Positions 1 to 64,000 of a DNA stretch of 64,000 bases are shown piece by piece. The stretch spans positions 62,001-126,000 of the forward strand of contig CANQWS010000001.1 in assembly GCA_947627615.1 (NCBI GenBank), written 5' to 3'. The position numbers and the translations under genes are program-made. The notes below the pieces were generated by a model. The model made no database searches and was not told where the DNA came from. It was given only the letters and a program-made list of their open reading frames with translations. This DNA comes from an uncultured Muribaculaceae bacterium (GTDB taxonomy: Bacteria; Bacteroidota; Bacteroidia; Bacteroidales; Muribaculaceae). Within the stretch, counting starts at the first letter, position 1; every line of letters begins with the position of its first letter.

Positions 1-59
1 ATGCTGAGGCTGAGCCCCACACCTGCTATCTTGAGCGTTATATCAAGTTTATCTTTCAT
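1..59 (-). CDS. Cell division protein ZapA-like, N-terminal fragment (runs off window start)
   Basis: Reverse strand reads MKDKLDITLKIAGVGLSLS..., resembling ZapA N-termini; lies directly downstream of a small coiled-coil ORF, as in other Bacteroidales. Confidence 0.5.
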   Translation of the reverse strand, partial: MKDKLDITLKIAGVGLSLS

Positions 60-63
60 TGCA

Positions 64-357
64 TCAGTCTGTTAGTTCGGCGATGCATTTGTCAATGTCC
101 CGTACTAATTGGGATAAAAAGGCACGACTGCGCTCCACGTCCTCCCGCTTGGGAGCAAGGGTGGTGACCACCTGAAGGTTCTCTATCTGTTGCTTCATGA
201 TGGACATCTCCCGCTGCTGGCGTTGCAGCTGGGCGCGAAGCTCTGCGATTTGGGCTTCGGCGGCTCGTTTCTGTTCAAGCATCTCGCTGTAGCGCTCCGT
301 CAGGAGTAGTGCTTTGCTTCTGATGCTGTCAAGTCGTTGCTGCAGATTGGCGGCCAT
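64..357 (-). CDS. Small coiled-coil protein (likely start MAANLQQRLDS...)
   Basis: ORF with Q/E/R heptad-rich coiled coil; adjacent to zapA-like start. Confidence 0.6.
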   Translation of the reverse strand: MAANLQQRLDSIRSKALLLTERYSEMLEQKRAAEAQIAELRAQLQRQQREMSIMKQQIENLQVVTTLAPKREDVERSRAFLSQLVRDIDKCIAELTD

Positions 358-518
358 TTTTATATAAATTTCCACAAAGTTAAACATTCTTTTGGTAATA
401 TACTCCAATCCGGCCGTTTTTTTTGAGTGTCGTATAAAAAATCATTGGATTTCACGGTGTGGCATTGAATTATTTAATAATTTTGCACCCGGAAATTTTG
501 AAAAAGACGTGATTTGAG

Positions 519-890
519 ATGAATCCCGCATTATTGACTTTGCTGTTGCTCGTGGTGAGCAACATTTTCATGACCTTCGCCTGGTATGGCCATCTGAAAC
601 TTTCTTCGGCAGGTATTTCATCATCCTGGCCTCTTTTCGTGGTTATCCTTTTTTCATGGGGTATAGCCCTGCTTGAATATTGTTTTCAGGTGCCGGCCAA
701 CCGTATAGGTTTTCAGGGCAACGGAGGCCCGTTCTCGCTTATGCAGCTGAAAGTTATTCAGGAAGTGATCACTCTGGTGGTGTTCATAATATTCAGCCTG
801 CTCGCATTTCAGGAGTTCAGTCTGAAATGGAACCATATTCTGGCCTGTTTCCTCCTTGTCGGGGCGGTCTGGCTCGTTTTTATGGATTAA
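519..890 (+). CDS. DMT family protein (DUF486-like), multi-pass membrane protein
   Basis: 123 aa hydrophobic; motif FCWGIALLEYCFQVPANRIG-like. Confidence 0.8.
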   Translation: MNPALLTLLLLVVSNIFMTFAWYGHLKLSSAGISSSWPLFVVILFSWGIALLEYCFQVPANRIGFQGNGGPFSLMQLKVIQEVITLVVFIIFSLLAFQEFSLKWNHILACFLLVGAVWLVFMD

Positions 891-911
891 AATGATTCAG
901 CAGCCTTTGGG

Positions 912-2246
912 TTATCTTCGCCGGGCCACAATGATGATAGGGTGGTAGGTCAGGGTGTCCATTCCGCGTGAAATCAGCTGGCGGGCCGAGGTGACTCCTT
1001 CCGATGTGCCGCCCACGGCATTGACCCCTGTCAGTTTTATGTGACGCAGCATCTCTCTTGGCGATGCGAATTTCTGCGTGTGCAGATATTCCTCTTTGTC
1101 TATGGTGTCAAAGCCGTATTCTTCAAGCCATTGCATCAGTTGAGGCATGGAGGGATAGGCTGCATTCCTTATCTCGCGGAAATTCTCGGGGCCGAATGTC
1201 GAGAACACGAACCATCCACCTTTGCGAAGAGTCCGGGAGCACTGCCGGATGAACGCGCGCTGGGAGTTGAACCACTGTAAGGCCGATGCCGACATGATTG
1301 CATCAACTGATTCGGACCGGATTTCGCGTATGGCTGTCTCTGCATCGCATTGCCTGTGGATGCCGGGCAGATTCCCGGGAATCGGCGCGAGGTCCCAGAG
1401 TTCGAGTTCCTTTATCGAGGTCCATCCGGTGTAGTATCGGGTGAACAGACCTGTTCCCGGTCCTACTTCTATGGCTTTGTCAAGAACGCCTTCGCAATTG
1501 GCTCTCCACATTTCCGACAGACGCATGGCCACGTCATTCTGAAGTGTGGCGTTTTCCTCGTATGTCTCCGCCGCGCTGTCAAAACGCTCCGCCACGAGCG
1601 GCTTGTCGGTTATTATCGAATGCAGCAGGGTGTCGAAATCGGGGATATGGCTGCCTTCGGCTCTCCGGACCGCCACGCCTTCCTTCTCCCATGCCGCTAT
1701 CTGGTTCGCGGCGGGAATTATCTGGTCGTTTTCCGAGACCCATGCGAAATCCCAGCCGGAATGTGACGCTTCCATGCTTTCTATGGCGATTAGCTCGTCG
1801 CGCAGGGATTCCAGAGTCCGTTGCGGAAGGCGGGGAAGCAGGTCCGCCATGGCGCGTGTGCCCCCGCACATACGCCGCCGGAACTTCAGCAGCGATGATT
1901 CTGACAGCGTTTCAAGCGTCAGTCTGAATATCTTTTCGGGAATCCCGTAGCTGTCATGGACCGGATGGAGAGTGCCGTTGACGGCCACGCGGAGCGTTAC
2001 CGGAAGCTCCGGATGCCGGCGGATGAATCTGTCGGCTGCAATTACTCCGAATGACCATGCCACTACGACCACTTCTCGGTAGCGGTCAGGTATTTCAATC
2101 GGGTCCTCGGAAGAATAATCGAAGACCACTGCGAAATCGTAGGCATGGTGGCTGATGGCGCTGAATGGTTTTTCATCCATTCCCCAGCCGGCGAAAAGCA
2201 GCAGCAGTCTGGGCGCATGACCTGATGAGACGTATTCTATCCTCAT
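912..2246 (-). CDS. Bifunctional BioG (pimeloyl-ACP methyl esterase)-BioC (malonyl-ACP O-methyltransferase) fusion
   Basis: N-term LLLFAGWGMDEKPF (BioG/DUF452 family) followed by SAM methyltransferase EVGPGTGLFTR; overlaps bioF start by 4 nt. Confidence 0.85.
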   Translation of the reverse strand: MRIEYVSSGHAPRLLLLFAGWGMDEKPFSAISHHAYDFAVVFDYSSEDPIEIPDRYREVVVVAWSFGVIAADRFIRRHPELPVTLRVAVNGTLHPVHDSYGIPEKIFRLTLETLSESSLLKFRRRMCGGTRAMADLLPRLPQRTLESLRDELIAIESMEASHSGWDFAWVSENDQIIPAANQIAAWEKEGVAVRRAEGSHIPDFDTLLHSIITDKPLVAERFDSAAETYEENATLQNDVAMRLSEMWRANCEGVLDKAIEVGPGTGLFTRYYTGWTSIKELELWDLAPIPGNLPGIHRQCDAETAIREIRSESVDAIMSASALQWFNSQRAFIRQCSRTLRKGGWFVFSTFGPENFREIRNAAYPSMPQLMQWLEEYGFDTIDKEEYLHTQKFASPREMLRHIKLTGVNAVGGTSEGVTSARQLISRGMDTLTYHPIIIVARRR

Positions 2247-3361
2247 TTGCGCAGGTAGTTTAATGAGTTTATGAATCCGTCGATCTGCGAGGTGGTCATT
2301 GCGGCGCTCAGGCTTATGCGAAGGCGTTCCGTGCCGGGCGGTACAGTCGGTGTGCGTATCGGCAGTACTTTGTAGCCTCTTTCGAGCAGCTGACGCGAGA
2401 GTGTCAGGGCGCCGTCGGCGGAACCAATTATCAGGGGCATGATATAGCGTGGATTGTCGGCTCCGAGTCCTGCGGCCAGTCTGCCGGACAGTTCGGCGAG
2501 CTTCTGACGTTCACGGTCCATTCCGAGGAAAGTGTCGATCATGAAACGGGTCCACGCGCATGTCATCGGCGGCAGCGCGGTGGAGAATATGAAGCTGCGG
2601 GCTTTGTTTACCGCGTAATCTCTGAGTTCCCGGCTCATTACGGCGAAAGCCCCCGCCGAGGCGCAGGCCTTGCCGAATGTCCCGACAACAACGTCTATTT
2701 CATCGAATCCCGCATGGCCCCGGCAAAGGCCGAGTCCCTCCGGACCTATGACGCCGAATGCATGGGCTTCGTCAACATAGAGAATCACTTTCGGGAACCG
2801 GCGTTTGAGGCTTGTCAGGGCGTCAAGGTCGGTCATGTCGCCGTCCATGGAGTAGACGGATTCCACGGCCACTATGATGCGGTCCCAGCTGTCGTGTTCT
2901 TTTTCGAGAATGCTTTCAAGTCTGTTGAAATCGTTGTGGACAAACCGTTTGAACGGTGCGCGGCTCAGGGTGATTCCGTCGATTATGCTTGCGTGGACAA
3001 GCTTGTCGGCCACTATGAGGGTGGACTTTTCCGAGGCGAGCGCCGAAATCAGCCCCGTGTTGGCGTGATAGCCGCTGTTGAACAGCAGGGCGGGGCGGCC
3101 GCCGTAGAGTTCGCTCAGGCGGTGTTCGAGGCGGCTGAATTCATCCTGGTCTGCTGCAAGCAGACGCGACGCCGACGATGTCATTGCAATGCGGCGGTTT
3201 GCCTCGTCGCTGAAGAACTCACGCTGCAGGTCCTCCCGTGCGGCAAGACCGAGATAATCGTTGAGCGAGAAATCAGTTATTCCGTCGGCTCGTGATGGCG
3301 ATGGAATGCTCCGGAAATTGCCGGCCTCACGCAGCCCGGCCAGCGTTGATGAATAACTCAT
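2243..3361 (-). CDS. bioF: 8-amino-7-oxononanoate synthase
   Basis: [10 protein letters not shown]..., [32 protein letters not shown]-binding region. Confidence 0.9.
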
Positions 3362-4686
3362 GATTCGTGACTGTTTTCACCGATGATTCCGACCATTTTG
3401 ACGCACAGTTCCGTCAGATCGTCGTCACTTATAATATAAGGTGGCATCACGTAGGCCAGTTTCCCGAACGGACGCACCCAGATTCCTTCTTCAACACATC
3501 TGCGCTGGAACGAGGCCATGTCAACCGGACTGTCAAGTTCTATCACGCCTATCGATCCGAGAACCCTCACCTCTCTGACGCCTTTGATTTCGGCGGCCGG
3601 CATCAGCAGCTTCTTGAGCATGCTCTCTATGTGGGCCACGCGGGCGGCCATATCCTGAGAGTTGAGCAGTCTCAGCGAGGCGACGGCTATGGCGCAGGCA
3701 AGCGGATTGGCCATGAAGGTGGGGCCGTGCATCATCACTCCGGCCTCGCCGCCTGAAATAGTGTCGGCTACGTCCTTCGTAGTCATCACGGCGCTCATTG
3801 TCATGTATCCTGCTGTCAGTCCCTTTCCTATGCACATGATGTCAGGCTCCACGCCGGCCCATTCCCAGGCCCAGCGTTTTCCGGTGCGCCAGAATCCGGT
3901 GGCTATCTCGTCGAAAATCAGATATAGCCCGTAGCGGTCACACAGACGTCTGGCCTCGACAAGAAACTGAGGATGGTAGAAACGCATTCCGCCGGCGCCT
4001 TGAACCACAGGTTCGAGAATCAGTGCCGCCAGTTCATGATGATGTTCCCTGATTACGGTTTCGAGTTCGTTCATCGCCTCGGGATTCCATTCCTCACCGA
4101 ATTTCACGGAAGGCGCATCCACAAAAAATCTTATTGGCAGAGACGTGCCGAAAGCGGTGTGCATTCCGGTCACCGGGTCACACACGCTCATGGCATTCCA
4201 GGTGTCGCCGTGATAGCCGCGGCGGATAGTCACAAAATTGGTCTTCTCGTGCGAGCCGCTGCGGGCTATGGCCGCCTGCACGGCCATCTTCATGGCCACC
4301 TCCACCGCCACTGAACCGGAATCGGCATAGAATATATTGTGCATTGACGGCGGAGCGGTCTCGAGCAGCAGCTTGCCTAATTCTATGGCCGGTTCGTGGG
4401 TCAGGCCGCCGAACATCACATGGGCCATGCGGTCAATCTGCTCCTTGGCGGCGCGGTTTATCTCCGGATTGTTGTAGCCGTGGATAACGCACCACCATGA
4501 CGACATGCCATCGATAAGCTCGCGTCCGTCGGAGAGTTTCAGTCTCACTCCCGATGCCGAAGTTACTTTATAGGTGGGCAGGGGATTGATGGTGGATGTA
4601 TAAGGGTGCCACAGGTGCTCGCGGTCCCACGGGTCTGAAAGGGCTGCCAGGTCATTCCCTGTGTTTTCTGTAATTTGTTCTGCCAT
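3358..4686 (-). CDS. bioA: Adenosylmethionine-8-amino-7-oxononanoate aminotransferase
   Basis: [54 protein letters not shown]; start at internal ATG ([10 protein letters not shown]). Confidence 0.92.
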
Positions 4687-4883
4687 TCGGTTGTTGTTTG
4701 AGAATGCAAAGTTAATAAAAATCCTCAAGAAGTGCATGTCTATCCCTGCCGGAGTATTTGTCCGGTTGTCGCGTGAAAATGTTGAGAAAAACATGATGGG
4801 GGTTATGATTCTTGTTTTCAGGTCTATAACTGCCGGTGATGCACTGCGGCGAAATTTATCTGCGTAAAAAATGGCTGAAATAT

Positions 4884-4914
4884 TTTGTCGGAATCAAAAA
4901 AATGTCTACCTTTG
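4884..4914 (+). promoter_or_regulatory. Bacteroidetes sigma-ABfr type promoter for tRNA cluster (TTTG-N19-TACCTTTG)
   Basis: -33 TTTG at 4884-4887 and -7 TAccTTTG at 4907-4914, about 35 nt upstream of tRNA-Gly. Confidence 0.7.
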
Positions 4915-4948
4915 CATCGCAATCGGAAAAACGCCGCTTGTGACCAAC

Positions 4949-5021
<73 letters not shown>

Positions 5022-5067
5022 CAAAGAACATTGAAATAGTTTCCTCTGAATCGCAACGCTGAAACAT

Positions 5068-5140
<73 letters not shown>

Positions 5141-5191
5141 CTGATTCATTCTCTTTTATTCATCAGCAGTGATGATATGAGGAAACAACTT

Positions 5192-5275
5192 GTCCGGATG
5201 GCGGAATTGGTAGACGCGCTACTTTGAGGGGGTAGTGATCATTGGATCGTGTGAGTTCGAGTCTCATTTCGGACA
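5192..5275 (+). tRNA. tRNA-Leu (GAG)
   Basis: 84 nt, GTCCGGA/TTCGGAC acceptor, TTGAGGG anticodon loop, variable arm, GTTCGAGTC. Confidence 0.95.
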
Positions 5276-5461
5276 CTTCTGAAAATCGCAATTGGCTTCA
5301 TGCCTTTTGCGATTTTCGCCGTTTATATTCCTCCCGTCCTCCGCCATTGCCGCCGCCCTCTGCCTCATTGAAATAATTTTCGGTTTTTTATTGGGGAGTG
5401 GGTGAATTTGTATTAAATTTGCATTGAAAGCAACTTATATCACTTAATCGGTTATTAAAGT

Positions 5462-6124
5462 ATGAAAAGATTTCTATTAGTTTTAGCGGTAGTGTTGGGA
5501 TTGTCCGTAGGAGCGAAAGCACAGGGTTCGTTCGGCGTGAGGTTGAGTTATGAACTCTCCTGCCCGGGCGATGTCAAAATCAATGATATGCTGAAAACAA
5601 ACATGTTCGGCAACAGCTCCGGATTTTCTGCCGGCGTGGTCTACAATATCCCGGTGTTTTTCGGTTTCTATTTTGAACCCGGTGTGTCCCTGTATTACAA
5701 TACTTTTTCTCTGAACAAGGGCCTTGTCAATGATTTCATTCAGGACGAAATGCAGTCTCCGAATGTCACCGTCAGTGACGCTTCCGTGAGAATGTGGGGC
5801 CTCAGAGTGCCGGTCATCGGCGGATACAGACTCAACATTCTGCCGGCTTTGTCGCTCTCTGTTTTCACCGGTCCGGAATTCGGCATAGCCCTCAAAGGAA
5901 AATCCCACATGAAGGTCGGAAGTCTCTCCATGTCGGAAGGCGTTTATGGCGATGACGGTGCCATGAACCGTCCTGACATCAAGTGGCGTTTCGGTGTCGG
6001 AGCCACCTTTGCCAATCATCTTTACGGCGCTATTTCAGGAGCCGTGGGTCTTTGCGACCAGATGAAGGAAGATGCATCCATGCACGCAAATCTCTTTGAC
6101 ATAACGGTAGGTTACAATTTCTGA
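5462..6124 (+). CDS. Outer membrane beta-barrel protein (PorT/OmpW-like)
   Basis: Signal peptide MKRFLLVLAVVLGLSVGAKAQ; alternating beta-strands; ends DITVGYNF. Confidence 0.7.
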   Translation: MKRFLLVLAVVLGLSVGAKAQGSFGVRLSYELSCPGDVKINDMLKTNMFGNSSGFSAGVVYNIPVFFGFYFEPGVSLYYNTFSLNKGLVNDFIQDEMQSPNVTVSDASVRMWGLRVPVIGGYRLNILPALSLSVFTGPEFGIALKGKSHMKVGSLSMSEGVYGDDGAMNRPDIKWRFGVGATFANHLYGAISGAVGLCDQMKEDASMHANLFDITVGYNF

Positions 6125-6177
6125 TTCCTGCCGTTGCAACAAAAGCATCATGGCGGTTGTTTGGACATTAATGAACT

Positions 6178-6555
6178 ATGTCGCTGACAACCGCCATGAC
6201 TTATATAAGACTTAAGAGGGCCTACGACCCGAAAGAGGCGTCGGATGGATTCCGCATCTACGTTGACCGCCTGTGGCCGAGAGGCCTTTCACACGAAACT
6301 TTCAGTTACGACCTGTGGGACAAGAAGATTGCTCCTTCTGACGCTCTCAGGGAGTGGTTCCATCACACCCCCGGTGCCTCGTGGGGCGAATTCGCGCGCC
6401 GCTACAAGGCGGAACTTGAAGCTAATCCTGATCTGGACAATCTGGTGAAGACCGTGGAGACGCATGACACGGTGACATTGCTGTTCTCGTCAAAGGATAC
6501 GGCGCACAATAACGCCGTGGAGTTGAGCAAGGTGCTCGCTGATAAAATGAAATAA
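6178..6555 (+). CDS. DUF488 family protein
   Basis: IRLKRAYDPKEASDGFRIYVDRLWPRGLS, typical DUF488 motif. Confidence 0.85.
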   Translation: MSLTTAMTYIRLKRAYDPKEASDGFRIYVDRLWPRGLSHETFSYDLWDKKIAPSDALREWFHHTPGASWGEFARRYKAELEANPDLDNLVKTVETHDTVTLLFSSKDTAHNNAVELSKVLADKMK

Positions 6556-6586
6556 CACTGAAAATTATAAGAAAAACATAACCCGG

Positions 6587-8326
6587 ATGATACAGTTGAA
6601 AGACTTGCATTCGCCCGCTGATATAAAAGGATTGGACCGGACGGAACTTAAGAATCTCGCAGAAGAGCTGCGTGCCGTATTGATGAAAAAACTGTCGGCC
6701 CACGGCGGCCATGTCGGCCCGAATCTCGGAGTGGTGGAGGCAATGGTGGCGCTCCATTATGTATTCGACGCGCCGACGGACAAGCTTGTGTTCGATGTCA
6801 GCCATCAGACCTATATCCACAAGATGCTGACCGGCCGAATAGAGGCTTTCATAGATCCGGCCCATTATGATGACGTGACCGGTTATACCTGTCCGCGCGA
6901 AAGTGAATATGACCTGTTCGAGGTGGGACATACGTCGACCTCCATAGCTCTTGCCACGGGACTTGCCAAAGCCAGGGATGTTCTCGGAGGCAAGGAGAAT
7001 GTGGTGGCATTCATAGGCGATGCCTCGCTCGGAGGCGGAGAAGCTCTTGAAGCCCTTGATTACGCACCTGAGCTCGGAAGCAATTTCATAATCGTGGTCA
7101 ATGACAACCAGCGTTCAATAGCCGAGAACCACGGAGAACTGTACCGGCATCTGGAGGATCTGCGTAACAGCAACGGGACGGCTCCTGACAATATTTTCAA
7201 GGCTCTCGGCTATCAGTATGTCTATGTCCGGGAGGGCAATGACATTGACGAGCTGATCAGGGCTTTCGAGAGTGTCCGCGGCACTGACCATGCCGTGGTG
7301 GTCCACATCAACACCATGAAGGGCGCCGGCCTGCCAGTGGCGGAGGCTGACAAGGAGAGATTCCACTATGCCGCTCCTTTCGACCTTAAGAGCGGAGCCC
7401 CGCTTCATCCGTCAGGGTCGGAGGATTATACCGATGTCTTTGCCCGACATATTCTTGACAGAATGCAGGCGGACCGCCGGGTAATCGCTATAACGGCCGG
7501 CACCCCCGGTGCTATAGGCTTCACTCCGGAGCGGCGCAAGGTGACCGGAAAGCAGTTTGTTGATGTCGGCATCTGCGAACAGGCGGCAACAGCCGTGGCG
7601 GCAGGCCTTGTCAAAGGGGGCGCGCGTCCGGTATTCGGCGTCATGGCCACGTTCATCCAGCGGTCCTACGACCAGTTGTCGCAGGACATTGCCATCAACA
7701 ACCTCCCGGCAGTGGTAGTGGATTTTGCCGGTGGCATCCATGGAATTCCCGATATGACCCATCTGGGTTTCTTTGATATAGCCATGGCCTCGAACATCCC
7801 GAATTTCGTGTTTCTCGCTCCGGCAGACGCTGATGAATACACAGCCATGCTTGACTGGGCCATAGACCAGACCGAACATCCGGTATTTCTGCGCACACCT
7901 TCCTCGGCCGTGACCCATAGCGGCAGGGCTGTGAACATGGATTTCTTCCGTTACGATGTGGTTAGCCGCGGTGGCTCCGTGGCGATAATAGGCGCCGGCG
8001 ATTTCTTCGCAATGGCTTCGGAGGCGGCGGAAATATTGAAGAAGAAAGGCGTTGAAGTGACCCTTATAAATCCGCGTATTCTCTCGCATCTCGATACGGA
8101 ATGCCTGGATTCGCTCAAGACATACAAGACGGTCATCACACTTGAGGACGGCATAACCGACGGCGGTTTCGGGCAGAAAGTGGCGGCATATCTAGGCTGC
8201 GCAGGGCCCGCGGTCCATGTGCTCGGTCTGAAAAAGGAATTCCTTGACCGTTATGACGCAGAACGTGTCCTTGCCGACAACGGTCTGACTCCGCAACAGA
8301 TAGTGGCTATTGTCGTTAAGGATTAA
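6587..8326 (+). CDS. 1-deoxy-D-xylulose-5-phosphate synthase-like transketolase (short DXS paralog)
   Basis: GGHVGPNLGVVEAMVALHYVFD, FDVSHQTYIHKMLTGR, GDASLGGG...NDNQRSI TPP motif; 579 aa. Confidence 0.8.
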   Translation: MIQLKDLHSPADIKGLDRTELKNLAEELRAVLMKKLSAHGGHVGPNLGVVEAMVALHYVFDAPTDKLVFDVSHQTYIHKMLTGRIEAFIDPAHYDDVTGYTCPRESEYDLFEVGHTSTSIALATGLAKARDVLGGKENVVAFIGDASLGGGEALEALDYAPELGSNFIIVVNDNQRSIAENHGELYRHLEDLRNSNGTAPDNIFKALGYQYVYVREGNDIDELIRAFESVRGTDHAVVVHINTMKGAGLPVAEADKERFHYAAPFDLKSGAPLHPSGSEDYTDVFARHILDRMQADRRVIAITAGTPGAIGFTPERRKVTGKQFVDVGICEQAATAVAAGLVKGGARPVFGVMATFIQRSYDQLSQDIAINNLPAVVVDFAGGIHGIPDMTHLGFFDIAMASNIPNFVFLAPADADEYTAMLDWAIDQTEHPVFLRTPSSAVTHSGRAVNMDFFRYDVVSRGGSVAIIGAGDFFAMASEAAEILKKKGVEVTLINPRILSHLDTECLDSLKTYKTVITLEDGITDGGFGQKVAAYLGCAGPAVHVLGLKKEFLDRYDAERVLADNGLTPQQIVAIVVKD

Positions 8327-8997
8327 TGCTCTGCCGAAAGGATGTAACCGCGTTTCTTGACAGCGGTGATGGTTACTGACGGATCCACAAGCAGTTTCCG
8401 CAGATAGGAGATCTGTACGTTGAGCGACAGTGAATTGGCATAGCTTGAGTTGCCCCACACCTGTTCAAGAATAGTGTCGCGGTCCACAATCGAGCCTGAA
8501 TTTTCGGCGAGCAGCTGAAGAATTTCGGCCTGCCGGACAGTCAGCGAGTGGGTCTCGCCCCTGAATGTCACGGACGACAGGTTGGGACGGAACACGGTAT
8601 CGCCGAATGAGTAAATGCTCTCTGACTGCAGCATCGCGCTTTCGAACCGCTCGTTGATTTTTGCCACGAGTTCCTCCGGATAGAACGGCTTGGGTATGTA
8701 ATCGTTGCCTTTGAGCGCGAATCCTTTCAGCCTGTCGGCCTTTTCGGTGCGGTTGGTGAGGAAAAAGATGTCCACCTTCCGGTCCGTCTTGCGGATTTCG
8801 GCGGCCATCTCGAATCCGTTCATCACCGGCATGTTTATGTCAAGCAGTATCAGATCGGGATTCAGGTCACGATACAGTTCAAGCCCTACGGCGCCATTGT
8901 TGGCGTATGTCACGCTGAAACCTTCGGCTTTCAGAAAACGTCCAAGCAGCATGGGGTTTTTCACATCATCGTCAACAAGAAGTATTTCGGGTTTCAT
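8323..8997 (-). CDS. OmpR-family response regulator (receiver + winged helix)
   Basis: ILLVDDD...DLILLDINMPVMNG...KPFYPEEL and C-terminal LTVRQAEILQLLAEN...ISYLRKLL. Confidence 0.9.
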   Translation of the reverse strand: MKPEILLVDDDVKNPMLLGRFLKAEGFSVTYANNGAVGLELYRDLNPDLILLDINMPVMNGFEMAAEIRKTDRKVDIFFLTNRTEKADRLKGFALKGNDYIPKPFYPEELVAKINERFESAMLQSESIYSFGDTVFRPNLSSVTFRGETHSLTVRQAEILQLLAENSGSIVDRDTILEQVWGNSSYANSLSLNVQISYLRKLLVDPSVTITAVKKRGYILSAEH

Positions 8998-10467
8998 GAC
9001 TGGGGTATTCTGATGGAGAAAGTGCTTCCGCGGCCTTCGCGGCTTGATACTGAAACGGTGCCTCCGTGGGCTTCGGCGAGCAGCTTCATGTAGGCCAGGC
9101 CGAGACCCACGCCGGGCTCTCCGCTCTGCACCGCTTTCGGGCTTCGATAGAATTTTTCGAAAATTTTCCGGCTGTCAGTTTCCGAAATGCCGTTGCCGTT
9201 GTCGGAAACCGAGATTGAAGCCACATCGCCGTCCGTGGAGAAATCAATGTCTATGACTACGCATTCGCCGGAGTATTTGATGGCGTTTTCAACGAGATTC
9301 ATAATCATCTGTGACAGATGCATCCTGTCACATACAATCTCGGCTTCTTGCGGGATGTTGCAGCGGAATTCCACCTTTTTCCACGAAGGAACGGCCGGTT
9401 TTGAAATCACATCGTCCACAATAGGCCGCAGATGGCATGACGAGAGATCAAGCGGAATCTGGTCGGACTCGTTGAACGCGATGTCGCGCAGACGTGAAAA
9501 GTAAGTTGACAGATTGTTTATTGCCTGACGGCACTCGGATATAATGGCGCGGCGGTCGGATTCGGACGATGCCATACGCGGATTTTCAAGTGACGAAACG
9601 CAAATCTTGAGTGTGCCTACCGGACGTTTCAGTTCGTGTATCATTGTGTGGACGAAACAGTTACGTACCGAATCAATCCTGACCAGATGCATCACTGTCC
9701 TGATTTGCCACACAAGGCAGATAAGGAGAAGCACCGAGAGCACAATGCCTATAGACAGTATCGTGGCCATTGACTTCAGGACATCCGTGACCGGAATATC
9801 ACAAGTGACGGCTACGGCTTTCTTTTCCAGGGTGCTGTAGGGGAATACAGCACACTCGAAGGGTTCGGAAATAATTCCGAGAGATGATGTTCCGGTTTCC
9901 ACATCAGTGTATCCAGCGTTATGAGTCTGGATTCCGCGTCCAGATCCATTTTTCTCATGACTGAATCTATGCCGGCAACAGTGAAAGGATTATTGTGGTT
10001 TAATATGACCTCGTCGGCGGCCTCCCAGATATTTCTTTTCTGGGAAACGGAATCAACCTTGAATTTCTTTATGAAACAATCGGACCGGTCGGATTCTGTT
10101 TCTTTCAGCTTTTGGGAGGCGAGCTGTTTCAGCATATCAGTCACGACGGCCGAATCCGGCAGCCCCAGAATCCGGCGCACGCTGCAGTCATGGAATGTCA
10201 ATGTCACAACGGCCGATAGCATTGACAAGTGCTGATGGTAATCAATGTTGGAATTGGTCCAGCTGATAGAATCCAAGGTTTTCTTAGAGCCGGACTTCAC
10301 CCGCAGGTCATGATATATATCCATGGCACGGCTCATTTTAGCAAACATCCCGGTTTTCTGTTCGGTCAACGAGAGGCGATATTGCCACGCCACACGCATT
10401 GTACCGCAATAAGAGCCACAATGCAGCATATAGTGAATATGTACAGTGTCTTTATTTTCCGTTCCAT
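8994..10467 (-). pseudogene. Sensor histidine kinase, apparently frameshifted twice (TM1, sensor and kinase segments in three frames)
   Basis: TM1 MERKIKTLYIFTICCIVALIAVQCVW from 10467, sensor ORF in frame of 10498, HisKA/HATPase part (MIHELKRPVGTLK, NLVENAIKYS, GVGLGLAYMKLLAEAHGG) in frame of 9902. Confidence 0.65.
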
Positions 10468-10534
10468 GATGCAAATGTACGGAAATCGCCCATACCACCC
10501 CCCACCAATAATAATTTAGTAATATTCAAAAAAA

Positions 10535-10555
10535 AATCCCGACAGAACCGGGATT
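10535..10555 (-). terminator. Rho-independent terminator (minus strand)
   Basis: AATCCCG-gttctgt-CGGGATT followed by T9 when read on minus strand. Confidence 0.75.
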
Positions 10556-10635
10556 ATAAAAACCAGTATCCTGATAACCTGATCGTTTATCATAAGTTTG
10601 TGAGGGTGGAGATTCGATTATTTAAATATGTAGAC

Positions 10636-10675
10636 TTTAGTAGATGACAAAAATTAATTTTTGTCATCTACTAAA
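10636..10675. repeat. Perfect 40-bp palindrome TTTAGTAGATGACAAAAATT|AATTTTTGTCATCTACTAAA
   Basis: 20-bp arms, zero spacer, zero mismatch. Confidence 0.95.
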
Positions 10676-10857
10676 ATAGAGATATTAATTACGAGTTTAC
10701 TACAAGTACAGAATAAAAAGGTAGAAGCTTACATAAATAAAATTCAGTCTCGTTGGATTATCCCGAAGTTGTTTTAGAAAAAAATTTTGGAGGCACGGTG
10801 AAATTTTTCAGGGGGTATCGGCGTCAGATATTGAGACACTATAACATAAGATGCTTT

Positions 10858-10962
10858 ATGATCAAATACATTTTTATATTCTTGCCGTTGCTGGGTGCTG
10901 TAATCGGCGGAATCATCGGGGCTCGTGCACATAAGAATTATAACCGCAGGAACGGAAAATAA
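10858..10962 (+). CDS. Putative 34-aa membrane peptide MIKYIFIFLPLLGAVIGGIIGARAHKNYNRRNGK
   Basis: Short ORF with Gly-rich TM helix and basic tail. Confidence 0.35.
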   Translation: MIKYIFIFLPLLGAVIGGIIGARAHKNYNRRNGK

Positions 10963-10995
10963 TCTGTCCGGCAGATAGTTTTCAGACAGTCAAAG

Positions 10996-11030
10996 CCGAT
11001 ACGTTGCCGCTCAAAACGGCAACGCATCGG
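10996..11030 (-). terminator. Strong hairpin downstream of the HTH regulator operon
   Basis: CCGATaCGTTGCCG/CGGCAACGcATCGG; the A.C mismatch becomes a G.U wobble on minus-strand RNA. Confidence 0.5.
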
Positions 11031-11057
11031 AAGTAATGTTCAGTGGATGCGGCTGAT

Positions 11058-11339
11058 CTATAACGATATGTATTGCCGGAGTGCGTCGACATATTCCTCG
11101 AATGCATCACGCCCGGTTGCCGTGATACGGCAGACTGTACGGGTCTTTTTGCCTACAAAGCCCTTCGTGACGGTTATATAACCCGCTGATGACAGTTTGT
11201 CAAGCTGCACGCTCAGATTTCCTGCTGTCGATTCGGTTTTCTCCTTGAGGTAGACGAAATCGGCTTCCTCCACATTCATCAGAATCGACATTACAGCCAG
11301 CCTCAACTGAGAATGCAGTAATGGATTCAGTTCTTTCAT
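11058..11339 (-). CDS. Winged-helix transcriptional regulator (HTH_34/MarR-like, 93 aa)
   Basis: MKELNPLLHSQLRLAVMSILMNVEEADFVYLKEKTESTAGNLSVQLDKLSSAGYI; overlaps upstream gene stop. Confidence 0.8.
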   Translation of the reverse strand: MKELNPLLHSQLRLAVMSILMNVEEADFVYLKEKTESTAGNLSVQLDKLSSAGYITVTKGFVGKKTRTVCRITATGRDAFEEYVDALRQYISL

Positions 11340-11959
11340 TGCTGTTTTGATTTTGAGTTGAGTATATGCCCGGGAACAATCATCATGGCCACGAATGCGA
11401 GTATGAACAGCGGCATATACCAGCTGGCGACGAGGGATATATGTCCTGCCACGCAGCACACCGTGACAATGCCGACGGCCAGTCCGACAGCACCGCCTGC
11501 CGTGAGGCTTTTCTCTTTGATGATCAGCCCTTGCGCAATCTCGGCAATCGGCATGGCAATCAGGGTGTAGACAAGCATCGCGCTCCAGCAGTTTGCACCC
11601 GTGAGATATCGGATTATCAAGCAGACAATCGTTACCACGATTTCCGAGCCTCCTGCTATTGCCCAAAGGCGGGAGGTAACCACGTCGGAGAACGTCTTGA
11701 CGCCGTTGTCACGCTGATGTTTGCGGTCCATGAATGGGGTGACGGTGAGGCCAATTGCCGGAATCAGGAACCACAGCCGGTTCCATGCGCCGTTGAGTGT
11801 GACGGCGAGCAGAATCCAGACGGCCAGACTGACTGCCACTGTCAGGTATCCCCACAGGAGCATGATGTTTCCGTTGCCTATGTAACGGTCTTTGGTCCTT
11901 GCTATCATTGCCGTGATGATTTCAAGGCTTTCTTTCTCGGAGATTCTCTTTTCTTCCAT
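11336..11959 (-). CDS. Multi-pass membrane protein of unknown function co-transcribed with regulator
   Basis: ATG at 11959 (MEEKRISEKESLEII); several TM helices; 4-nt overlap with regulator. Confidence 0.7.
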   Translation of the reverse strand: MEEKRISEKESLEIITAMIARTKDRYIGNGNIMLLWGYLTVAVSLAVWILLAVTLNGAWNRLWFLIPAIGLTVTPFMDRKHQRDNGVKTFSDVVTSRLWAIAGGSEIVVTIVCLIIRYLTGANCWSAMLVYTLIAMPIAEIAQGLIIKEKSLTAGGAVGLAVGIVTVCCVAGHISLVASWYMPLFILAFVAMMIVPGHILNSKSKQQ

Positions 11960-11991
11960 AACTCTTTTCTTTCTTTGAGAATTGATAAATC

Positions 11992-12007
11992 GGTTTATAA
12001 TATAAAC
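11992..12007. promoter_or_regulatory. Putative operator copy 1 (GGTTTATAATATAAAC)
   Basis: 16/17 match to 12071-12087 in opposite orientation; 33 nt upstream of ATG at 11959. Confidence 0.6.
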
Positions 12008-12058
12008 AATGTACTTCTGAAAAAGAGCGGCACTCGCGATTACCGCTCTAATTCGATG

Positions 12059-12090
12059 CAAATATAAACAGGTTTATATTATAAACCAAA
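12059..12090 (-). promoter_or_regulatory. Promoter (TTTG-N20-TATATTTG) with operator GGTTTATAATATAAACC in its spacer
   Basis: Minus strand TTTG (12090-12087), TATATTTG (12066-12059), 17-bp near-palindrome at 12087-12071. Confidence 0.65.
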
Positions 12091-12189
12091 TTTTCCGGAA
12101 GATTTTTTCAAAAAATGTTTAGAGAGGGGGAATCACCCCGCGTTTCCACACAGCTTCAACTCGGTACGCCTCTCTCCGAGGCTGAAAAA

Positions 12190-12385
12190 TGCCTTAGCAG
12201 GTGAAGGCGGGAGTGACTGCTTTAGCTGCCATGGCTACAGATGGTTAGGGGTATTTATAACCTCGAGAGGTCGATTAATAACCCGGATGTATTGCTACCA
12301 GGAGCACGGCCGCTGGTGCGGGCTTGTGTATGGGGGCTACTGCCCACCGGTTCACTGCGGTCACGGGGGTATCCATGAACTCGAG
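12190..12385. repeat. Degenerate intergenic repeat, copy 1
   Basis: Shares ordered blocks with 26290-26490: GACTGCTTTAGCTGCCAT, GTATTTATAACC, CACTGCG...GGGGG..TCCAT. Confidence 0.5.
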
Positions 12386-12411
12386 GGAGTTCTGCAACAT
12401 CCTCCGATGGC

Positions 12412-14784
12412 TTCCGCGGACGTCTGCTCGATGCCGTTACGGGTGAGCCTGTGTCCGGAGCGATTATAAGGATTTCCGGAGGCCGGTCCTACACTTCATC
12501 CGATGCCCGTGGGCGGTTTCCCCTGAATGAGGGAGTTTCAGGCTTTTCTGTCCGGTGCATGGGCTATGAGGATATGGAGCTGACCTTGCCTTTGCCCGAA
12601 TCCGACATACGCCTGACTCCGAAGGAGACAAAACTCAGGGAGGTGGTGGTCAGCGCCCCTGACATATATCAGCGCGGTGACACTCTTGTGTTCAATGTGG
12701 GGAAATATGCCACGGCGGCCGACAATGCTATTCTCGATGTAATCAGACGTTTGCCCGGAATCAAAGTGGAGAACTACGGGCAGATAATGTATAACGGCAG
12801 GCCGATAAACAAATTCTACATCGACGGCAACGATTTTGCGGGCGACCGGTACGGACTCGCCACAAACAATATATCGAAGGACGATGTGGCGGCCGTTGAG
12901 GTAATGGAAAACCACCAGCCTATAAAAGCTCTCGAGGATATAGAATTTTCCGAACAGGCGGGAATAAACCTTAAGCTCAAAGAGGATGCCCGTTCCCGCT
13001 GGGTAGGTGTGGCAACACCGGGTGGAATCCTGACAACGAGATAAGGGACACCGGATATGACCCCACTGTTTTCAGGAGATTTCAAAGAAAACCGATGGGA
13101 GGAATACATAACTGCCGACCGTGTGGATTCACCGCTTTCCGAGTCCCGCATACGCGACAATTTATCCTGTCTCGCCAACGCAATAACATCATGGGGAAGC
13201 AGCGGTGTGTCCAAAAGACTGACAGTCAATTATTCCGGAGACAGGATTGACTATGACACCGGATTCACCACCGATTATTTCAGCCCCGACATCGAGAATT
13301 TCACTCAGGGAAATGCATTGCGCCCTTTTAGGCAGTCTCTGTCGGGCGAGATGCGCGCGGAGGTCTACCGCAGAAATTACTTCCTCAAAAATAATTTCAT
13401 TCTCGCGACCGGTTCCGACAGGTCTCGTTCGGCCATAACCGGCTCCATGGACCTCGTCCAGAAGATACGCAGGATATCTCTCATGGCAAGAAACGACCTG
13501 AGGCTGATACGCAAGACCGACGAACAGGTGTTTTCGCTTTCCTCGCGCAATGAATATTCCCGGAATCTGTCAGACCTGAACGTTGCCTTCAGGAATGGCA
13601 ATCCGTCGCAGACAGTCCGGACCTCGGATTTCCGCAGCATCACAGAGAGCCGCTACGGATGGTTTGCAGGATACTGGCGTGTCTATCTCACCGGAAATCT
13701 GGATCTGGAATACCGGCATCTGGATGCCGCGCTCAAGGATTTTGACTGCTATTTCATCCGTTCGGCTGACAACGGCGCTTTTCTTGCATCATTCACGCTG
13801 ACACCTCAGGCCGAATACGAGCAGCGGGGATGGAGAATTAACGTCAGCGCGCCTGTTGGCCTGACTCATTACGGTATAAACGGAAGCCATCGGTTCCTTT
13901 GTCTCAGCCCGAATGTCAGGGTGCGCCGGCAGCTTGGAGCTAAGTCCGATGTGACTTTTTCGGCCGCATATTCTTCCTCGGCGCCGGCGCCGTCCATGTT
14001 TGTCAACTGCGTATTTCTGACGGACTACCGCAATCTTTACGCCGCTACACCCTCGGGAAGGACCGAGGGCAATACATTCGTGTCAGCCACTTACCGTTAT
14101 CGGAATCCGCTCTCTTCCTTTTTTGCTAACGTGTCGGGAAGCTTCAGCTACAGCCGCTCGCCGCTCATCACTGACCGCCTGTTTTCCGACGGATTCATTG
14201 TGACCACATTCCGGCCTCTGAACTACGGCACCTACGGCTACATGCTGAAAGGTGGCGTAAGCAAGGGTTTTGTGCATGGCCGGCTTGTGGGCGGCATGGA
14301 TGCGGGGTTTTCCCGGACAAAATCAGCAAGCATGCGCGACGGTGTCAGGATTCCATTCCGTCAGGACTGCGTGACGCTGAATGCGTATTTCAAAGGAAGC
14401 CTCTGCCGGTGGCTTTCCATGCATTATTCCCTTGACGCCGCCTTCAATCTGTTGAAGATAAGCGGAACGTCGCCGGACCGGTCGTCATCGCTCAGTCAGA
14501 AGCTTTCATTCACATATAAGCCCCTTGATAACCTGAATGTGGTAATGGGAGCCGAGCATTATTTCACCGATTTCGGAGAGGGTGGCCGCAAATCCGGTAT
14601 GGTATTGCTGGATGCCTCGGCTACATGGCTCATCGGTCCACGCACGCGGCTGTCTCTGGTGGTAAATAACCTTCTTGACCGCCACACTTACAGCTACACA
14701 ACATTCGGACCTCTTTCCCGGACCGATTACAACTACCGGATACGCCCCCGTGAACTGCTTGCCACGCTGCAGGTGCGTTTCTGA
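12412..14784 (+). pseudogene. TonB-dependent-receptor-like outer-membrane protein, 5'-truncated with internal deletion/frameshifts
   Basis: GRLLDAVTGEPVSGAII start lacks signal peptide; VMENHQPIKALEDIEFSEQAGINLKL then stop at 13044; NPDNEIRDTGYDPTVF in another frame; barrel continues 13057-14784 with C-terminal aromatic VRF. Confidence 0.7.
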
Positions 14785-14787
14785 ATA

Positions 14788-16380
14788 TCACCTGCTAAGA
14801 CTAAGGTCTATATAGTCAATGTCAGGCATGAAATAATCCGGATTCGAGAGGCGGACAGTGTTGATGCCTTTCCGCAGCGTAACGGGTACGGTCACGGTGG
14901 CCGTACGGTTATAGTCACCGGAATTGGCGGTGACGTGACCTACTCTGACACCGTTGACGTCTATGTCTATATCGCGGTCCTCTCCGGATAAGAAAGCTAT
15001 TGTCAGTTCATAGTTGCCGCCGTTCTTGCTGTAAACGTCATTGAAACGGAGGTCATTCTCGTCCTTGTAGCCGAGCCACACGGCTTTTGCACCGCCCGAG
15101 CAGGAGGCGTCGGCGGCGTATGAGCCGGTGCGCATTGCCTGATTGTTGGCAAGCTCCTGATAATCGCTTATGTAGCCGCATTCGCCCTCATAACGCTTGC
15201 GCTCAAGGCGTTTCTCGGCTTTGGCCTTCATGACGGTTGTGCCGTGGGCCGGAACCGTGACGCTGTATTTTCCCTTGGCGGAGCCGAGGTCTTTGCGTTC
15301 CGTGAGGTCGCGCAGCGCAACCTTGCCTCCCAGTTCGAGTTTCGGCAGGTCAATGTCGATGGTCCGTTCTGACTCCGAAGGATTGTAGACCGCTATGGCA
15401 CGTGTGTCGCCGAAACGTGTTTCGAGGTCTTTGACAAGCACATAGCAGCTGTCGGTGTAGTCCGTTACGTATGCCTGAAGGTGCAGCGGATCCTGATTCA
15501 CCGCTATCAGCTCCGGATTGGTCAGAAGCTCTATGGTCTCGGGCCGCATGTCGCGCATATCGCAGCCTACGAGCAGGGGAGAACTCAGTATGCACCACAT
15601 TGCGAAGTGTGTCCGGTCCTCTGTTCCGGTCATGCTGCGTCCCACCTCAAGCATGTCCATGTCGTTGTAATGTCCGTCATGACAGTATGCCGACATCCAC
15701 AGATTCTCGAAAATGATGTCCTTCACGGACTGCCAGCCGTCATAGATGTCGCCGGTTGTACGCCATGAATCGGCTATGTCCGAGACCCATGTGCCGGGAT
15801 AGGCCCACCGGCAGATGTTGAACTGGATGTCATCGCGTCCGCAGTTTTTTATGGCTTCGGCTATTTTGGTGTATTGTTTCCGCTCGTCGAGCACATGGTG
15901 GATTCCGCCGCAATAGTCCACTTTTATGAAATCGTAGTTCCAGTCAATGAAATATGTGTGGCAGTCCTCTTTTTCATGGCGGAAAAGCCCTACGTTCAGG
16001 CCGTAGGGTATTCGGTTCTGCGAGCCGCATGTATTGTCGCCGGCATCGGAATAGATCCCGGCCTTAAGTCCGAGCGAATGGATGTAGTCCGATAACGCAC
16101 GCATTCCTGACGGGAATTTTACGTTATCTACCAGAAGGGTACCGTCGTCGGCGCGACCGTTCCAGAATCCGTCGTCGATGTTTATGAATTTGTATCCGGC
16201 GTCTTTCAGGCCGGTAGAGACCATGGCGTCGGCCTGGCCGCGGATAAGCTGTTCGTTGATGTCGAGCCCGAAAGTGTTCCATGAGCTCCATCCCATGAGC
16301 GGGGTGCGCTGTGCGCTTACTGAAAAGTTTCCGGCAACCGTCAGCAGTATTGCGGTTGCCATGAGTCCTGTAATTTTCAT
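14788..16380 (-). CDS. Alpha-galactosidase (GH27) with C-terminal carbohydrate-binding module-like domain
   Basis: TPLMGWSSWNTFGLDINE, INIDDGFWNGR, KVDYCGG, LLVGCDMRDM; signal peptide. Confidence 0.9.
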   Translation of the reverse strand: MKITGLMATAILLTVAGNFSVSAQRTPLMGWSSWNTFGLDINEQLIRGQADAMVSTGLKDAGYKFINIDDGFWNGRADDGTLLVDNVKFPSGMRALSDYIHSLGLKAGIYSDAGDNTCGSQNRIPYGLNVGLFRHEKEDCHTYFIDWNYDFIKVDYCGGIHHVLDERKQYTKIAEAIKNCGRDDIQFNICRWAYPGTWVSDIADSWRTTGDIYDGWQSVKDIIFENLWMSAYCHDGHYNDMDMLEVGRSMTGTEDRTHFAMWCILSSPLLVGCDMRDMRPETIELLTNPELIAVNQDPLHLQAYVTDYTDSCYVLVKDLETRFGDTRAIAVYNPSESERTIDIDLPKLELGGKVALRDLTERKDLGSAKGKYSVTVPAHGTTVMKAKAEKRLERKRYEGECGYISDYQELANNQAMRTGSYAADASCSGGAKAVWLGYKDENDLRFNDVYSKNGGNYELTIAFLSGEDRDIDIDVNGVRVGHVTANSGDYNRTATVTVPVTLRKGINTVRLSNPDYFMPDIDYIDLSLSR

Positions 16381-16427
16381 GATGTGATAATGATTTGATG
16401 TCTCAAAGTTACTAAAAAATAAGTAAC

Positions 16428-16474
16428 AAACAACCCCATAAGAACCATCTCATTCGGTTCCTACAGGGTTGTTT
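16428..16474 (-). terminator. Hairpin terminator, probably for the FKBP gene (minus strand)
   Basis: AAACAACCC...GAACC-loop-GGTTC...GGGTTGTTT inverted repeat. Confidence 0.5.
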
Positions 16475-16838
16475 ATTGTTTCGCGGACTTTAAAGGCTAT
16501 CGTATGTGCGTGTTTTTCAATGCCTTTTAAAATATGTTTGATGTACTTATGTGTGTGAACTGAACTATTGGAAAGTGATAGCCTGAAAATTTAATGCCGC
16601 GTCACAAATACCGGTAACACAATCTTGTTTTGGGATAAACTGAGTTTTATGCTGCAAATGTAAAGTGAATCTCGGATATATACAACAAAATTCAGATAAA
16701 AATCGCGAAAATGTAGAAAAATGATGTTTTGTGGCTCTGTTTTGCGGCACTATGTAGCAGCTTGCCCCTCCGGTATGAAACAAAATGCGCCGGAACGGAC
16801 GTTCCGGCGCATAAAGTATGTTTGGAGTTTTTTGAGTA

Positions 16839-17417
16839 TTATTTTCCACATCCGCATGCAGAGTCGCCGCATGATTTCTCGGAATCGCATCCGCAGTCAT
16901 CACCGCAGCTGGAGCATCCGCAACCGCATCCGCTGGCAGGCTGAAGCTCTTCGGGTGTGGCGTCGCGCACAAGGGTGATTTTGCCTTTGAAGCGAACGTC
17001 TTTTCCTGCAAGAGGATGGTTGAAGTCCATCTTCACATCGGATTCGGTGACTTCCTTGACCACGCCGTTGATTCTGTAGCCGTCGGCGGTCATCATGGGG
17101 AGGACTGCTCCGGGTTTCACAACGGAACCGTCAAATTTGCCTTCCACCTCAAAAATGTCGCGGGGCAGTGTGGCCACCTGTTCGGGGTCGTAAGGACCGA
17201 ATGCCTTCACGGCTTCCACTTTTACATCGAATTCACCGCCGGCTTCAAGACCGTCAATGGCAGCTTCGAGGGGTTCGATTACACCTTTGGTCACTCCGAA
17301 TATGAAACGTTCGGGGTCTTCGGCTGTTGTCTGATGCACGAGTTTGTCGCCCTCGGGGGTAACTTCATAAAGGTCATAACCGAGTTCAACGTATTTTCCG
17401 GGTTTGATTTTTTCCAT
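16839..17417 (-). CDS. slyD: FKBP-type peptidyl-prolyl isomerase, SlyD-like, with Cys/Gly-rich tail
   Basis: KYVELGYDLYEVTPEGDKL...NHPLAGKDVRFKGKI; tail GCGCGCSSCGDDCGCDSEKSCGDSACGCGK. Confidence 0.85.
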   Translation of the reverse strand: MEKIKPGKYVELGYDLYEVTPEGDKLVHQTTAEDPERFIFGVTKGVIEPLEAAIDGLEAGGEFDVKVEAVKAFGPYDPEQVATLPRDIFEVEGKFDGSVVKPGAVLPMMTADGYRINGVVKEVTESDVKMDFNHPLAGKDVRFKGKITLVRDATPEELQPASGCGCGCSSCGDDCGCDSEKSCGDSACGCGK

Positions 17418-17475
17418 ATAATTTTACTGTTATTTGATTTCTGTTGTTTGATTACTATATCATGAATAACAAATA

Positions 17476-18033
17476 TCATGCCAAAGAGTTGGCTAACGTA
17501 CCTTCCACTGTGTCACGCAGATTGCGTGTGGCGTCGGTCAGCAGGTCCAGTACGTTCTCGAATCCTTCGGCCCCCTGATAGTATGGGTCGGGGATATGAT
17601 CGCATATAGTGGGCGGCGACAGGAACAGGCTCATGGGGAGAATCTTGTCCTCGGTCTCGGGTGTGGGGGCCAGACGGCGAAGATTGCTCACGTTTGAATC
17701 GTCCATCCCTATGATGAGGTCGAAATCGTCGAAATCTCCCTCCCTGACCTGACGGCAGCGGTGGGTAAGCTCCAGGCCGCGGCGCCGGGCATGGGCCCTC
17801 ATGCGGGCGTCGGGCAGGTCGCCTATGTGGTAGTTGCCGGTTCCGGCCGAATCTATGGTCCAGCGGGATTCGGTGTGGTTTTCGGCCACGCTTTCTTTCA
17901 TCAGGCCTTCGGCCGCCGGACTCCGGCAGATGTTGCCGAGACACACGAAAAGCACGCGGATATTTTCCGGATCCGCTATACCGGCCAGAGCCTTGCCTAC
18001 GGCCGGAATGTCGAGGTATTTGAGAATATTCAT
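17476..18033 (-). CDS. Low-molecular-weight protein tyrosine phosphatase
   Basis: VLFVCLGNICRSPAAEG (CxxxxxR S/T) and DPYYQG. Confidence 0.92.
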   Translation of the reverse strand: MNILKYLDIPAVGKALAGIADPENIRVLFVCLGNICRSPAAEGLMKESVAENHTESRWTIDSAGTGNYHIGDLPDARMRAHARRRGLELTHRCRQVREGDFDDFDLIIGMDDSNVSNLRRLAPTPETEDKILPMSLFLSPPTICDHIPDPYYQGAEGFENVLDLLTDATRNLRDTVEGTLANSLA

Positions 18034-19157
18034 TTCGATTTTAAATTGTTGATGATTGTATCGGCAGCCTTGGCAGCTGCGGTATCAGTCCCGAGTCTCT
18101 GGCGCATTTCCCTGTAGCCTTCGAGCTGAAGCTCGCGTCCGGCATGACCGGGGAGTATTTCCGAGAGGCGCGAGTCCACGGAATCCACGGTGCACAGATG
18201 CACGAGCATCTCGGGGATGACCTCGCGTCCGGCTATCAGGTTCGGCAATGACACGAACGGAACTTTTATGAGCTGTTTCATTATGTTATAGCTCAGCTTA
18301 GAGCCGTTGGCGCGGTAACATACCACCTGAGGCGTTCCGGCAAGAGCGCATTCCAGAGTGGCTGTGCCGGAGGTTACCAGTGCCGCCTCGGCAAAATGCA
18401 TGAGCCGGAATGTGTCGCCGGTAATCCGCGGGTAGTCCGAGTAGCTGTCATAGAAATCCGGAGCTATGCCCGGAGCCGCGGCTATTACAGGCTGAAGTTC
18501 GGGATGTCGACGGGCCACGGCGTCCATTATTGGCAGATTGTTGCGGATTTCGCCCCTGCGGCTGCCCGGCACAAGCGCAAGGATAGGTTTCTGCGGGTCG
18601 AGTCCGTACTGGCTCATGAACTCCCCGGGCGTTCCGGCCGATTTCAGCCGGCGCTCAACCTCTTCCTGCGAGGGATTGCCCACATAGACGGCATTGACTC
18701 CTTTGTCGCTGAAGTATTCTATTTCAAACGGGAGAATTGAAAGCAGCCGGTCAACGTATCTGCGCAGTTGTTTCACGCGCCATGCTTTCCACGCCCATAC
18801 CTTCGGCGAGATGTAGTAGAAAACTTTCAGATCGTGTTCCTTGGCAAAACGTGCGAGCTTGAGATTGAATCCGGGATAATCCACAAGAATCAGGGCGTCA
18901 GGTTCGGCGCTCTCTATGGCTTTCTTCGCTGTCGAGAAATTCCCGGCTATGGTCCGGAGATTGCGCAGAACCTCGCTGAAACCCATGAATGCCATGCGGC
19001 TGTAATGGATTACCGGTCCATGTCCTGCGGCTCGTGTCATGAGATCGCCACCGAGAAAGGTGAAACGGGCCTGAGGGTTCCGCTCTTTTATGGCTTCCAT
19101 CAGTTCCGAAGCATGTAGGTCGCCCGAAGGCTCGCCGGCGGATATGAAATAATGCAT
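18030..19157 (-). CDS. lpxB: Lipid-A-disaccharide synthase
   Basis: MHYFISAGEPSGDLHASELM, YISPKVWAWK, LVPGSRRGEI. Confidence 0.95.
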   Translation of the reverse strand: MHYFISAGEPSGDLHASELMEAIKERNPQARFTFLGGDLMTRAAGHGPVIHYSRMAFMGFSEVLRNLRTIAGNFSTAKKAIESAEPDALILVDYPGFNLKLARFAKEHDLKVFYYISPKVWAWKAWRVKQLRRYVDRLLSILPFEIEYFSDKGVNAVYVGNPSQEEVERRLKSAGTPGEFMSQYGLDPQKPILALVPGSRRGEIRNNLPIMDAVARRHPELQPVIAAAPGIAPDFYDSYSDYPRITGDTFRLMHFAEAALVTSGTATLECALAGTPQVVCYRANGSKLSYNIMKQLIKVPFVSLPNLIAGREVIPEMLVHLCTVDSVDSRLSEILPGHAGRELQLEGYREMRQRLGTDTAAAKAADTIINNLKSK

Positions 19158-19305
19158 GTTCAGGATGTAGTTATGTTAAAAAGGCCAAGTCCGGACGGAC
19201 TGACGTCAGAAGGCAAAATTACTTAAAAGCGGGGAGTCTGACAATGTTTCGGCTCATTTTGGAATCTATGATGCCGTATTTTTAGGCTGTGTGGGCTCTT
19301 TTTAT

Positions 19306-19313
19306 TAATTTTG
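19306..19313 (+). promoter_or_regulatory. -7 element TAATTTTG upstream of ABC transporter gene
   Basis: Matches Bacteroidetes TAnnTTTG, 26 nt before ATG; -33 not clear. Confidence 0.4.
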
Positions 19314-19338
19314 CACCGTTAAATCCAACTCTTGACTG

Positions 19339-21186
19339 ATGAATTCATTTCTCGTTCTTTTACGCAGATTCGTTCCGCCATATAAGAAGTATCTTGTTCT
19401 TAACATTATATTCAATATCCTGTCGGCTTTACTGACCCTCTTCTCTTTCGCTCTCATAATCCCCATTCTGGAAATGCTGTTCCAGATAAAGGAAGGCCAG
19501 TATTACTATATGACGCTTGCCGACGGTTCGCTCAAGGATGTGGTTTTCAACAATTTCTATTACTATACCCAGCAGGCCATCAGCGAATGGGGCCAGTCGG
19601 CCACGCTTGCTTTGCTTGCCGCCATGCTGGTGATAATGACCGGACTGAAAACCGGAACCGCCTATCTCAGCAGTTATTTCATCATTCCTTTGCGTTCCGG
19701 TATTGTCAGGGACATACGTAACCGGATGTATGACAAGATTGTCTATCTCCCCATCGGCTTCTTCTCCGCCGAGCGTAAGGGCGACGTGATGGCCCGCATG
19801 AGCGGCGACGTGACGGAGCTGGAAAATTCCGTGATGTCATCGCTTGACATGATGTTCAAGAATCCCGTGGCCATCATCGTCTGTCTGGCCATGATGATTG
19901 CCATAAGCTGGCAGCTGACAATATTCGTGCTCATACTCCTTCCGCTGGCCGGACTGTGCATGGGGCGTGTGGGCCGGCGGCTGAAACGCAAGTCTCTCGA
20001 GCTGCAGAACCAGTGGGGTGTGCTCATGAGCAATATAGAGGAAACCCTGGGCGGCCTCCGTATAATCAAGGCTTTCAATGCCGAGGACAAGGTGAAGCGG
20101 CGCTTCCACGGCGAGACACAGAGCTTCTTCACCATGTCAAACCGAGTGACACGCCGCCAGAGCCTCGCCCATCCCATGAGCGAATTCCTCGGCACACTGA
20201 CCATAGCCATAGTGCTCTGGTTCGGAGGCACGCTCATCATTTCGGGGCATTCGTCGATAAATGCGGCCTCGTTCATATATTATATGGTGATTTTCTACTC
20301 CATTATCAATCCCGCCAAGGAGCTGTCAAAAGCCATGTACACCATCCAGAAGGGTCTGGCCTCCATGGTGCGTGTCGACAAGATTCTCGATGCCGTGAAT
20401 CCCATAACCGATCCCGAGAAGCCCAAGACAATCAGCCATCTGAAGGGCGAGGTCTGCTACAGGGACGTGAACTTCGGTTATGACAAGGATGTCCCTGTGG
20501 CCCGCAATGTGAGCTTCACCATTCGCCCCGGCGAGACTGTGGCTCTGGTCGGTCAGAGCGGAAGCGGAAAATCGACCGTGGCCGATCTGCTGCCGCGTTT
20601 CTATGACGTTGACTCCGGCTCGATTACAATTGACGGAATCGACATCCGCGACCTGCGTGTCCATGATCTGCGCGGTCTGATGGGCAATGTGAATCAGGAA
20701 GCCATTCTGTTCAATGACACATTCTTCAACAACATAGCGTTCGGAGTCAAGGAAGCCACCCGCGAACAGGTGGAGCAGGCTGCCAGAATAGCCAACGCCC
20801 ATGATTTCATCATGGCCACCGAGGACGGTTACGATACCAATATCGGCGACCGCGGATGCCGTCTGTCAGGCGGTCAGCGGCAGCGCATCTCTATAGCGCG
20901 CGCCATCCTGAAGAATCCTCCCATCCTCATCCTCGACGAGGCCACATCGGCTCTCGATTCCGAGAGCGAACTGCTTGTGCAGCAGGCTCTGGAACGTCTG
21001 ATGAAGGACCGTACGACACTGGTCATAGCCCACCGTCTGTCAACAATCAAAAACGCCACCCAGATATGCGTGCTCCATGACGGACGCATTGTTGAGCGCG
21101 GAACCCACGATGAGCTGCTGGCTCTTAACGGAACCTACACCCGCCTTGTTGAGATGCAGTCAATAAGCACCGGAGACCACGCCTGA
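19339..21186 (+). CDS. ABC transporter, fused permease/ATPase (MsbA-like)
   Basis: N-terminal TM domain, Walker A GQSGSGKST, signature LSGGQRQRISIARA, Walker B ILILDEATSALD. Confidence 0.92.
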   Translation: MNSFLVLLRRFVPPYKKYLVLNIIFNILSALLTLFSFALIIPILEMLFQIKEGQYYYMTLADGSLKDVVFNNFYYYTQQAISEWGQSATLALLAAMLVIMTGLKTGTAYLSSYFIIPLRSGIVRDIRNRMYDKIVYLPIGFFSAERKGDVMARMSGDVTELENSVMSSLDMMFKNPVAIIVCLAMMIAISWQLTIFVLILLPLAGLCMGRVGRRLKRKSLELQNQWGVLMSNIEETLGGLRIIKAFNAEDKVKRRFHGETQSFFTMSNRVTRRQSLAHPMSEFLGTLTIAIVLWFGGTLIISGHSSINAASFIYYMVIFYSIINPAKELSKAMYTIQKGLASMVRVDKILDAVNPITDPEKPKTISHLKGEVCYRDVNFGYDKDVPVARNVSFTIRPGETVALVGQSGSGKSTVADLLPRFYDVDSGSITIDGIDIRDLRVHDLRGLMGNVNQEAILFNDTFFNNIAFGVKEATREQVEQAARIANAHDFIMATEDGYDTNIGDRGCRLSGGQRQRISIARAILKNPPILILDEATSALDSESELLVQQALERLMKDRTTLVIAHRLSTIKNATQICVLHDGRIVERGTHDELLALNGTYTRLVEMQSISTGDHA

Positions 21187-21284
21187 AATTGCACTTAAAA
21201 AAAGTAAATCCCCGATTGTTTTTGACACTTTAGTGTTGAAAATAAAGAATTTTTTGCTTTTTATTAAAAAATTTTCGTTTTTGC

Positions 21285-21440
21285 TTTGCTTTGAAATAAT
21301 TTTGTATTACATTTGCAACATAAAACAAAGGACCACGAAACAATACGTGTTAAAAACAGTATTTATTTAGAACATCCCTGTATACACTTTACAACATGTT
21401 ATCAGTAGGTAATGTCGGGAGACACAGCCTACTTTTTTTA
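21285..21440 (+). ncRNA. Candidate small RNA (promoter 21285-21315, terminator 21404-21439)
   Basis: TTTG-N19-TACATTTG promoter; ~115 nt non-coding transcript; terminal hairpin AGTAGG-taa-TGTC-ggga-GACA-cag-CCTACT then T-run; no + strand ORF follows. Confidence 0.55.
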
Positions 21441-21456
21441 TGTAACTATGTGGACG

Positions 21457-23682
21457 TCAGTGTCGTCCGTGAGGCGATAGTATCCTTTCGCCCAGATAGA
21501 CCGAAAGTTCCTTCTTCAGATTGTTCAGCTCGCGGTTGCGTGTCAATAGTTCGGTAATCTGTTCGAGATTGTCGGGCGTTGACTTGTAAATCTGTGCAAT
21601 TCTGCTGTTTATATTGCGTATTTCACATTCTATGAGCGCGCATTTGAGATTGTAGACGGCCAGCGGCACAAGCTCGGCCAGGCGGTCGCGCTCGGTGGCT
21701 ATGTGGGTGTACTTCGTGTGGATTTTGCTCAGGCTGTGGCGCGATGACACCATGTCGGTCGTGATGCGCCGCACATTGTCATTGTCGCATGACAGCAGAT
21801 TGTGCTGCAGAAACATTTCGGCGAAATCCTCCTTGGCCGTCGCGTATCGTGCGTTCACTCTGGCTGTTAGCTCCTTTTCCCGCGTTTCTATCGAGGCTAT
21901 GTCTTCAGCCGATTCCCGGATTTCGTCAATTCCGGCTGCCATGTCGGCGTTGCGCCTTTCCTCAAGCCTCATTTTCTCGTTTTCGAGCGCCTCAGGCCAT
22001 TCGAGGGCCAGTCGGCAGCTCATGTCGAGGGCCGCGGCCATCATCGGGTCCGTCAGGTTGATTTCATCGAGCCTGAGTTCCTGACTGACGTATTCAAGAA
22101 CGTTCATGGGGCGCGTTTCGCCCGAATCGTCAACGGCCACGTCACACAGGTAGCACATGCCGTATTTGACCACATATCTGATCAGTTCCCGCTCGTAGGG
22201 ATAGAGAAACGCGGCGTCCGATCTGCCTGACTGACTGTTCTCCGCAGTCGCTTTGGATGTGCTTCCGGCTACCGGGGTGAGTTCGGTCACGGCATCGTCG
22301 GCAGGGTCGGGGGGCAGTCCGGCCGAGACGCGGTTGCGTTCACGCTGGGCGTCGCGTTCCTGCTTCTCGGCGTGCTCGGCTGAGTATTTCGACACCTGAA
22401 GCGTCAGGATCTTCTCGTCGATTCCCATCGTGCGGGAGCATTCACCGATATATACCGTCCGCGTTATTGAATCGGGTATTATCGATATCGAACGGACAAT
22501 ATTCTGTATGGCGCGTGATTTAGCTATTGGGTCTTTTTCAACCCCCTCCATAAGTATCGCCGTCTTGAAGGCTATGAAATCCTGCTCGTTGGCGGCGAGG
22601 TAGGCTTCCACTTCCTCCGAGGTGTGGCTCTGGGCGAACGAGTCCGGGTCGTCGCCTTCGGGCAGTAGCATCACTTTCACGTTCAGCCCTTCGGCCAGAA
22701 GCAGGTCTATTCCTCTGAGCGAGGCTTTTATGCCGGCCGGGTCGCTGTCGTAGATCACGGTGACATTCTCCGTGAAGCGGTGGAGCAGCCGTATCTGTCC
22801 TTCCGTGAGTGATGTTCCGGATGAGGCCACTACATTCTCCACTCCGCTCTGATGCATTGAGATCACATCCATGTAACCTTCCACGAGGATGCATTTGTCC
22901 TTGCGCACTATGGCCTGTTTGGCCTGATAGAGGCCGTAGAGTTCATAGCTTTTGCGGTAGATGGTTGATTCCGGAGAGTTCACGTACTTCGCCACATCCT
23001 TGTCCTTGCGCAGGGTCCTGCCGCCGAATGCCACTACCTTGCCCGATACGGTGAAAACCGGATATATCACTCGCGAGCGGAAGCGGTCGCTGACGGTGCC
23101 GCGCTCGCTACGGTAGCACAGGCCGGTGTCAAACAGATATTTCTCCTGAAATCCCTGTTTCAGGGCCGTGCGGTACAGGTCGTCGCGGCGGTCATAGCTG
23201 TAGCCCAGATGGAAACGCTTGATCATGGCGTCATTGATGCCGCGTTCGCGGAAATAGGCAAGGCCTATGTTACGCCCGTCATCGCTCCCGTTGAGCACGT
23301 TTTCAAAATAATTCATCGCGAATTCGTTGACGGCAAGCATGCTCTCGCGTTCGCTTTCGCGCTCCCTCTCTTCGGAGGTCATCTCATGGTCCTTGATTTC
23401 TATGTTGTATTTCTTTGCAAGGTAACGCAGGGCTTCGTTGTAGCTCATCTGCTCAAGTTCCATGATGAAATTGACTGGGCTGCCCCCTTTGCCGCAGCTG
23501 AAGCATTTGCAGATGCCTTTGCTGCGCGACACGGAGAACGACGGTGTCCGCTCGTTGTGGAACGGACACAGGCCTATATAGTTGGCTCCGCGACGTTTCA
23601 GACTCACGAAATCGCTCACCACTTCGACAATGTCGGCGGTGTCAAGTATTTTCTGAACTGTTTCGCGGTCTATTCGTCTCAT
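21457..23682 (-). CDS. dnaG: DNA primase
   Basis: MRRIDRETVQKILDTADIVEVVSDFVSLKRRGANYIGLCPFHNERTPSFSVS zinc finger; toprim VEGYMDVISMHQ. Confidence 0.95.
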   Translation of the reverse strand: MRRIDRETVQKILDTADIVEVVSDFVSLKRRGANYIGLCPFHNERTPSFSVSRSKGICKCFSCGKGGSPVNFIMELEQMSYNEALRYLAKKYNIEIKDHEMTSEERERESERESMLAVNEFAMNYFENVLNGSDDGRNIGLAYFRERGINDAMIKRFHLGYSYDRRDDLYRTALKQGFQEKYLFDTGLCYRSERGTVSDRFRSRVIYPVFTVSGKVVAFGGRTLRKDKDVAKYVNSPESTIYRKSYELYGLYQAKQAIVRKDKCILVEGYMDVISMHQSGVENVVASSGTSLTEGQIRLLHRFTENVTVIYDSDPAGIKASLRGIDLLLAEGLNVKVMLLPEGDDPDSFAQSHTSEEVEAYLAANEQDFIAFKTAILMEGVEKDPIAKSRAIQNIVRSISIIPDSITRTVYIGECSRTMGIDEKILTLQVSKYSAEHAEKQERDAQRERNRVSAGLPPDPADDAVTELTPVAGSTSKATAENSQSGRSDAAFLYPYERELIRYVVKYGMCYLCDVAVDDSGETRPMNVLEYVSQELRLDEINLTDPMMAAALDMSCRLALEWPEALENEKMRLEERRNADMAAGIDEIRESAEDIASIETREKELTARVNARYATAKEDFAEMFLQHNLLSCDNDNVRRITTDMVSSRHSLSKIHTKYTHIATERDRLAELVPLAVYNLKCALIECEIRNINSRIAQIYKSTPDNLEQITELLTRNRELNNLKKELSVYLGERILSPHGRH

Positions 23683-23797
23683 GTTTCGGGTTGGCGCGGA
23701 TGTGATGCGTAATGCAAAATTAGTAAATTCGGTGGCTATATCCGCGTGTTTGTTCAAAAAATGGTAAATTTGTAGGCTATATTAACATAGAATCGAA

Positions 23798-24931
23798 ATG
23801 TCACGTCACATTTTTAATTGCATATTGCTGGCTCTCCTGATGCCGCTGTCGTTGTTTTCGTGCGGTGGTTCCGCATCCTCTTCCGGTTTGGAACATGGCG
23901 ATACTTTAACTTCCGAGGCGCGGTTGCTGACCCTTGTCCGTCACGACGGTTTCACCGAGGCCCGGGTGACGAATCCGTGGGACACCACGTCATGCCTCGC
24001 CACCTACCTGCTTGTGCCCCGGAACTTCCCGTCCGACAGCCTTAAATCGCTGCCGTCAGGCACTGTGGTCCGCGTTCCGCTTGAATCCTCGCTCGTCTAC
24101 AGCGGCGTCCATGGCGGTGCTGTCAACGAGCTCGGGGCCCTCGATGCCGTGACTGCTGTGGCTGATGGAAAATATTTTACAACCACCGCCATAAAAAGCA
24201 GAATCGCCTCCGGACGCATACGCGATGTCGGTAATTCCATGTCGCCCTCCGTGGAGATGATTGTCGACGTGGCCCCTGAAGCGATCCTTACGTCCCCCTA
24301 TGAGAACTCCGGTAATGGCGCCATAGACGCCCTCGGAATATCCATTATAGAGATGGCGGATTATATGGAGCCTACGCCGCTCGGACGGGCCGAATGGATT
24401 AAATTTCTGGGAGCACTCTATGGAAAAGAAGAGATGGCCGATTCGATATTCCGTGACGTATGCCGCAGTTATGCCGCCCTTGTCTCAAAGGCCTCCCGAG
24501 CCTCCGGCAGGCCGGTTGTCCTCGTGGAACAGCCCGCAAGCGGAGTCTGGGCGGTGGCCGGCGGCCGCAGCTACATGGCCCGCATGTTCGCCGATGCAGG
24601 GGCTGTATATCCCTGGGCTGCCGACAATGCCTCGGGTTCAATCGAGCTTGACCCCGCAGCCGTGCTGGAAAAAGCCGGCAATGCCGACATCTGGCTGATA
24701 CGCAGTTTCGGTCCGCTGACACTGGAGATGATGAAAGCCGATAACCCCATTGTGGCCAACTTCAGGCCATGGCGTGATGGCGGAGTCTATGTCAGTGACA
24801 CGTCACGTTCTCCGCTGTTCGACGAATTCCCCTTTCACCCCGAGAAACTGATGGCCGATTATGTGGCCATATTCCATCCGGAACTGTCGGCCGACAGCAC
24901 AGAACTCAGATATTTCAGCCGTATGGAATAA
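23798..24931 (+). CDS. ABC-type substrate-binding lipoprotein (BtuF/FepB-like)
   Basis: Lipobox LFSCGG; YSGVHGGAVNELGALDAVTAVAD..., VEMIVDVAPEAILTSPYE, WIKFLGALYGKEEMAD. Confidence 0.8.
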   Translation: MSRHIFNCILLALLMPLSLFSCGGSASSSGLEHGDTLTSEARLLTLVRHDGFTEARVTNPWDTTSCLATYLLVPRNFPSDSLKSLPSGTVVRVPLESSLVYSGVHGGAVNELGALDAVTAVADGKYFTTTAIKSRIASGRIRDVGNSMSPSVEMIVDVAPEAILTSPYENSGNGAIDALGISIIEMADYMEPTPLGRAEWIKFLGALYGKEEMADSIFRDVCRSYAALVSKASRASGRPVVLVEQPASGVWAVAGGRSYMARMFADAGAVYPWAADNASGSIELDPAAVLEKAGNADIWLIRSFGPLTLEMMKADNPIVANFRPWRDGGVYVSDTSRSPLFDEFPFHPEKLMADYVAIFHPELSADSTELRYFSRME

Positions 24932-25046
24932 ATTTGGTGTTAAATTAAGTTAATGGCAAAACTATTACAATTTTTTCGCGTTCTACAAGTACATAGCAAA
25001 ATTACTTTTTCCATTGCAAGAAATGTGATAATGATTGGTTTATTAT

Positions 25047-25085
25047 CTAAACGAGGAGACGTCGTGAGACATCGCCTCGTTGCTC
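25047..25085 (+). ncRNA. GNRA-capped hairpin, possibly the 3' end of a second small RNA
   Basis: AACGAGG-aga-cGTC-GTGA-GACa-tcg-CCTCGTT, same architecture as 21404-21433; preceded by GATAAT...ATTATC hairpin. Confidence 0.35.
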
Positions 25086-25139
25086 TTTATATCCCCCTCC
25101 CTTCTCCCGCGTAATTTCACCCGAATTCCGTGTCCGATT

Positions 25140-26132
25140 CTATTTCCTGTTCAGGCTCCAGTATGACAGAGGTTGAAAATTGACCTGCCGTTCGGTATCT
25201 ACACCAAGTATCCCGAGCCGTTCCTTTAAAGTCTCCTTTTCTTTTTCTCCGTAATAACTCACATGCCATCTGAGAGCCTCAGGATTCTCATTAGCCTCGA
25301 TAATAGTCTTTACGTAGGGCATGTCTATGGGATTGAATGAAAATCCCCATGCATAAATGACCCGTATGTCATAGAGCTCCTTGAAAAAACAGGCATTGTC
25401 ATGAAGAATGCGGGAGACCGGTTTGCGTGTCTCTTCATAATATTCCTGCAGCCCTTCGGCAATGCCATTGTATTCCGGCTGCTCGCTGCGGTATGTTTTA
25501 TATGCCGAGTCCTTCAGGTAATATTTCTTTCCTTTACGGTTGTATCGCGGTTTATTGTAACGCTTTCTGTTCCACCACTTGTCAAAAGCCTCATCGTCGC
25601 CGCCATGCCCTATGACAATGGAACTCTTTCCTCCGAGCCGGTGACCGTGGATGTATTTTATCTGGTCGTGCTCTATGCCATACTCTGATTCAAGAAATTC
25701 CGTATAGTTAAAAGTCAGGAATCTGGCATAATTGTCTATCATCAGTTTCTTTGACCCGTATGATCTGGGCGCTCTCAGTGACTTTATCCATCTGAAAAAA
25801 GCCCTTTTGAGATTGCCTGTCAGTTCTAAGGCCTGCCCACGCGCCACGTCTCCTGCCAGCATAATATCCGCAATTTGCCATTCTTCGGGATCTTTGCTAT
25901 AGTCAGGGAGAAACAGTTCGGCTCCGTTGATAAAATAATCACGGTCTACGTATGCCAGTCCGTTCTCAAAGTCACTCCAAAGCGCGTCATAGCGGCACAC
26001 GGTTGAATATAAGCGGAACAATTCCCTGTCGTTTCGGCGAAGCCATTCGCGGAAATTCTCATAACTGCTCCCTACGCCATGATGCAGGTCAAATCCGTTG
26101 CCAATTATGTAGAGCACATCATTCGGTTCCAT
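25140..26132 (-). CDS. AbiH-family protein (phage abortive infection)
   Basis: LYIIGNGFDLHHGVGSSYENFREWL..., FLTFNYTEFLESEYG, IKYIHGHRLG..IVIGHG. Confidence 0.82.
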   Translation of the reverse strand: MEPNDVLYIIGNGFDLHHGVGSSYENFREWLRRNDRELFRLYSTVCRYDALWSDFENGLAYVDRDYFINGAELFLPDYSKDPEEWQIADIMLAGDVARGQALELTGNLKRAFFRWIKSLRAPRSYGSKKLMIDNYARFLTFNYTEFLESEYGIEHDQIKYIHGHRLGGKSSIVIGHGGDDEAFDKWWNRKRYNKPRYNRKGKKYYLKDSAYKTYRSEQPEYNGIAEGLQEYYEETRKPVSRILHDNACFFKELYDIRVIYAWGFSFNPIDMPYVKTIIEANENPEALRWHVSYYGEKEKETLKERLGILGVDTERQVNFQPLSYWSLNRK

Positions 26133-26289
26133 AGATCTGTTATTTTTGTAAAGTCAGGGAAAAAGCTTGTAGCCGGTCATTGAACAACCGTTCTCCCCGG
26201 CAAATATAACACAGTCCCCACTCAAAACCAAATAATCCCCCTTGACTATTCCCCCATTCCCACTTATCCCATCAAATTACCTTAAAGAG

Positions 26290-26490
26290 GAATCAGGCGC
26301 TGCAAGGACTGGCTGCTTCAGCTGCCATTAAACCCTCGCCCCAGGCACCATGTTATCATCTGCCAGCCAGAGTACTTATAGCCCTGGTAGGGGCGAGTTT
26401 GTGCTTATCCCCTGGTGACCTCAGGGAACCATGTGGGTATATAAGGCGGACACTGCGATATGGACCGTGGGGGAGTCCATACCGCAGTGC
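26290..26490. repeat. Degenerate intergenic repeat, copy 2
   Basis: GGCTGCTTCAGCTGCCAT, GTACTTATAGCC, CACTGCG..GGGGG..TCCAT blocks in the same order as 12190-12385. Confidence 0.5.
26451..26489 (-). terminator. 15-bp-stem hairpin downstream of SH3-like gene
   Basis: CACTGCGgTATGGAC-tcccccacg-GTCCATAtCGCAGTG on minus strand (one G.U); no strong T-run. Confidence 0.4.
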
Positions 26491-26518
26491 GCTTAAATTT
26501 ATCAAAGGTTCGGGAGTT

Positions 26519-27148
26519 TTACCACATGGTGAAGCGGGCGCCGCTGAATTCGATGTTGCCGTTGAATTCATCGATCAGAACGGGAATCGCATCTTCGAGC
26601 AGCGAGGCTTCCGTCATCAGGTCGGCCAGTTTGGATTCCGGATCCACATATCCCTCCGGGAGCTGATGGGTGGCGGTAACTTTGCCATCCTCAATCTTGC
26701 CGATGTATGACCAGTTTTCAGCGGGCAACGACCGTGTGGTCTTGGGGTCCATGCGCATCCACTCCATAGTTATCAGGGCATGGGTGTTATCGAGTTTGGT
26801 CACGCACAGGGTGCCGCTGAAGCGGGTCTTGTCCCATGCATCCTCGGATTCGATGTCTTTTCCGAAAAACTGTTCGGGAAACGCTTCCTGCATGATAGTG
26901 CCGGTGTAATCGGCTGCCAGATATGCCTCTTTTCCGTTGTAAATCACTTTTATCCATTTGGCCTCGTAGTCAGGCTCGCCGACAACAAGCACAGGTGCCG
27001 AATTGCTGTAAAGTGTGCCGAGTTTCTTTCCGGCGGTCGACGGGGTGGCGCGCAGTGTCACGCTATTGTTCTGGGGGAATGCATAGTATTGCGCCGACGC
27101 GGCAATTGAAGCTACGAGGGCAATGATGGTCATCAGAGTTTTTTTCAT
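26519..27148 (-). CDS. Secreted protein with SH3-like domain
   Basis: Signal peptide MKKTLMTIIALVASIAASAQ; VTLRATPSTAGKKLGTLYSNSAPVLVVGE...WIKVIYNGKEAYL. Confidence 0.6.
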   Translation of the reverse strand: MKKTLMTIIALVASIAASAQYYAFPQNNSVTLRATPSTAGKKLGTLYSNSAPVLVVGEPDYEAKWIKVIYNGKEAYLAADYTGTIMQEAFPEQFFGKDIESEDAWDKTRFSGTLCVTKLDNTHALITMEWMRMDPKTTRSLPAENWSYIGKIEDGKVTATHQLPEGYVDPESKLADLMTEASLLEDAIPVLIDEFNGNIEFSGARFTMW

Positions 27149-27517
27149 TGTTTGAATAGTGTTGATTGGTTGATATTAGTAATGCGTTGACAAATGTAAG
27201 GAATATAATCGAAATTAACAATTGCCTGTCAAACGCAATCCGGTGCAACGGCATCAAATTCGAGCGGATGTCAGAGGTACCGAAATGCAGTCAGGCAGGC
27301 GCCTCTTTTCTTGCCGGACAAGGGAAGGACAAGGGAGGGGCAAGGGATTGACAAGAGGCGGACACGGGAAGGATAACATAAACTGGTGAAGATTCCAAAT
27401 CGAAGTGCAAAACTTTGAGTTAAGAATTTTTCATTCTCCTCACTCCTTCTGGCGAGGGGATGCCTCAGCGGCGGGGGCGGCCTAAACCGCCTCCAAGAGC
27501 GGACGGTAGCAGAACAT

Positions 27518-27584
27518 ACTGGCAATACAAAATAAAAAAGGAGACCGAAGTCTCCCTGAGATCAACTAATTTTGTATTGCCAGT
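27518..27584. repeat. 16-bp perfect inverted repeat enclosing a GGAGAC-cgaa-GTCTCC hairpin
   Basis: ACTGGCAATACAAAAT (27518-27533) / ATTTTGTATTGCCAGT (27569-27584). Confidence 0.9.
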
Positions 27585-27764
27585 TGAACCTGCGGATAAC
27601 ATAAACATAAACTGGCATAAACTTTTGAGATGTTTGGGCGGAATGCTTGGAGGCATGAGAAAAAATGACTAACTTTGCAGTCGCTTTTTAGCATCCCTGC
27701 GTGTGATGGGAAATTAAGAAGCTCTTAATTTTTAGTAACACATTTTTAAACTGTCCAAAACAAA

Positions 27765-28415
27765 ATGAAGACATTCAAGCTCGCAGCCGAGCCCAGAACA
27801 GACCTCGGCAAGAAAGCAGCCAAAGCCGTCCGTGCTGCCGGTAACATTCCCGTAGTCCTCAACGGAGGCGAAATCATTGAACTCCCTTACAAAGGCACTC
27901 TCCGCGCCGGCGAGAAAGTAGTGGAAATTGGTAACGGCAAAGGCCTTATCACCACTGACCTCTGCGTTAAAGCTGATGATGTGCGCAACCTCGTCTATAC
28001 TCCTGACATTTTTGCCATTGAACTCGACCTCCACGGCGAGAAGCGCATGGCTGTGCTCAAGGATATCCAGTTCCACCCCGTAAAGGACAACATCCTTCAC
28101 ATGGACCTTCTCGAAGTAAACGACAAGAAGCCCGTTGCAATTGAAGTTCCCGTCAAGCTCGAAGGCCACGCCGAGGGTGTGAAAGCCGGTGGTAAACTGA
28201 CTCTCTCAATGAAGAAACTCCGCGTTAAGGCTATCTACACTGAAGTTCCCGAACGTCTTGTTATCAATGTTGACCATCTCGGTCTCGGCAAGACCCTTCA
28301 GGTTGGCGAACTTCACTTCGAAGGTCTTGAACTGATGAACGCAAAGAACGCCGTTGTCTGCGCCGTTCAGCTCACCCGTGCCGCACGTGGTGCCGCTGCT
28401 GCCGCTGCCAACTAA
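27765..28415 (+). CDS. rplY: 50S ribosomal protein L25/general stress protein Ctc
   Basis: [36 protein letters not shown]-terminal beta domain and Ala-rich tail. Confidence 0.93.
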
Positions 28416-28429
28416 TTGCCGGTCAGCCT

Positions 28430-28993
28430 ATGAAATATCTAATTGTTGGGCTGGGTAACATCGGTGATGAATACCAGGGAACCCGTCACAACATTGGTTT
28501 TACCGTATTGGATGCCTTTGCAAAGGCATCCAATACTGCTTTTAGCACCTGCCGCTACGGCGATGTGGCCGAGATGCGCCTGAAGAACCGCCAGCTCGTG
28601 TTGCTCAAGCCTTCGACCTACATGAACCTGTCAGGCAATGCCGTGCGCTATTGGAAAGAGAAAGAGGGCATTGACACGGACCATATTCTGGTTATTGTCG
28701 ATGACATCGCGCTCCCTTTCGGTGCGATACGCATAAAGCCGCGCGGGTCCGATGCCGGCCATAACGGGCTGAAAAACATAGCGCAGATGCTCGGAACCGA
28801 TGCTTACCCGCGTCTGCGGTTCGGTATAGGCAGCGATTTCCCCCGCGGATGCCAGATTGATTATGTGCTCGGGCATTTCACTCTTGACCAGAGGCAGCAG
28901 CTTCCGGTGAGGGTCGACGTGGCCTGCGAAGCCATCCGAACGTTCTGCCTCGCCGGAATCCAGACAGCCATGAACACCTATAACAACAAATGA
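28430..28993 (+). CDS. pth: Peptidyl-tRNA hydrolase
   Basis: [40 protein letters not shown]. Confidence 0.95.
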
Positions 28994-28996
28994 GCG

Positions 28997-29452
28997 ATGG
29001 GAAAGCAGGAAGTACGCATTGACAAATGGATATGGGCCGTGAGAATCTTCAAGACCCGAACTATTGCCTCGGAGGCTTGCAAGAAAGGGAGGGTGATGAT
29101 TGGCGATGTACCGGTCAAGCCCTCGCGTACCGTAAAGCCCGGTGACATCGTGAAGGTCAGGAAACCGCCGGTCACATATTCGTTCCGGGTGCTGGCCGTC
29201 ACTGAAAACCGCCTCGGGGCGAAGCTTGTGCCGGAGTACATGGAAAATATCACGCCGCAGTCCGAACTTGACCTTCTGGACGTGATCCGTATTTCCGGTT
29301 TCGTGGACCGCCGCAAGGGACTCGGACGACCTACAAAACGCGAGGGACGTCAGCTCGAGGAATTCACCTCGCATGTCTACGATGACTCTACCCGCGGATG
29401 GGACTTTGACTTCGACGACGATTTCCTCGATGACGAGGACCTTGACTCATAA
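28997..29452 (+). CDS. S4-domain RNA-binding protein (Hsp15-like)
   Basis: EVRIDKWIWAVRIFKTRTIASEACKKGRVMIGDVPVKPSRTVKPGD. Confidence 0.9.
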   Translation: MGKQEVRIDKWIWAVRIFKTRTIASEACKKGRVMIGDVPVKPSRTVKPGDIVKVRKPPVTYSFRVLAVTENRLGAKLVPEYMENITPQSELDLLDVIRISGFVDRRKGLGRPTKREGRQLEEFTSHVYDDSTRGWDFDFDDDFLDDEDLDS

Positions 29453-29467
29453 ATCATTACCGCGGCT

Positions 29468-31402
29468 ATGAGGAATGACGCCCTACGTTCTCTGTCGGAA
29501 CAGCAACGGCTTCTGCGCATGGAGTATGAGGCCGAAAAAGCGTCGTTCTGTAAAATCACTGAAGCCCTGGGGCTTGAGAGGCTTGCCGAACGCGGCAACG
29601 CGTGGGTAGGAATCCGGCTGGAACGGACCTATTACAATTCCCTTAACCAGAGAGTGGTGGAGCTGTACCGGAACAGTGACGGAGACGATGACCACAACTT
29701 TGAATACGGCAAGCCGGTGGCGTTTTTCGCTGTCGACTGCAGAGCCGGTAGTCGTCCGCGGTTCCCGTTTACGGGTACAGTGAGCTATGTCGACGGTGAC
29801 CGCATGGTTGTCGCCGTTCCTGACAATTGCGATCTGTCCGCAATCAGGGATGCTGCCGTGGCGGGAGTGATGCTTTCGTTTGACGAAACCTCTTACCGGA
29901 CCATGTTCGAGGCTCTGGAGACTGTCGCCAAGGCCAAAGGCCGTCTCGGCGAACTCAGGGACCTGTTTTATTCGCCGACACGTGCGGGCGAGCTGTCAAT
30001 GCCGGATATTGGATTTCCGTATCTCAACGAATCCCAGTGCAAGGCCGTCAACAAGGTCCTGCGGGCCAAGGATGTGGCCATAGTTCACGGGCCTCCGGGC
30101 ACAGGCAAGACCACAACCCTTGTCGAGGCCATCAACGAGACTCTCCGCCGCGAGAGTCAGGTGCTTGTGTGCGCCCAGAGCAATATGGCTGTCGACTGGA
30201 TCTGTGAGAAACTCGTTGACCGCGGCATCCATGTGCTGCGTCTCGGGAATCCGTCGAGAGTCAATGACAAAATGCTCTCGTTCACCTACGAACGGCGCTT
30301 CGAAAGCCATCCTGATTATCCCGATCTGTGGGCCGTACGCAAGGCCATGCGTGAGCTTAAGGGTTCGCGCCGGAATTCCGACCAGTGGCATCAGAAGATG
30401 GACCGTCTGCGCAGCCGGGCCACAGAGCTGGAACTAAGAATCAATAACGATCTGTTCAACAATGCCCATGTCATTGCCTCGACGCTGGTGGGAAGTGCGT
30501 CGCGACTGCTTGACGGTATGAAATTCCCGACACTGTTCATCGACGAGGCCGCGCAGGCCCTCGAAGCCGCAAGCTGGATTCCGATGCGCAGGGCCGGAAG
30601 GGTGATTCTGGCGGGAGACCACTGCCAGCTGCCGCCCACGGTGAAATGTTACGAGGCCATGAAGCAGGGACTCGGAGTCTCGCTGATGGAGCGGCTTGCC
30701 GAGACGCATCCCGAGGCGGTGACACGTCTTTCCGTACAGTACCGGATGAACGAGGCCATAATGGAATTTCCGAACCGATGGTTCTACGGCGGTTCCATGA
30801 TTGCCGCGCCGGAAGTGCGTTTCAGGGGCATCCTTGACCTCGACACCCCGATAGACTGGCTTGACACCTCATTTCTCGCATCGAAATCAGGTGATGAATC
30901 CGAGACTGTGGATGAAGATGATGACAGCGCTTTCCGCGAGAGTCTGGCCGGCGCCGGGCATGGACGCGTGAACCGTGACGAGGCTCTGTTTGCCGTGCTG
31001 GCGCTCCAGCGGTTCATTCTCAGGATAGGGCGTGAACGTTTCATTCAGGAACGGATTGACGTAGGGCTGATTTCGCCCTATCGCGCCCAGGTCCGTTATC
31101 TGCGGTCCATACTGAAGAAGCTGCCGTTCTTCAAGCCGTTCCGTCGTCTGATTTCCGTTGACACCGTCGACGGTTTTCAGGGTCAGGAGCGGGATGTGAT
31201 TGTTATTTCGCTCGTGCGCAGCAACGATGACGGCAACATCGGTTTCCTGCGGGACCTTCGCCGAATGAACGTAGCCATGACCCGCGCACGCATGAAGCTG
31301 ATAATAGTGGGCAACGTGCGGACCATGGCTTCCAATCCGTTCTACCGCAAACTGAATTCCTACGTAGCCGGGATTCGCGTGGGAGATTCTGAGGGTCAGT
31401 AA
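29468..31402 (+). CDS. Superfamily 1 DNA/RNA helicase (UPF1/IGHMBP2-like)
   Basis: VHGPPGTGKTTTLVEAI, FIDEAAQALEAA, SVDTVDGFQGQERDVIVISLVRSN, MNVAMTRAR. Confidence 0.9.
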   Translation: MRNDALRSLSEQQRLLRMEYEAEKASFCKITEALGLERLAERGNAWVGIRLERTYYNSLNQRVVELYRNSDGDDDHNFEYGKPVAFFAVDCRAGSRPRFPFTGTVSYVDGDRMVVAVPDNCDLSAIRDAAVAGVMLSFDETSYRTMFEALETVAKAKGRLGELRDLFYSPTRAGELSMPDIGFPYLNESQCKAVNKVLRAKDVAIVHGPPGTGKTTTLVEAINETLRRESQVLVCAQSNMAVDWICEKLVDRGIHVLRLGNPSRVNDKMLSFTYERRFESHPDYPDLWAVRKAMRELKGSRRNSDQWHQKMDRLRSRATELELRINNDLFNNAHVIASTLVGSASRLLDGMKFPTLFIDEAAQALEAASWIPMRRAGRVILAGDHCQLPPTVKCYEAMKQGLGVSLMERLAETHPEAVTRLSVQYRMNEAIMEFPNRWFYGGSMIAAPEVRFRGILDLDTPIDWLDTSFLASKSGDESETVDEDDDSAFRESLAGAGHGRVNRDEALFAVLALQRFILRIGRERFIQERIDVGLISPYRAQVRYLRSILKKLPFFKPFRRLISVDTVDGFQGQERDVIVISLVRSNDDGNIGFLRDLRRMNVAMTRARMKLIIVGNVRTMASNPFYRKLNSYVAGIRVGDSEGQ

Positions 31403-32229
31403 TCGGTCTCTATGGCATGACGCTCTTTCAGGAATTTGGGACGCGGCTTCCCGCTGGTGGTGCTGACGATTTTAATGCCGCGTGAAGCCAGTTGACTCTC
31501 AATGTTGTTTTCCAGATACTCATGGTCTGCGAGGGCTTTACGGCGCTCTGCCCTGTCGTATCCGTCTTTCCGGTAGACTGTCGGAACGGATGAATCCGTG
31601 TAGCCTACCTCTGTGGCGGTGAAACTGAAAGGGGAGTTGTCGGCTTCCGCGCTGAGTATCAGGCCCGGCAGACCGTGGAATTTCCATGGGCCGTCCTGAA
31701 GCGGAATCTCCGGGGTGAACCAGACATTCCACCGGCGGCCGTGATAATCGGTAGTGGCAAGGATACACTGGTAGCCGAGAACCGTACGCGTGGAGTCCTC
31801 CGCAAGTTCCCATTGCATCTCGTCGAAAGGCTCCGAATACTGGCACAGTTCCGATGCCAGACGGTCATAGACCGTCATGGACGCCGAAGGGAAATCTTTT
31901 TCAACATACGTGTAGACCTGTTTGTCAGGGGCGTTCCCTTTGGATTTGTTTACGGTTATCGACCCGTCAGGCCCGGTGGAGACCCACGCAGCCATCTGTA
32001 TCTCCCGCAACTGTTTCTTCCCTTCCGGAGTAGAGGTCAGGGAATCCACATAAAGGCTCATCTCGTTATAGTACAGCGAATGCTCGCCGTCCGAAACGAG
32101 AGTCATTTTTGCCTTTCGGGTGGTTTCATCAATGACTTTAGGAGACGTGGCGGAATATTTCACCGTTAGGTTACGGGCATTCGCCATCGTGGCGACGGCT
32201 ACAAGCAGAATCAGTATGATTTTTTTCAT
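31396..32229 (-). CDS. GLPGLI family protein
   Basis: DYHGRRWNVWFTPEIPLQDGPWKFHGLPGLI; signal peptide. Confidence 0.93.
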   Translation of the reverse strand: MKKIILILLVAVATMANARNLTVKYSATSPKVIDETTRKAKMTLVSDGEHSLYYNEMSLYVDSLTSTPEGKKQLREIQMAAWVSTGPDGSITVNKSKGNAPDKQVYTYVEKDFPSASMTVYDRLASELCQYSEPFDEMQWELAEDSTRTVLGYQCILATTDYHGRRWNVWFTPEIPLQDGPWKFHGLPGLILSAEADNSPFSFTATEVGYTDSSVPTVYRKDGYDRAERRKALADHEYLENNIESQLASRGIKIVSTTSGKPRPKFLKERHAIETDY

Positions 32230-32250
32230 GACGGATTTATTAAGTATTGT

Positions 32251-34863
32251 TTATTTTCTGACGGTTACGGAGAGCAGAAGCTGACGGCCGCGGAGCATGC
32301 GGCACGAATCGAACTTTGACAGTTCCGAGTAGGTGGTATAGCTGTAGGTCAGCCGGTTGAGCATATTGGTCAGGCTTGCTGTAATCTCTACGCGCCGGCT
32401 TGGGCTGTAGGATAGTTTGCAGTCAAGCATCAGCATGTTCTTATAGTTGTCGGCGGTCAGTTCGTTCCGGTAATGCTCGCCGCTTATCTGGAACTGCCAT
32501 TTGGAAACCGGGGTAAGAGTCAGGCTCAGCTCGTTGACCATTCCTGTTAGCCATGACTGCTTCACGGTGTTCATGCTCAACCGGTTGCGTGATAGGTTGA
32601 CAGAGTAGTCAATGCTCAGCCAGTCAAGCGGCGACCCGCTCAGGCCGGCTCCTGCACGCCATTCGGTTCCGATGGATTTCACTGACTTGTCCTGCGACAG
32701 GAGATTCGATGCGCTGCGGCGGTAAAAACCGTTGACATTGAAGCTGCCCCGCATGAAATCGAGAGTCTTGCCCAGGCTGCAGAGCGCTGTCAGAGAGCGG
32801 GAATCGTTGTCGGCATCCGAGTAGGAATACACTACGTAATCACCCAGCAGCAGTTGGGACATGGTGTAGGGTACATGATTCCAGTTGTGACTCACGCTGG
32901 CATTGGCGAAAATTCCGTAGCGCGTGTGCTTGTACTTGAACGAGGCCGAAACCCGCTGGGAAGATGTGTTGTAGAAATCGTCGACACCCCGGCTCATGGA
33001 GCGGTAATCGGTCATGATCAGTCCCGGATGGATGAGACTGAGGTCCATGGGCGAGCGTCCGATTCCGCCTTTGAGAGTCATTGACAGGCGGTTGTTGGGA
33101 TTCCAGTTGAGGCTTAGCGACGGAGAGAAGTAGATTTCCGAGCGGTCAGCTATGGTGTTATGGAATGAGTAACGGGCCATGCTCAGAGGTGTGTTGAGCT
33201 TGAAATTGACTCTTCCGTACCAGTATTCGAATTTAGGGGAGGCGTAGAGTGTGACATAACCTGTGTTGACGGTATTCACAAATTCCATTGACTCCGGTGC
33301 GTCGGTCCGGCCTGTCATGTCCGATGACATTTTGCGGAAGCAGCCTTTTATACCGCCTTCGAGGCCTACGGTGACACTGCGTATGGCCACAGCGTAGTCA
33401 ACGCTCTCATGGGTGAAGAATGCATGGTCGGCCACATGCTGACGGAACTCCGAGCCGCTTTCTTTATCGTCTGCAGGACTGACTGAAAGCGTCTGCGGAA
33501 GCGATTCCCATTCGTTGACGCTATGGAACGTTATCAGATGTTTGCCTTTGAACCGTTTTATCATTTTCAGGCGGTTGCTGATGTAATAGTCCGGGTTGTC
33601 GGCTGACTGGATGCAGGGCATGGTGCCGGTCGTGGCGAGGCGTGTGTCGTTCCAGTCAATATTGGTCTGCAGGGTGTTGTTGGCGAATACGGTCTTATGA
33701 TTGAGTTCATAGATGAATTTCGCCCCGAGCGAATGGGTGTGGGCTTTGCCGTCGCGGTTTTCGGTGATAACCCGGTCGCCTCCGCCCGGGCCGTCGTCCG
33801 GCAGGAAGTATGTGGTTATATCCGATGCTCCCGCCGTCAGCCGGTTGAATGAATAATCGAGGTCCATCTTGAATTCGCCTCTGCTGAGTTTCCACAGATT
33901 GTTAGTCGAAAGAATGAAAGAGCGGTTGAAACGTGTGCGCCTGCTGTTAAGCGACGGGGCCGATGGCAGATTCGTGGAGATGTAACGGCGCAGGGCGGTC
34001 TGCCGGCGCTGTGCGAAAAAATCCATGGTCGAGGCCGAGAGGCTTTCGCCTGTGTTGTTCGTGCGTATCGAAGTCATGTTCTGGAAATCGGGCATTACGG
34101 CCATGGCAAACAGCTCGCCGTCCCATAACGCTCCTTCAGGCTGCCATGACCATCCTCCGCCGGCATCGCCGTGGAAACTCCATGTGGCTTTGGCTTTGTT
34201 CTTGAGTTTCAGGTTGATGGCTGCCTTGTCGGAAAAAGATATGCCTGACAGCACCTGCATGGGCTGGTGGTTTTCCATCACTTCTACAGACCCAACATCG
34301 TCATGGTTGATGCCGTTGGTGGCCATGCCGTATTTGCCGCCGAGAAGATCGGAACCCTCAATGTAGAAGCGGTTGATATCCTCGCCCTGATACTGGATTT
34401 TGCCGTTTTTGGCCACGTCTATGCCGGGCATGCGCTTCAGCACGTCGCCAATCGAGCGGTCCTGTTTCTGGGCGAAGCTCCCGACGTTGTAGGTTACGGT
34501 GTCGCCCTGCTCGCGTATGCGGTCGGCCTTGACGGCCACCTCTTTCAGTGTTATGTTACCGGGCAGCATTTCTACGGTCACGGGAAATTCCAGACTGTCC
34601 AGCTGAAGCGTCCGGCGGGCGAAGCTCATCATTGACACTTCGAGGCGGCAGCCGGTGACCGTAGGAACTGTCATTGAGAATCCTCCGCCGGATTTGGATG
34701 TGGTGAATTTCTTTATTTTTCCGTCAGCGCCCTTGACCATGACCGATGCTCCGGCAAGAGGCTCGCCGGTTTCCTTGTCAATGACTTTGCCGCAGACATC
34801 GACCTGTGGCAATGCAAGCAACGGCAGGACAAGAAGGATTGTTATGGTCAGCAGTCGGTTCAT
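32251..34863 (-). CDS. TonB-dependent-receptor-like outer-membrane protein (CarboxypepD_reg-like N-domain + plug-like + barrel)
   Basis: GKVIDKETGEPLAGASVMVKG, IGDVLKRMPGIDVAKNGKIQYQGEDINRFYIEGSDLLGGKYGMATNGI; barrel strands to C-term. Confidence 0.85.
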   Translation of the reverse strand: MNRLLTITILLVLPLLALPQVDVCGKVIDKETGEPLAGASVMVKGADGKIKKFTTSKSGGGFSMTVPTVTGCRLEVSMMSFARRTLQLDSLEFPVTVEMLPGNITLKEVAVKADRIREQGDTVTYNVGSFAQKQDRSIGDVLKRMPGIDVAKNGKIQYQGEDINRFYIEGSDLLGGKYGMATNGINHDDVGSVEVMENHQPMQVLSGISFSDKAAINLKLKNKAKATWSFHGDAGGGWSWQPEGALWDGELFAMAVMPDFQNMTSIRTNNTGESLSASTMDFFAQRRQTALRRYISTNLPSAPSLNSRRTRFNRSFILSTNNLWKLSRGEFKMDLDYSFNRLTAGASDITTYFLPDDGPGGGDRVITENRDGKAHTHSLGAKFIYELNHKTVFANNTLQTNIDWNDTRLATTGTMPCIQSADNPDYYISNRLKMIKRFKGKHLITFHSVNEWESLPQTLSVSPADDKESGSEFRQHVADHAFFTHESVDYAVAIRSVTVGLEGGIKGCFRKMSSDMTGRTDAPESMEFVNTVNTGYVTLYASPKFEYWYGRVNFKLNTPLSMARYSFHNTIADRSEIYFSPSLSLNWNPNNRLSMTLKGGIGRSPMDLSLIHPGLIMTDYRSMSRGVDDFYNTSSQRVSASFKYKHTRYGIFANASVSHNWNHVPYTMSQLLLGDYVVYSYSDADNDSRSLTALCSLGKTLDFMRGSFNVNGFYRRSASNLLSQDKSVKSIGTEWRAGAGLSGSPLDWLSIDYSVNLSRNRLSMNTVKQSWLTGMVNELSLTLTPVSKWQFQISGEHYRNELTADNYKNMLMLDCKLSYSPSRRVEITASLTNMLNRLTYSYTTYSELSKFDSCRMLRGRQLLLSVTVRK

Positions 34864-34864
34864 C

Positions 34865-35722
34865 TCAGTGATAATCGGTTTCAATGAGGTCATCCTCGCC
34901 TTTGTAGTTGGCATCGGAGGAAATTTTCACTTTCCCGCCGGTCATGGCTCTTATCTGGTCAGCCCGGTTCCGGCGTCCGTAATCGCGCATTTTCAGAACG
35001 GACTTCCTCTGTGTATGGAAATATTTCGAGTTCTCGAAGTCAGGTTTCAGCGGTTCGTTGCATTGCTGCAGACCGGTGATGACAAACGAATACAGTCCGC
35101 CTTCGCACGTGGCTTCCATTATGAGACCCGGAAGGCCGCACAGTTGCCACGGCCCGTCGGACACGGTGATTTCCGGCGCGAACCATGCTTCCCAGCGGCG
35201 TCCGTGATAGTCCGCCGTGGCGAGCTGGCATTCATAGTCCAAAACGGTTTTCGTGGAATCCAGCAGGTCCCATGTCAGGTCGGACATGTCCACGTCATAG
35301 CGGTAGCTGTCGCCGGTGCAGGTGTCCCACACTCTGATGATTCCCTTGTTGAAATCCTTGCGGCAGCGGTAGCGTGATTCCGACATGTAGCCCTGCTCTT
35401 TCATTATTTTGAAAGGATCCTTGGTTCTGTCCTCGGAAAACGCCTGCAAGGCGGCCGAGAAAGCCTGGTCAAGTATGATTTTGCCCTGCGGGTCATTGGT
35501 CATGGAGTCCACATAAAATGTCTGCGGATTATAGTAGTAGGACATGGATGGAGCTATCTGGAGTACGAATTTGTACGCTAACGGCTCACTTTTGCCCGTT
35601 TTTGAGTTGAGCGAATTGGTAATCTGCCTGTACTCCGCTTTCAGCATTGCCGCGGGGAGTTCTTCGGCTCCTGCCGCAATCCATGCCGCGGCCATGATTA
35701 TAAGGGCTATAGTCTTTTTCAT
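34865..35722 (-). CDS. GLPGLI family protein
   Basis: DYHGRRWEAWFAPEITVSDGPWQLCGLPGLIMEA; signal peptide. Confidence 0.93.
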   Translation of the reverse strand: MKKTIALIIMAAAWIAAGAEELPAAMLKAEYRQITNSLNSKTGKSEPLAYKFVLQIAPSMSYYYNPQTFYVDSMTNDPQGKIILDQAFSAALQAFSEDRTKDPFKIMKEQGYMSESRYRCRKDFNKGIIRVWDTCTGDSYRYDVDMSDLTWDLLDSTKTVLDYECQLATADYHGRRWEAWFAPEITVSDGPWQLCGLPGLIMEATCEGGLYSFVITGLQQCNEPLKPDFENSKYFHTQRKSVLKMRDYGRRNRADQIRAMTGGKVKISSDANYKGEDDLIETDYH

Positions 35723-36570
35723 AACCTGTAGTCTGTTTCAAGGAAATCATATTCGGTCTGGGCGGGGGCGTCCTTGCCGAGATCAAGACCTATGGAGGCT
35801 TTCACCATGGCGTTGGAGTTGTTACGGTAGTTCCTGAGGTCTTTAAGCATCTGCCTGCGGTTCATCCGGTCATATTTTTTCTCTCCGAAAACAGGCCGTA
35901 TCGGTTGACCGGACTTCTCTATTCCGTCGGCCGTGAATGTGTGCTGGCCGCTTGGTTCGGATGCTTCGAGAATCAGTCCCGGAAGTCCGCAGAGTTTCCA
36001 CGGTCCGTCATGGACAGAAATCTCGGGCGAGAACCATGCGGTCCACGTGCGTCCGTGATAGTCCGTCGTGGCCATTATGCATTCATAGCCGAGTATAGTC
36101 TTCGATGAATCGCAGATTTCCCACCTGATTTCGGAAAACGGTTCGTCGTAACGGCCGGACTCCGTCATTCCGGCCTTGTCGTAGACCGTGGTTATGGAAT
36201 CAGCGTGGTTTTTCATGACGTACATAAATGTCTTGTAGGCATAACTGTCCATCAGGCTCTGGTCGTTGTTTTTGAGATAGGCGTCAACAGCGGCATTTAG
36301 CATCTGACGGTCAAAGGCGCGTCCCTGAGCGGTGGAGTCAAGTGAATCCTTGAACTCCGTATGCGGGGAGTAGAATTTGGAAATGTCTGCGTTGGCGAGA
36401 AGAATCATTGGGATGTCCGTCTCGTAAGGTTCGGTATTGCCCCGCAGCGATTTCAGGTGATAACAATAGCTTACTTTGACCTCGGCACGCGGGTAATCCT
36501 TCTTTTTACAGAAAGAGGTCAGGGGAGCCGTCAGCATTGCCGCGGCTAATAATATAGAGGCAGGTTTCAT
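35719..36570 (-). CDS. GLPGLI family protein
   Basis: DYHGRTWTAWFSPEISVHDGPWKLCGLPGLILEA; 4-nt overlap with next gene. Confidence 0.93.
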   Translation of the reverse strand: MKPASILLAAAMLTAPLTSFCKKKDYPRAEVKVSYCYHLKSLRGNTEPYETDIPMILLANADISKFYSPHTEFKDSLDSTAQGRAFDRQMLNAAVDAYLKNNDQSLMDSYAYKTFMYVMKNHADSITTVYDKAGMTESGRYDEPFSEIRWEICDSSKTILGYECIMATTDYHGRTWTAWFSPEISVHDGPWKLCGLPGLILEASEPSGQHTFTADGIEKSGQPIRPVFGEKKYDRMNRRQMLKDLRNYRNNSNAMVKASIGLDLGKDAPAQTEYDFLETDYRL

Positions 36571-36587
36571 GATGTGAAAGTGAGAGA

Positions 36588-38252
36588 TTAGCTTTTTTCT
36601 ACGAACGGGACAGGTATGGTCATTTGTCCGGTGACGGCTTTGCCGTTTTCAGTGGCCGGGATGAACTCAGGCATACTGCCTATCACTCTCAGGGCCTCGT
36701 TGTCAAGTTGCGGATTTCCGGAGCTGTTGACTACATGTGGGTTGATGACCTTGCCGGAGGGGTCGACCTCGAACTGCACTATGGTGCGCTTCTTTTTGTC
36801 AAGTTTCACGCCTTCGGGTATCCGGGCGTTGCTCTTGATGAATTCCGTCATTTTTCTTATGCCCCCGGGATACTCCGGCAGGAATCTGTCCTCCGGCGTG
36901 TTGTCTCCTTCATCCTTGAGCGTTACTTCCAGAATGGCCTTGGAGCCTTTGCTCTTATCTATTTTCATGGATTTTATGGAGCCCGGTGACATTTTCTTGA
37001 AATCGGCGAACGGCACTTCCTTGCCTTCAACCTTTACGGTGATTTTCTTCTCAAAATCGGAATCGGTTTCGGGCTTGTTCTCGGCCTCTGTTTCGGTCTC
37101 GGTCTCTGTTCCCTCTATTTTTATTTCGGGAGCCGATGTGAAGGCCACGACCTGCGTCTCCGGCAGGATTACGGACAGCGGTTTCCCGTCAGCAGGTTTT
37201 TCCGGGGCAGCTGTCGGAGCGGCTTCGGGTGCTGTTTCCGATTCGGTTTCCGGAAGGATTGTCTCCTGCTCCGGTCCGGCATCAACGGGCGTTTTCTGCG
37301 TGGGAACATTCTGCGCGGGGAGCATAGCCACACTTCGGAATTCCTCAATCAGTGATGCCGGCAGTCTGCTGCTTACCGCTCCGGCCGTCAGGAAGGCCAT
37401 GGCTATGAGGGCCAGAGCCCATATCCGGCTGTTGTGGCCCGATTCGCCGCGCTGCATCATTATTATCCGGCGCTTCATGATTCCGTGGTTGAGGTAGTTG
37501 GCCATTGCGGTGAATTTGTGTCTGGCAAGCTTACTCAGGAGCAGCAGCTGGTAGGCGTGCATGTCGGCTCCGGAATCAATCACGGCCTGGTCAGCCTGAA
37601 ATTCATGGACTGACTTAAGTTCCTTCAGCATGAGCCATGCCGCCGGATTGAACCACTGCAGCGAGGCAACGATGCGGCCAATGGCTATGTCTATGGTGTG
37701 ATGGAGGGCTATGTGGCGCATCTCGTGGGCCATGATCATGGGTGCGTTTTCATTGAAGTCTTTCCGGCTCATCACCACTATGCCGGCAAGGCTGAACGGC
37801 GAGACGGTGTCGTCGTCGCACACGGCAACTCTTATGCCGTCAATCCGGTGACGTGCGGAATTGCGGATCATACGCCTGATGCGCATGAGACCCGGCACAA
37901 CTGATGCTGCTGAAAGGAGAACACCGCAGATCCATACCCACACCACGGCCGTAATCCATGAGACTGCTGACCCGGATTGCTGGAGCTGCTGTGCAGGGGC
38001 GTCATGCATTGCCGCCTGAGCTATCATCATCTCGATAATCTCGCCATCGGAAACTTCAGCGCCCGTTGTTACCGGCTTTTCGCCCGGCGCGATTACCGTG
38101 AAGGCCGCTATGGCTGAGACCAGATAGATTCCCAGCAGCGCAGCGCGGTTGAATGACGGTTGTTTCTCATTGGCCATCAGCAGGCGGTAGATGACCAGCA
38201 TCACAGCCATCATCAGCCCCATTGCCAAGGTGAATAAAAACAGAGTTCCCAT
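36588..38252 (-). CDS. BlaR1-type M56 metallopeptidase with periplasmic TonB C-terminal domain
   Basis: TM helices, AHEMRHIALHHTIDIAIGRI (HExxH); C-term YPGGIRKMTEFIKSNARIP...VQFEVDPSGKVINPHVVNSSGNPQLDNEALRVIGSMPEF; start MGTLFLFTLAMG. Confidence 0.88.
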   Translation of the reverse strand: MGTLFLFTLAMGLMMAVMLVIYRLLMANEKQPSFNRAALLGIYLVSAIAAFTVIAPGEKPVTTGAEVSDGEIIEMMIAQAAMHDAPAQQLQQSGSAVSWITAVVWVWICGVLLSAASVVPGLMRIRRMIRNSARHRIDGIRVAVCDDDTVSPFSLAGIVVMSRKDFNENAPMIMAHEMRHIALHHTIDIAIGRIVASLQWFNPAAWLMLKELKSVHEFQADQAVIDSGADMHAYQLLLLSKLARHKFTAMANYLNHGIMKRRIIMMQRGESGHNSRIWALALIAMAFLTAGAVSSRLPASLIEEFRSVAMLPAQNVPTQKTPVDAGPEQETILPETESETAPEAAPTAAPEKPADGKPLSVILPETQVVAFTSAPEIKIEGTETETETEAENKPETDSDFEKKITVKVEGKEVPFADFKKMSPGSIKSMKIDKSKGSKAILEVTLKDEGDNTPEDRFLPEYPGGIRKMTEFIKSNARIPEGVKLDKKKRTIVQFEVDPSGKVINPHVVNSSGNPQLDNEALRVIGSMPEFIPATENGKAVTGQMTIPVPFVEKS

Positions 38253-38256
38253 GGCG

Positions 38257-38655
38257 TCAGTTTTTTGATTTGTTTTCTTCTTCCTTGCGCTCCACCATTG
38301 CGAGCAGTTCGCGCAGCTCATCGGCCGAGATTTTTTCATCCTCGACAAGAGTGGAGACAGCGCTGAAATAGCTGTTGGAGAAAAAGTCCCTGACAAACTG
38401 GCGCAGACGGCTTTCGCGGACTTCCTCGCGTCCGGTTATGGCATAGAACCGATGGCTGCCGTTGATCACCTCATGACCCACGTGGCCTTTCTGTTCAAGG
38501 ATTCTGACGGTTGTTGATACGGTGTTGAAATGGGGGCGCGGTTCCTCGTAAAGCTCCACCATCTGGCGCACGAACAAGGGCCCGTTGTTCCATAGCTGCT
38601 GCATTATCACGGCTTCTTTTTCCGTAAGTGATTGACGTGGCCTGCCTTTCTTCAT
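38257..38655 (-). CDS. BlaI/MecI/CopY-family transcriptional repressor
   Basis: LTEKEAVIMQQLWNNGPLFVRQMVELYEEPRPHFNTVSTTVRILEQKGHVGHE. Confidence 0.93.
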   Translation of the reverse strand: MKKGRPRQSLTEKEAVIMQQLWNNGPLFVRQMVELYEEPRPHFNTVSTTVRILEQKGHVGHEVINGSHRFYAITGREEVRESRLRQFVRDFFSNSYFSAVSTLVEDEKISADELRELLAMVERKEEENKSKN

Positions 38656-38656
38656 G

Positions 38657-38710
38657 ACTAAATAATTAGTTGATGCCGCAAATGTATAACGAATTATTTA
38701 GTTATGCAAG
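38657..38710 (-). promoter_or_regulatory. Candidate promoter and BlaI operator pair
   Basis: ACTAA-N4-TTAGT (38657-38670) and ACGAA-N4-TTAGT (38689-38702), 32 bp apart; minus-strand TTGC-N19-TACATTFG-type -7 (TACATTTG at 38686-38679). Confidence 0.6.
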
Positions 38711-38764
38711 ACCTTGCCTGTAAAAAATTACAGGCCGGCCTAAAAAGAAGAACAAGGGTAGCGG

Positions 38765-39178
38765 TCAGCTGATGATTGTGGCCACTATGGAGCGGGAGCC
38801 GCCGTGGTTGCGGAATTCACACAGGTATATTCCCTGCCATGTGCCGAGATTCAGATGGCCGCCGGTTATCGGTACGGTGACGGATACGCCCGTAAGTGAA
38901 GATTTTGCATGAGCCGGCATGTCGTCAGGTCCCTCGCAGGTGTGTTCGTAGAATGTCTGCGCCTCGGGGACTAAGCGGTCAAGAATGGCATTCAGGTCGG
39001 TGTGTACGTCAGGGTCGGCGTTCTCGTTGATGGTCAGGCCGCATGAGGTGTGCTTCACGAAGAGGTTAAGCAGTCCTGCCTCGGGAAGAGAAACAGGGAG
39101 ACTCCGAAGAATCTCCCCTGTTATGAGATGGCATCCACGTCGTTTCGGTGAAAGCCTGAATTCAAACTGTTGGGTCAT
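38765..39178 (-). CDS. YjbQ family (secondary thiamine-phosphate synthase) protein
   Basis: NLFVKHTSCGLTINENADPDVHTDL, HLNLGTWQGIYLCEFR. Confidence 0.92.
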   Translation of the reverse strand: MTQQFEFRLSPKRRGCHLITGEILRSLPVSLPEAGLLNLFVKHTSCGLTINENADPDVHTDLNAILDRLVPEAQTFYEHTCEGPDDMPAHAKSSLTGVSVTVPITGGHLNLGTWQGIYLCEFRNHGGSRSIVATIIS

Positions 39179-39206
39179 GGGTGTCGGGTGATGTCTGACA
39201 CGGGTG

Positions 39207-39677
39207 TCATTTCTTTTCCGTGGTCTTGCGCAGAATAATGTATTCCGACGGTGTTGCGCCGTTGAGTCTCACAATCGAATCATTTTCGGCCTTGACGGTG
39301 GTAATCTTGTAGAGAACCTTGCGGAGGATGTCTTCGGTGGCCATATTGTCACATGCCATTTCAGTCATGGGGCCGTCGCCGAAGGTTATCGAATCGCCTT
39401 TCAGGATAAGCGGACCGGAAATGGTGTTGCAGTTTGTGCTGATGAAATAGGAGCTGTCGGTGAATATCACATACTGGTTCGAGCCGGGCACGGCTTCTGC
39501 CGGGATGACAACGGTGGAATCATCGGCGGAAATCTTGTCGAGATTCCACTGGCCGGTGATGTCTATTGCGGCTACTTCTTCGGCCGGAGCGGCTGCTGTT
39601 TCGGTGTTATCTTTTTTGGCTGAGCAGGACGCGAGAATGGCTGCTATTGCCAGGAATGTCAATGTTTTCAGTTTCAT
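39207..39677 (-). CDS. META-domain (HslJ-like) lipoprotein
   Basis: Lipobox LASCSAKK; GQWNLDKI...NTISGPLILKGDSITFGDGPMTEMAC. Confidence 0.75.
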   Translation of the reverse strand: MKLKTLTFLAIAAILASCSAKKDNTETAAAPAEEVAAIDITGQWNLDKISADDSTVVIPAEAVPGSNQYVIFTDSSYFISTNCNTISGPLILKGDSITFGDGPMTEMACDNMATEDILRKVLYKITTVKAENDSIVRLNGATPSEYIILRKTTEKK

Positions 39678-39707
39678 AATTTTAAATGGTTTGTCGTTTG
39701 GGTTATA

Positions 39708-39938
39708 TCACTTGAATTTGTTTATTATCGCGGTAACGAGATGCAGAAACATTCCATAGATGAGTGTGGCGATGAGGGCCATACCCTCGTTGATAAGCAG
39801 AATCTGATAGAGTGGCATAGGATATTCGGGCCGGGCCTGATGGAACGCGGCTGTTATGGCGCATGCGCTCAAAACAAGAAACACCACCATTATGGAGAGT
39901 GTTGCGTGGCTCAGCCTGTAGCGTCCGATCTGTATCAC
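39708..39938 (-). CDS. Small two-TM membrane protein
   Basis: 76 aa, two hydrophobic helices. Confidence 0.5.
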   Translation of the reverse strand: MIQIGRYRLSHATLSIMVVFLVLSACAITAAFHQARPEYPMPLYQILLINEGMALIATLIYGMFLHLVTAIINKFK

Positions 39939-39976
39939 GGTTTCTGTTTCGGTTGATACTTATTGGAACGGGACAA

Positions 39977-40663
39977 TCACTTGTTGTTGTCCAAAGAAAA
40001 AAGATAGCGGGCCCGGACACTGTAGCGCCGTGTGATGCGGCGCATGTTGTCCATGCCGGCGCCTCCGTCGAAAGCCACATTGCTGAAGGAGGGAGTCTCA
40101 TAATAGGCAGGTCCGTTTTCAACAACTTCCCACAGCTGCATGATCCGGACATTCTCATTGTCGGCAATGAATTCAGCTTTGGCGCGGGCCGCATCCAAAG
40201 CTGCCTTCAGCCCCTGACGGTTGAAGCTTTCCATGTCGCGGTTGTCAAGACGGACTATCTGCATGCTGGTTATTCCACGGTCAGGAAGCGATGCCCCAAT
40301 CTTGTCCAGCTGACTGAAATCGGTCAGGATGGCCGAAAGTCTTTCTGCCATCAGGAATCCGGAGGAAACGTTGCGGTCACGGTAGTTGCCGAAATCGCTG
40401 ACGGTGATGTCCGATTCTGCCACGCCGGCGTTGCCAAGCACTTCGCGCACCGATTTCTCGATTGTGGCCAGCGGGACTCTGACGCTGTCGGCAGCCGAGG
40501 GCCGGAAGTATTCCTCAAGCCCTATCTCGATTGTTATGCGGTCGGGGACAATGTTTATCGTGGCTGTCCCGGTCACTTCAATCACAGGCGCGCTGTTCGT
40601 ATCGGCGGCATAAACCGATATGGCCAGAAGGGCTGACAGGGCAGTGGTGAGAATCCGTTTCAT
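39977..40663 (-). CDS. SIMPL domain-containing secreted protein
   Basis: Signal peptide; IEVTGTATINIVPDRITIEIGLEEYF. Confidence 0.8.
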   Translation of the reverse strand: MKRILTTALSALLAISVYAADTNSAPVIEVTGTATINIVPDRITIEIGLEEYFRPSAADSVRVPLATIEKSVREVLGNAGVAESDITVSDFGNYRDRNVSSGFLMAERLSAILTDFSQLDKIGASLPDRGITSMQIVRLDNRDMESFNRQGLKAALDAARAKAEFIADNENVRIMQLWEVVENGPAYYETPSFSNVAFDGGAGMDNMRRITRRYSVRARYLFSLDNNK

Positions 40664-40791
40664 AGTTGTTTGTGGTTTCTGCGGGTTTGATCCGGATGCA
40701 AAAGTAGTGAAAAAACTGACAACCGTCAAAAAAGATATGCCGGAGCACTTGTCATGAACAGCTATTGTTGTAACTTTAGCTGCAAAAGCGA

Positions 40792-41355
40792 ATGATTTCT
40801 ATGGCAAGCGGAAAGAGAGAAAATATATTGGTTTCGGAATACAGCTCTCCCTGCGGGGAGCTGTTGATAGGTTCCTTGGGCGACAGGCTGTGTCTGTGTG
40901 ACTGGCTGGCCGGAAAACACCGAGAGCGCGTTGATTCAAGACTGAAACGCATGTTCAGGGCTGATTACGAACAAGGCATGTCACCCGTAATGGAAAAAGC
41001 GATTCGGCAACTTGACGAATATTTTGCGGGCCGACGGCAGCGGTTTGAAGTGCCGTTGCTTTTCGCAGGTACCGAGTTTCAGAAAGCGGTGTGGAAAGAG
41101 TTGCTGGGAATCCCGTTTGGAGTGACCGTTTCCTACAGCTATATTACCCGGAATATCGGCCGCCCGAAATCCGTGAGGGCCGTGGCAAATGCCAATGGTG
41201 CGAATCCGCTGTCAATTTTCGTTCCCTGCCACCGGGTCATAGGGCGCGACCGTACCCTGACAGGCTACGGCGGCGGACTCTCGGCCAAAGAATTCCTCCT
41301 GAATCTCGAGCGAAAACACACCCCCACCCAGGAACTGCTTCTCTTCCCAGATTGA
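40792..41355 (+). CDS. ogt: Methylated-DNA-protein-cysteine methyltransferase
   Basis: [31 protein letters not shown] (PCHRV active site). Confidence 0.93.
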
Positions 41356-41400
41356 CCCTCATTTCCTTTCCCTTTCTGAAGTCTGGCTAACGTCTCTTTG

Positions 41401-42285
41401 TTATTCGTCCTGTTCGTAATAATAGGAGTAGTCGATGCCTTTCATAAAGGTGTCGCGGTCATTGATTTTGTCGGTCAGCGCCGGACGGAGCAGGTCTTTT
41501 ATGGCGGTTGAATCGGCAACGCTGCGCGTCATGGCGTCAAGATATTTATACTTGTCAACCTGACTCCAGTCAATGCAAAGCTTAAGATTCTTTTTCAGAA
41601 TAAGGTCGAGCCAGATGCGTGTAGAGCGGCCGTTGCCTTCACGGAACGGGTGGGCTACATTCATTTCAACATATTTGTCAATGATGTTGTCAAACGAATC
41701 CTCAGGCATACGCTCCACATTTTCCAGCGCTCGGTCGAGATATTGCACCATGGCAAACCGGAATCCCGCTTTGGCTATATTGACAGTCCTGATCTGACCG
41801 GCGAAGTCATAAAGGCCTCCGAAAAGGTAGGCATGAATCTGCTGCAATCCTTTAACCGTGCCGACCTCGATGTTGTCGATAAGGGTGCTTTCAAAAAGGG
41901 CGTATGCCTTGGACCGGCTCTTGCCGTCGATGGTTTCGTCGCTGTTTGTGAACCATTCAATGAATCTGGATGCCTTGTTGTTAGGGAAGCTTTTGGCCAG
42001 GGCTATCACGCCGTCATTGTCAAGCACGTCAGAGAGGTAGCGTTTGCCGTCAGAGGCGAGTAACTTCAGTTGGTTAGTGGCACTAACCAACTCATTGCCT
42101 TCTTTGCGAAGTTTTGTTTTCAGGTATTTCCAGTAGTTGCGGTTTTTGGCGTAATCATCCTGAGCGTTGAGCACTCCGACAATATCAAGCACAGAGAACC
42201 ACCATCTGGCTCCCGCCTCGTCCCATACGGCCCGCACTTCGCGGTCGTCAAAGAACCGAATTGATATTTTCTGCCTGTCGCCCAT
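41401..42285 (-). CDS. Fic family protein (class III, NmFic-like) with N-terminal BRO-N-like domain
   Basis: N-term [31 protein letters not shown]; Fic motif [13 protein letters not shown]-terminal SYYYEQ inhibitory-helix-like end. Confidence 0.85.
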
Positions 42286-42355
42286 TGACTGATAATGAAT
42301 TCCAATCACAAATATAATAAAAATTTCGCAGCCAGATCCTTTTGGAAACAGAAAA

Positions 42356-42389
42356 AGCGGGAACCCGAGGTTTGTTTCGGGTTCCCGCT
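42356..42389. terminator. Bidirectional terminator-like hairpin
   Basis: AGCGGGAACCCGA-ggtttgtt-TCGGGTTCCCGCT, perfect 13-bp stem. Confidence 0.8.
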
Positions 42390-42419
42390 CTTTCAACGGG
42401 TTCTATCACTTGTCGCCTG

Positions 42420-42596
42420 TCAGGCGAGAGTGTATTTGCAACGTACGGGAGAGACTATGGTTCCGTCTTTTTTGAGCTGGGCAAATATTTTGTCCACAAC
42501 CTTTTTGTCAAGCCCTGTCATCTCAGCTATCTTGGTAGCATTGACCGGTTCGCCTGCTTTGCGGAACGCTTCTATTACGGCATTTTTTTCGTTCAT
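42420..42596 (-). CDS. 58-aa winged-helix-like protein (below ORF-track cutoff)
   Basis: MNEKNAVIEAFRKAGEPVNATKIAEMTGLDKKVVDKIFAQLKKDGTIVSPVRCKYTLA, downstream of dnaK. Confidence 0.7.
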   Translation of the reverse strand: MNEKNAVIEAFRKAGEPVNATKIAEMTGLDKKVVDKIFAQLKKDGTIVSPVRCKYTLA

Positions 42597-42613
42597 GATT
42601 CGTGTCTGTTATC

Positions 42614-44521
42614 TTATTTCACTTCCTCGAAGTCAACGTCGGTTACGCCGCCGTCGCCGTTACCGGGGTTAGGTGTAGGACCTGCCTGAGGGCCGGCCTG
42701 TGCTCCCTGCTGTGCCTGAGCCTGGGCGTTGAGGATATCCTGCTGGGCAGCGCCGAATGTTGTTTCGATTTCCTTGATTGCGGCATCGATACCTTCGATG
42801 TTCTGGGCTTTGTGGGCCTCTTTCAGTTTGGCAAGGGCGTTCTCGATAGGAGCTTTCTTGTCGGCAGGAATCTTGTCGCCGAGCTCGTTGAGCTGTTTCT
42901 CGGTCTGGAAGATGATGGCGTCGGCCTGATTCAGCTTGTCGATGCGCTCTTTTTCCTTGGCATCGGCGGCTGCATTGGCGGCAGCTTCGTCTTTCATACG
43001 CTTGATTTCAGCATCGGTCAGACCGCTTGAGGCTTCGATTCGGATGCTCTGTTCCTTGCCGGTGGCTTTATCTTTGGCCGATACGTTGAGGATACCGTTG
43101 GCATCGATTTCGAAAGTCACTTCGATCTGCGGGATTCCACGGGGTGCGGGAGCTATGCCGTCGAGGTGGAACTTGCCGAGAGTCTTGTCATCCTTTGCCA
43201 TGGGGCGTTCGCCCTGAAGAACGTGGATTTCAACTGAGGGCTGGTTGTCAGCGGCGGTAGAGAATGTCTCGCTCTTGCGGGTAGGAATGGTTGTGTTGGC
43301 TTCGATAAGTTTTGTCATCACGCCTCCGAGGGTCTCGATACCTACCGACAGGGGCACTACGTCAAGCAGCAGCACGTCCTTCACATCGCCGGAGAGCACA
43401 CCGCCCTGAATGGCAGCACCTACGGCAACTACTTCGTCGGGGTTGACGCCCTTCGAGGGAGCCTTGCCGAAGAATTTCTCCACGATCTGCTGGATGGCGG
43501 GGATACGGGTTGAACCGCCCACGAGGATAACTTCGTCAATATCCCTGGCTGTCAGACCTGCGTCCTTGAGTGCCTGTTCGCAGGGCTTGATTGTGGCCTG
43601 GATGAGTTTGTCGGCGAGCTGCTCGAATTTTGCACGGGTAAGGGTCTTCACAAGGTGCTTGGGAATTCCGTTGACCGGCATGATGTAGGGGAGGTTGATT
43701 TCGGTGGAAGTGGTGCTTGAAAGCTCGATTTTGGCTTTCTCGGCAGCTTCCTTAAGACGCTGGAGGGCCATCGGGTCCTGACGGAGGTCAACGCCCTCGT
43801 CCTTCTGGAATTCGTCGGCAAGCCAGTCAATGATCACGTGGTCGAAGTCATCGCCGCCGAGGTGGGTGTCACCGTTGGTTGATTTTACTTCAAACACACC
43901 GTCGCCGAGTTCGAGGATGGAGATATCGAATGTACCGCCGCCGAGGTCGAACACTGCAATCTTCTGATCCTTGTCAGTTTTGTCAAGACCGTAGGCAAGG
44001 GCTGCTGCGGTAGGCTCGTTGACAATACGTTTCACGGTCAGACCGGCGATTTCACCGGCTTCCTTGGTGGCCTGACGCTGAGAGTCATTGAAGTAGGCCG
44101 GAACGGTGATAACGGCTTCCGATACGGACTGTCCGAGGTAGTCTTCAGCGGTTTTCTTCATTTTCTGAAGAATCATGGCCGAGATTTCCTGAGGGGTATA
44201 TTCGCGTCCGTCAATGTCAACGCGGGGGGTGTTGTTGTCGCTGCGCACCACTTTGTAAGGCACGCGGTCTATTTCGTTCTTAACCTGATCATAAGTTTCG
44301 CCCATGAAGCGCTTGATGGAGTAGATTGTGCGCTTGGGGTTGGTGATGGCCTGACGTTTGGCCGGATCTCCTACCTTACGTTCTCCGCCATCTACGAATG
44401 CTACGATTGAAGGGGTTGTGTTGCGGCCTTCGCTATTGGGGATAACGACGGGGTCGTTGCCTTCAAGCACGGCCACGCAGGAATTAGTAGTTCCAAGGTC
44501 AATACCAATAATTTTTCCCAT
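42614..44521 (-). CDS. dnaK: Molecular chaperone DnaK
   Basis: [21 protein letters not shown], substrate domain and [16 protein letters not shown] tail. Confidence 0.98.
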
Positions 44522-44778
44522 AATGTTAGAAAGTTTTTAGTTATATGATTTTTTATTTTATTACAATTTTTGTCAGGGCCTTGTTCCGGGCCCTTCTGTC
44601 ATTGATAAAAACAAATTTTATGCCAAAAAGTTGATAAGGATAGTAATAAGTTGGATTACAGATGTTTGTCTATGGGTGCATATCTGTCATATTTCTGCCA
44701 TAAAGTCAGATTGTGTCATTCACGTTTAAAAAAGAAGCGTCCGTAACGGGCGCTGTATCAGGATCTACGGTCCGGTTG

Positions 44779-45132
44779 TCAGACATCATTGTCCGGTCTT
44801 GAAAAGAGGCGGCTCAGGATGGACCGTTTAGGCATTTTTATATTAATGTTGCTTTTGGAGTTGTGTTTGTTGAGGAAAATAATGGATGAATGGAGCACTA
44901 TTGCCACGCGGCTTTCAAATTCCACAATGGCGTGGACATGTTTCAGGGGTATTTTGTGGAACGGCGATTCGGCCGGAATGCTGTTTATGATCAGGTTCCC
45001 ATGGTCGTCAATGGCGATGTCATGGAAATCGAGAAGATACTTGAACAGAAGATCGATGTCAAGATCGTCCGGCGTGGCCGGTGGATTCTTATATTGTTTA
45101 TATAAGGAGTCGATATCTTTCTGGGTAATCAT
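44779..45132 (-). CDS. Conserved hypothetical protein (117 aa)
   Basis: Coherent ORF MITQKDIDSLYKQYKNPPATPDDLDIDLLFKYLLDFHDIAIDDHGNLII. Confidence 0.55.
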   Translation of the reverse strand: MITQKDIDSLYKQYKNPPATPDDLDIDLLFKYLLDFHDIAIDDHGNLIINSIPAESPFHKIPLKHVHAIVEFESRVAIVLHSSIIFLNKHNSKSNINIKMPKRSILSRLFSRPDNDV

Positions 45133-45422
45133 TTCCGGTAATTGATTGTATGGTCAAAGTATTGTTTGGTCAGATCATTCAGTGAAATGATTCGTACTTA
45201 TAACCGATGAATCCGCCGTTGTCAGGTTTTAACATATTGAAATAAGATTAAATCATTTCAATACATAAACGCGTGGCAGTGTTAAAAGTTTCCGGTAAAA
45301 TGCAAAAAAGTGGTGCGGCTTATATCCGTATGTCAGGTAATGACAGCGAATATAATCCGCACCGTAAGGTATCTGTGGGGTGCGCGGCGGAAGCCTGTCA
45401 GGCTATCCGGCCGGAACCGTTA

Positions 45423-46580
45423 TCAGGCGAGGAAGCCGAGAAGCACACCGGCAGCTACGGCTGAACCGATCACACCGGCCACGTTGGGGCCCATGGCGTG
45501 CATGAGCAGGTAGTTGCTGGGGTCGTATTCAAGTCCGAGATTGTTGGAGATTCGGGCCGACATGGGAACGGCCGAAACACCTGCGTTACCGATGAGCGGG
45601 TTGATTTTCTTGGCTTTCGGGAGCACGAGGTTGAACAGCTTCACGAAGAGAACGCCGCTCGATGATGCGATGATGAAGGCCATGAATCCGAGGGCGAAGA
45701 TGCCAACGGTCTGGGCTGTCAGGAACTCTGATGCCTGGGTGGAAGCACCCACGGTCATTCCGAGCAGGATGGTCACTATGTCGGTCAGAGCGTTGGAGGC
45801 TGTTTTTGCAAGACGGTTGCAGACTCCGCACTCACGCAGCAGGTTGCCGAAGAACAGCATGCCGAGCAGAGGAATACCGGAAGGAACCACGAAGCAGGTG
45901 AGAAGCATTCCGACAATCGGGAAGATGATTTTCTCGTTCTGCGATACGGCACGGGCCGGTTTCATCTTGATCAGGCGTTCCTTTTTGGTCGTGAACAGGC
46001 GCATGATAGGCGGCTGAATCACGGGCACCAAAGCCATGTAGGAGTAAGCCGATACGGCTATGGCTCCCATGAGGTTGGGCGCAAGTTTCGACGAAAGGAA
46101 TATGGCTGTGGGACCGTCGGCACCACCGATGATGGCAATGGCACCGGCCTGGTCGGGAGCGAATCCGAGAAGCAGGGCCACCATGTAGGCTCCGAAGATA
46201 CCGAACTGGGCGGCAGCGCCGATCAGCATCAGTTTGGGATTGGCTATAAGTGCCGAGAAATCGGTCATGGCGCCGATGCCGAGGAAAATGAGCGGGGGAT
46301 ACCATCCGGCGCTTACGCCATTGTAGAGAATATTCAGCACGGAACCTTCCTCATAGATGCCAACTTCGAGTCCGGCAGTGGTGTCAAAGGGAATGTTGCC
46401 TATGAGCATACCGAAGCCTATGGGCACGAGAAGCATGGGCTCGAAATTCTTTTTGATGGCGAGCCAGATGAAGAAGAGTCCCACGGCGAGCATCACGAAA
46501 TGCTGCCATGTGGCGTTGTGGAATCCTGTCAGATTCCAGAACTGCTCGAGATTATTTAACAGAAACTCACTAAAATCCAT
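45423..46580 (-). CDS. Na+-translocating decarboxylase beta subunit (OadB/GcdB/MmdB family)
   Basis: FIWLAIKKNFEPMLLVPIGFGMLIGNIP, IIGGADGPTAIFLSSKLAPNLMGAIAVSAYSYMALVP, GNAGVSAVPMSAR. Confidence 0.93.
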   Translation of the reverse strand: MDFSEFLLNNLEQFWNLTGFHNATWQHFVMLAVGLFFIWLAIKKNFEPMLLVPIGFGMLIGNIPFDTTAGLEVGIYEEGSVLNILYNGVSAGWYPPLIFLGIGAMTDFSALIANPKLMLIGAAAQFGIFGAYMVALLLGFAPDQAGAIAIIGGADGPTAIFLSSKLAPNLMGAIAVSAYSYMALVPVIQPPIMRLFTTKKERLIKMKPARAVSQNEKIIFPIVGMLLTCFVVPSGIPLLGMLFFGNLLRECGVCNRLAKTASNALTDIVTILLGMTVGASTQASEFLTAQTVGIFALGFMAFIIASSSGVLFVKLFNLVLPKAKKINPLIGNAGVSAVPMSARISNNLGLEYDPSNYLLMHAMGPNVAGVIGSAVAAGVLLGFLA

Positions 46581-46606
46581 AGTATATATAAGTGATGGGT
46601 TAGTGA

Positions 46607-47044
46607 TCAGTCAATAGTGAGCAGAACGGCGCCTTCAAGCACTGCATCGCCCGGATTTACTTCTACGCTCTTGACAACACCGTCACGTCCGGCGTGGATG
46701 GCGTTCTCCATCTTCATGGCTTCAAGAACCACAACAGTGTCGGAAGCCTTCACTGTGTCGCCTACCTTGGCGCTGATCGATACGATTGTGCCGGGCAGCG
46801 GTGATACCACTTTGTGGCCGGCAGCGCCGCCTGATGCGGGCTTGGCTATGACTTTTGCGCCTTCGGCTGTGCGGGGAGCCGCCGAGGGACGCGGAGCGTT
46901 GATGATGGTGACGGGCTTTTTGGCCTTGTCAAGTTCAACCTTGTAGGGAACACCGTTGACTTCAACTTCGGCAATATTGTTGTCAATGTCTCCTACTGCC
47001 ACTTTGTAGGTGTTGCCGTTGATTTTATATTTGTATTCTTTCAT
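46607..47044 (-). CDS. Biotin carrier (biotinyl-lipoyl domain) subunit of decarboxylase
   Basis: VVSPLPGTIVSISAKVGDTVKASDTVVVLEAMKMENAIHA. Confidence 0.93.
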   Translation of the reverse strand: MKEYKYKINGNTYKVAVGDIDNNIAEVEVNGVPYKVELDKAKKPVTIINAPRPSAAPRTAEGAKVIAKPASGGAAGHKVVSPLPGTIVSISAKVGDTVKASDTVVVLEAMKMENAIHAGRDGVVKSVEVNPGDAVLEGAVLLTID

Positions 47045-47089
47045 TTTAGTATTTGAAATGTAGGGTGGATGAAAATTATTGGCTGGCGC

Positions 47090-48064
47090 TTACTTGTGGG
47101 GCAGGCTGCGCAGACTGTAGATTTTGGAGCTCCAGGGAGAATAGGCGCGTTTCACCTTGTTGATGGTGAGCACGGTGTTCTCGCGGTCATGGGCGTCGAG
47201 ATGCTCGTGGAGAGCCATTGCTATAGCGGCTATGGCCTCGCCGGAGTCATGCTCTTTGCGTTTTTCCGTTGGCATTTCGGCGCGTGATGTGCCCTGGGAT
47301 ACGGCACGGTTGTGGGTCGAAACGCGTTCGCCTATCTTGCTGATGATGTAGAAGCAAACACAGAGAAGCAGCAGCGCGGTGAACACAATGCCCATGGCCA
47401 TGATTGCCATTGCGAATCCGTTTTCGTCCTCGCGGGCAAACATGTCAATCTTGTCATTGGTCTCACGGATTTTGTTGCATGAGCTCGGTGTGATGGGGAA
47501 CTCTTTTGAATCATCGCGGATTTCCCATGCTGCCGCGCCAAGTTTCTTGCCGTTTTCATCGGTGTCTATGCCGTCGATCTTGCGGGCGTAGGAGTGGTTG
47601 GCTTCCAGTGACGCGGGGATGGTCACTGAGTCAATGAGGGTGCGGCCGTCGGAATCATAGACTCCGATCCAGTTTTCCTCACCGGGACGGAGAGTGAAGC
47701 TGGTGTGGAATGTTCCGAGTGTCGGACGTCCGTCGGCCCAGAACACAACGTGCTGGCGCTTGGGAATCTTGGTCAGGATGTCGTCTAGCGGAACGGCATA
47801 CATCAATGCCTTGCGGTCGCCGGCTTCGAGGTCGGGGTTAAGGACGTCCCGGTTGTTGGTGATGAACACGCTGGCAATGTTGAGCGGAGCGTGGGTGGTG
47901 TTGAATAGCTCTATCCATGCCGAGTGTCGGCCGTAGTCGTCGACATAGTTGCTGTCATTGAGCACCATTATTTCATTGATGCGTAAATTCCGGCGGCTTT
48001 GGGCCGAAACCAATGAAGCAGAGGCGGCAACTACCAGGAGTAACAGTAATATAGTTTTTTTCAT
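47090..48064 (-). CDS. OadG-family gamma subunit with N-terminal lamin-tail domain
   Basis: LRINEIMVLNDSNYVDDYGRHSAWIELFNTTHAPLNIASVFITN (lamin tail), then single TM MAIMAMGIVFTALLLLCVCFYIISKIG. Confidence 0.8.
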   Translation of the reverse strand: MKKTILLLLLVVAASASLVSAQSRRNLRINEIMVLNDSNYVDDYGRHSAWIELFNTTHAPLNIASVFITNNRDVLNPDLEAGDRKALMYAVPLDDILTKIPKRQHVVFWADGRPTLGTFHTSFTLRPGEENWIGVYDSDGRTLIDSVTIPASLEANHSYARKIDGIDTDENGKKLGAAAWEIRDDSKEFPITPSSCNKIRETNDKIDMFAREDENGFAMAIMAMGIVFTALLLLCVCFYIISKIGERVSTHNRAVSQGTSRAEMPTEKRKEHDSGEAIAAIAMALHEHLDAHDRENTVLTINKVKRAYSPWSSKIYSLRSLPHK

Positions 48065-48120
48065 GTCACTTTTTAGCGGTAAAAATCATTGAGTGTTTAT
48101 GCTCTTGTTACTGTTCCGGA

Positions 48121-49674
48121 TCACAGAGGTATGTTGCCGTGTTTCTTGGCCGGATTGGTAAGTTTCTTGGTGGCGAGCTGCTGAAGTGCGCGAATTACGC
48201 GGAAACGGGTGTTGCGGGGTTCGATGACATCGTCGATGTAACCGTAACGGGCTGCATTGTAGGGGTTGCAGAACAGTTTGTTGTATTCGGCTTCTTTTTC
48301 GGCGAGAACCTTCTTGGGGTCTTCGGCGGATTTGGCTTCCTTGGCATAGAGGACCTCTACTGCACCGGCACCGCCCATAACGGCGATTTCAGCCGTAGGC
48401 CATGCGTAGTTCATGTCGCCGCGCAGCTGCTTGCAGCTCATCACGATGTGGCTGCCGCCGTAGCTCTTGCGGAGTGTGACGGTTACCTTGGGCACGGTTG
48501 CCTCGCCGAATGCATAGAGCAGTTTGGCTCCGTGGAGGATTACACCGTTGTATTCCTGTCCTGTTCCGGGGAGGAATCCGGGAACGTCAACCAGAGTTAC
48601 CAGAGGAATGTTGAAGGCGTCGCAGAAGCGGACGAAGCGTGCGCCCTTGCGTGAAGCGTTGCTGTCAAGCACGCCTGCGAGGTACTTGGGCTGGTTTGCC
48701 ACGATACCTACTGACTGGCCGTTGAAGCGGGCGAAGCCAACGATGAGGTTCTTGGCATAGTTGCGCTGGATTTCGAGGAACTCGCCGTTGTCAACTATGG
48801 CGCCGATCACGTCGTACATGTCGTAGGGACGGTTGGCCGAGTCAGGAATGATTTCGTTGAGAGAGTCTTCGAGGCGGTCAATGGGGTCGTTGCATTCGGC
48901 CAGCGGAGCTTCCTCGAGGTTGTTCTGGGGAATGTAGCTGAAGAGCTTGCGGATGATGCGCAGACAGTCTTCGCCGTCCTCGGCTGCGAAATGGGCCACA
49001 CCGCTCTTCGATGAGTGCACTTCGGCGCCTCCGAGAGCGTCCTGGCTCACATCTTCGCCGGTCACGGTCTTTACAACCTTGGGACCTGTAAGGAACATGT
49101 AGGAGATGCCCTTGGTCATGATGGTGAAGTCAGTGAGGGCGGGTGAATAGACAGCACCGCCGGCACACGGACCGAGGATAGCTGAAATCTGGGGAATCAC
49201 ACCCGAAGCGAGGATGTTGCGCTGGAAAATCTCGGCATAGCCGGCAAGCGCGTTGATTCCTTCCTGGATGCGGGCACCGCCCGAGTCATTGAGGCCAATG
49301 ACGGGAGCACCCATCTTCATGGCCATATCCATGATTTTGCAGATTTTCTGGGCCATGGTCTCGCTGAGAGATCCGCCGAACACGGTGAAGTCCTGAGCGA
49401 ATACATAGACAAGACGGCCTTCGATTGTACCGTAACCGGTAACAACGCCGTCGCCGAGGAATGATTTCTTTTCCTGACCGAAGTTATAGCAACGGTGACG
49501 CACGAACATGTCGATTTCTTCAAACGAGCCCTCGTCAAGAAGCTGGGCTATGCGTTCGCGTGCGGTGTATTTTCCGCGGTCATGCTGTTTCTGGATGGCT
49601 TTCTCGCCGCCACCGAGGCGGGCTTCATTGCGCAGGGCTATAAGCTCCTGTACTTTTTCAAGCTGATTACTCAT
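48121..49674 (-). CDS. Acyl-CoA carboxyltransferase (methylmalonyl-CoA decarboxylase alpha-type)
   Basis: [48 protein letters not shown]. Confidence 0.94.
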
Positions 49675-49771
49675 TGGTTGATGAAGGAAAGTGTAAGGAT
49701 TTATTAAGAGGCCGTGCCGTCTGAAAGATATCGCGGCAGTGGCCTCCTTTGTCGATTAATCTGTGTTTGTG

Positions 49772-50194
49772 TTATTTCTTTGCGGGATCTTCGCAGAGTT
49801 CTACAAGAGTTCCGCAGCTGCTTTTGGGATGAACAAAGGCTATGTTCAGGCCTTCGGCACCTTTGCGGGGAGCTTTGTCGATGAGACGTCCGCCTTTGCC
49901 TTCGATTTCAGCGAGAGCGTTGGCAACACCGTCTTCAACGGCAAATGCTATGTGCTGGATGCCGCCGCGGCCGCCGTTGTTGGCAATGAATTTTGCTATG
50001 GCGCTTTCAGGCGCGGTTGCTTCGAGAAGTTCTATCTTGGTCTGGCCGACCTTGAAGAACGCTGTGCGGACTTTCTGGTCAGGTACTTCTTCAATTGCAA
50101 AACATTTGAAACCGAGCATGTTTTCGTAGAAGGGGATTGCTTCGTCAAGTGAGGGAACGGCTATGCCTACGTGTTCAATGTGGGAAATGTCCAT
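49772..50194 (-). CDS. mce: Methylmalonyl-CoA epimerase
   Basis: MDISHIEHVGIAVPSLDEAIPFYENMLG, GGIQHIAFAVED. Confidence 0.93.
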   Translation of the reverse strand: MDISHIEHVGIAVPSLDEAIPFYENMLGFKCFAIEEVPDQKVRTAFFKVGQTKIELLEATAPESAIAKFIANNGGRGGIQHIAFAVEDGVANALAEIEGKGGRLIDKAPRKGAEGLNIAFVHPKSSCGTLVELCEDPAKK

Positions 50195-50359
50195 GATATA
50201 GAATATTTGAATTAAAATTGATTTGATTCTGTCGGATATGTCTTATTATGGCAGGCGTTAACCCGCAATACGTTGCAAATTTAAGCATTATTTCTTTACG
50301 GACCCCTTTTTTGAGTCAGGAATTTTCATTTACCGGCCTTGAACGATTGGAAAATAACG

Positions 50360-50409
50360 CAGCTTCCGCACTGTGCAGCGCTTTTTCTAGGGCTGACGTG
50401 CGGAAGCTG
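50360..50409 (-). terminator. Nested hairpin terminator downstream of epimerase gene
   Basis: CAGCTTCCGCAC/GTGCGGAAGCTG perfect 12-bp arms with inner CAGCgCT/AGgGCTG. Confidence 0.6.
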
Positions 50410-50430
50410 TTGGATATGTTTCTAAGGGGC

Positions 50431-51630
50431 TTATGCCAGTTTGGCAAGAATGTCGTCGATGAGCATGACTGATTTCACGAGCATGCGCGGAATGTGGAAC
50501 GGACCTTTGAAAATGTTGCCTTTGGCGGGCTGGGCCACGGTGCCGTCGCGATGCAGATAGCCGAACCATTCCGGAAATTCCGGGTCGGGCAGATGGGCAT
50601 ACATCCACTCGTTGGCCTGACGGTGGCGCTCGATGTAGAGGTCATCGCCGGTGGCGAGATAGCAGTAGAGCGACGCTATGACGGCCTCGGTCTGCGGCCA
50701 CCAGAATTTCATGTCCTGGGAATAGTCCTGAGCCGGGAAATTGCGGCAGTCACGGAAGTTGATTATGCCGCCCCATTCCTGGTCCCAGCCCCATTCCCAG
50801 CTCCAGTTGAAGATGGTCAGGGCCATATCGGTCAGCTGTTTGTCCCATCCGCGGTGACGGGCTTCCTCAAGTATGAACCACGAGGTTTCAATGCAGTGTC
50901 CCGGATTGATTACGCGGCCGTTGAGCGTGTCTATGAGTTCTCCGTCAGGGCCAGTCATCTCGAGCACAGCCTTGAATTCAGGATGCATGAAGTAACGGCT
51001 TATGGCGTCGAGCGAGCGGGAAATCCTCTCTTCGAGTTCGGGAGAATCGCCGGCAGCCTCTCTGACACGGGCGGCAGTGTTTATGAGAATCATGGTTATC
51101 GAGTGGCCGCGTGCCTGCATGGTAGGCTCGTATTTGGGTTGGAGAATTCCGGGCGTGTCAAGGAAATAAATGATGCGCTCGTAGAGGTCGAGAGCACGTG
51201 CGGCGTAGGCCTTGTCGCCGGTGGCAATGGAGTATTCCGCCAGGGCTATGCAGGCGAAGCATTCGGAGAACACGTAGCGGCGCATGCGCAGGGGCTTGCC
51301 GTCGCCTGTGACCTCAAAGTACATGCGTCCGTTCTCGTCATAGCAGTGGCTGTCGCTGAAATCAATGCAGCTCTTGGCGAATTCCAGATATTCCGGACGT
51401 CGCTCTATGTTGTTGTAGGCAAAGGCAAAAGTCCATGCACAACGCCCCTGAAACCACACGGATTTCGTGGTGTCCATCAGGTTGCCTTCGCGGTCAAGGC
51501 ATGTGTACACGCCTCCGTGTTCATGATCCCATCCGTGTTCGAGCCAGAAGGGGAGAATGTTTGTGGTCAGGTCACTGACATAGCGCTGACGCCATCCTTG
51601 CAGATATTCTTTGATTTCGTTAACGTTCAT
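50431..51630 (-). CDS. AGE-family epimerase (N-acylglucosamine/cellobiose 2-epimerase-like)
   Basis: LPFWLEHGWDHEHGGVYTCLDREG, KSVWFQGRCAWTFA, NPGHCIETSWFILEEA. Confidence 0.9.
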   Translation of the reverse strand: MNVNEIKEYLQGWRQRYVSDLTTNILPFWLEHGWDHEHGGVYTCLDREGNLMDTTKSVWFQGRCAWTFAFAYNNIERRPEYLEFAKSCIDFSDSHCYDENGRMYFEVTGDGKPLRMRRYVFSECFACIALAEYSIATGDKAYAARALDLYERIIYFLDTPGILQPKYEPTMQARGHSITMILINTAARVREAAGDSPELEERISRSLDAISRYFMHPEFKAVLEMTGPDGELIDTLNGRVINPGHCIETSWFILEEARHRGWDKQLTDMALTIFNWSWEWGWDQEWGGIINFRDCRNFPAQDYSQDMKFWWPQTEAVIASLYCYLATGDDLYIERHRQANEWMYAHLPDPEFPEWFGYLHRDGTVAQPAKGNIFKGPFHIPRMLVKSVMLIDDILAKLA

Positions 51631-51827
51631 TTCTTAAGGTTTTTGGTCATGTTGGCATTAATCATGGAATTATTATGCGGAACGGCATTCGCGGGGCGGA
51701 CGCCATGAGTCCGACAGGCGACAAAGGTAAAGGTTAAATGTAAAAAAAGCAACTTTTTGATAATAATAGTTCGTCAAACGGGAAAATTTAGTTAAGTTTG
51801 CCAAATAAACCGCTATTCATTATTTCA

Positions 51828-52679
51828 ATGATTCTTATAGCTGACAGTGGAAGTACCAAGACACAATGGGCGCTCATAGAGAATGACTCCGTGGTCCGCG
51901 ATTTCAGCGGTCATGGAATCAACCCTCTGATGTTTACTGACGGGATGCTCTCCGACATGCTCGCCGCGGACCTTCGGGATGTGCGTCTCGGAGACCGGGA
52001 CTCGGTGTTTTTCTACGGAGCGGGATGCATTCCGTCGCAGTGCCCGCGGGTGGCCTATGTGCTTCAACGTGTGACCGGAGCCGGCAGCGTGGAGGTCAAT
52101 TCCGACATGCTCGGCGCCGCACGGGCCCTCTGCGGTGACTCGCAGGGCATAGTATGCATACTCGGCACCGGCTCGAACTCCTGTTTCTATAATGGCCGCG
52201 AAATCGAGGCCAACACTCCGCCTCTGGGCTACGTGCTCGGTGACGAAGGCTCGGGCGCAAGGCTCGGCATAGCGCTTGTCAACGGAATCCTCAAAGGCCG
52301 GTTTCCGGAGCACCTGCGGAAAGCTTTTAAGGACGAGACCGGACTTGACAAAGACGAGGTGATAAGGCGCGTCTACAGGGAGCCGGAAGCCAACCGCTTT
52401 CTCGCTTCGCTGACTTATTTCATATCATCGCACATCGCAGAGCCGGTAATCGACAATATGGTCACGGATGAGTATGTGCGCTTTTTCAGAAATAATGTGA
52501 TGCACTCCTATCCGGCAGGACTGGAACTGAATTTTGTGGGGTCTCTTGCTGAAGTGTTTGCCCCACAGCTCGTAAAGGCGGCGCGTGAATGCGGCCTTAC
52601 GACAGGACGCACGGTGCGCCGTCCGTTGCCGCTGCTGGCCGAATATCATATACGTCATAACAAACAGAACCATCTATAA
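51828..52679 (+). CDS. BadF/BadG-type N-acetylglucosamine kinase-like ATPase
   Basis: MILIADSGSTKTQWALIEND, ILGTGSNSCFYNG, GYVLGDEGSGARLGI. Confidence 0.88.
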   Translation: MILIADSGSTKTQWALIENDSVVRDFSGHGINPLMFTDGMLSDMLAADLRDVRLGDRDSVFFYGAGCIPSQCPRVAYVLQRVTGAGSVEVNSDMLGAARALCGDSQGIVCILGTGSNSCFYNGREIEANTPPLGYVLGDEGSGARLGIALVNGILKGRFPEHLRKAFKDETGLDKDEVIRRVYREPEANRFLASLTYFISSHIAEPVIDNMVTDEYVRFFRNNVMHSYPAGLELNFVGSLAEVFAPQLVKAARECGLTTGRTVRRPLPLLAEYHIRHNKQNHL

Positions 52680-52683
52680 TAAA

Positions 52684-53922
52684 ATGCAAATAAACAATCA
52701 GGAAGCTCCCGCCGTGGAGCTGATAATGATAAATATCGCGGGTCAGGACCATCCGGGCGTAACCGCGGCCCTGTCGGAGATTCTTGCCAAATATGACGCG
52801 CAGATTCTTGACATAGGTCAGGCCGACATCCACCATAACCTCACTCTCGGAATCCTCATCAAGACTGACAGCGAGGTCTCAGGCGACATAATGAAGGACG
52901 TGCTTTTCAAAGGCTACGAGCTTGGGGTGCAGGTGCGCTTCTCGCCGGTGGCCACTCACGATTATGCGCGTTGGGTGAGCATGCAGGGCAAGAACCGATG
53001 GATAATCACCATCCTTGGCCGGTCGCTGTCGGCCCGCCACATAGCCCTTGTCAGCGGAGTAGTGGCCGACCAGAATCTCAACATCGACGCCATTCAGCGC
53101 CTTACCGGACGCATGCCTCTCGATTCAAGCGAGAAGCAGCTGCGCAAATCATGCGTGGAATTTTCCGTTCGCGGAACGCCGCGCGACTACAGCGAGATGC
53201 AGCGTCGTTTCATGCAGATTGCATCGGAGAAGGGCATCGACATCTCGCTTCAGGAGGACACCATGTATCGCCGCTGCCGCCGTCTGGTATGCTTCGACAT
53301 GGATTCCACTCTGATACGCACCGAAGTGATTGACGAACTCGCCCTGCGGGCCGGCGTGGGCGACAAGGTGAAAGCCATAACCGAAAGGGCCATGAGAGGC
53401 GAGATTGACTTCGTTGAAAGCTTCACCGAGCGTGTGGCGCTCCTGAAAGGTCTTGACGAATCGGTGATGAAGGAGATTGCCGAGAATCTGCCAATAACCG
53501 AGGGTGTGGACCGTATGATGACGGTGCTTAAACGCACCGGCTACAAGACGGCCATTCTTTCCGGCGGATTCACATATTTCGGAAATTATCTCAAGCAGCG
53601 CTATGGCTTCGATTACGTCTATGCCAACGACCTGGAGATTGTTGACGGAAAACTCACCGGACGGTATCTCGGAGAGGTTGTCGACGGCCGGCGCAAAGCC
53701 GAGCTTCTGCGCCTCATAGCGCAGGTGGAGAATCTCAACATCAAGCAGACAATAGCCGTGGGCGACGGGGCCAATGACCTTCCGATGCTTTCAACCGCCG
53801 GACTCGGCATCGCTTTCCATGCAAAACCCAAGGTGAAGGCGGCTTCCGACCAGTCCATCTCCACGATAGGCCTTGACGGAATCCTTTATTTCCTCGGATT
53901 CAAGGACTCCTTCATCAGCTGA
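52684..53922 (+). CDS. serB: Phosphoserine phosphatase with N-terminal ACT-like domains
   Basis: NIAGQDHPGVTAALSEIL; CFDMDSTLIRTEVIDELA; AVGDGANDLPMLSTAGLGIAFHAKP. Confidence 0.95.
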   Translation: MQINNQEAPAVELIMINIAGQDHPGVTAALSEILAKYDAQILDIGQADIHHNLTLGILIKTDSEVSGDIMKDVLFKGYELGVQVRFSPVATHDYARWVSMQGKNRWIITILGRSLSARHIALVSGVVADQNLNIDAIQRLTGRMPLDSSEKQLRKSCVEFSVRGTPRDYSEMQRRFMQIASEKGIDISLQEDTMYRRCRRLVCFDMDSTLIRTEVIDELALRAGVGDKVKAITERAMRGEIDFVESFTERVALLKGLDESVMKEIAENLPITEGVDRMMTVLKRTGYKTAILSGGFTYFGNYLKQRYGFDYVYANDLEIVDGKLTGRYLGEVVDGRRKAELLRLIAQVENLNIKQTIAVGDGANDLPMLSTAGLGIAFHAKPKVKAASDQSISTIGLDGILYFLGFKDSFIS

Positions 53923-53958
53923 TAACAGAAAATTTAAATCATTCATTATAAATAAATC

Positions 53959-56900
53959 ATGAAACAATTAAAGAACATGGTGCTTCTGGCGGCAGTGGCT
54001 GCCGGAATGTCATTCCAGGCCAACGCGCAGCAGAGCCCTCTGTGGCTGCGCAATGCTGCGATTTCCCCCGATGGCTCCACTGTGGCGTTCACCTACAAGG
54101 GCGATATTTTCACAGTGCCGGTCAGCGGCGGTCAGGCCCGCCAGCTGACCACATCGCAGTACTATGACAGTAAACCCGTGTGGACCCCTTCGGGCGACAG
54201 AATAGTGTTTACGTCAAACCGTCTCGGCTCCGACGACATATTCATCATGCCGGCCAAGGGAGGAACGGCGCGCCGGCTCACAACCAATTCCGGTTCCGAA
54301 TCTCCGCTGACCTTCCTTCCTGACGGACGTCTGCTCTTCTCGACATCGATGATGCCGGGACGGACCACCGCCCAGGCTCCTTTCGCCGCCCAGACTTATG
54401 TCCTGGACATAGAGACCGAGAACGCACGCCCCGAACTTTATCTTTCGGTGCCTATGACTTCGGCCTCGGCCAACGCACAGGGCAATATTCTCTATCAGGA
54501 CCGCAAAGGCTACGAGGATGTGTTGCGCAAGCATGAGCGTTCATCGGGCACCGCTGATATCTGGATGGTCAATCCGCAGGGCAAGTTCACCCAGCTGACC
54601 ACCTTCAACGGCAATGACCATAATCCCGTGTGGGGCTCAGGCGACACATACTATTATCTCTCGGAAGAGGGCAACAACAATCTCAATGTCTATTCCTCAA
54701 AGGCTGTCCCGGGAACAAAGGCCACTCAGCTCACGGATTTCACTCAGTATCCCGTCCGTTCGCTGTCGGCCTCGTCCAACGGAACCCTCGCCTTCAGCTA
54801 CGACGGCGAAATCTACACCATGACGCCCGGATCAAAACCCGCCAAAGTCAATGTGGACATCGTGGCCGACGATTATAACCCCGACATTGTCAAGAGTTTC
54901 CGTAATTCAGGAGCGACCACGTTGAGCATCAACAAGAAAGCCGATGAAGTCGCTTTTGTGATCCGTGGCGATGTCTACGCCACTTCAGTCAAGTATCCCA
55001 CCACGGTGCGCATCACCAACACTCCCGGTCAGGAGCGCTGCGTGGACATAGCTCCCGACGGCCGCTCGGTGGTCTATGACTCCGAACGCGACGGACTCTG
55101 GCAGCTCTTCATCTCCAGAATCAAGAACAAGGACGAGAAGAAACTCGCCTACGCGACGGAATTCGTTGAGGAACCGCTTTACTCATGCTCAACCTCGGCC
55201 CAGCAGCCGGTGTTCAGCCCCGACGGCAAGAAGGTGGCGTTCCTTGAGGACCGCACAATCCTTCAGGTCATTGATGTGGATTCCAAGAAAGTGACCACGG
55301 CTCTTGACGGAAAGTACAACTATTCCTATACCGACGGTGACATATCGTTTGAATGGAGTCCTGACAGCAAATGGCTGCTCGTGGACTACATTGGCGAAGG
55401 CGGATGGAACAACAAGGACATAGCTCTTGTTGCCGCCGACGGCTCGCAGGTAGTGGACCTTACCGAAAGCGGCTATAGCGACAACCAGCCCAAGTGGGCT
55501 CTCGGCGGCCGCGCGCTGACATATTCCACCGGCCGTTACGGCATGAAGAGCCATGGCAGCTGGGGCAATCAGGACGATATTATGCTCATGGTGCTTGACC
55601 CCGAAGCCTGGGACGAGTTCAACATGACCGAGGAAGAGGCCGCTCTCAAGGAACAGGCCGAAAAGGAGAAAAAAGAGAAAGAGAAATCCGATTCTGACTC
55701 CAAGGACGGCAAGGGCAAGAAGGATTCCAAGAAAAACAAGGACAAGAAAAAGAAAAAAGACGGTAAGAAGGATGTCGATAAGGAATCTGAAAGCGCCAAA
55801 GCGCTCAAATTCGACCTTGACAACCGCCGTTACCGCATGGCCCGCCTTACACCCCGTTCGGCATCCGTCGGTGACTATTATCTGTCAAAGAAAGGCGACA
55901 AATTTTATTACGTGGCCGGTTCAACCGAGGCAGGAGCCAATCTCTACTGCCGCGATCTCCGCAAGGGCGATACCAAGGTGCTTGCCCGCGGCGTGAACGG
56001 CGGTTTCGAAGCCGATGAGAAAGGCGAGAACCTCTTTGTGCTGTCAGGTCGCGGCATGAGTAAAGTCTCGCTCGCCGACGGCAAAGTGACACCTATTGAA
56101 TACGAAGCCCCCTACAACCGTCACCCCTCTCAGGAACGCGCCTACATGTATGACCACATGCTGAATCAGGTGAAGAACAAGTTCTACGACGCCAACCTTC
56201 ACGGTCTTGACTGGGACTCGATAGGCAATCATTACCGTCGCTTCCTCCCGCACATTGACAACAACCGCGATTTCGCCATACTTCTCAGCGAAGTGCTTGG
56301 CGAACTCAACGCCTCACACACCGGCGGCCGCACATCGTCAAGCGCTCCGGTCTATTACATGCCCACCGCCACACTCGGCGCTTACTATGATCCGGAATAC
56401 AAGGGCGACGGTCTGAAGGTAGCCGAAGTGCTGCGTCGCGGTCCGCTTGACAGCAAGGATGTCAACGTGAAGCCCGGCGATGTGATCATGGCCATCGACG
56501 GCCAGCCCGTTCTTGCCGGAAAAGACTATTTCCCTCTGCTCGAAGGAAAGACCGGCAAGAAAGTGCGTCTGCAGGTCAAGGATGCCAAGGGCGCCGTTCG
56601 AGACGTCAATGTGAAGCCTATATCGGCCGGTCGTCAGAGCGACCTGCTGTATCAGCGCTGGGTGGAACACAACGAGCATCTCGTTGACAGCCTCTCCGGA
56701 GGCCGCCTTGCCTATGTCCACGTCGAGGGCATGGACTCTCCGAGCTTCCGCACTGTCTATGACCGTCTTCTCGGACATTACCGCAATGCCGAGGCTGCCA
56801 TAGTCGACACCCGCTGGAACGGAGGCGGATGGCTCCATAATGACCTCGCGCTGCTCCTTTCCGGAAAAGAATATGTGCGCTTCACTCCGCGTGGCCGTTA

Positions 56901-57273
56901 CATCGGCTCCGAACCGTTCTCGCAGTGGACCAAGCCCTCGGTTATGCTTGTCAACGAGAGCAACTACAGCGATGCCCACGGATCGCCGTTCGTCTATCAG
57001 ACTCTCGGCATAGGCGATGTGGTGGGAGCCCCCGTTCCCGGAACAATGACCGCCGTTTGGTGGGAGACCCAGATTGATCCGTCGATCGTTTTCGGTATCC
57101 CGCAGGTGACATCCGTGGATATGAACGGTCAGGTTCTCGAGAACCATCAGCTCAACCCCGATGTTCTTATATATAACCGTCCGGGCGAGACCGAAGCTGG
57201 TGTTGACGCGCAGCTCGAAGGCGCCGTGAAGCATCTGCTCCGTAAGCTCGACGAAAAGAAAACATCTAAGTAA
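53959..57273 (+). CDS. Tricorn protease homolog (WD40-like PD40 repeats + PDZ + S41 peptidase)
   Basis: SPDGSTVAFTYKGDIFTVPVSGGQARQLT; GDVIMAIDGQPVLAG; NESNYSDAHGSPFVYQTLGIGDVVGAPVPG. Confidence 0.92.
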   Translation: MKQLKNMVLLAAVAAGMSFQANAQQSPLWLRNAAISPDGSTVAFTYKGDIFTVPVSGGQARQLTTSQYYDSKPVWTPSGDRIVFTSNRLGSDDIFIMPAKGGTARRLTTNSGSESPLTFLPDGRLLFSTSMMPGRTTAQAPFAAQTYVLDIETENARPELYLSVPMTSASANAQGNILYQDRKGYEDVLRKHERSSGTADIWMVNPQGKFTQLTTFNGNDHNPVWGSGDTYYYLSEEGNNNLNVYSSKAVPGTKATQLTDFTQYPVRSLSASSNGTLAFSYDGEIYTMTPGSKPAKVNVDIVADDYNPDIVKSFRNSGATTLSINKKADEVAFVIRGDVYATSVKYPTTVRITNTPGQERCVDIAPDGRSVVYDSERDGLWQLFISRIKNKDEKKLAYATEFVEEPLYSCSTSAQQPVFSPDGKKVAFLEDRTILQVIDVDSKKVTTALDGKYNYSYTDGDISFEWSPDSKWLLVDYIGEGGWNNKDIALVAADGSQVVDLTESGYSDNQPKWALGGRALTYSTGRYGMKSHGSWGNQDDIMLMVLDPEAWDEFNMTEEEAALKEQAEKEKKEKEKSDSDSKDGKGKKDSKKNKDKKKKKDGKKDVDKESESAKALKFDLDNRRYRMARLTPRSASVGDYYLSKKGDKFYYVAGSTEAGANLYCRDLRKGDTKVLARGVNGGFEADEKGENLFVLSGRGMSKVSLADGKVTPIEYEAPYNRHPSQERAYMYDHMLNQVKNKFYDANLHGLDWDSIGNHYRRFLPHIDNNRDFAILLSEVLGELNASHTGGRTSSSAPVYYMPTATLGAYYDPEYKGDGLKVAEVLRRGPLDSKDVNVKPGDVIMAIDGQPVLAGKDYFPLLEGKTGKKVRLQVKDAKGAVRDVNVKPISAGRQSDLLYQRWVEHNEHLVDSLSGGRLAYVHVEGMDSPSFRTVYDRLLGHYRNAEAAIVDTRWNGGGWLHNDLALLLSGKEYVRFTPRGRYIGSEPFSQWTKPSVMLVNESNYSDAHGSPFVYQTLGIGDVVGAPVPGTMTAVWWETQIDPSIVFGIPQVTSVDMNGQVLENHQLNPDVLIYNRPGETEAGVDAQLEGAVKHLLRKLDEKKTSK

Positions 57274-57293
57274 TAGTAATATATATTGCAATT

Positions 57294-57752
57294 ATGAATG
57301 TCGGAGACAAAGCGCCCGAGATTCTCGGACTTGACGAGAACGGACGCGAAGTAAAACTAAGTGATTACGCAGGCCACAAGCTGGTGCTCTATTTCTATCC
57401 CAAGGACAACACGTCGGGTTGTACCGCCGAGGCTTGTTCGCTCCGCGACAATTTCGACGCTCTGCGCGCCAAGGGCTATGAAATTCTCGGTGTCAGCATC
57501 AACACTGCCGATTCCCACCGCAAATTCATTGAAAAGTACAACCTCCCGTTCCATCTTATTGCCGATACCGACCACAAACTCACGGAAGAGATGGGCGCAT
57601 GGGGCGAGAAAAGCATGTACGGCCGCAAATATATGGGCACGTTCCGCACAACATTTCTCATTGATGAAAACGGTGTGATAACCGATATCATCGGTCCGAA
57701 ACAGATAAAGACCAAGGAGCATGGCACTCAGCTGCTTGCTCTGAAGGACTGA
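57294..57752 (+). CDS. bcp: Thioredoxin-dependent peroxiredoxin Bcp
   Basis: LVLYFYPKDNTSGCTAEACSLRDNFD. Confidence 0.95.
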   Translation: MNVGDKAPEILGLDENGREVKLSDYAGHKLVLYFYPKDNTSGCTAEACSLRDNFDALRAKGYEILGVSINTADSHRKFIEKYNLPFHLIADTDHKLTEEMGAWGEKSMYGRKYMGTFRTTFLIDENGVITDIIGPKQIKTKEHGTQLLALKD

Positions 57753-57892
57753 CGGATATCCGGCAATCCATATAACAGCATTATCGGCTGCTCCCTTCCG
57801 AAACGGGGAGCGGCCGATTCTGTAACCGGCCGAACCATCGGGCCGCCGGGGCTGTTGTAAGATTAAAACATGAACCGAAAAATTCATTCATT

Positions 57893-58045
57893 ATGGAAAA
57901 GAACAACCGACGCAATGTAAAACGGACCAATATCTGGGTGGCTATAGGCGCAGTTATCCTCATCATCCTTCTGATTATCTGGCTCACCATGGCCGACCTT
58001 GCCGGCGATACCGACGTTGCCGCCGCCATCATGCCTTTGGCCTGA
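57893..58045 (+). CDS. 50-aa single-TM protein (below ORF-track cutoff)
   Basis: MEKNNRRNVKRTNIWVAIGAVILIILLIIWLTMADLAGDTDVAAAIMPLA. Confidence 0.55.
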   Translation: MEKNNRRNVKRTNIWVAIGAVILIILLIIWLTMADLAGDTDVAAAIMPLA

Positions 58046-58222
58046 GACATTTCATAACAATTGACTTTCTAACATCGGCAGTCAGGTCATTGCCGGTGTT
58101 TTATTTGTGACCGAATTCCGTCGCCACTTATGGTCAATCCGGCGGGAATGCATATATTTGCAATTCCTGTAAGCGCATGAATCGCTCCCGGGAACAGGAT
58201 AACCGCTAAACATACTCAGGCA

Positions 58223-59182
58223 ATGAAAAAATCAGTCATATCGCTCTCATCCCTCGTTTTAGTTTTTGCGTCCTTGATTTCATGCACCCCGCGCCCAGGG
58301 CAGGGGTGCCAGACCGCGTCATCAGGGATGGCGCCGGAAACGGTGAAAGCCCTGACTGACAGCCTGACGCAGATAGCCTCCGCAGCTCCGGGCGAGGTGG
58401 GGATAGCCGTTATTGTGAACGGTTGCGATACGGTGACGGTCAATGACACCGACAAATATCCTCTCATGAGCGTGTTCAAGCTTCATCAGGCTGTGGCTGT
58501 GTGCCATTATCTGGAGCGGAAGGGAGTTTCAATCGACACGGTCCTCCATATTGACCGTCAGTCACTCAGCCCCGACACTTGGAGCCCGATGCTCAAGGAC
58601 TCCGTAGGCAGCTCGCCGCTTGACGTATCCGTAAGGACATTGATGCGCTACACACTCCAGCAGAGTGACAACAATGCGAGCAACGTGATGTTTGACAGCC
58701 TGATTGATGTCATGGCCGTTGATGAGTTCATCGCCACACTGGTGCCGCGAACCGGTTTCCGCCTTGAAGTCAGGGAATCGGATATGGCTTCGGACCATTC
58801 TCTGAGTTACCGCAACCATTCCTCACCGCTGTCAGCCGCCATGTTGCTTGAGCGTCTGTTTACGGACAGTGTGCTGTCAGTGGTCAATCAGGAGTTCATT
58901 CTCGATGCCTTGCGCGGCTGCTCTACAGGCGCTGACCGTCTGCCGGCCCCGCTTGCCGGAATTGAAGGGGTGGAGATAGCCCACAAGACCGGCTCGGGAT
59001 ATGTCAGCGACGCGGGGAAGCTCGTGGCCTTCAATGATGCCGCCCACATAGTGCTTCCCGGCGGAGACGCTTACACACTTGTGGTGTTCATCAAGGATTT
59101 CGACGGGACCGAAAGCGAGGCGTCGGCTGTCATGTCACGCATCTCCGGCGTGACATATCGTCTGGTTTCCGGCAGCCGGTAG
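58223..59182 (+). CDS. Class A beta-lactamase (subclass A2-like) lipoprotein
   Basis: SxxK in PLMSVFKLHQA, SDN in QQSDNNASN, Glu in RESDMASDHSLSYRNHSSP, KTG in AHKTGSGYVSDAGKL; lipobox LISCTP. Confidence 0.85.
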   Translation: MKKSVISLSSLVLVFASLISCTPRPGQGCQTASSGMAPETVKALTDSLTQIASAAPGEVGIAVIVNGCDTVTVNDTDKYPLMSVFKLHQAVAVCHYLERKGVSIDTVLHIDRQSLSPDTWSPMLKDSVGSSPLDVSVRTLMRYTLQQSDNNASNVMFDSLIDVMAVDEFIATLVPRTGFRLEVRESDMASDHSLSYRNHSSPLSAAMLLERLFTDSVLSVVNQEFILDALRGCSTGADRLPAPLAGIEGVEIAHKTGSGYVSDAGKLVAFNDAAHIVLPGGDAYTLVVFIKDFDGTESEASAVMSRISGVTYRLVSGSR

Positions 59183-59268
59183 GCGCTGTCGTGGTCCGGG
59201 ACGGAACATATATCATGCCGAAGCATTATTTATAATATATCTTCTAATGTGTTTATCTCTATTGAGCC

Positions 59269-59484
59269 ATGGTATTATTCTGGAGCGGCATCGTTGTTTT
59301 CCTTATAGGAGTTTTTGTGCGGAATTTCTTTAAGATCAGGTATTATCGTGAACAGCGGTCGTCAGGACGCACTGAAATTAAGGCTGCGGAAATCAAGGCA
59401 AAGTACAGACCCCTCTGGTTTCTGGGCATCGGCATCCAGATAGTTGGCGTAGTGATTTCCGGTATCAGTCTGTATCTGTCATAA
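59269..59484 (+). CDS. Small two-TM membrane protein
   Basis: 71 aa, hydrophobic N- and C-terminal helices. Confidence 0.5.
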   Translation: MVLFWSGIVVFLIGVFVRNFFKIRYYREQRSSGRTEIKAAEIKAKYRPLWFLGIGIQIVGVVISGISLYLS

Positions 59485-59539
59485 AAAAGGAGAACGTGCC
59501 GAAGCTCGTTCTCCCTGAGTATTTTCTTGTGTAAGAATC

Positions 59540-59899
59540 TTAGTTCTTGTTGGGCATGCGACGCTCTTTGATACGGGCTTTCTTGCCGGTGAGGCCACGG
59601 AGATAGTAAAGTTTTGCACGGCGCACTTTACCGTACTTGTTCACTGTGATAGAGTCGATGAACGGAGATTCGATGGGGAAAATACGCTCTACACCGATGT
59701 TGTCGCTCATCTTGCGCACGGTGAAACGCTTCTTGTTTCCTTCGCCTGATATACGGATAACCACACCGCGATACTGCTGGATACGTTCCTTGTTACCCTC
59801 TTTGATGCGATAGGCCACGGTGATGGTGTCACCGGGTGTGAAATCAATCTGATTGTTGCCTGCGGGAAATGCTTCTTCGGCAATTTTGATTAAATCCAT
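59540..59899 (-). CDS. rplS: 50S ribosomal protein L19
   Basis: [55 protein letters not shown]. Confidence 0.97.
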
Positions 59900-60250
59900 T
59901 TTCTTCTTTTTCGATTAAATGTTAACACTACTCGCAATATTCGCAGGCCACATATCCTGCCAGAGATTACGAATTCGGCCGCAAAGATACTATTTTTATT
60001 TAAGAAATCAAAGCATTCGCCTGAATATTTGGCAATTTCGCCCGCGCCTCTATCCCCGATTACCAATCGACCACACAATAGCCAACCCACTTTCATGATT
60101 ATTCTTACTGTCTGCAAGTGATGCTTTCGCGGACAAATGTAGTCAAATAATTTCCGGAAAGCAAGTGCAAGGACTGAAAAATGGCAGTGCCACCCTGATT
60201 TGTGCGCCCTTTTTAGTAATTTTGCAGAAATATTTGATGAACGAAATCTG

Positions 60251-61453
60251 ATGAACGTTACCGATATAAAAATCGAGGACTACAACTATCCTCTGCCTGA
60301 ATCAAGAATCGCTTCCCATCCTCTCGAAAAACGTGACAGTTGCAAGCTCCTGATGCGCGAACCCGACGGCCGGCTCTCGGAGCATGTCTTTGCAGAACTT
60401 CCTGAGCTCTTGCCTGCTGACTCCGTGCTCGTATATAATAATACGCGTGTGATCAATGCCCGTCTGCGTTTCCGTAAGCCGGGCGGCGCCCGCATAGAGG
60501 TGTTCTGTCTCGAACCGGTGTCGCCCAAGGATTACCAGCAGTCATTTTCGGCCCAGGGACGATGCTCGTGGAGCTGTTTCGTGGGAAATTCCAAACGATG
60601 GAAGGAGGGCCCTCTGACAATGGAGCTGGCGGTGGGCGGCAAGCCGGTCATGCTTTCGGCCACGCGCCTGAGCAAGGCCGACAGCGGTTCCGTGGTGGAG
60701 TTTTCATGGGAGCCGGATGTTGTCACCTTTTCCCAGATCATAGAGGCGGCGGGCGAGATTCCCATTCCGCCATACCTGAACCGGGCCACGGAGCAGACTG
60801 ACAGCCGTGACTATCAGACGGTCTACTCGCGCATAGAGGGTTCGGTGGCGGCGCCTACCGCCGGCTTGCATTTCACGCCCGAGGTGCTTTCGGCCATAGA
60901 TTCCCGCGGAATCCGGCGCCGGGAACTGACGCTCCATGTTGGGGCCGGAACGTTCCAGCCGGTAAAATCGGCCACTATAGGAGAGCACGGCATGCACAGC
61001 GAGTTCATTTCCGTTGACCGTGACCTGATCGACGAACTTTCACGCTGCGACCGCCGTGTGATAGCCGTAGGCACCACTTCGGTCCGCACTCTTGAGAGTC
61101 TGTATCATCTCGGGTGCATGGTGGCCGAGGGGAAAGAGCCTGACGAGGTGCCGCAGTGGTATCCCTACGAGTCCGGCATGCGTATCCCGGTATCGGAATC
61201 TTTGAGCCGTCTGCGTGACTGGCTCGACAGCCGCGGAATGACGCGCCTTCATGCCTCCACGCGCATAATCATAGCTCCCGGATATGACTACAGGGTGGTC
61301 CGCGGCATGGTGACCAATTTCCATCAGCCGCAATCGACGCTTCTGCTGCTTGTGTCGGCTTTTACCGGCGGTGACTGGCGGCGCATGTATGACTACGCGC
61401 TTGCCAACGGCTTCCGTTTTCTCAGTTACGGCGATGCTCAGCTGCTGTTGTGA
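60251..61453 (+). CDS. queA: S-adenosylmethionine:tRNA ribosyltransferase-isomerase
   Basis: IEDYNYPLPESRIASHPLEKRDSCKLL, GSVAAPTAGLHFTPEVL, HVGAGTFQPV. Confidence 0.93.
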   Translation: MNVTDIKIEDYNYPLPESRIASHPLEKRDSCKLLMREPDGRLSEHVFAELPELLPADSVLVYNNTRVINARLRFRKPGGARIEVFCLEPVSPKDYQQSFSAQGRCSWSCFVGNSKRWKEGPLTMELAVGGKPVMLSATRLSKADSGSVVEFSWEPDVVTFSQIIEAAGEIPIPPYLNRATEQTDSRDYQTVYSRIEGSVAAPTAGLHFTPEVLSAIDSRGIRRRELTLHVGAGTFQPVKSATIGEHGMHSEFISVDRDLIDELSRCDRRVIAVGTTSVRTLESLYHLGCMVAEGKEPDEVPQWYPYESGMRIPVSESLSRLRDWLDSRGMTRLHASTRIIIAPGYDYRVVRGMVTNFHQPQSTLLLLVSAFTGGDWRRMYDYALANGFRFLSYGDAQLLL

Positions 61454-61597
61454 AACATTGTCGCAAAATGTTCCACGAGTTATTGACATTATGCCCCATT
61501 TATGAACATTTAACGCGGTTTTGCCCATCCGGAACTTTGGCATTATATTGAAAATTCATTACTTTGCACTTGAATATAACCGTATTTAATCCTTACT

Positions 61598-62386
61598 ATG
61601 GGTAAAATCATAGCTATCGCAAACCAAAAAGGCGGTGTAGGAAAAACCACCACCACCATAAATCTCGGTGCCTCTCTGGCTTCCGAAGGTAAGAAAGTGC
61701 TTATCATTGATGCCGACCCTCAGGCCAACGCCACTTCAGGCTACGGCATCAAGCCTGACGATATGTCCTCATCCATCTACGAATGTCTTGTCGACGACTA
61801 TCCTCTCGCCGGCTCGCAGGTGGCCACTTGCATGAAAGGACTCGACCTGATAGGGTCGCGCATAGACCTCGCGGGCGCCGAACTCGAACTCATCAACCGC
61901 CCGGCAAGAGAGAAAGTGATGTCACGCGCTCTCGAAAGTGTCCGCGACCAATATGACTACATACTGATTGACTGTTCTCCCTCGCTCGGCCTCATAACTG
62001 TCAATGCCCTGACGGCTGCAGACTCGGTGATCATCCCGGTGCAGGCCGAATATTTCGCGCTCGAAGGCATCACCAAACTCATCAACACCATCCGTATCAT
62101 AAAGCCGAAGCTGAACCCCGGTCTGGAGATCGAAGGCTTCCTGCTGACCATGTACGACGCCCGTCTGCGTCTGGCCAATCAGATCTATGAAGAGCTGAAA
62201 AGCCACTTCGGCGACATGGTGTTCACCACCGTTATTCCGCGCAACATCCGCCTGTCCGAAGCGCCGTCGCACGGATTGCCCGCGCTGCTCTACGACCCCG
62301 AGAGCCGCGGAGCCACATCGCACACGGCTCTGGCACGTGAAATAATAGCCAAACACCGCAAGGCCGCGCGCCGCCAGCGTGTGTGA
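61598..62386 (+). CDS. parA: Chromosome partitioning ATPase ParA/Soj
   Basis: MGKIIAIANQKGGVGKTTTTINLGASLA, DADPQANAT. Confidence 0.97.
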   Translation: MGKIIAIANQKGGVGKTTTTINLGASLASEGKKVLIIDADPQANATSGYGIKPDDMSSSIYECLVDDYPLAGSQVATCMKGLDLIGSRIDLAGAELELINRPAREKVMSRALESVRDQYDYILIDCSPSLGLITVNALTAADSVIIPVQAEYFALEGITKLINTIRIIKPKLNPGLEIEGFLLTMYDARLRLANQIYEELKSHFGDMVFTTVIPRNIRLSEAPSHGLPALLYDPESRGATSHTALAREIIAKHRKAARRQRV

Positions 62387-62441
62387 ATCCTTTTGAGAAC
62401 GAAACAGTCACTTCACCACCATCAATCCCATCATCTGACAA

Positions 62442-63329
62442 ATGGCAGCACCACGACGCAACGCTTTAGGACGCGGACTTGACTCGCTTATTTCCATGGA
62501 CGACGTTCCCGCACGGGGCTCATCGGCCATCAACGAGATACCTCTTTCACAGATCACGGCCAACCCCGACCAGCCCCGCACGAGCTTCGACGAGGACGCT
62601 CTGGACGAACTGGCCGCTTCAATCCGCGAACTCGGAATCATACAGCCTCTCTCGCTGCGTAAGGTAGGCCCCGACGCCTACCAGATAATAGCCGGCGAAC
62701 GGCGTTACCGCGCCGCGTCGAGGGCAGGGTTGCAGACGGTTCCGGCCTACATACGCACGGCCAACGAGGCAGAACTCACGGAGATGGCCCTCATAGAGAA
62801 CATACAGCGCGAGGACCTCAACGCCATAGAAATAGCCCTGACGTTCAAGAAACTCATCGACCAGTATCAGCTGACTCAGGAGCGTCTCAGCGAGAGAATA
62901 GGTAAGAAACGCGCCACCATAGCCAATTTCCTGCGCCTGCTCCGGCTGCCGGCCGAGGTCCAGCTCGGCCTCAGGGACAAACTCGTGGACATGGGACATG
63001 CGCGTGCCCTTCTGTCAATCGACGATCCCACCGTGCAGCTCCGCATCTACAACAAGATTGTCAAGGAGGGCCTTTCGGTGCGCAGGGTCGAAGAACTCGC
63101 CAAGTCCTACCGCGAGGACAGCGCCCGGTCACGTGACAGCGGACCGAAATCACGGCAGGGGAGTGAGTTCGACATTCTCGGAGAGCATCTTTCGCAGCGT
63201 TTCTCCACTCCCGTAACCTTCGCCTGCAACAAGTCCGGCAAAGGAAAAATCACATTTTCGTTTCAGAACGAGAGTGAACTTGAAAGATTAATTACTATCT
63301 TTGACAATCTAAAGCCTCACGATAACTGA
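62442..63329 (+). CDS. parB: ParB/Spo0J chromosome partitioning protein
   Basis: ALGRGLDSLI, QPLSLRKVGPDAYQIIAGERRYRAA, ALIENIQREDLNAIE. Confidence 0.97.
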   Translation: MAAPRRNALGRGLDSLISMDDVPARGSSAINEIPLSQITANPDQPRTSFDEDALDELAASIRELGIIQPLSLRKVGPDAYQIIAGERRYRAASRAGLQTVPAYIRTANEAELTEMALIENIQREDLNAIEIALTFKKLIDQYQLTQERLSERIGKKRATIANFLRLLRLPAEVQLGLRDKLVDMGHARALLSIDDPTVQLRIYNKIVKEGLSVRRVEELAKSYREDSARSRDSGPKSRQGSEFDILGEHLSQRFSTPVTFACNKSGKGKITFSFQNESELERLITIFDNLKPHDN

Positions 63330-63407
63330 ATGGCTTCGCGCTGAATTTATGTTCGGCGCGAGTTAATTTGTTGAACGTGTGGCGTTTGTAAACATATTTT
63401 CGTATCA

Positions 63408-64000
63408 GTGCAACGTAGTTTGAAAAAATCCGGCCGCTCTATGATTCTGACCTGCAGCATGCTTCTGGCAGTGCTGTTGAGTCCGTTTAACATTTTTTCA
63501 GCAAATTTTACGATGCCTGATTCACCGGACGAAATGCCGGTCAGAGCACCCGGACGCCGGCCGCTCCCCGTGCTGCCTGACACCATTCCTCTCGGCAACG
63601 AGCCGGCAAGAATTCCGTCGGCCGTGGAGGACGAGTATTTCACCGTCAACGGCGATTCGCTCACGTTTACTCCCGTCGATACCGTGGCCATTGTCAATTC
63701 CGGCAACATGAAGCTATTTTCGGACAGCACGCTGACCAATTCGCCCAACCCCAACGCTACGAAAATATTCACCCCCGATCCCATAAGGGCCGTGTGGCTC
63801 TCGGCGCTCTGTCCCGGTCTGGGCCAGATCTATAACCGCCGTTACTGGAAACTGCCCATAGTGGTGGGCGGCTTTATGGGACTTGGCTACGGTACGTCGT
63901 GGAACAACGGAATGCTCCGCGATTATACCCGTGCCTACAATGATTTTATGGACAATGACCCGTCCACCAATTCCTACATGGACTTCTTCCCGCCCAACAC
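63408..64000 (+). CDS. DUF5683-type membrane protein, partial (runs off window end)
   Basis: Frame from GTG 63408/ATG 63441: MILTCSMLLAVLLSPFNIFSANF...AVWLSALCPGLGQIYNRRYWKLPIVVGGFMGLGYGTSWNN; follows parB as in other Bacteroidales. Confidence 0.75.
   Translation, partial: MQRSLKKSGRSMILTCSMLLAVLLSPFNIFSANFTMPDSPDEMPVRAPGRRPLPVLPDTIPLGNEPARIPSAVEDEYFTVNGDSLTFTPVDTVAIVNSGNMKLFSDSTLTNSPNPNATKIFTPDPIRAVWLSALCPGLGQIYNRRYWKLPIVVGGFMGLGYGTSWNNGMLRDYTRAYNDFMDNDPSTNSYMDFFPPN

Follow-up and report, generated by a model that had tools for sequence, protein, structure and literature searches.

The second gene of a six-gene operon in the 64,000-nucleotide stretch of DNA analysed here (the window), which comes from a Muribaculaceae bacterium of the gut, encodes an M56 metallopeptidase whose periplasmic arm is made of parts of the TonB system, and the system is best read as belonging to the BlaR1-BlaI family, with a new variant of its sensor. 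The BlaR1/MecR1-BlaI pair is familiar as a β-lactam switch, and homologues of Bacteroidota risk being misread as resistance sensors. Sequence and structure prediction establish an M56 core, a fourth transmembrane helix with the arm, a BlaI repressor, its operators and the operon. The switch probably reports on the outer-membrane import system rather than on penicillin, and on balance we think that it reads a receptor or the TonB system through its arm, by proteolysis of the BlaR1/BlaI type and with a sensor assembled from TonB-system parts.

The M56 protein and its periplasmic arm

The gene occupies positions 36588-38252 of the reverse strand and encodes 554 residues from an ATG at 38252. In-frame starts further out reach 38396; we took the ATG at 38252 as the start because it agrees with the N-termini of relatives and lies about 4-5 nt beyond the BlaI stop codon. 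The features of the gene are:

36588..38252, reverse strand: M56 metallopeptidase with plug-like hairpin and TonB_C (Pfam, AlphaFold2, Foldseek)
37713..37727, reverse strand: HEMRH zincin motif, residues 176-180 (HExxH invariant in relatives)
37590..37607, reverse strand: HEFQAD, second zincin motif, residues 216-221 (H, E and D invariant in relatives)
37047..37355, reverse strand: Pro/Glu/Thr-rich periplasmic linker, residues 300-402 (AlphaFold2)
37080..37109, reverse strand: TETETETEAE, residues 382-391 (sequence)
36915..37040, reverse strand: plug-like hairpin, residues 405-446, TVKVEGKEVPFADFKKMSPGSIKSMKIDKSKGSKAILEVTLK (HMM, AlphaFold2, family profile)
36603..36881, reverse strand: TonB_C domain, residues 458-550 (PF03544, TIGR01352, Foldseek)

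A preliminary description had read the protein as a BlaR1-type M56 peptidase fused to a TonB C-terminal domain, with N-terminal transmembrane helices and an HEMRH zincin motif, and this is borne out. Peptidase_M56 (PF05569) matches residues 13-265 above its Pfam cutoff (E 1.1e-10, 41.6 bits, cutoff 31), HEMRH and HEFQAD together form the zincin site, and four hydrophobic segments lie at residues 1-29, 35-58, 93-126 and 275-299. The protein thus has the domain, the HExxH with downstream H/E..AD motif and the neighbouring BlaI/MecI-type repressor that characterize family M56 (BlaR1/MecR1). Its AlphaFold2 model, built on an alignment of 22 sequences, has a mean pLDDT of 75.1 and a confident core, for which Foldseek gives BlaR1 of S. 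aureus as the closest solved structure (8exq, E 7.9e-5). Against the generic BlaR1 equivalog NF000326, the protein reaches only 30 bits (cutoff 400).

The TonB_C domain is matched at residues 489-550 by PF03544 (E 2.5e-13, 50.7 bits, Pfam cutoff 24.6) and also by TIGR01352 of NCBIfam (42.6 bits, cutoff 27.1). It is confidently folded in the model (pLDDT 91-97 over most of its length, up to residue 550), and in Foldseek searches the C-terminus matched the TonB C-terminal domains 6i97_D, 5lw8, 9dc4_T, 2grx_C and 2gsk_B; some of these structures are complexes with receptors. Neither Pfam nor Foldseek of the C-terminus revealed a penicillin-binding or class D-like domain, in agreement with the earlier view that the penicillin sensor is missing. 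Neither of the two observations named in advance as refuting the earlier description, a C-terminus without a predicted TonB_C fold or a penicillin-binding sensor domain in its place, was made. Fusions of M56 and TonB domains had been called known in Bacteroidetes; we find them to be common across Bacteroidota, and the fusion as such is therefore not new.

The linker is predicted to be disordered over residues 310-395 (pLDDT about 30-45). The acidic TETETETEAE segment pointed out previously is present within this Pro/Glu/Thr-rich stretch, but we rejected it as a functional motif, since it is of low complexity, disordered and not conserved among aligned relatives.

Immediately before TonB_C lies a second periplasmic module, which had been overlooked. 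At their C-terminal end, short M56 relatives share the motif IYLDGK..(10)..INP.DI.SI.VDK...I.ITTK, of which the window protein has a copy at residues 405-446. This copy scores E 4.5e-12 against our hairpin HMM, a value that is not independent, as the copy is among the six seeds of that HMM. The module (about residues 404-445) is predicted as E-E-H-E-E with pLDDT mostly 83-92. A profile of 56 M56 hairpins matched three SusC plugs with a probability of 94.9% (E 4.3e-8), compared to at most 1.1% for 20 column-shuffled controls. The M56 relative at locus L053 has two hairpin copies near the SusC/RagA signature (TIGR04057, 90.3 bits, cutoff 46.2) and scores 76.3 bits with Pfam Plug. Since Pfam Plug does not match the window M56 itself, we call its hairpin plug-like, its kinship being drawn from the family profile and from relatives. 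A pattern search found no TonB-box-like segment in the window arm.

The operon and its operator

The operon runs BlaI - M56 - GLPGLI - GLPGLI - TonB-dependent-receptor-like barrel - GLPGLI. The genes around M56 and the receptor-like barrel's candidate TonB box are:

38257..38655, reverse strand: BlaI/MecI-type repressor, 132 aa (Pfam Penicillinase_R, E 1e-23)
35719..36570, reverse strand: GLPGLI protein with a signal peptide-like N-terminus (TIGR01200, E 2.1e-40)
34865..35722, reverse strand: GLPGLI protein, overlapping the preceding gene by 4 nt (TIGR01200, E 7.1e-42)
32251..34863, reverse strand: TonB-dependent-receptor-like barrel, 870 aa (Pfam, SusC-like N-terminus, Foldseek)
34525..34551, reverse strand: TonB-box-like candidate around LKEVAVKA in the receptor-like barrel (sequence only)
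31396..32229, reverse strand: GLPGLI protein, last gene of the operon (TIGR01200, E 2.6e-39)

The intervals between successive genes are about 4-5 nt (BlaI/M56), 17 nt, a 4-nt overlap, 1 nt and 21 nt, and such short gaps and overlap are consistent with a single six-gene operon. The receptor-like barrel protein comprises a carboxypeptidase-regulatory domain (CarboxypepD_reg, E 2.1e-8), a putative plug (Pfam Plug, E 0.012, under the cutoff) and a predicted barrel. Its N-terminus matches SusC structures and all PDB matches listed by Foldseek are TonB-dependent transporters, at a TM-score of about 0.3 and for a model with a mean pLDDT of 69.7. A search for a TonB box at the mature N-terminus of this protein had been suggested; a candidate, LKEVAV, does exist, with E108 and A113 invariant in eight sequences, but it follows the carboxypeptidase-regulatory domain.

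The operon contains no ExbB or ExbD genes, and a TonB-type gene following an ExbD-like gene lies elsewhere in the window genome. Neither an ECF sigma/anti-sigma pair nor a β-lactamase was recognised among the operon genes by Pfam and NCBIfam. For the GLPGLI proteins, a sequence search of the PDB gave no match, and the literature consulted on the family attributes no function to it. Among 41 genomes, GLPGLI genes occur in 14, all of the same genus and including the window genome. By our grouping they form 25 loci: 8 with BlaI-M56, 5 with divergent genes of kinase/regulator size, and 12 with neither, as judged on the stretch read, which in several cases ends at a contig edge. In L230, L231, L233 and L238, the GLPGLI-receptor pairs have, in place of BlaI-M56, a divergently oriented histidine kinase and response regulator; Pfam identifies both genes in L230 and L233 and the kinase in L231 and L238, whereas the fifth locus, L232, was assigned by gene size only. 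It is as if the receptor/GLPGLI pair needed a dedicated signal transducer.

In GLPGLI proteins of one sister clade (L041, L042, L045, L047, L048, L060, L125), a C-terminal motif, INPASIS.VTVLK, weakly resembles the M56 hairpin (E 2e-5 to 9e-3). The window also contains a second receptor-like barrel gene (12451-14784, forward strand), with an in-frame stop at 13042-13044 that separates ORFs of 197 and 575 aa; it looks decayed and has no BlaI, M56 or GLPGLI matches beside it.

Upstream of BlaI, the following promoter and operator elements were located:

38707..38709, reverse strand: candidate -33 element (TTG...), 20 nt ahead of the -7 box (sequence)
38688..38703, reverse strand: predicted BlaI operator copy 1, AACTAAATAATTCGTT, within the promoter spacer (de novo motif)
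38679..38686, reverse strand: -7 promoter box TACATTTG (TANNTTTG) (sequence)
38656..38671, reverse strand: predicted BlaI operator copy 2, AACTAATTATTTAGTC, immediately before the BlaI start codon (de novo motif)

The candidate -33 element would fit the Bacteroidota promoter consensus. The operator is a palindrome, AACTA-N6-TAGTT, derived de novo from 116 BlaI upstream regions; sites are present in 87 of these regions, two or more of them in 81, whereas 1.7% of shuffles have a site. A recount with a simple pattern gave 95/150 versus 2/150. TTTGCGG, which overlaps the -7 box, was found in 27 BlaI upstream regions, where 0.8 were expected. The two window copies flank the -7 box TACATTTG and outscore every other site in the 64 kb window by about 10 bits. 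Copy 2 has a perfect ACTAAN4TTAGT core, as do only two other places in the genome, an AT-rich one at C17 and a GC-containing one at C82. The former, the sole further AT-rich perfect operator (L174, G000:C17:28420), is followed about 45 nt downstream by the gene of a repeat protein of the DKNYY family whose N-terminus resembles a signal peptide. With at most one mismatch, the operator matches 39 places in the genome, fewer than a reversed-pattern control (149), and we do not claim a wider BlaI regulon in this genome.

At loci L147 and L106 the gene order is receptor - GLPGLI - BlaI - M56, and there the operators precede the receptor; whichever order the genes take, the receptor is thus part of the BlaI operon. 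A second operator class, TACGA-N6-TCGTA, was found with 10 pairs from other Bacteroidota. The operator class goes along with the sensor: 82 of 95 AACTA-class pairs have a TonB_C or hairpin module, compared to none of the 10 TACGA-class pairs (p = 4e-8, kinship ignored). The window genome has a second BlaI-M56-receptor-GLPGLI operon (L069, G000:C38, 8445-13670), in which TonB_C has diverged strongly and the AACTA operator is absent.

What the arm may read

To place these modules in a wider context, we collected 126 non-redundant M56 proteins, the window protein among them, from 137 sources, using the whole protein as seed for L037-L092 and the M56 core alone for L093-L172; the census over-represents the window protein's relatives and is drawn mostly from one family. 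BlaI adjoins 112 of the 126 genes. TonB_C is present in 76 proteins and the hairpin in 67, with 30 proteins having both and 13 having neither; 113 thus have at least one TonB-system module, in varying orders (T, P, PT, TP, TT, PP and longer). Forty loci sampled from other Bacteroidota show the same modules again. TonB-box-like segments occur in the relatives at L070 (VAVVGYGTKKKG) and L218 (2508-5225, reverse strand; LDEVVVVGYGKR), the latter M56 combining its segment with a carboxypeptidase-regulatory domain, two TonB_C domains, two hairpins and a T9SS sorting domain.

In only 15 of the 126 cases do a receptor-like barrel and a GLPGLI gene both neighbour the M56 gene on the same strand; for the other 111 M56 proteins, the receptors, if they read any, must be encoded elsewhere. 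TonB_C occurs in 6 of the 15 and is missing from 9, and the hairpin occurs in 12. The neighbourhood is thus found for 6/76 proteins with TonB_C and 9/50 without, opposite in direction to what receptor reading by TonB_C would predict (p = 0.10), whereas the hairpin is associated with receptor linkage (p = 0.03, kinship ignored). The receptors at L147, L162 and L106 are 57-61% identical to that of the window, and their M56s have the hairpin but no Pfam TonB_C even at E ≤ 1; at L050, also a close receptor relative, the M56 has the hairpin and a divergent, sub-cutoff TonB_C. TonB_C bit scores are moreover lower in receptor-linked M56s (median 73 versus 116, p = 0.014). Neighbourhood counts, nearest receptor relatives and lower scores all indicate that a receptor link does not require TonB_C and does not usually come with it. 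The proposal that TonB_C reads the TonB box of a cognate receptor therefore holds in so far as a receptor-like barrel shares operon and operator with the M56 gene, but the link between TonB_C and receptor is not supported, and on the counts and nearest relatives we reject TonB_C as a general receptor-reading element. As the more constant partner, the hairpin is the better candidate for the receptor contact; TonB_C may add specificity.

For the window system, we propose that BlaI keeps the operon low without a signal. The arm would span the periplasm to the outer membrane, where hairpin, TonB_C or both may touch the receptor, the GLPGLI proteins or TonB, with the hairpin as the more general receptor-linked element and TonB_C as an accessory or alternative contact. 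The trigger might be an engaged receptor, either loaded with ligand or exposing its TonB box or plug; movement of the arm would then switch on the M56 active site, BlaI would be cut and the receptor/GLPGLI operon induced. In weighing this proposal we counted the domain and fold tests, BlaI adjacency, operators, their position before the receptor in L147 and L106, module recurrence, operator-sensor pairing, the kinase/regulator loci and the transporter-like fold of the receptor in its favour, and the lack of TonB_C enrichment beside receptors, its divergence there, the few receptor neighbours, the modest receptor model with its low TM-scores and the bias of the census against it.

The arm could instead read the general state of the Ton system, the receptor operon being merely output: true TonB might grasp the hairpin (in few relatives, a TonB-box-like segment), or TonB_C might compete with TonB for the boxes of many receptors. 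As this explanation would have it, most M56-TonB genes lack a neighbouring receptor, L070 and L218 have TonB-box-like segments, and a separate TonB-type gene lies beside the ExbD-like gene of the window genome. Yet the window arm shows no such segment by the pattern used, and a receptor and GLPGLI genes in the same operon suggest a dedicated partner, leaving the explanation rather unlikely. Somewhat less credible still is TonB_C as a relic or a simple anchor, for instance to peptidoglycan, with sensing by the hairpin alone or via the GLPGLI proteins. Close receptor relatives paired with M56s that lack TonB_C, the divergence of TonB_C in receptor-linked M56s and the weak hairpin-like motif of sister-clade GLPGLI proteins would all fit, but the TonB_C of the window lies clearly above the Pfam and NCBIfam cutoffs and has a confident predicted fold. 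We regard as improbable a sensor of outer-membrane assembly stress, whose arm would bind exposed plugs or TonB boxes of misassembled receptors and induce the operon: its modules are indeed receptor-derived, but no chaperone, non-M56 protease or BAM part was recognised in the operon (Pfam, NCBIfam). An ordinary β-lactam sensor of the BlaR1/MecR1 kind, suggested by the M56-BlaI pair and by BlaR1 as closest solved structure, is very improbable in an operon without recognised β-lactamase, and we reject a penicillin sensor as the identity of the C-terminus, which shows neither such a Pfam match nor such a fold.

Relation to known signalling systems

M56, BlaI, TonB_C and the M56-TonB fusion are known. 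We found no literature on a joint plug-like and TonB_C sensor, on the operator or on an operator-linked receptor/GLPGLI operon; as coverage was incomplete, the absence of an earlier report on M56-TonB/plug proteins is weak evidence. Our results suggest that, in a large branch of Bacteroidota, the sensors are TonB-system sensors rather than resistance sensors, and that this branch has an operator of its own and sometimes a receptor as output. If the proposed mechanism is true, it would explain how gut Bacteroidota, without using ECF sigma factors, link transcription to the use of outer-membrane receptors, and regulons could be predicted directly from the operator motif. More tentatively, and with the odds in our view somewhat against it, M56-BlaI arms that mimic the TonB-receptor interface could constitute a third type of trans-envelope signalling in Bacteroidota, beside ECF/anti-sigma cell-surface signalling and two-component systems. 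The arms would have taken up TonB_C and the plug hairpin, sometimes also a TonB box and a receptor N-terminal domain, and receptor engagement would be read by mimicry and lead to BlaI cleavage.

With BlaR1/MecR1 - BlaI/MecI of Staphylococcus aureus (8exp, 8exq, 8exs, 8ext), the window system shares a four-helix transmembrane M56 zincin, an extracytoplasmic C-terminal sensor past the last helix, a neighbouring BlaI-type repressor and an operator-controlled operon. It differs in that a hairpin and TonB_C on a disordered linker replace the class D β-lactamase-like domain, in its operator and in a receptor/GLPGLI operon as output. TonB energy transducers (PF03544) likewise have an inner-membrane anchor, a Pro/Glu-rich linker and TonB_C, but their anchor is a single transmembrane helix working with ExbB/ExbD, not a four-helix protease. 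The hairpin matches the plug signature of SusC/RagA (PF07715, TIGR04057), with L053 passing TIGR04057, yet it is only about 40 residues long, lacks a barrel and faces the periplasm as part of an inner-membrane protease. Cell-surface signalling of the FecA-FecR-FecI type (PMC7593790) also joins an outer-membrane TonB-dependent receptor to an inner-membrane protein and, as proposed for the window system, controls transcription by trans-envelope proteolysis. There, however, an ECF sigma/anti-sigma pair stands in place of the BlaI repressor and M56 protease; in the window system, the inner-membrane partner carries TonB_C and plug modules and the receptor has a carboxypeptidase-regulatory N-terminal domain.
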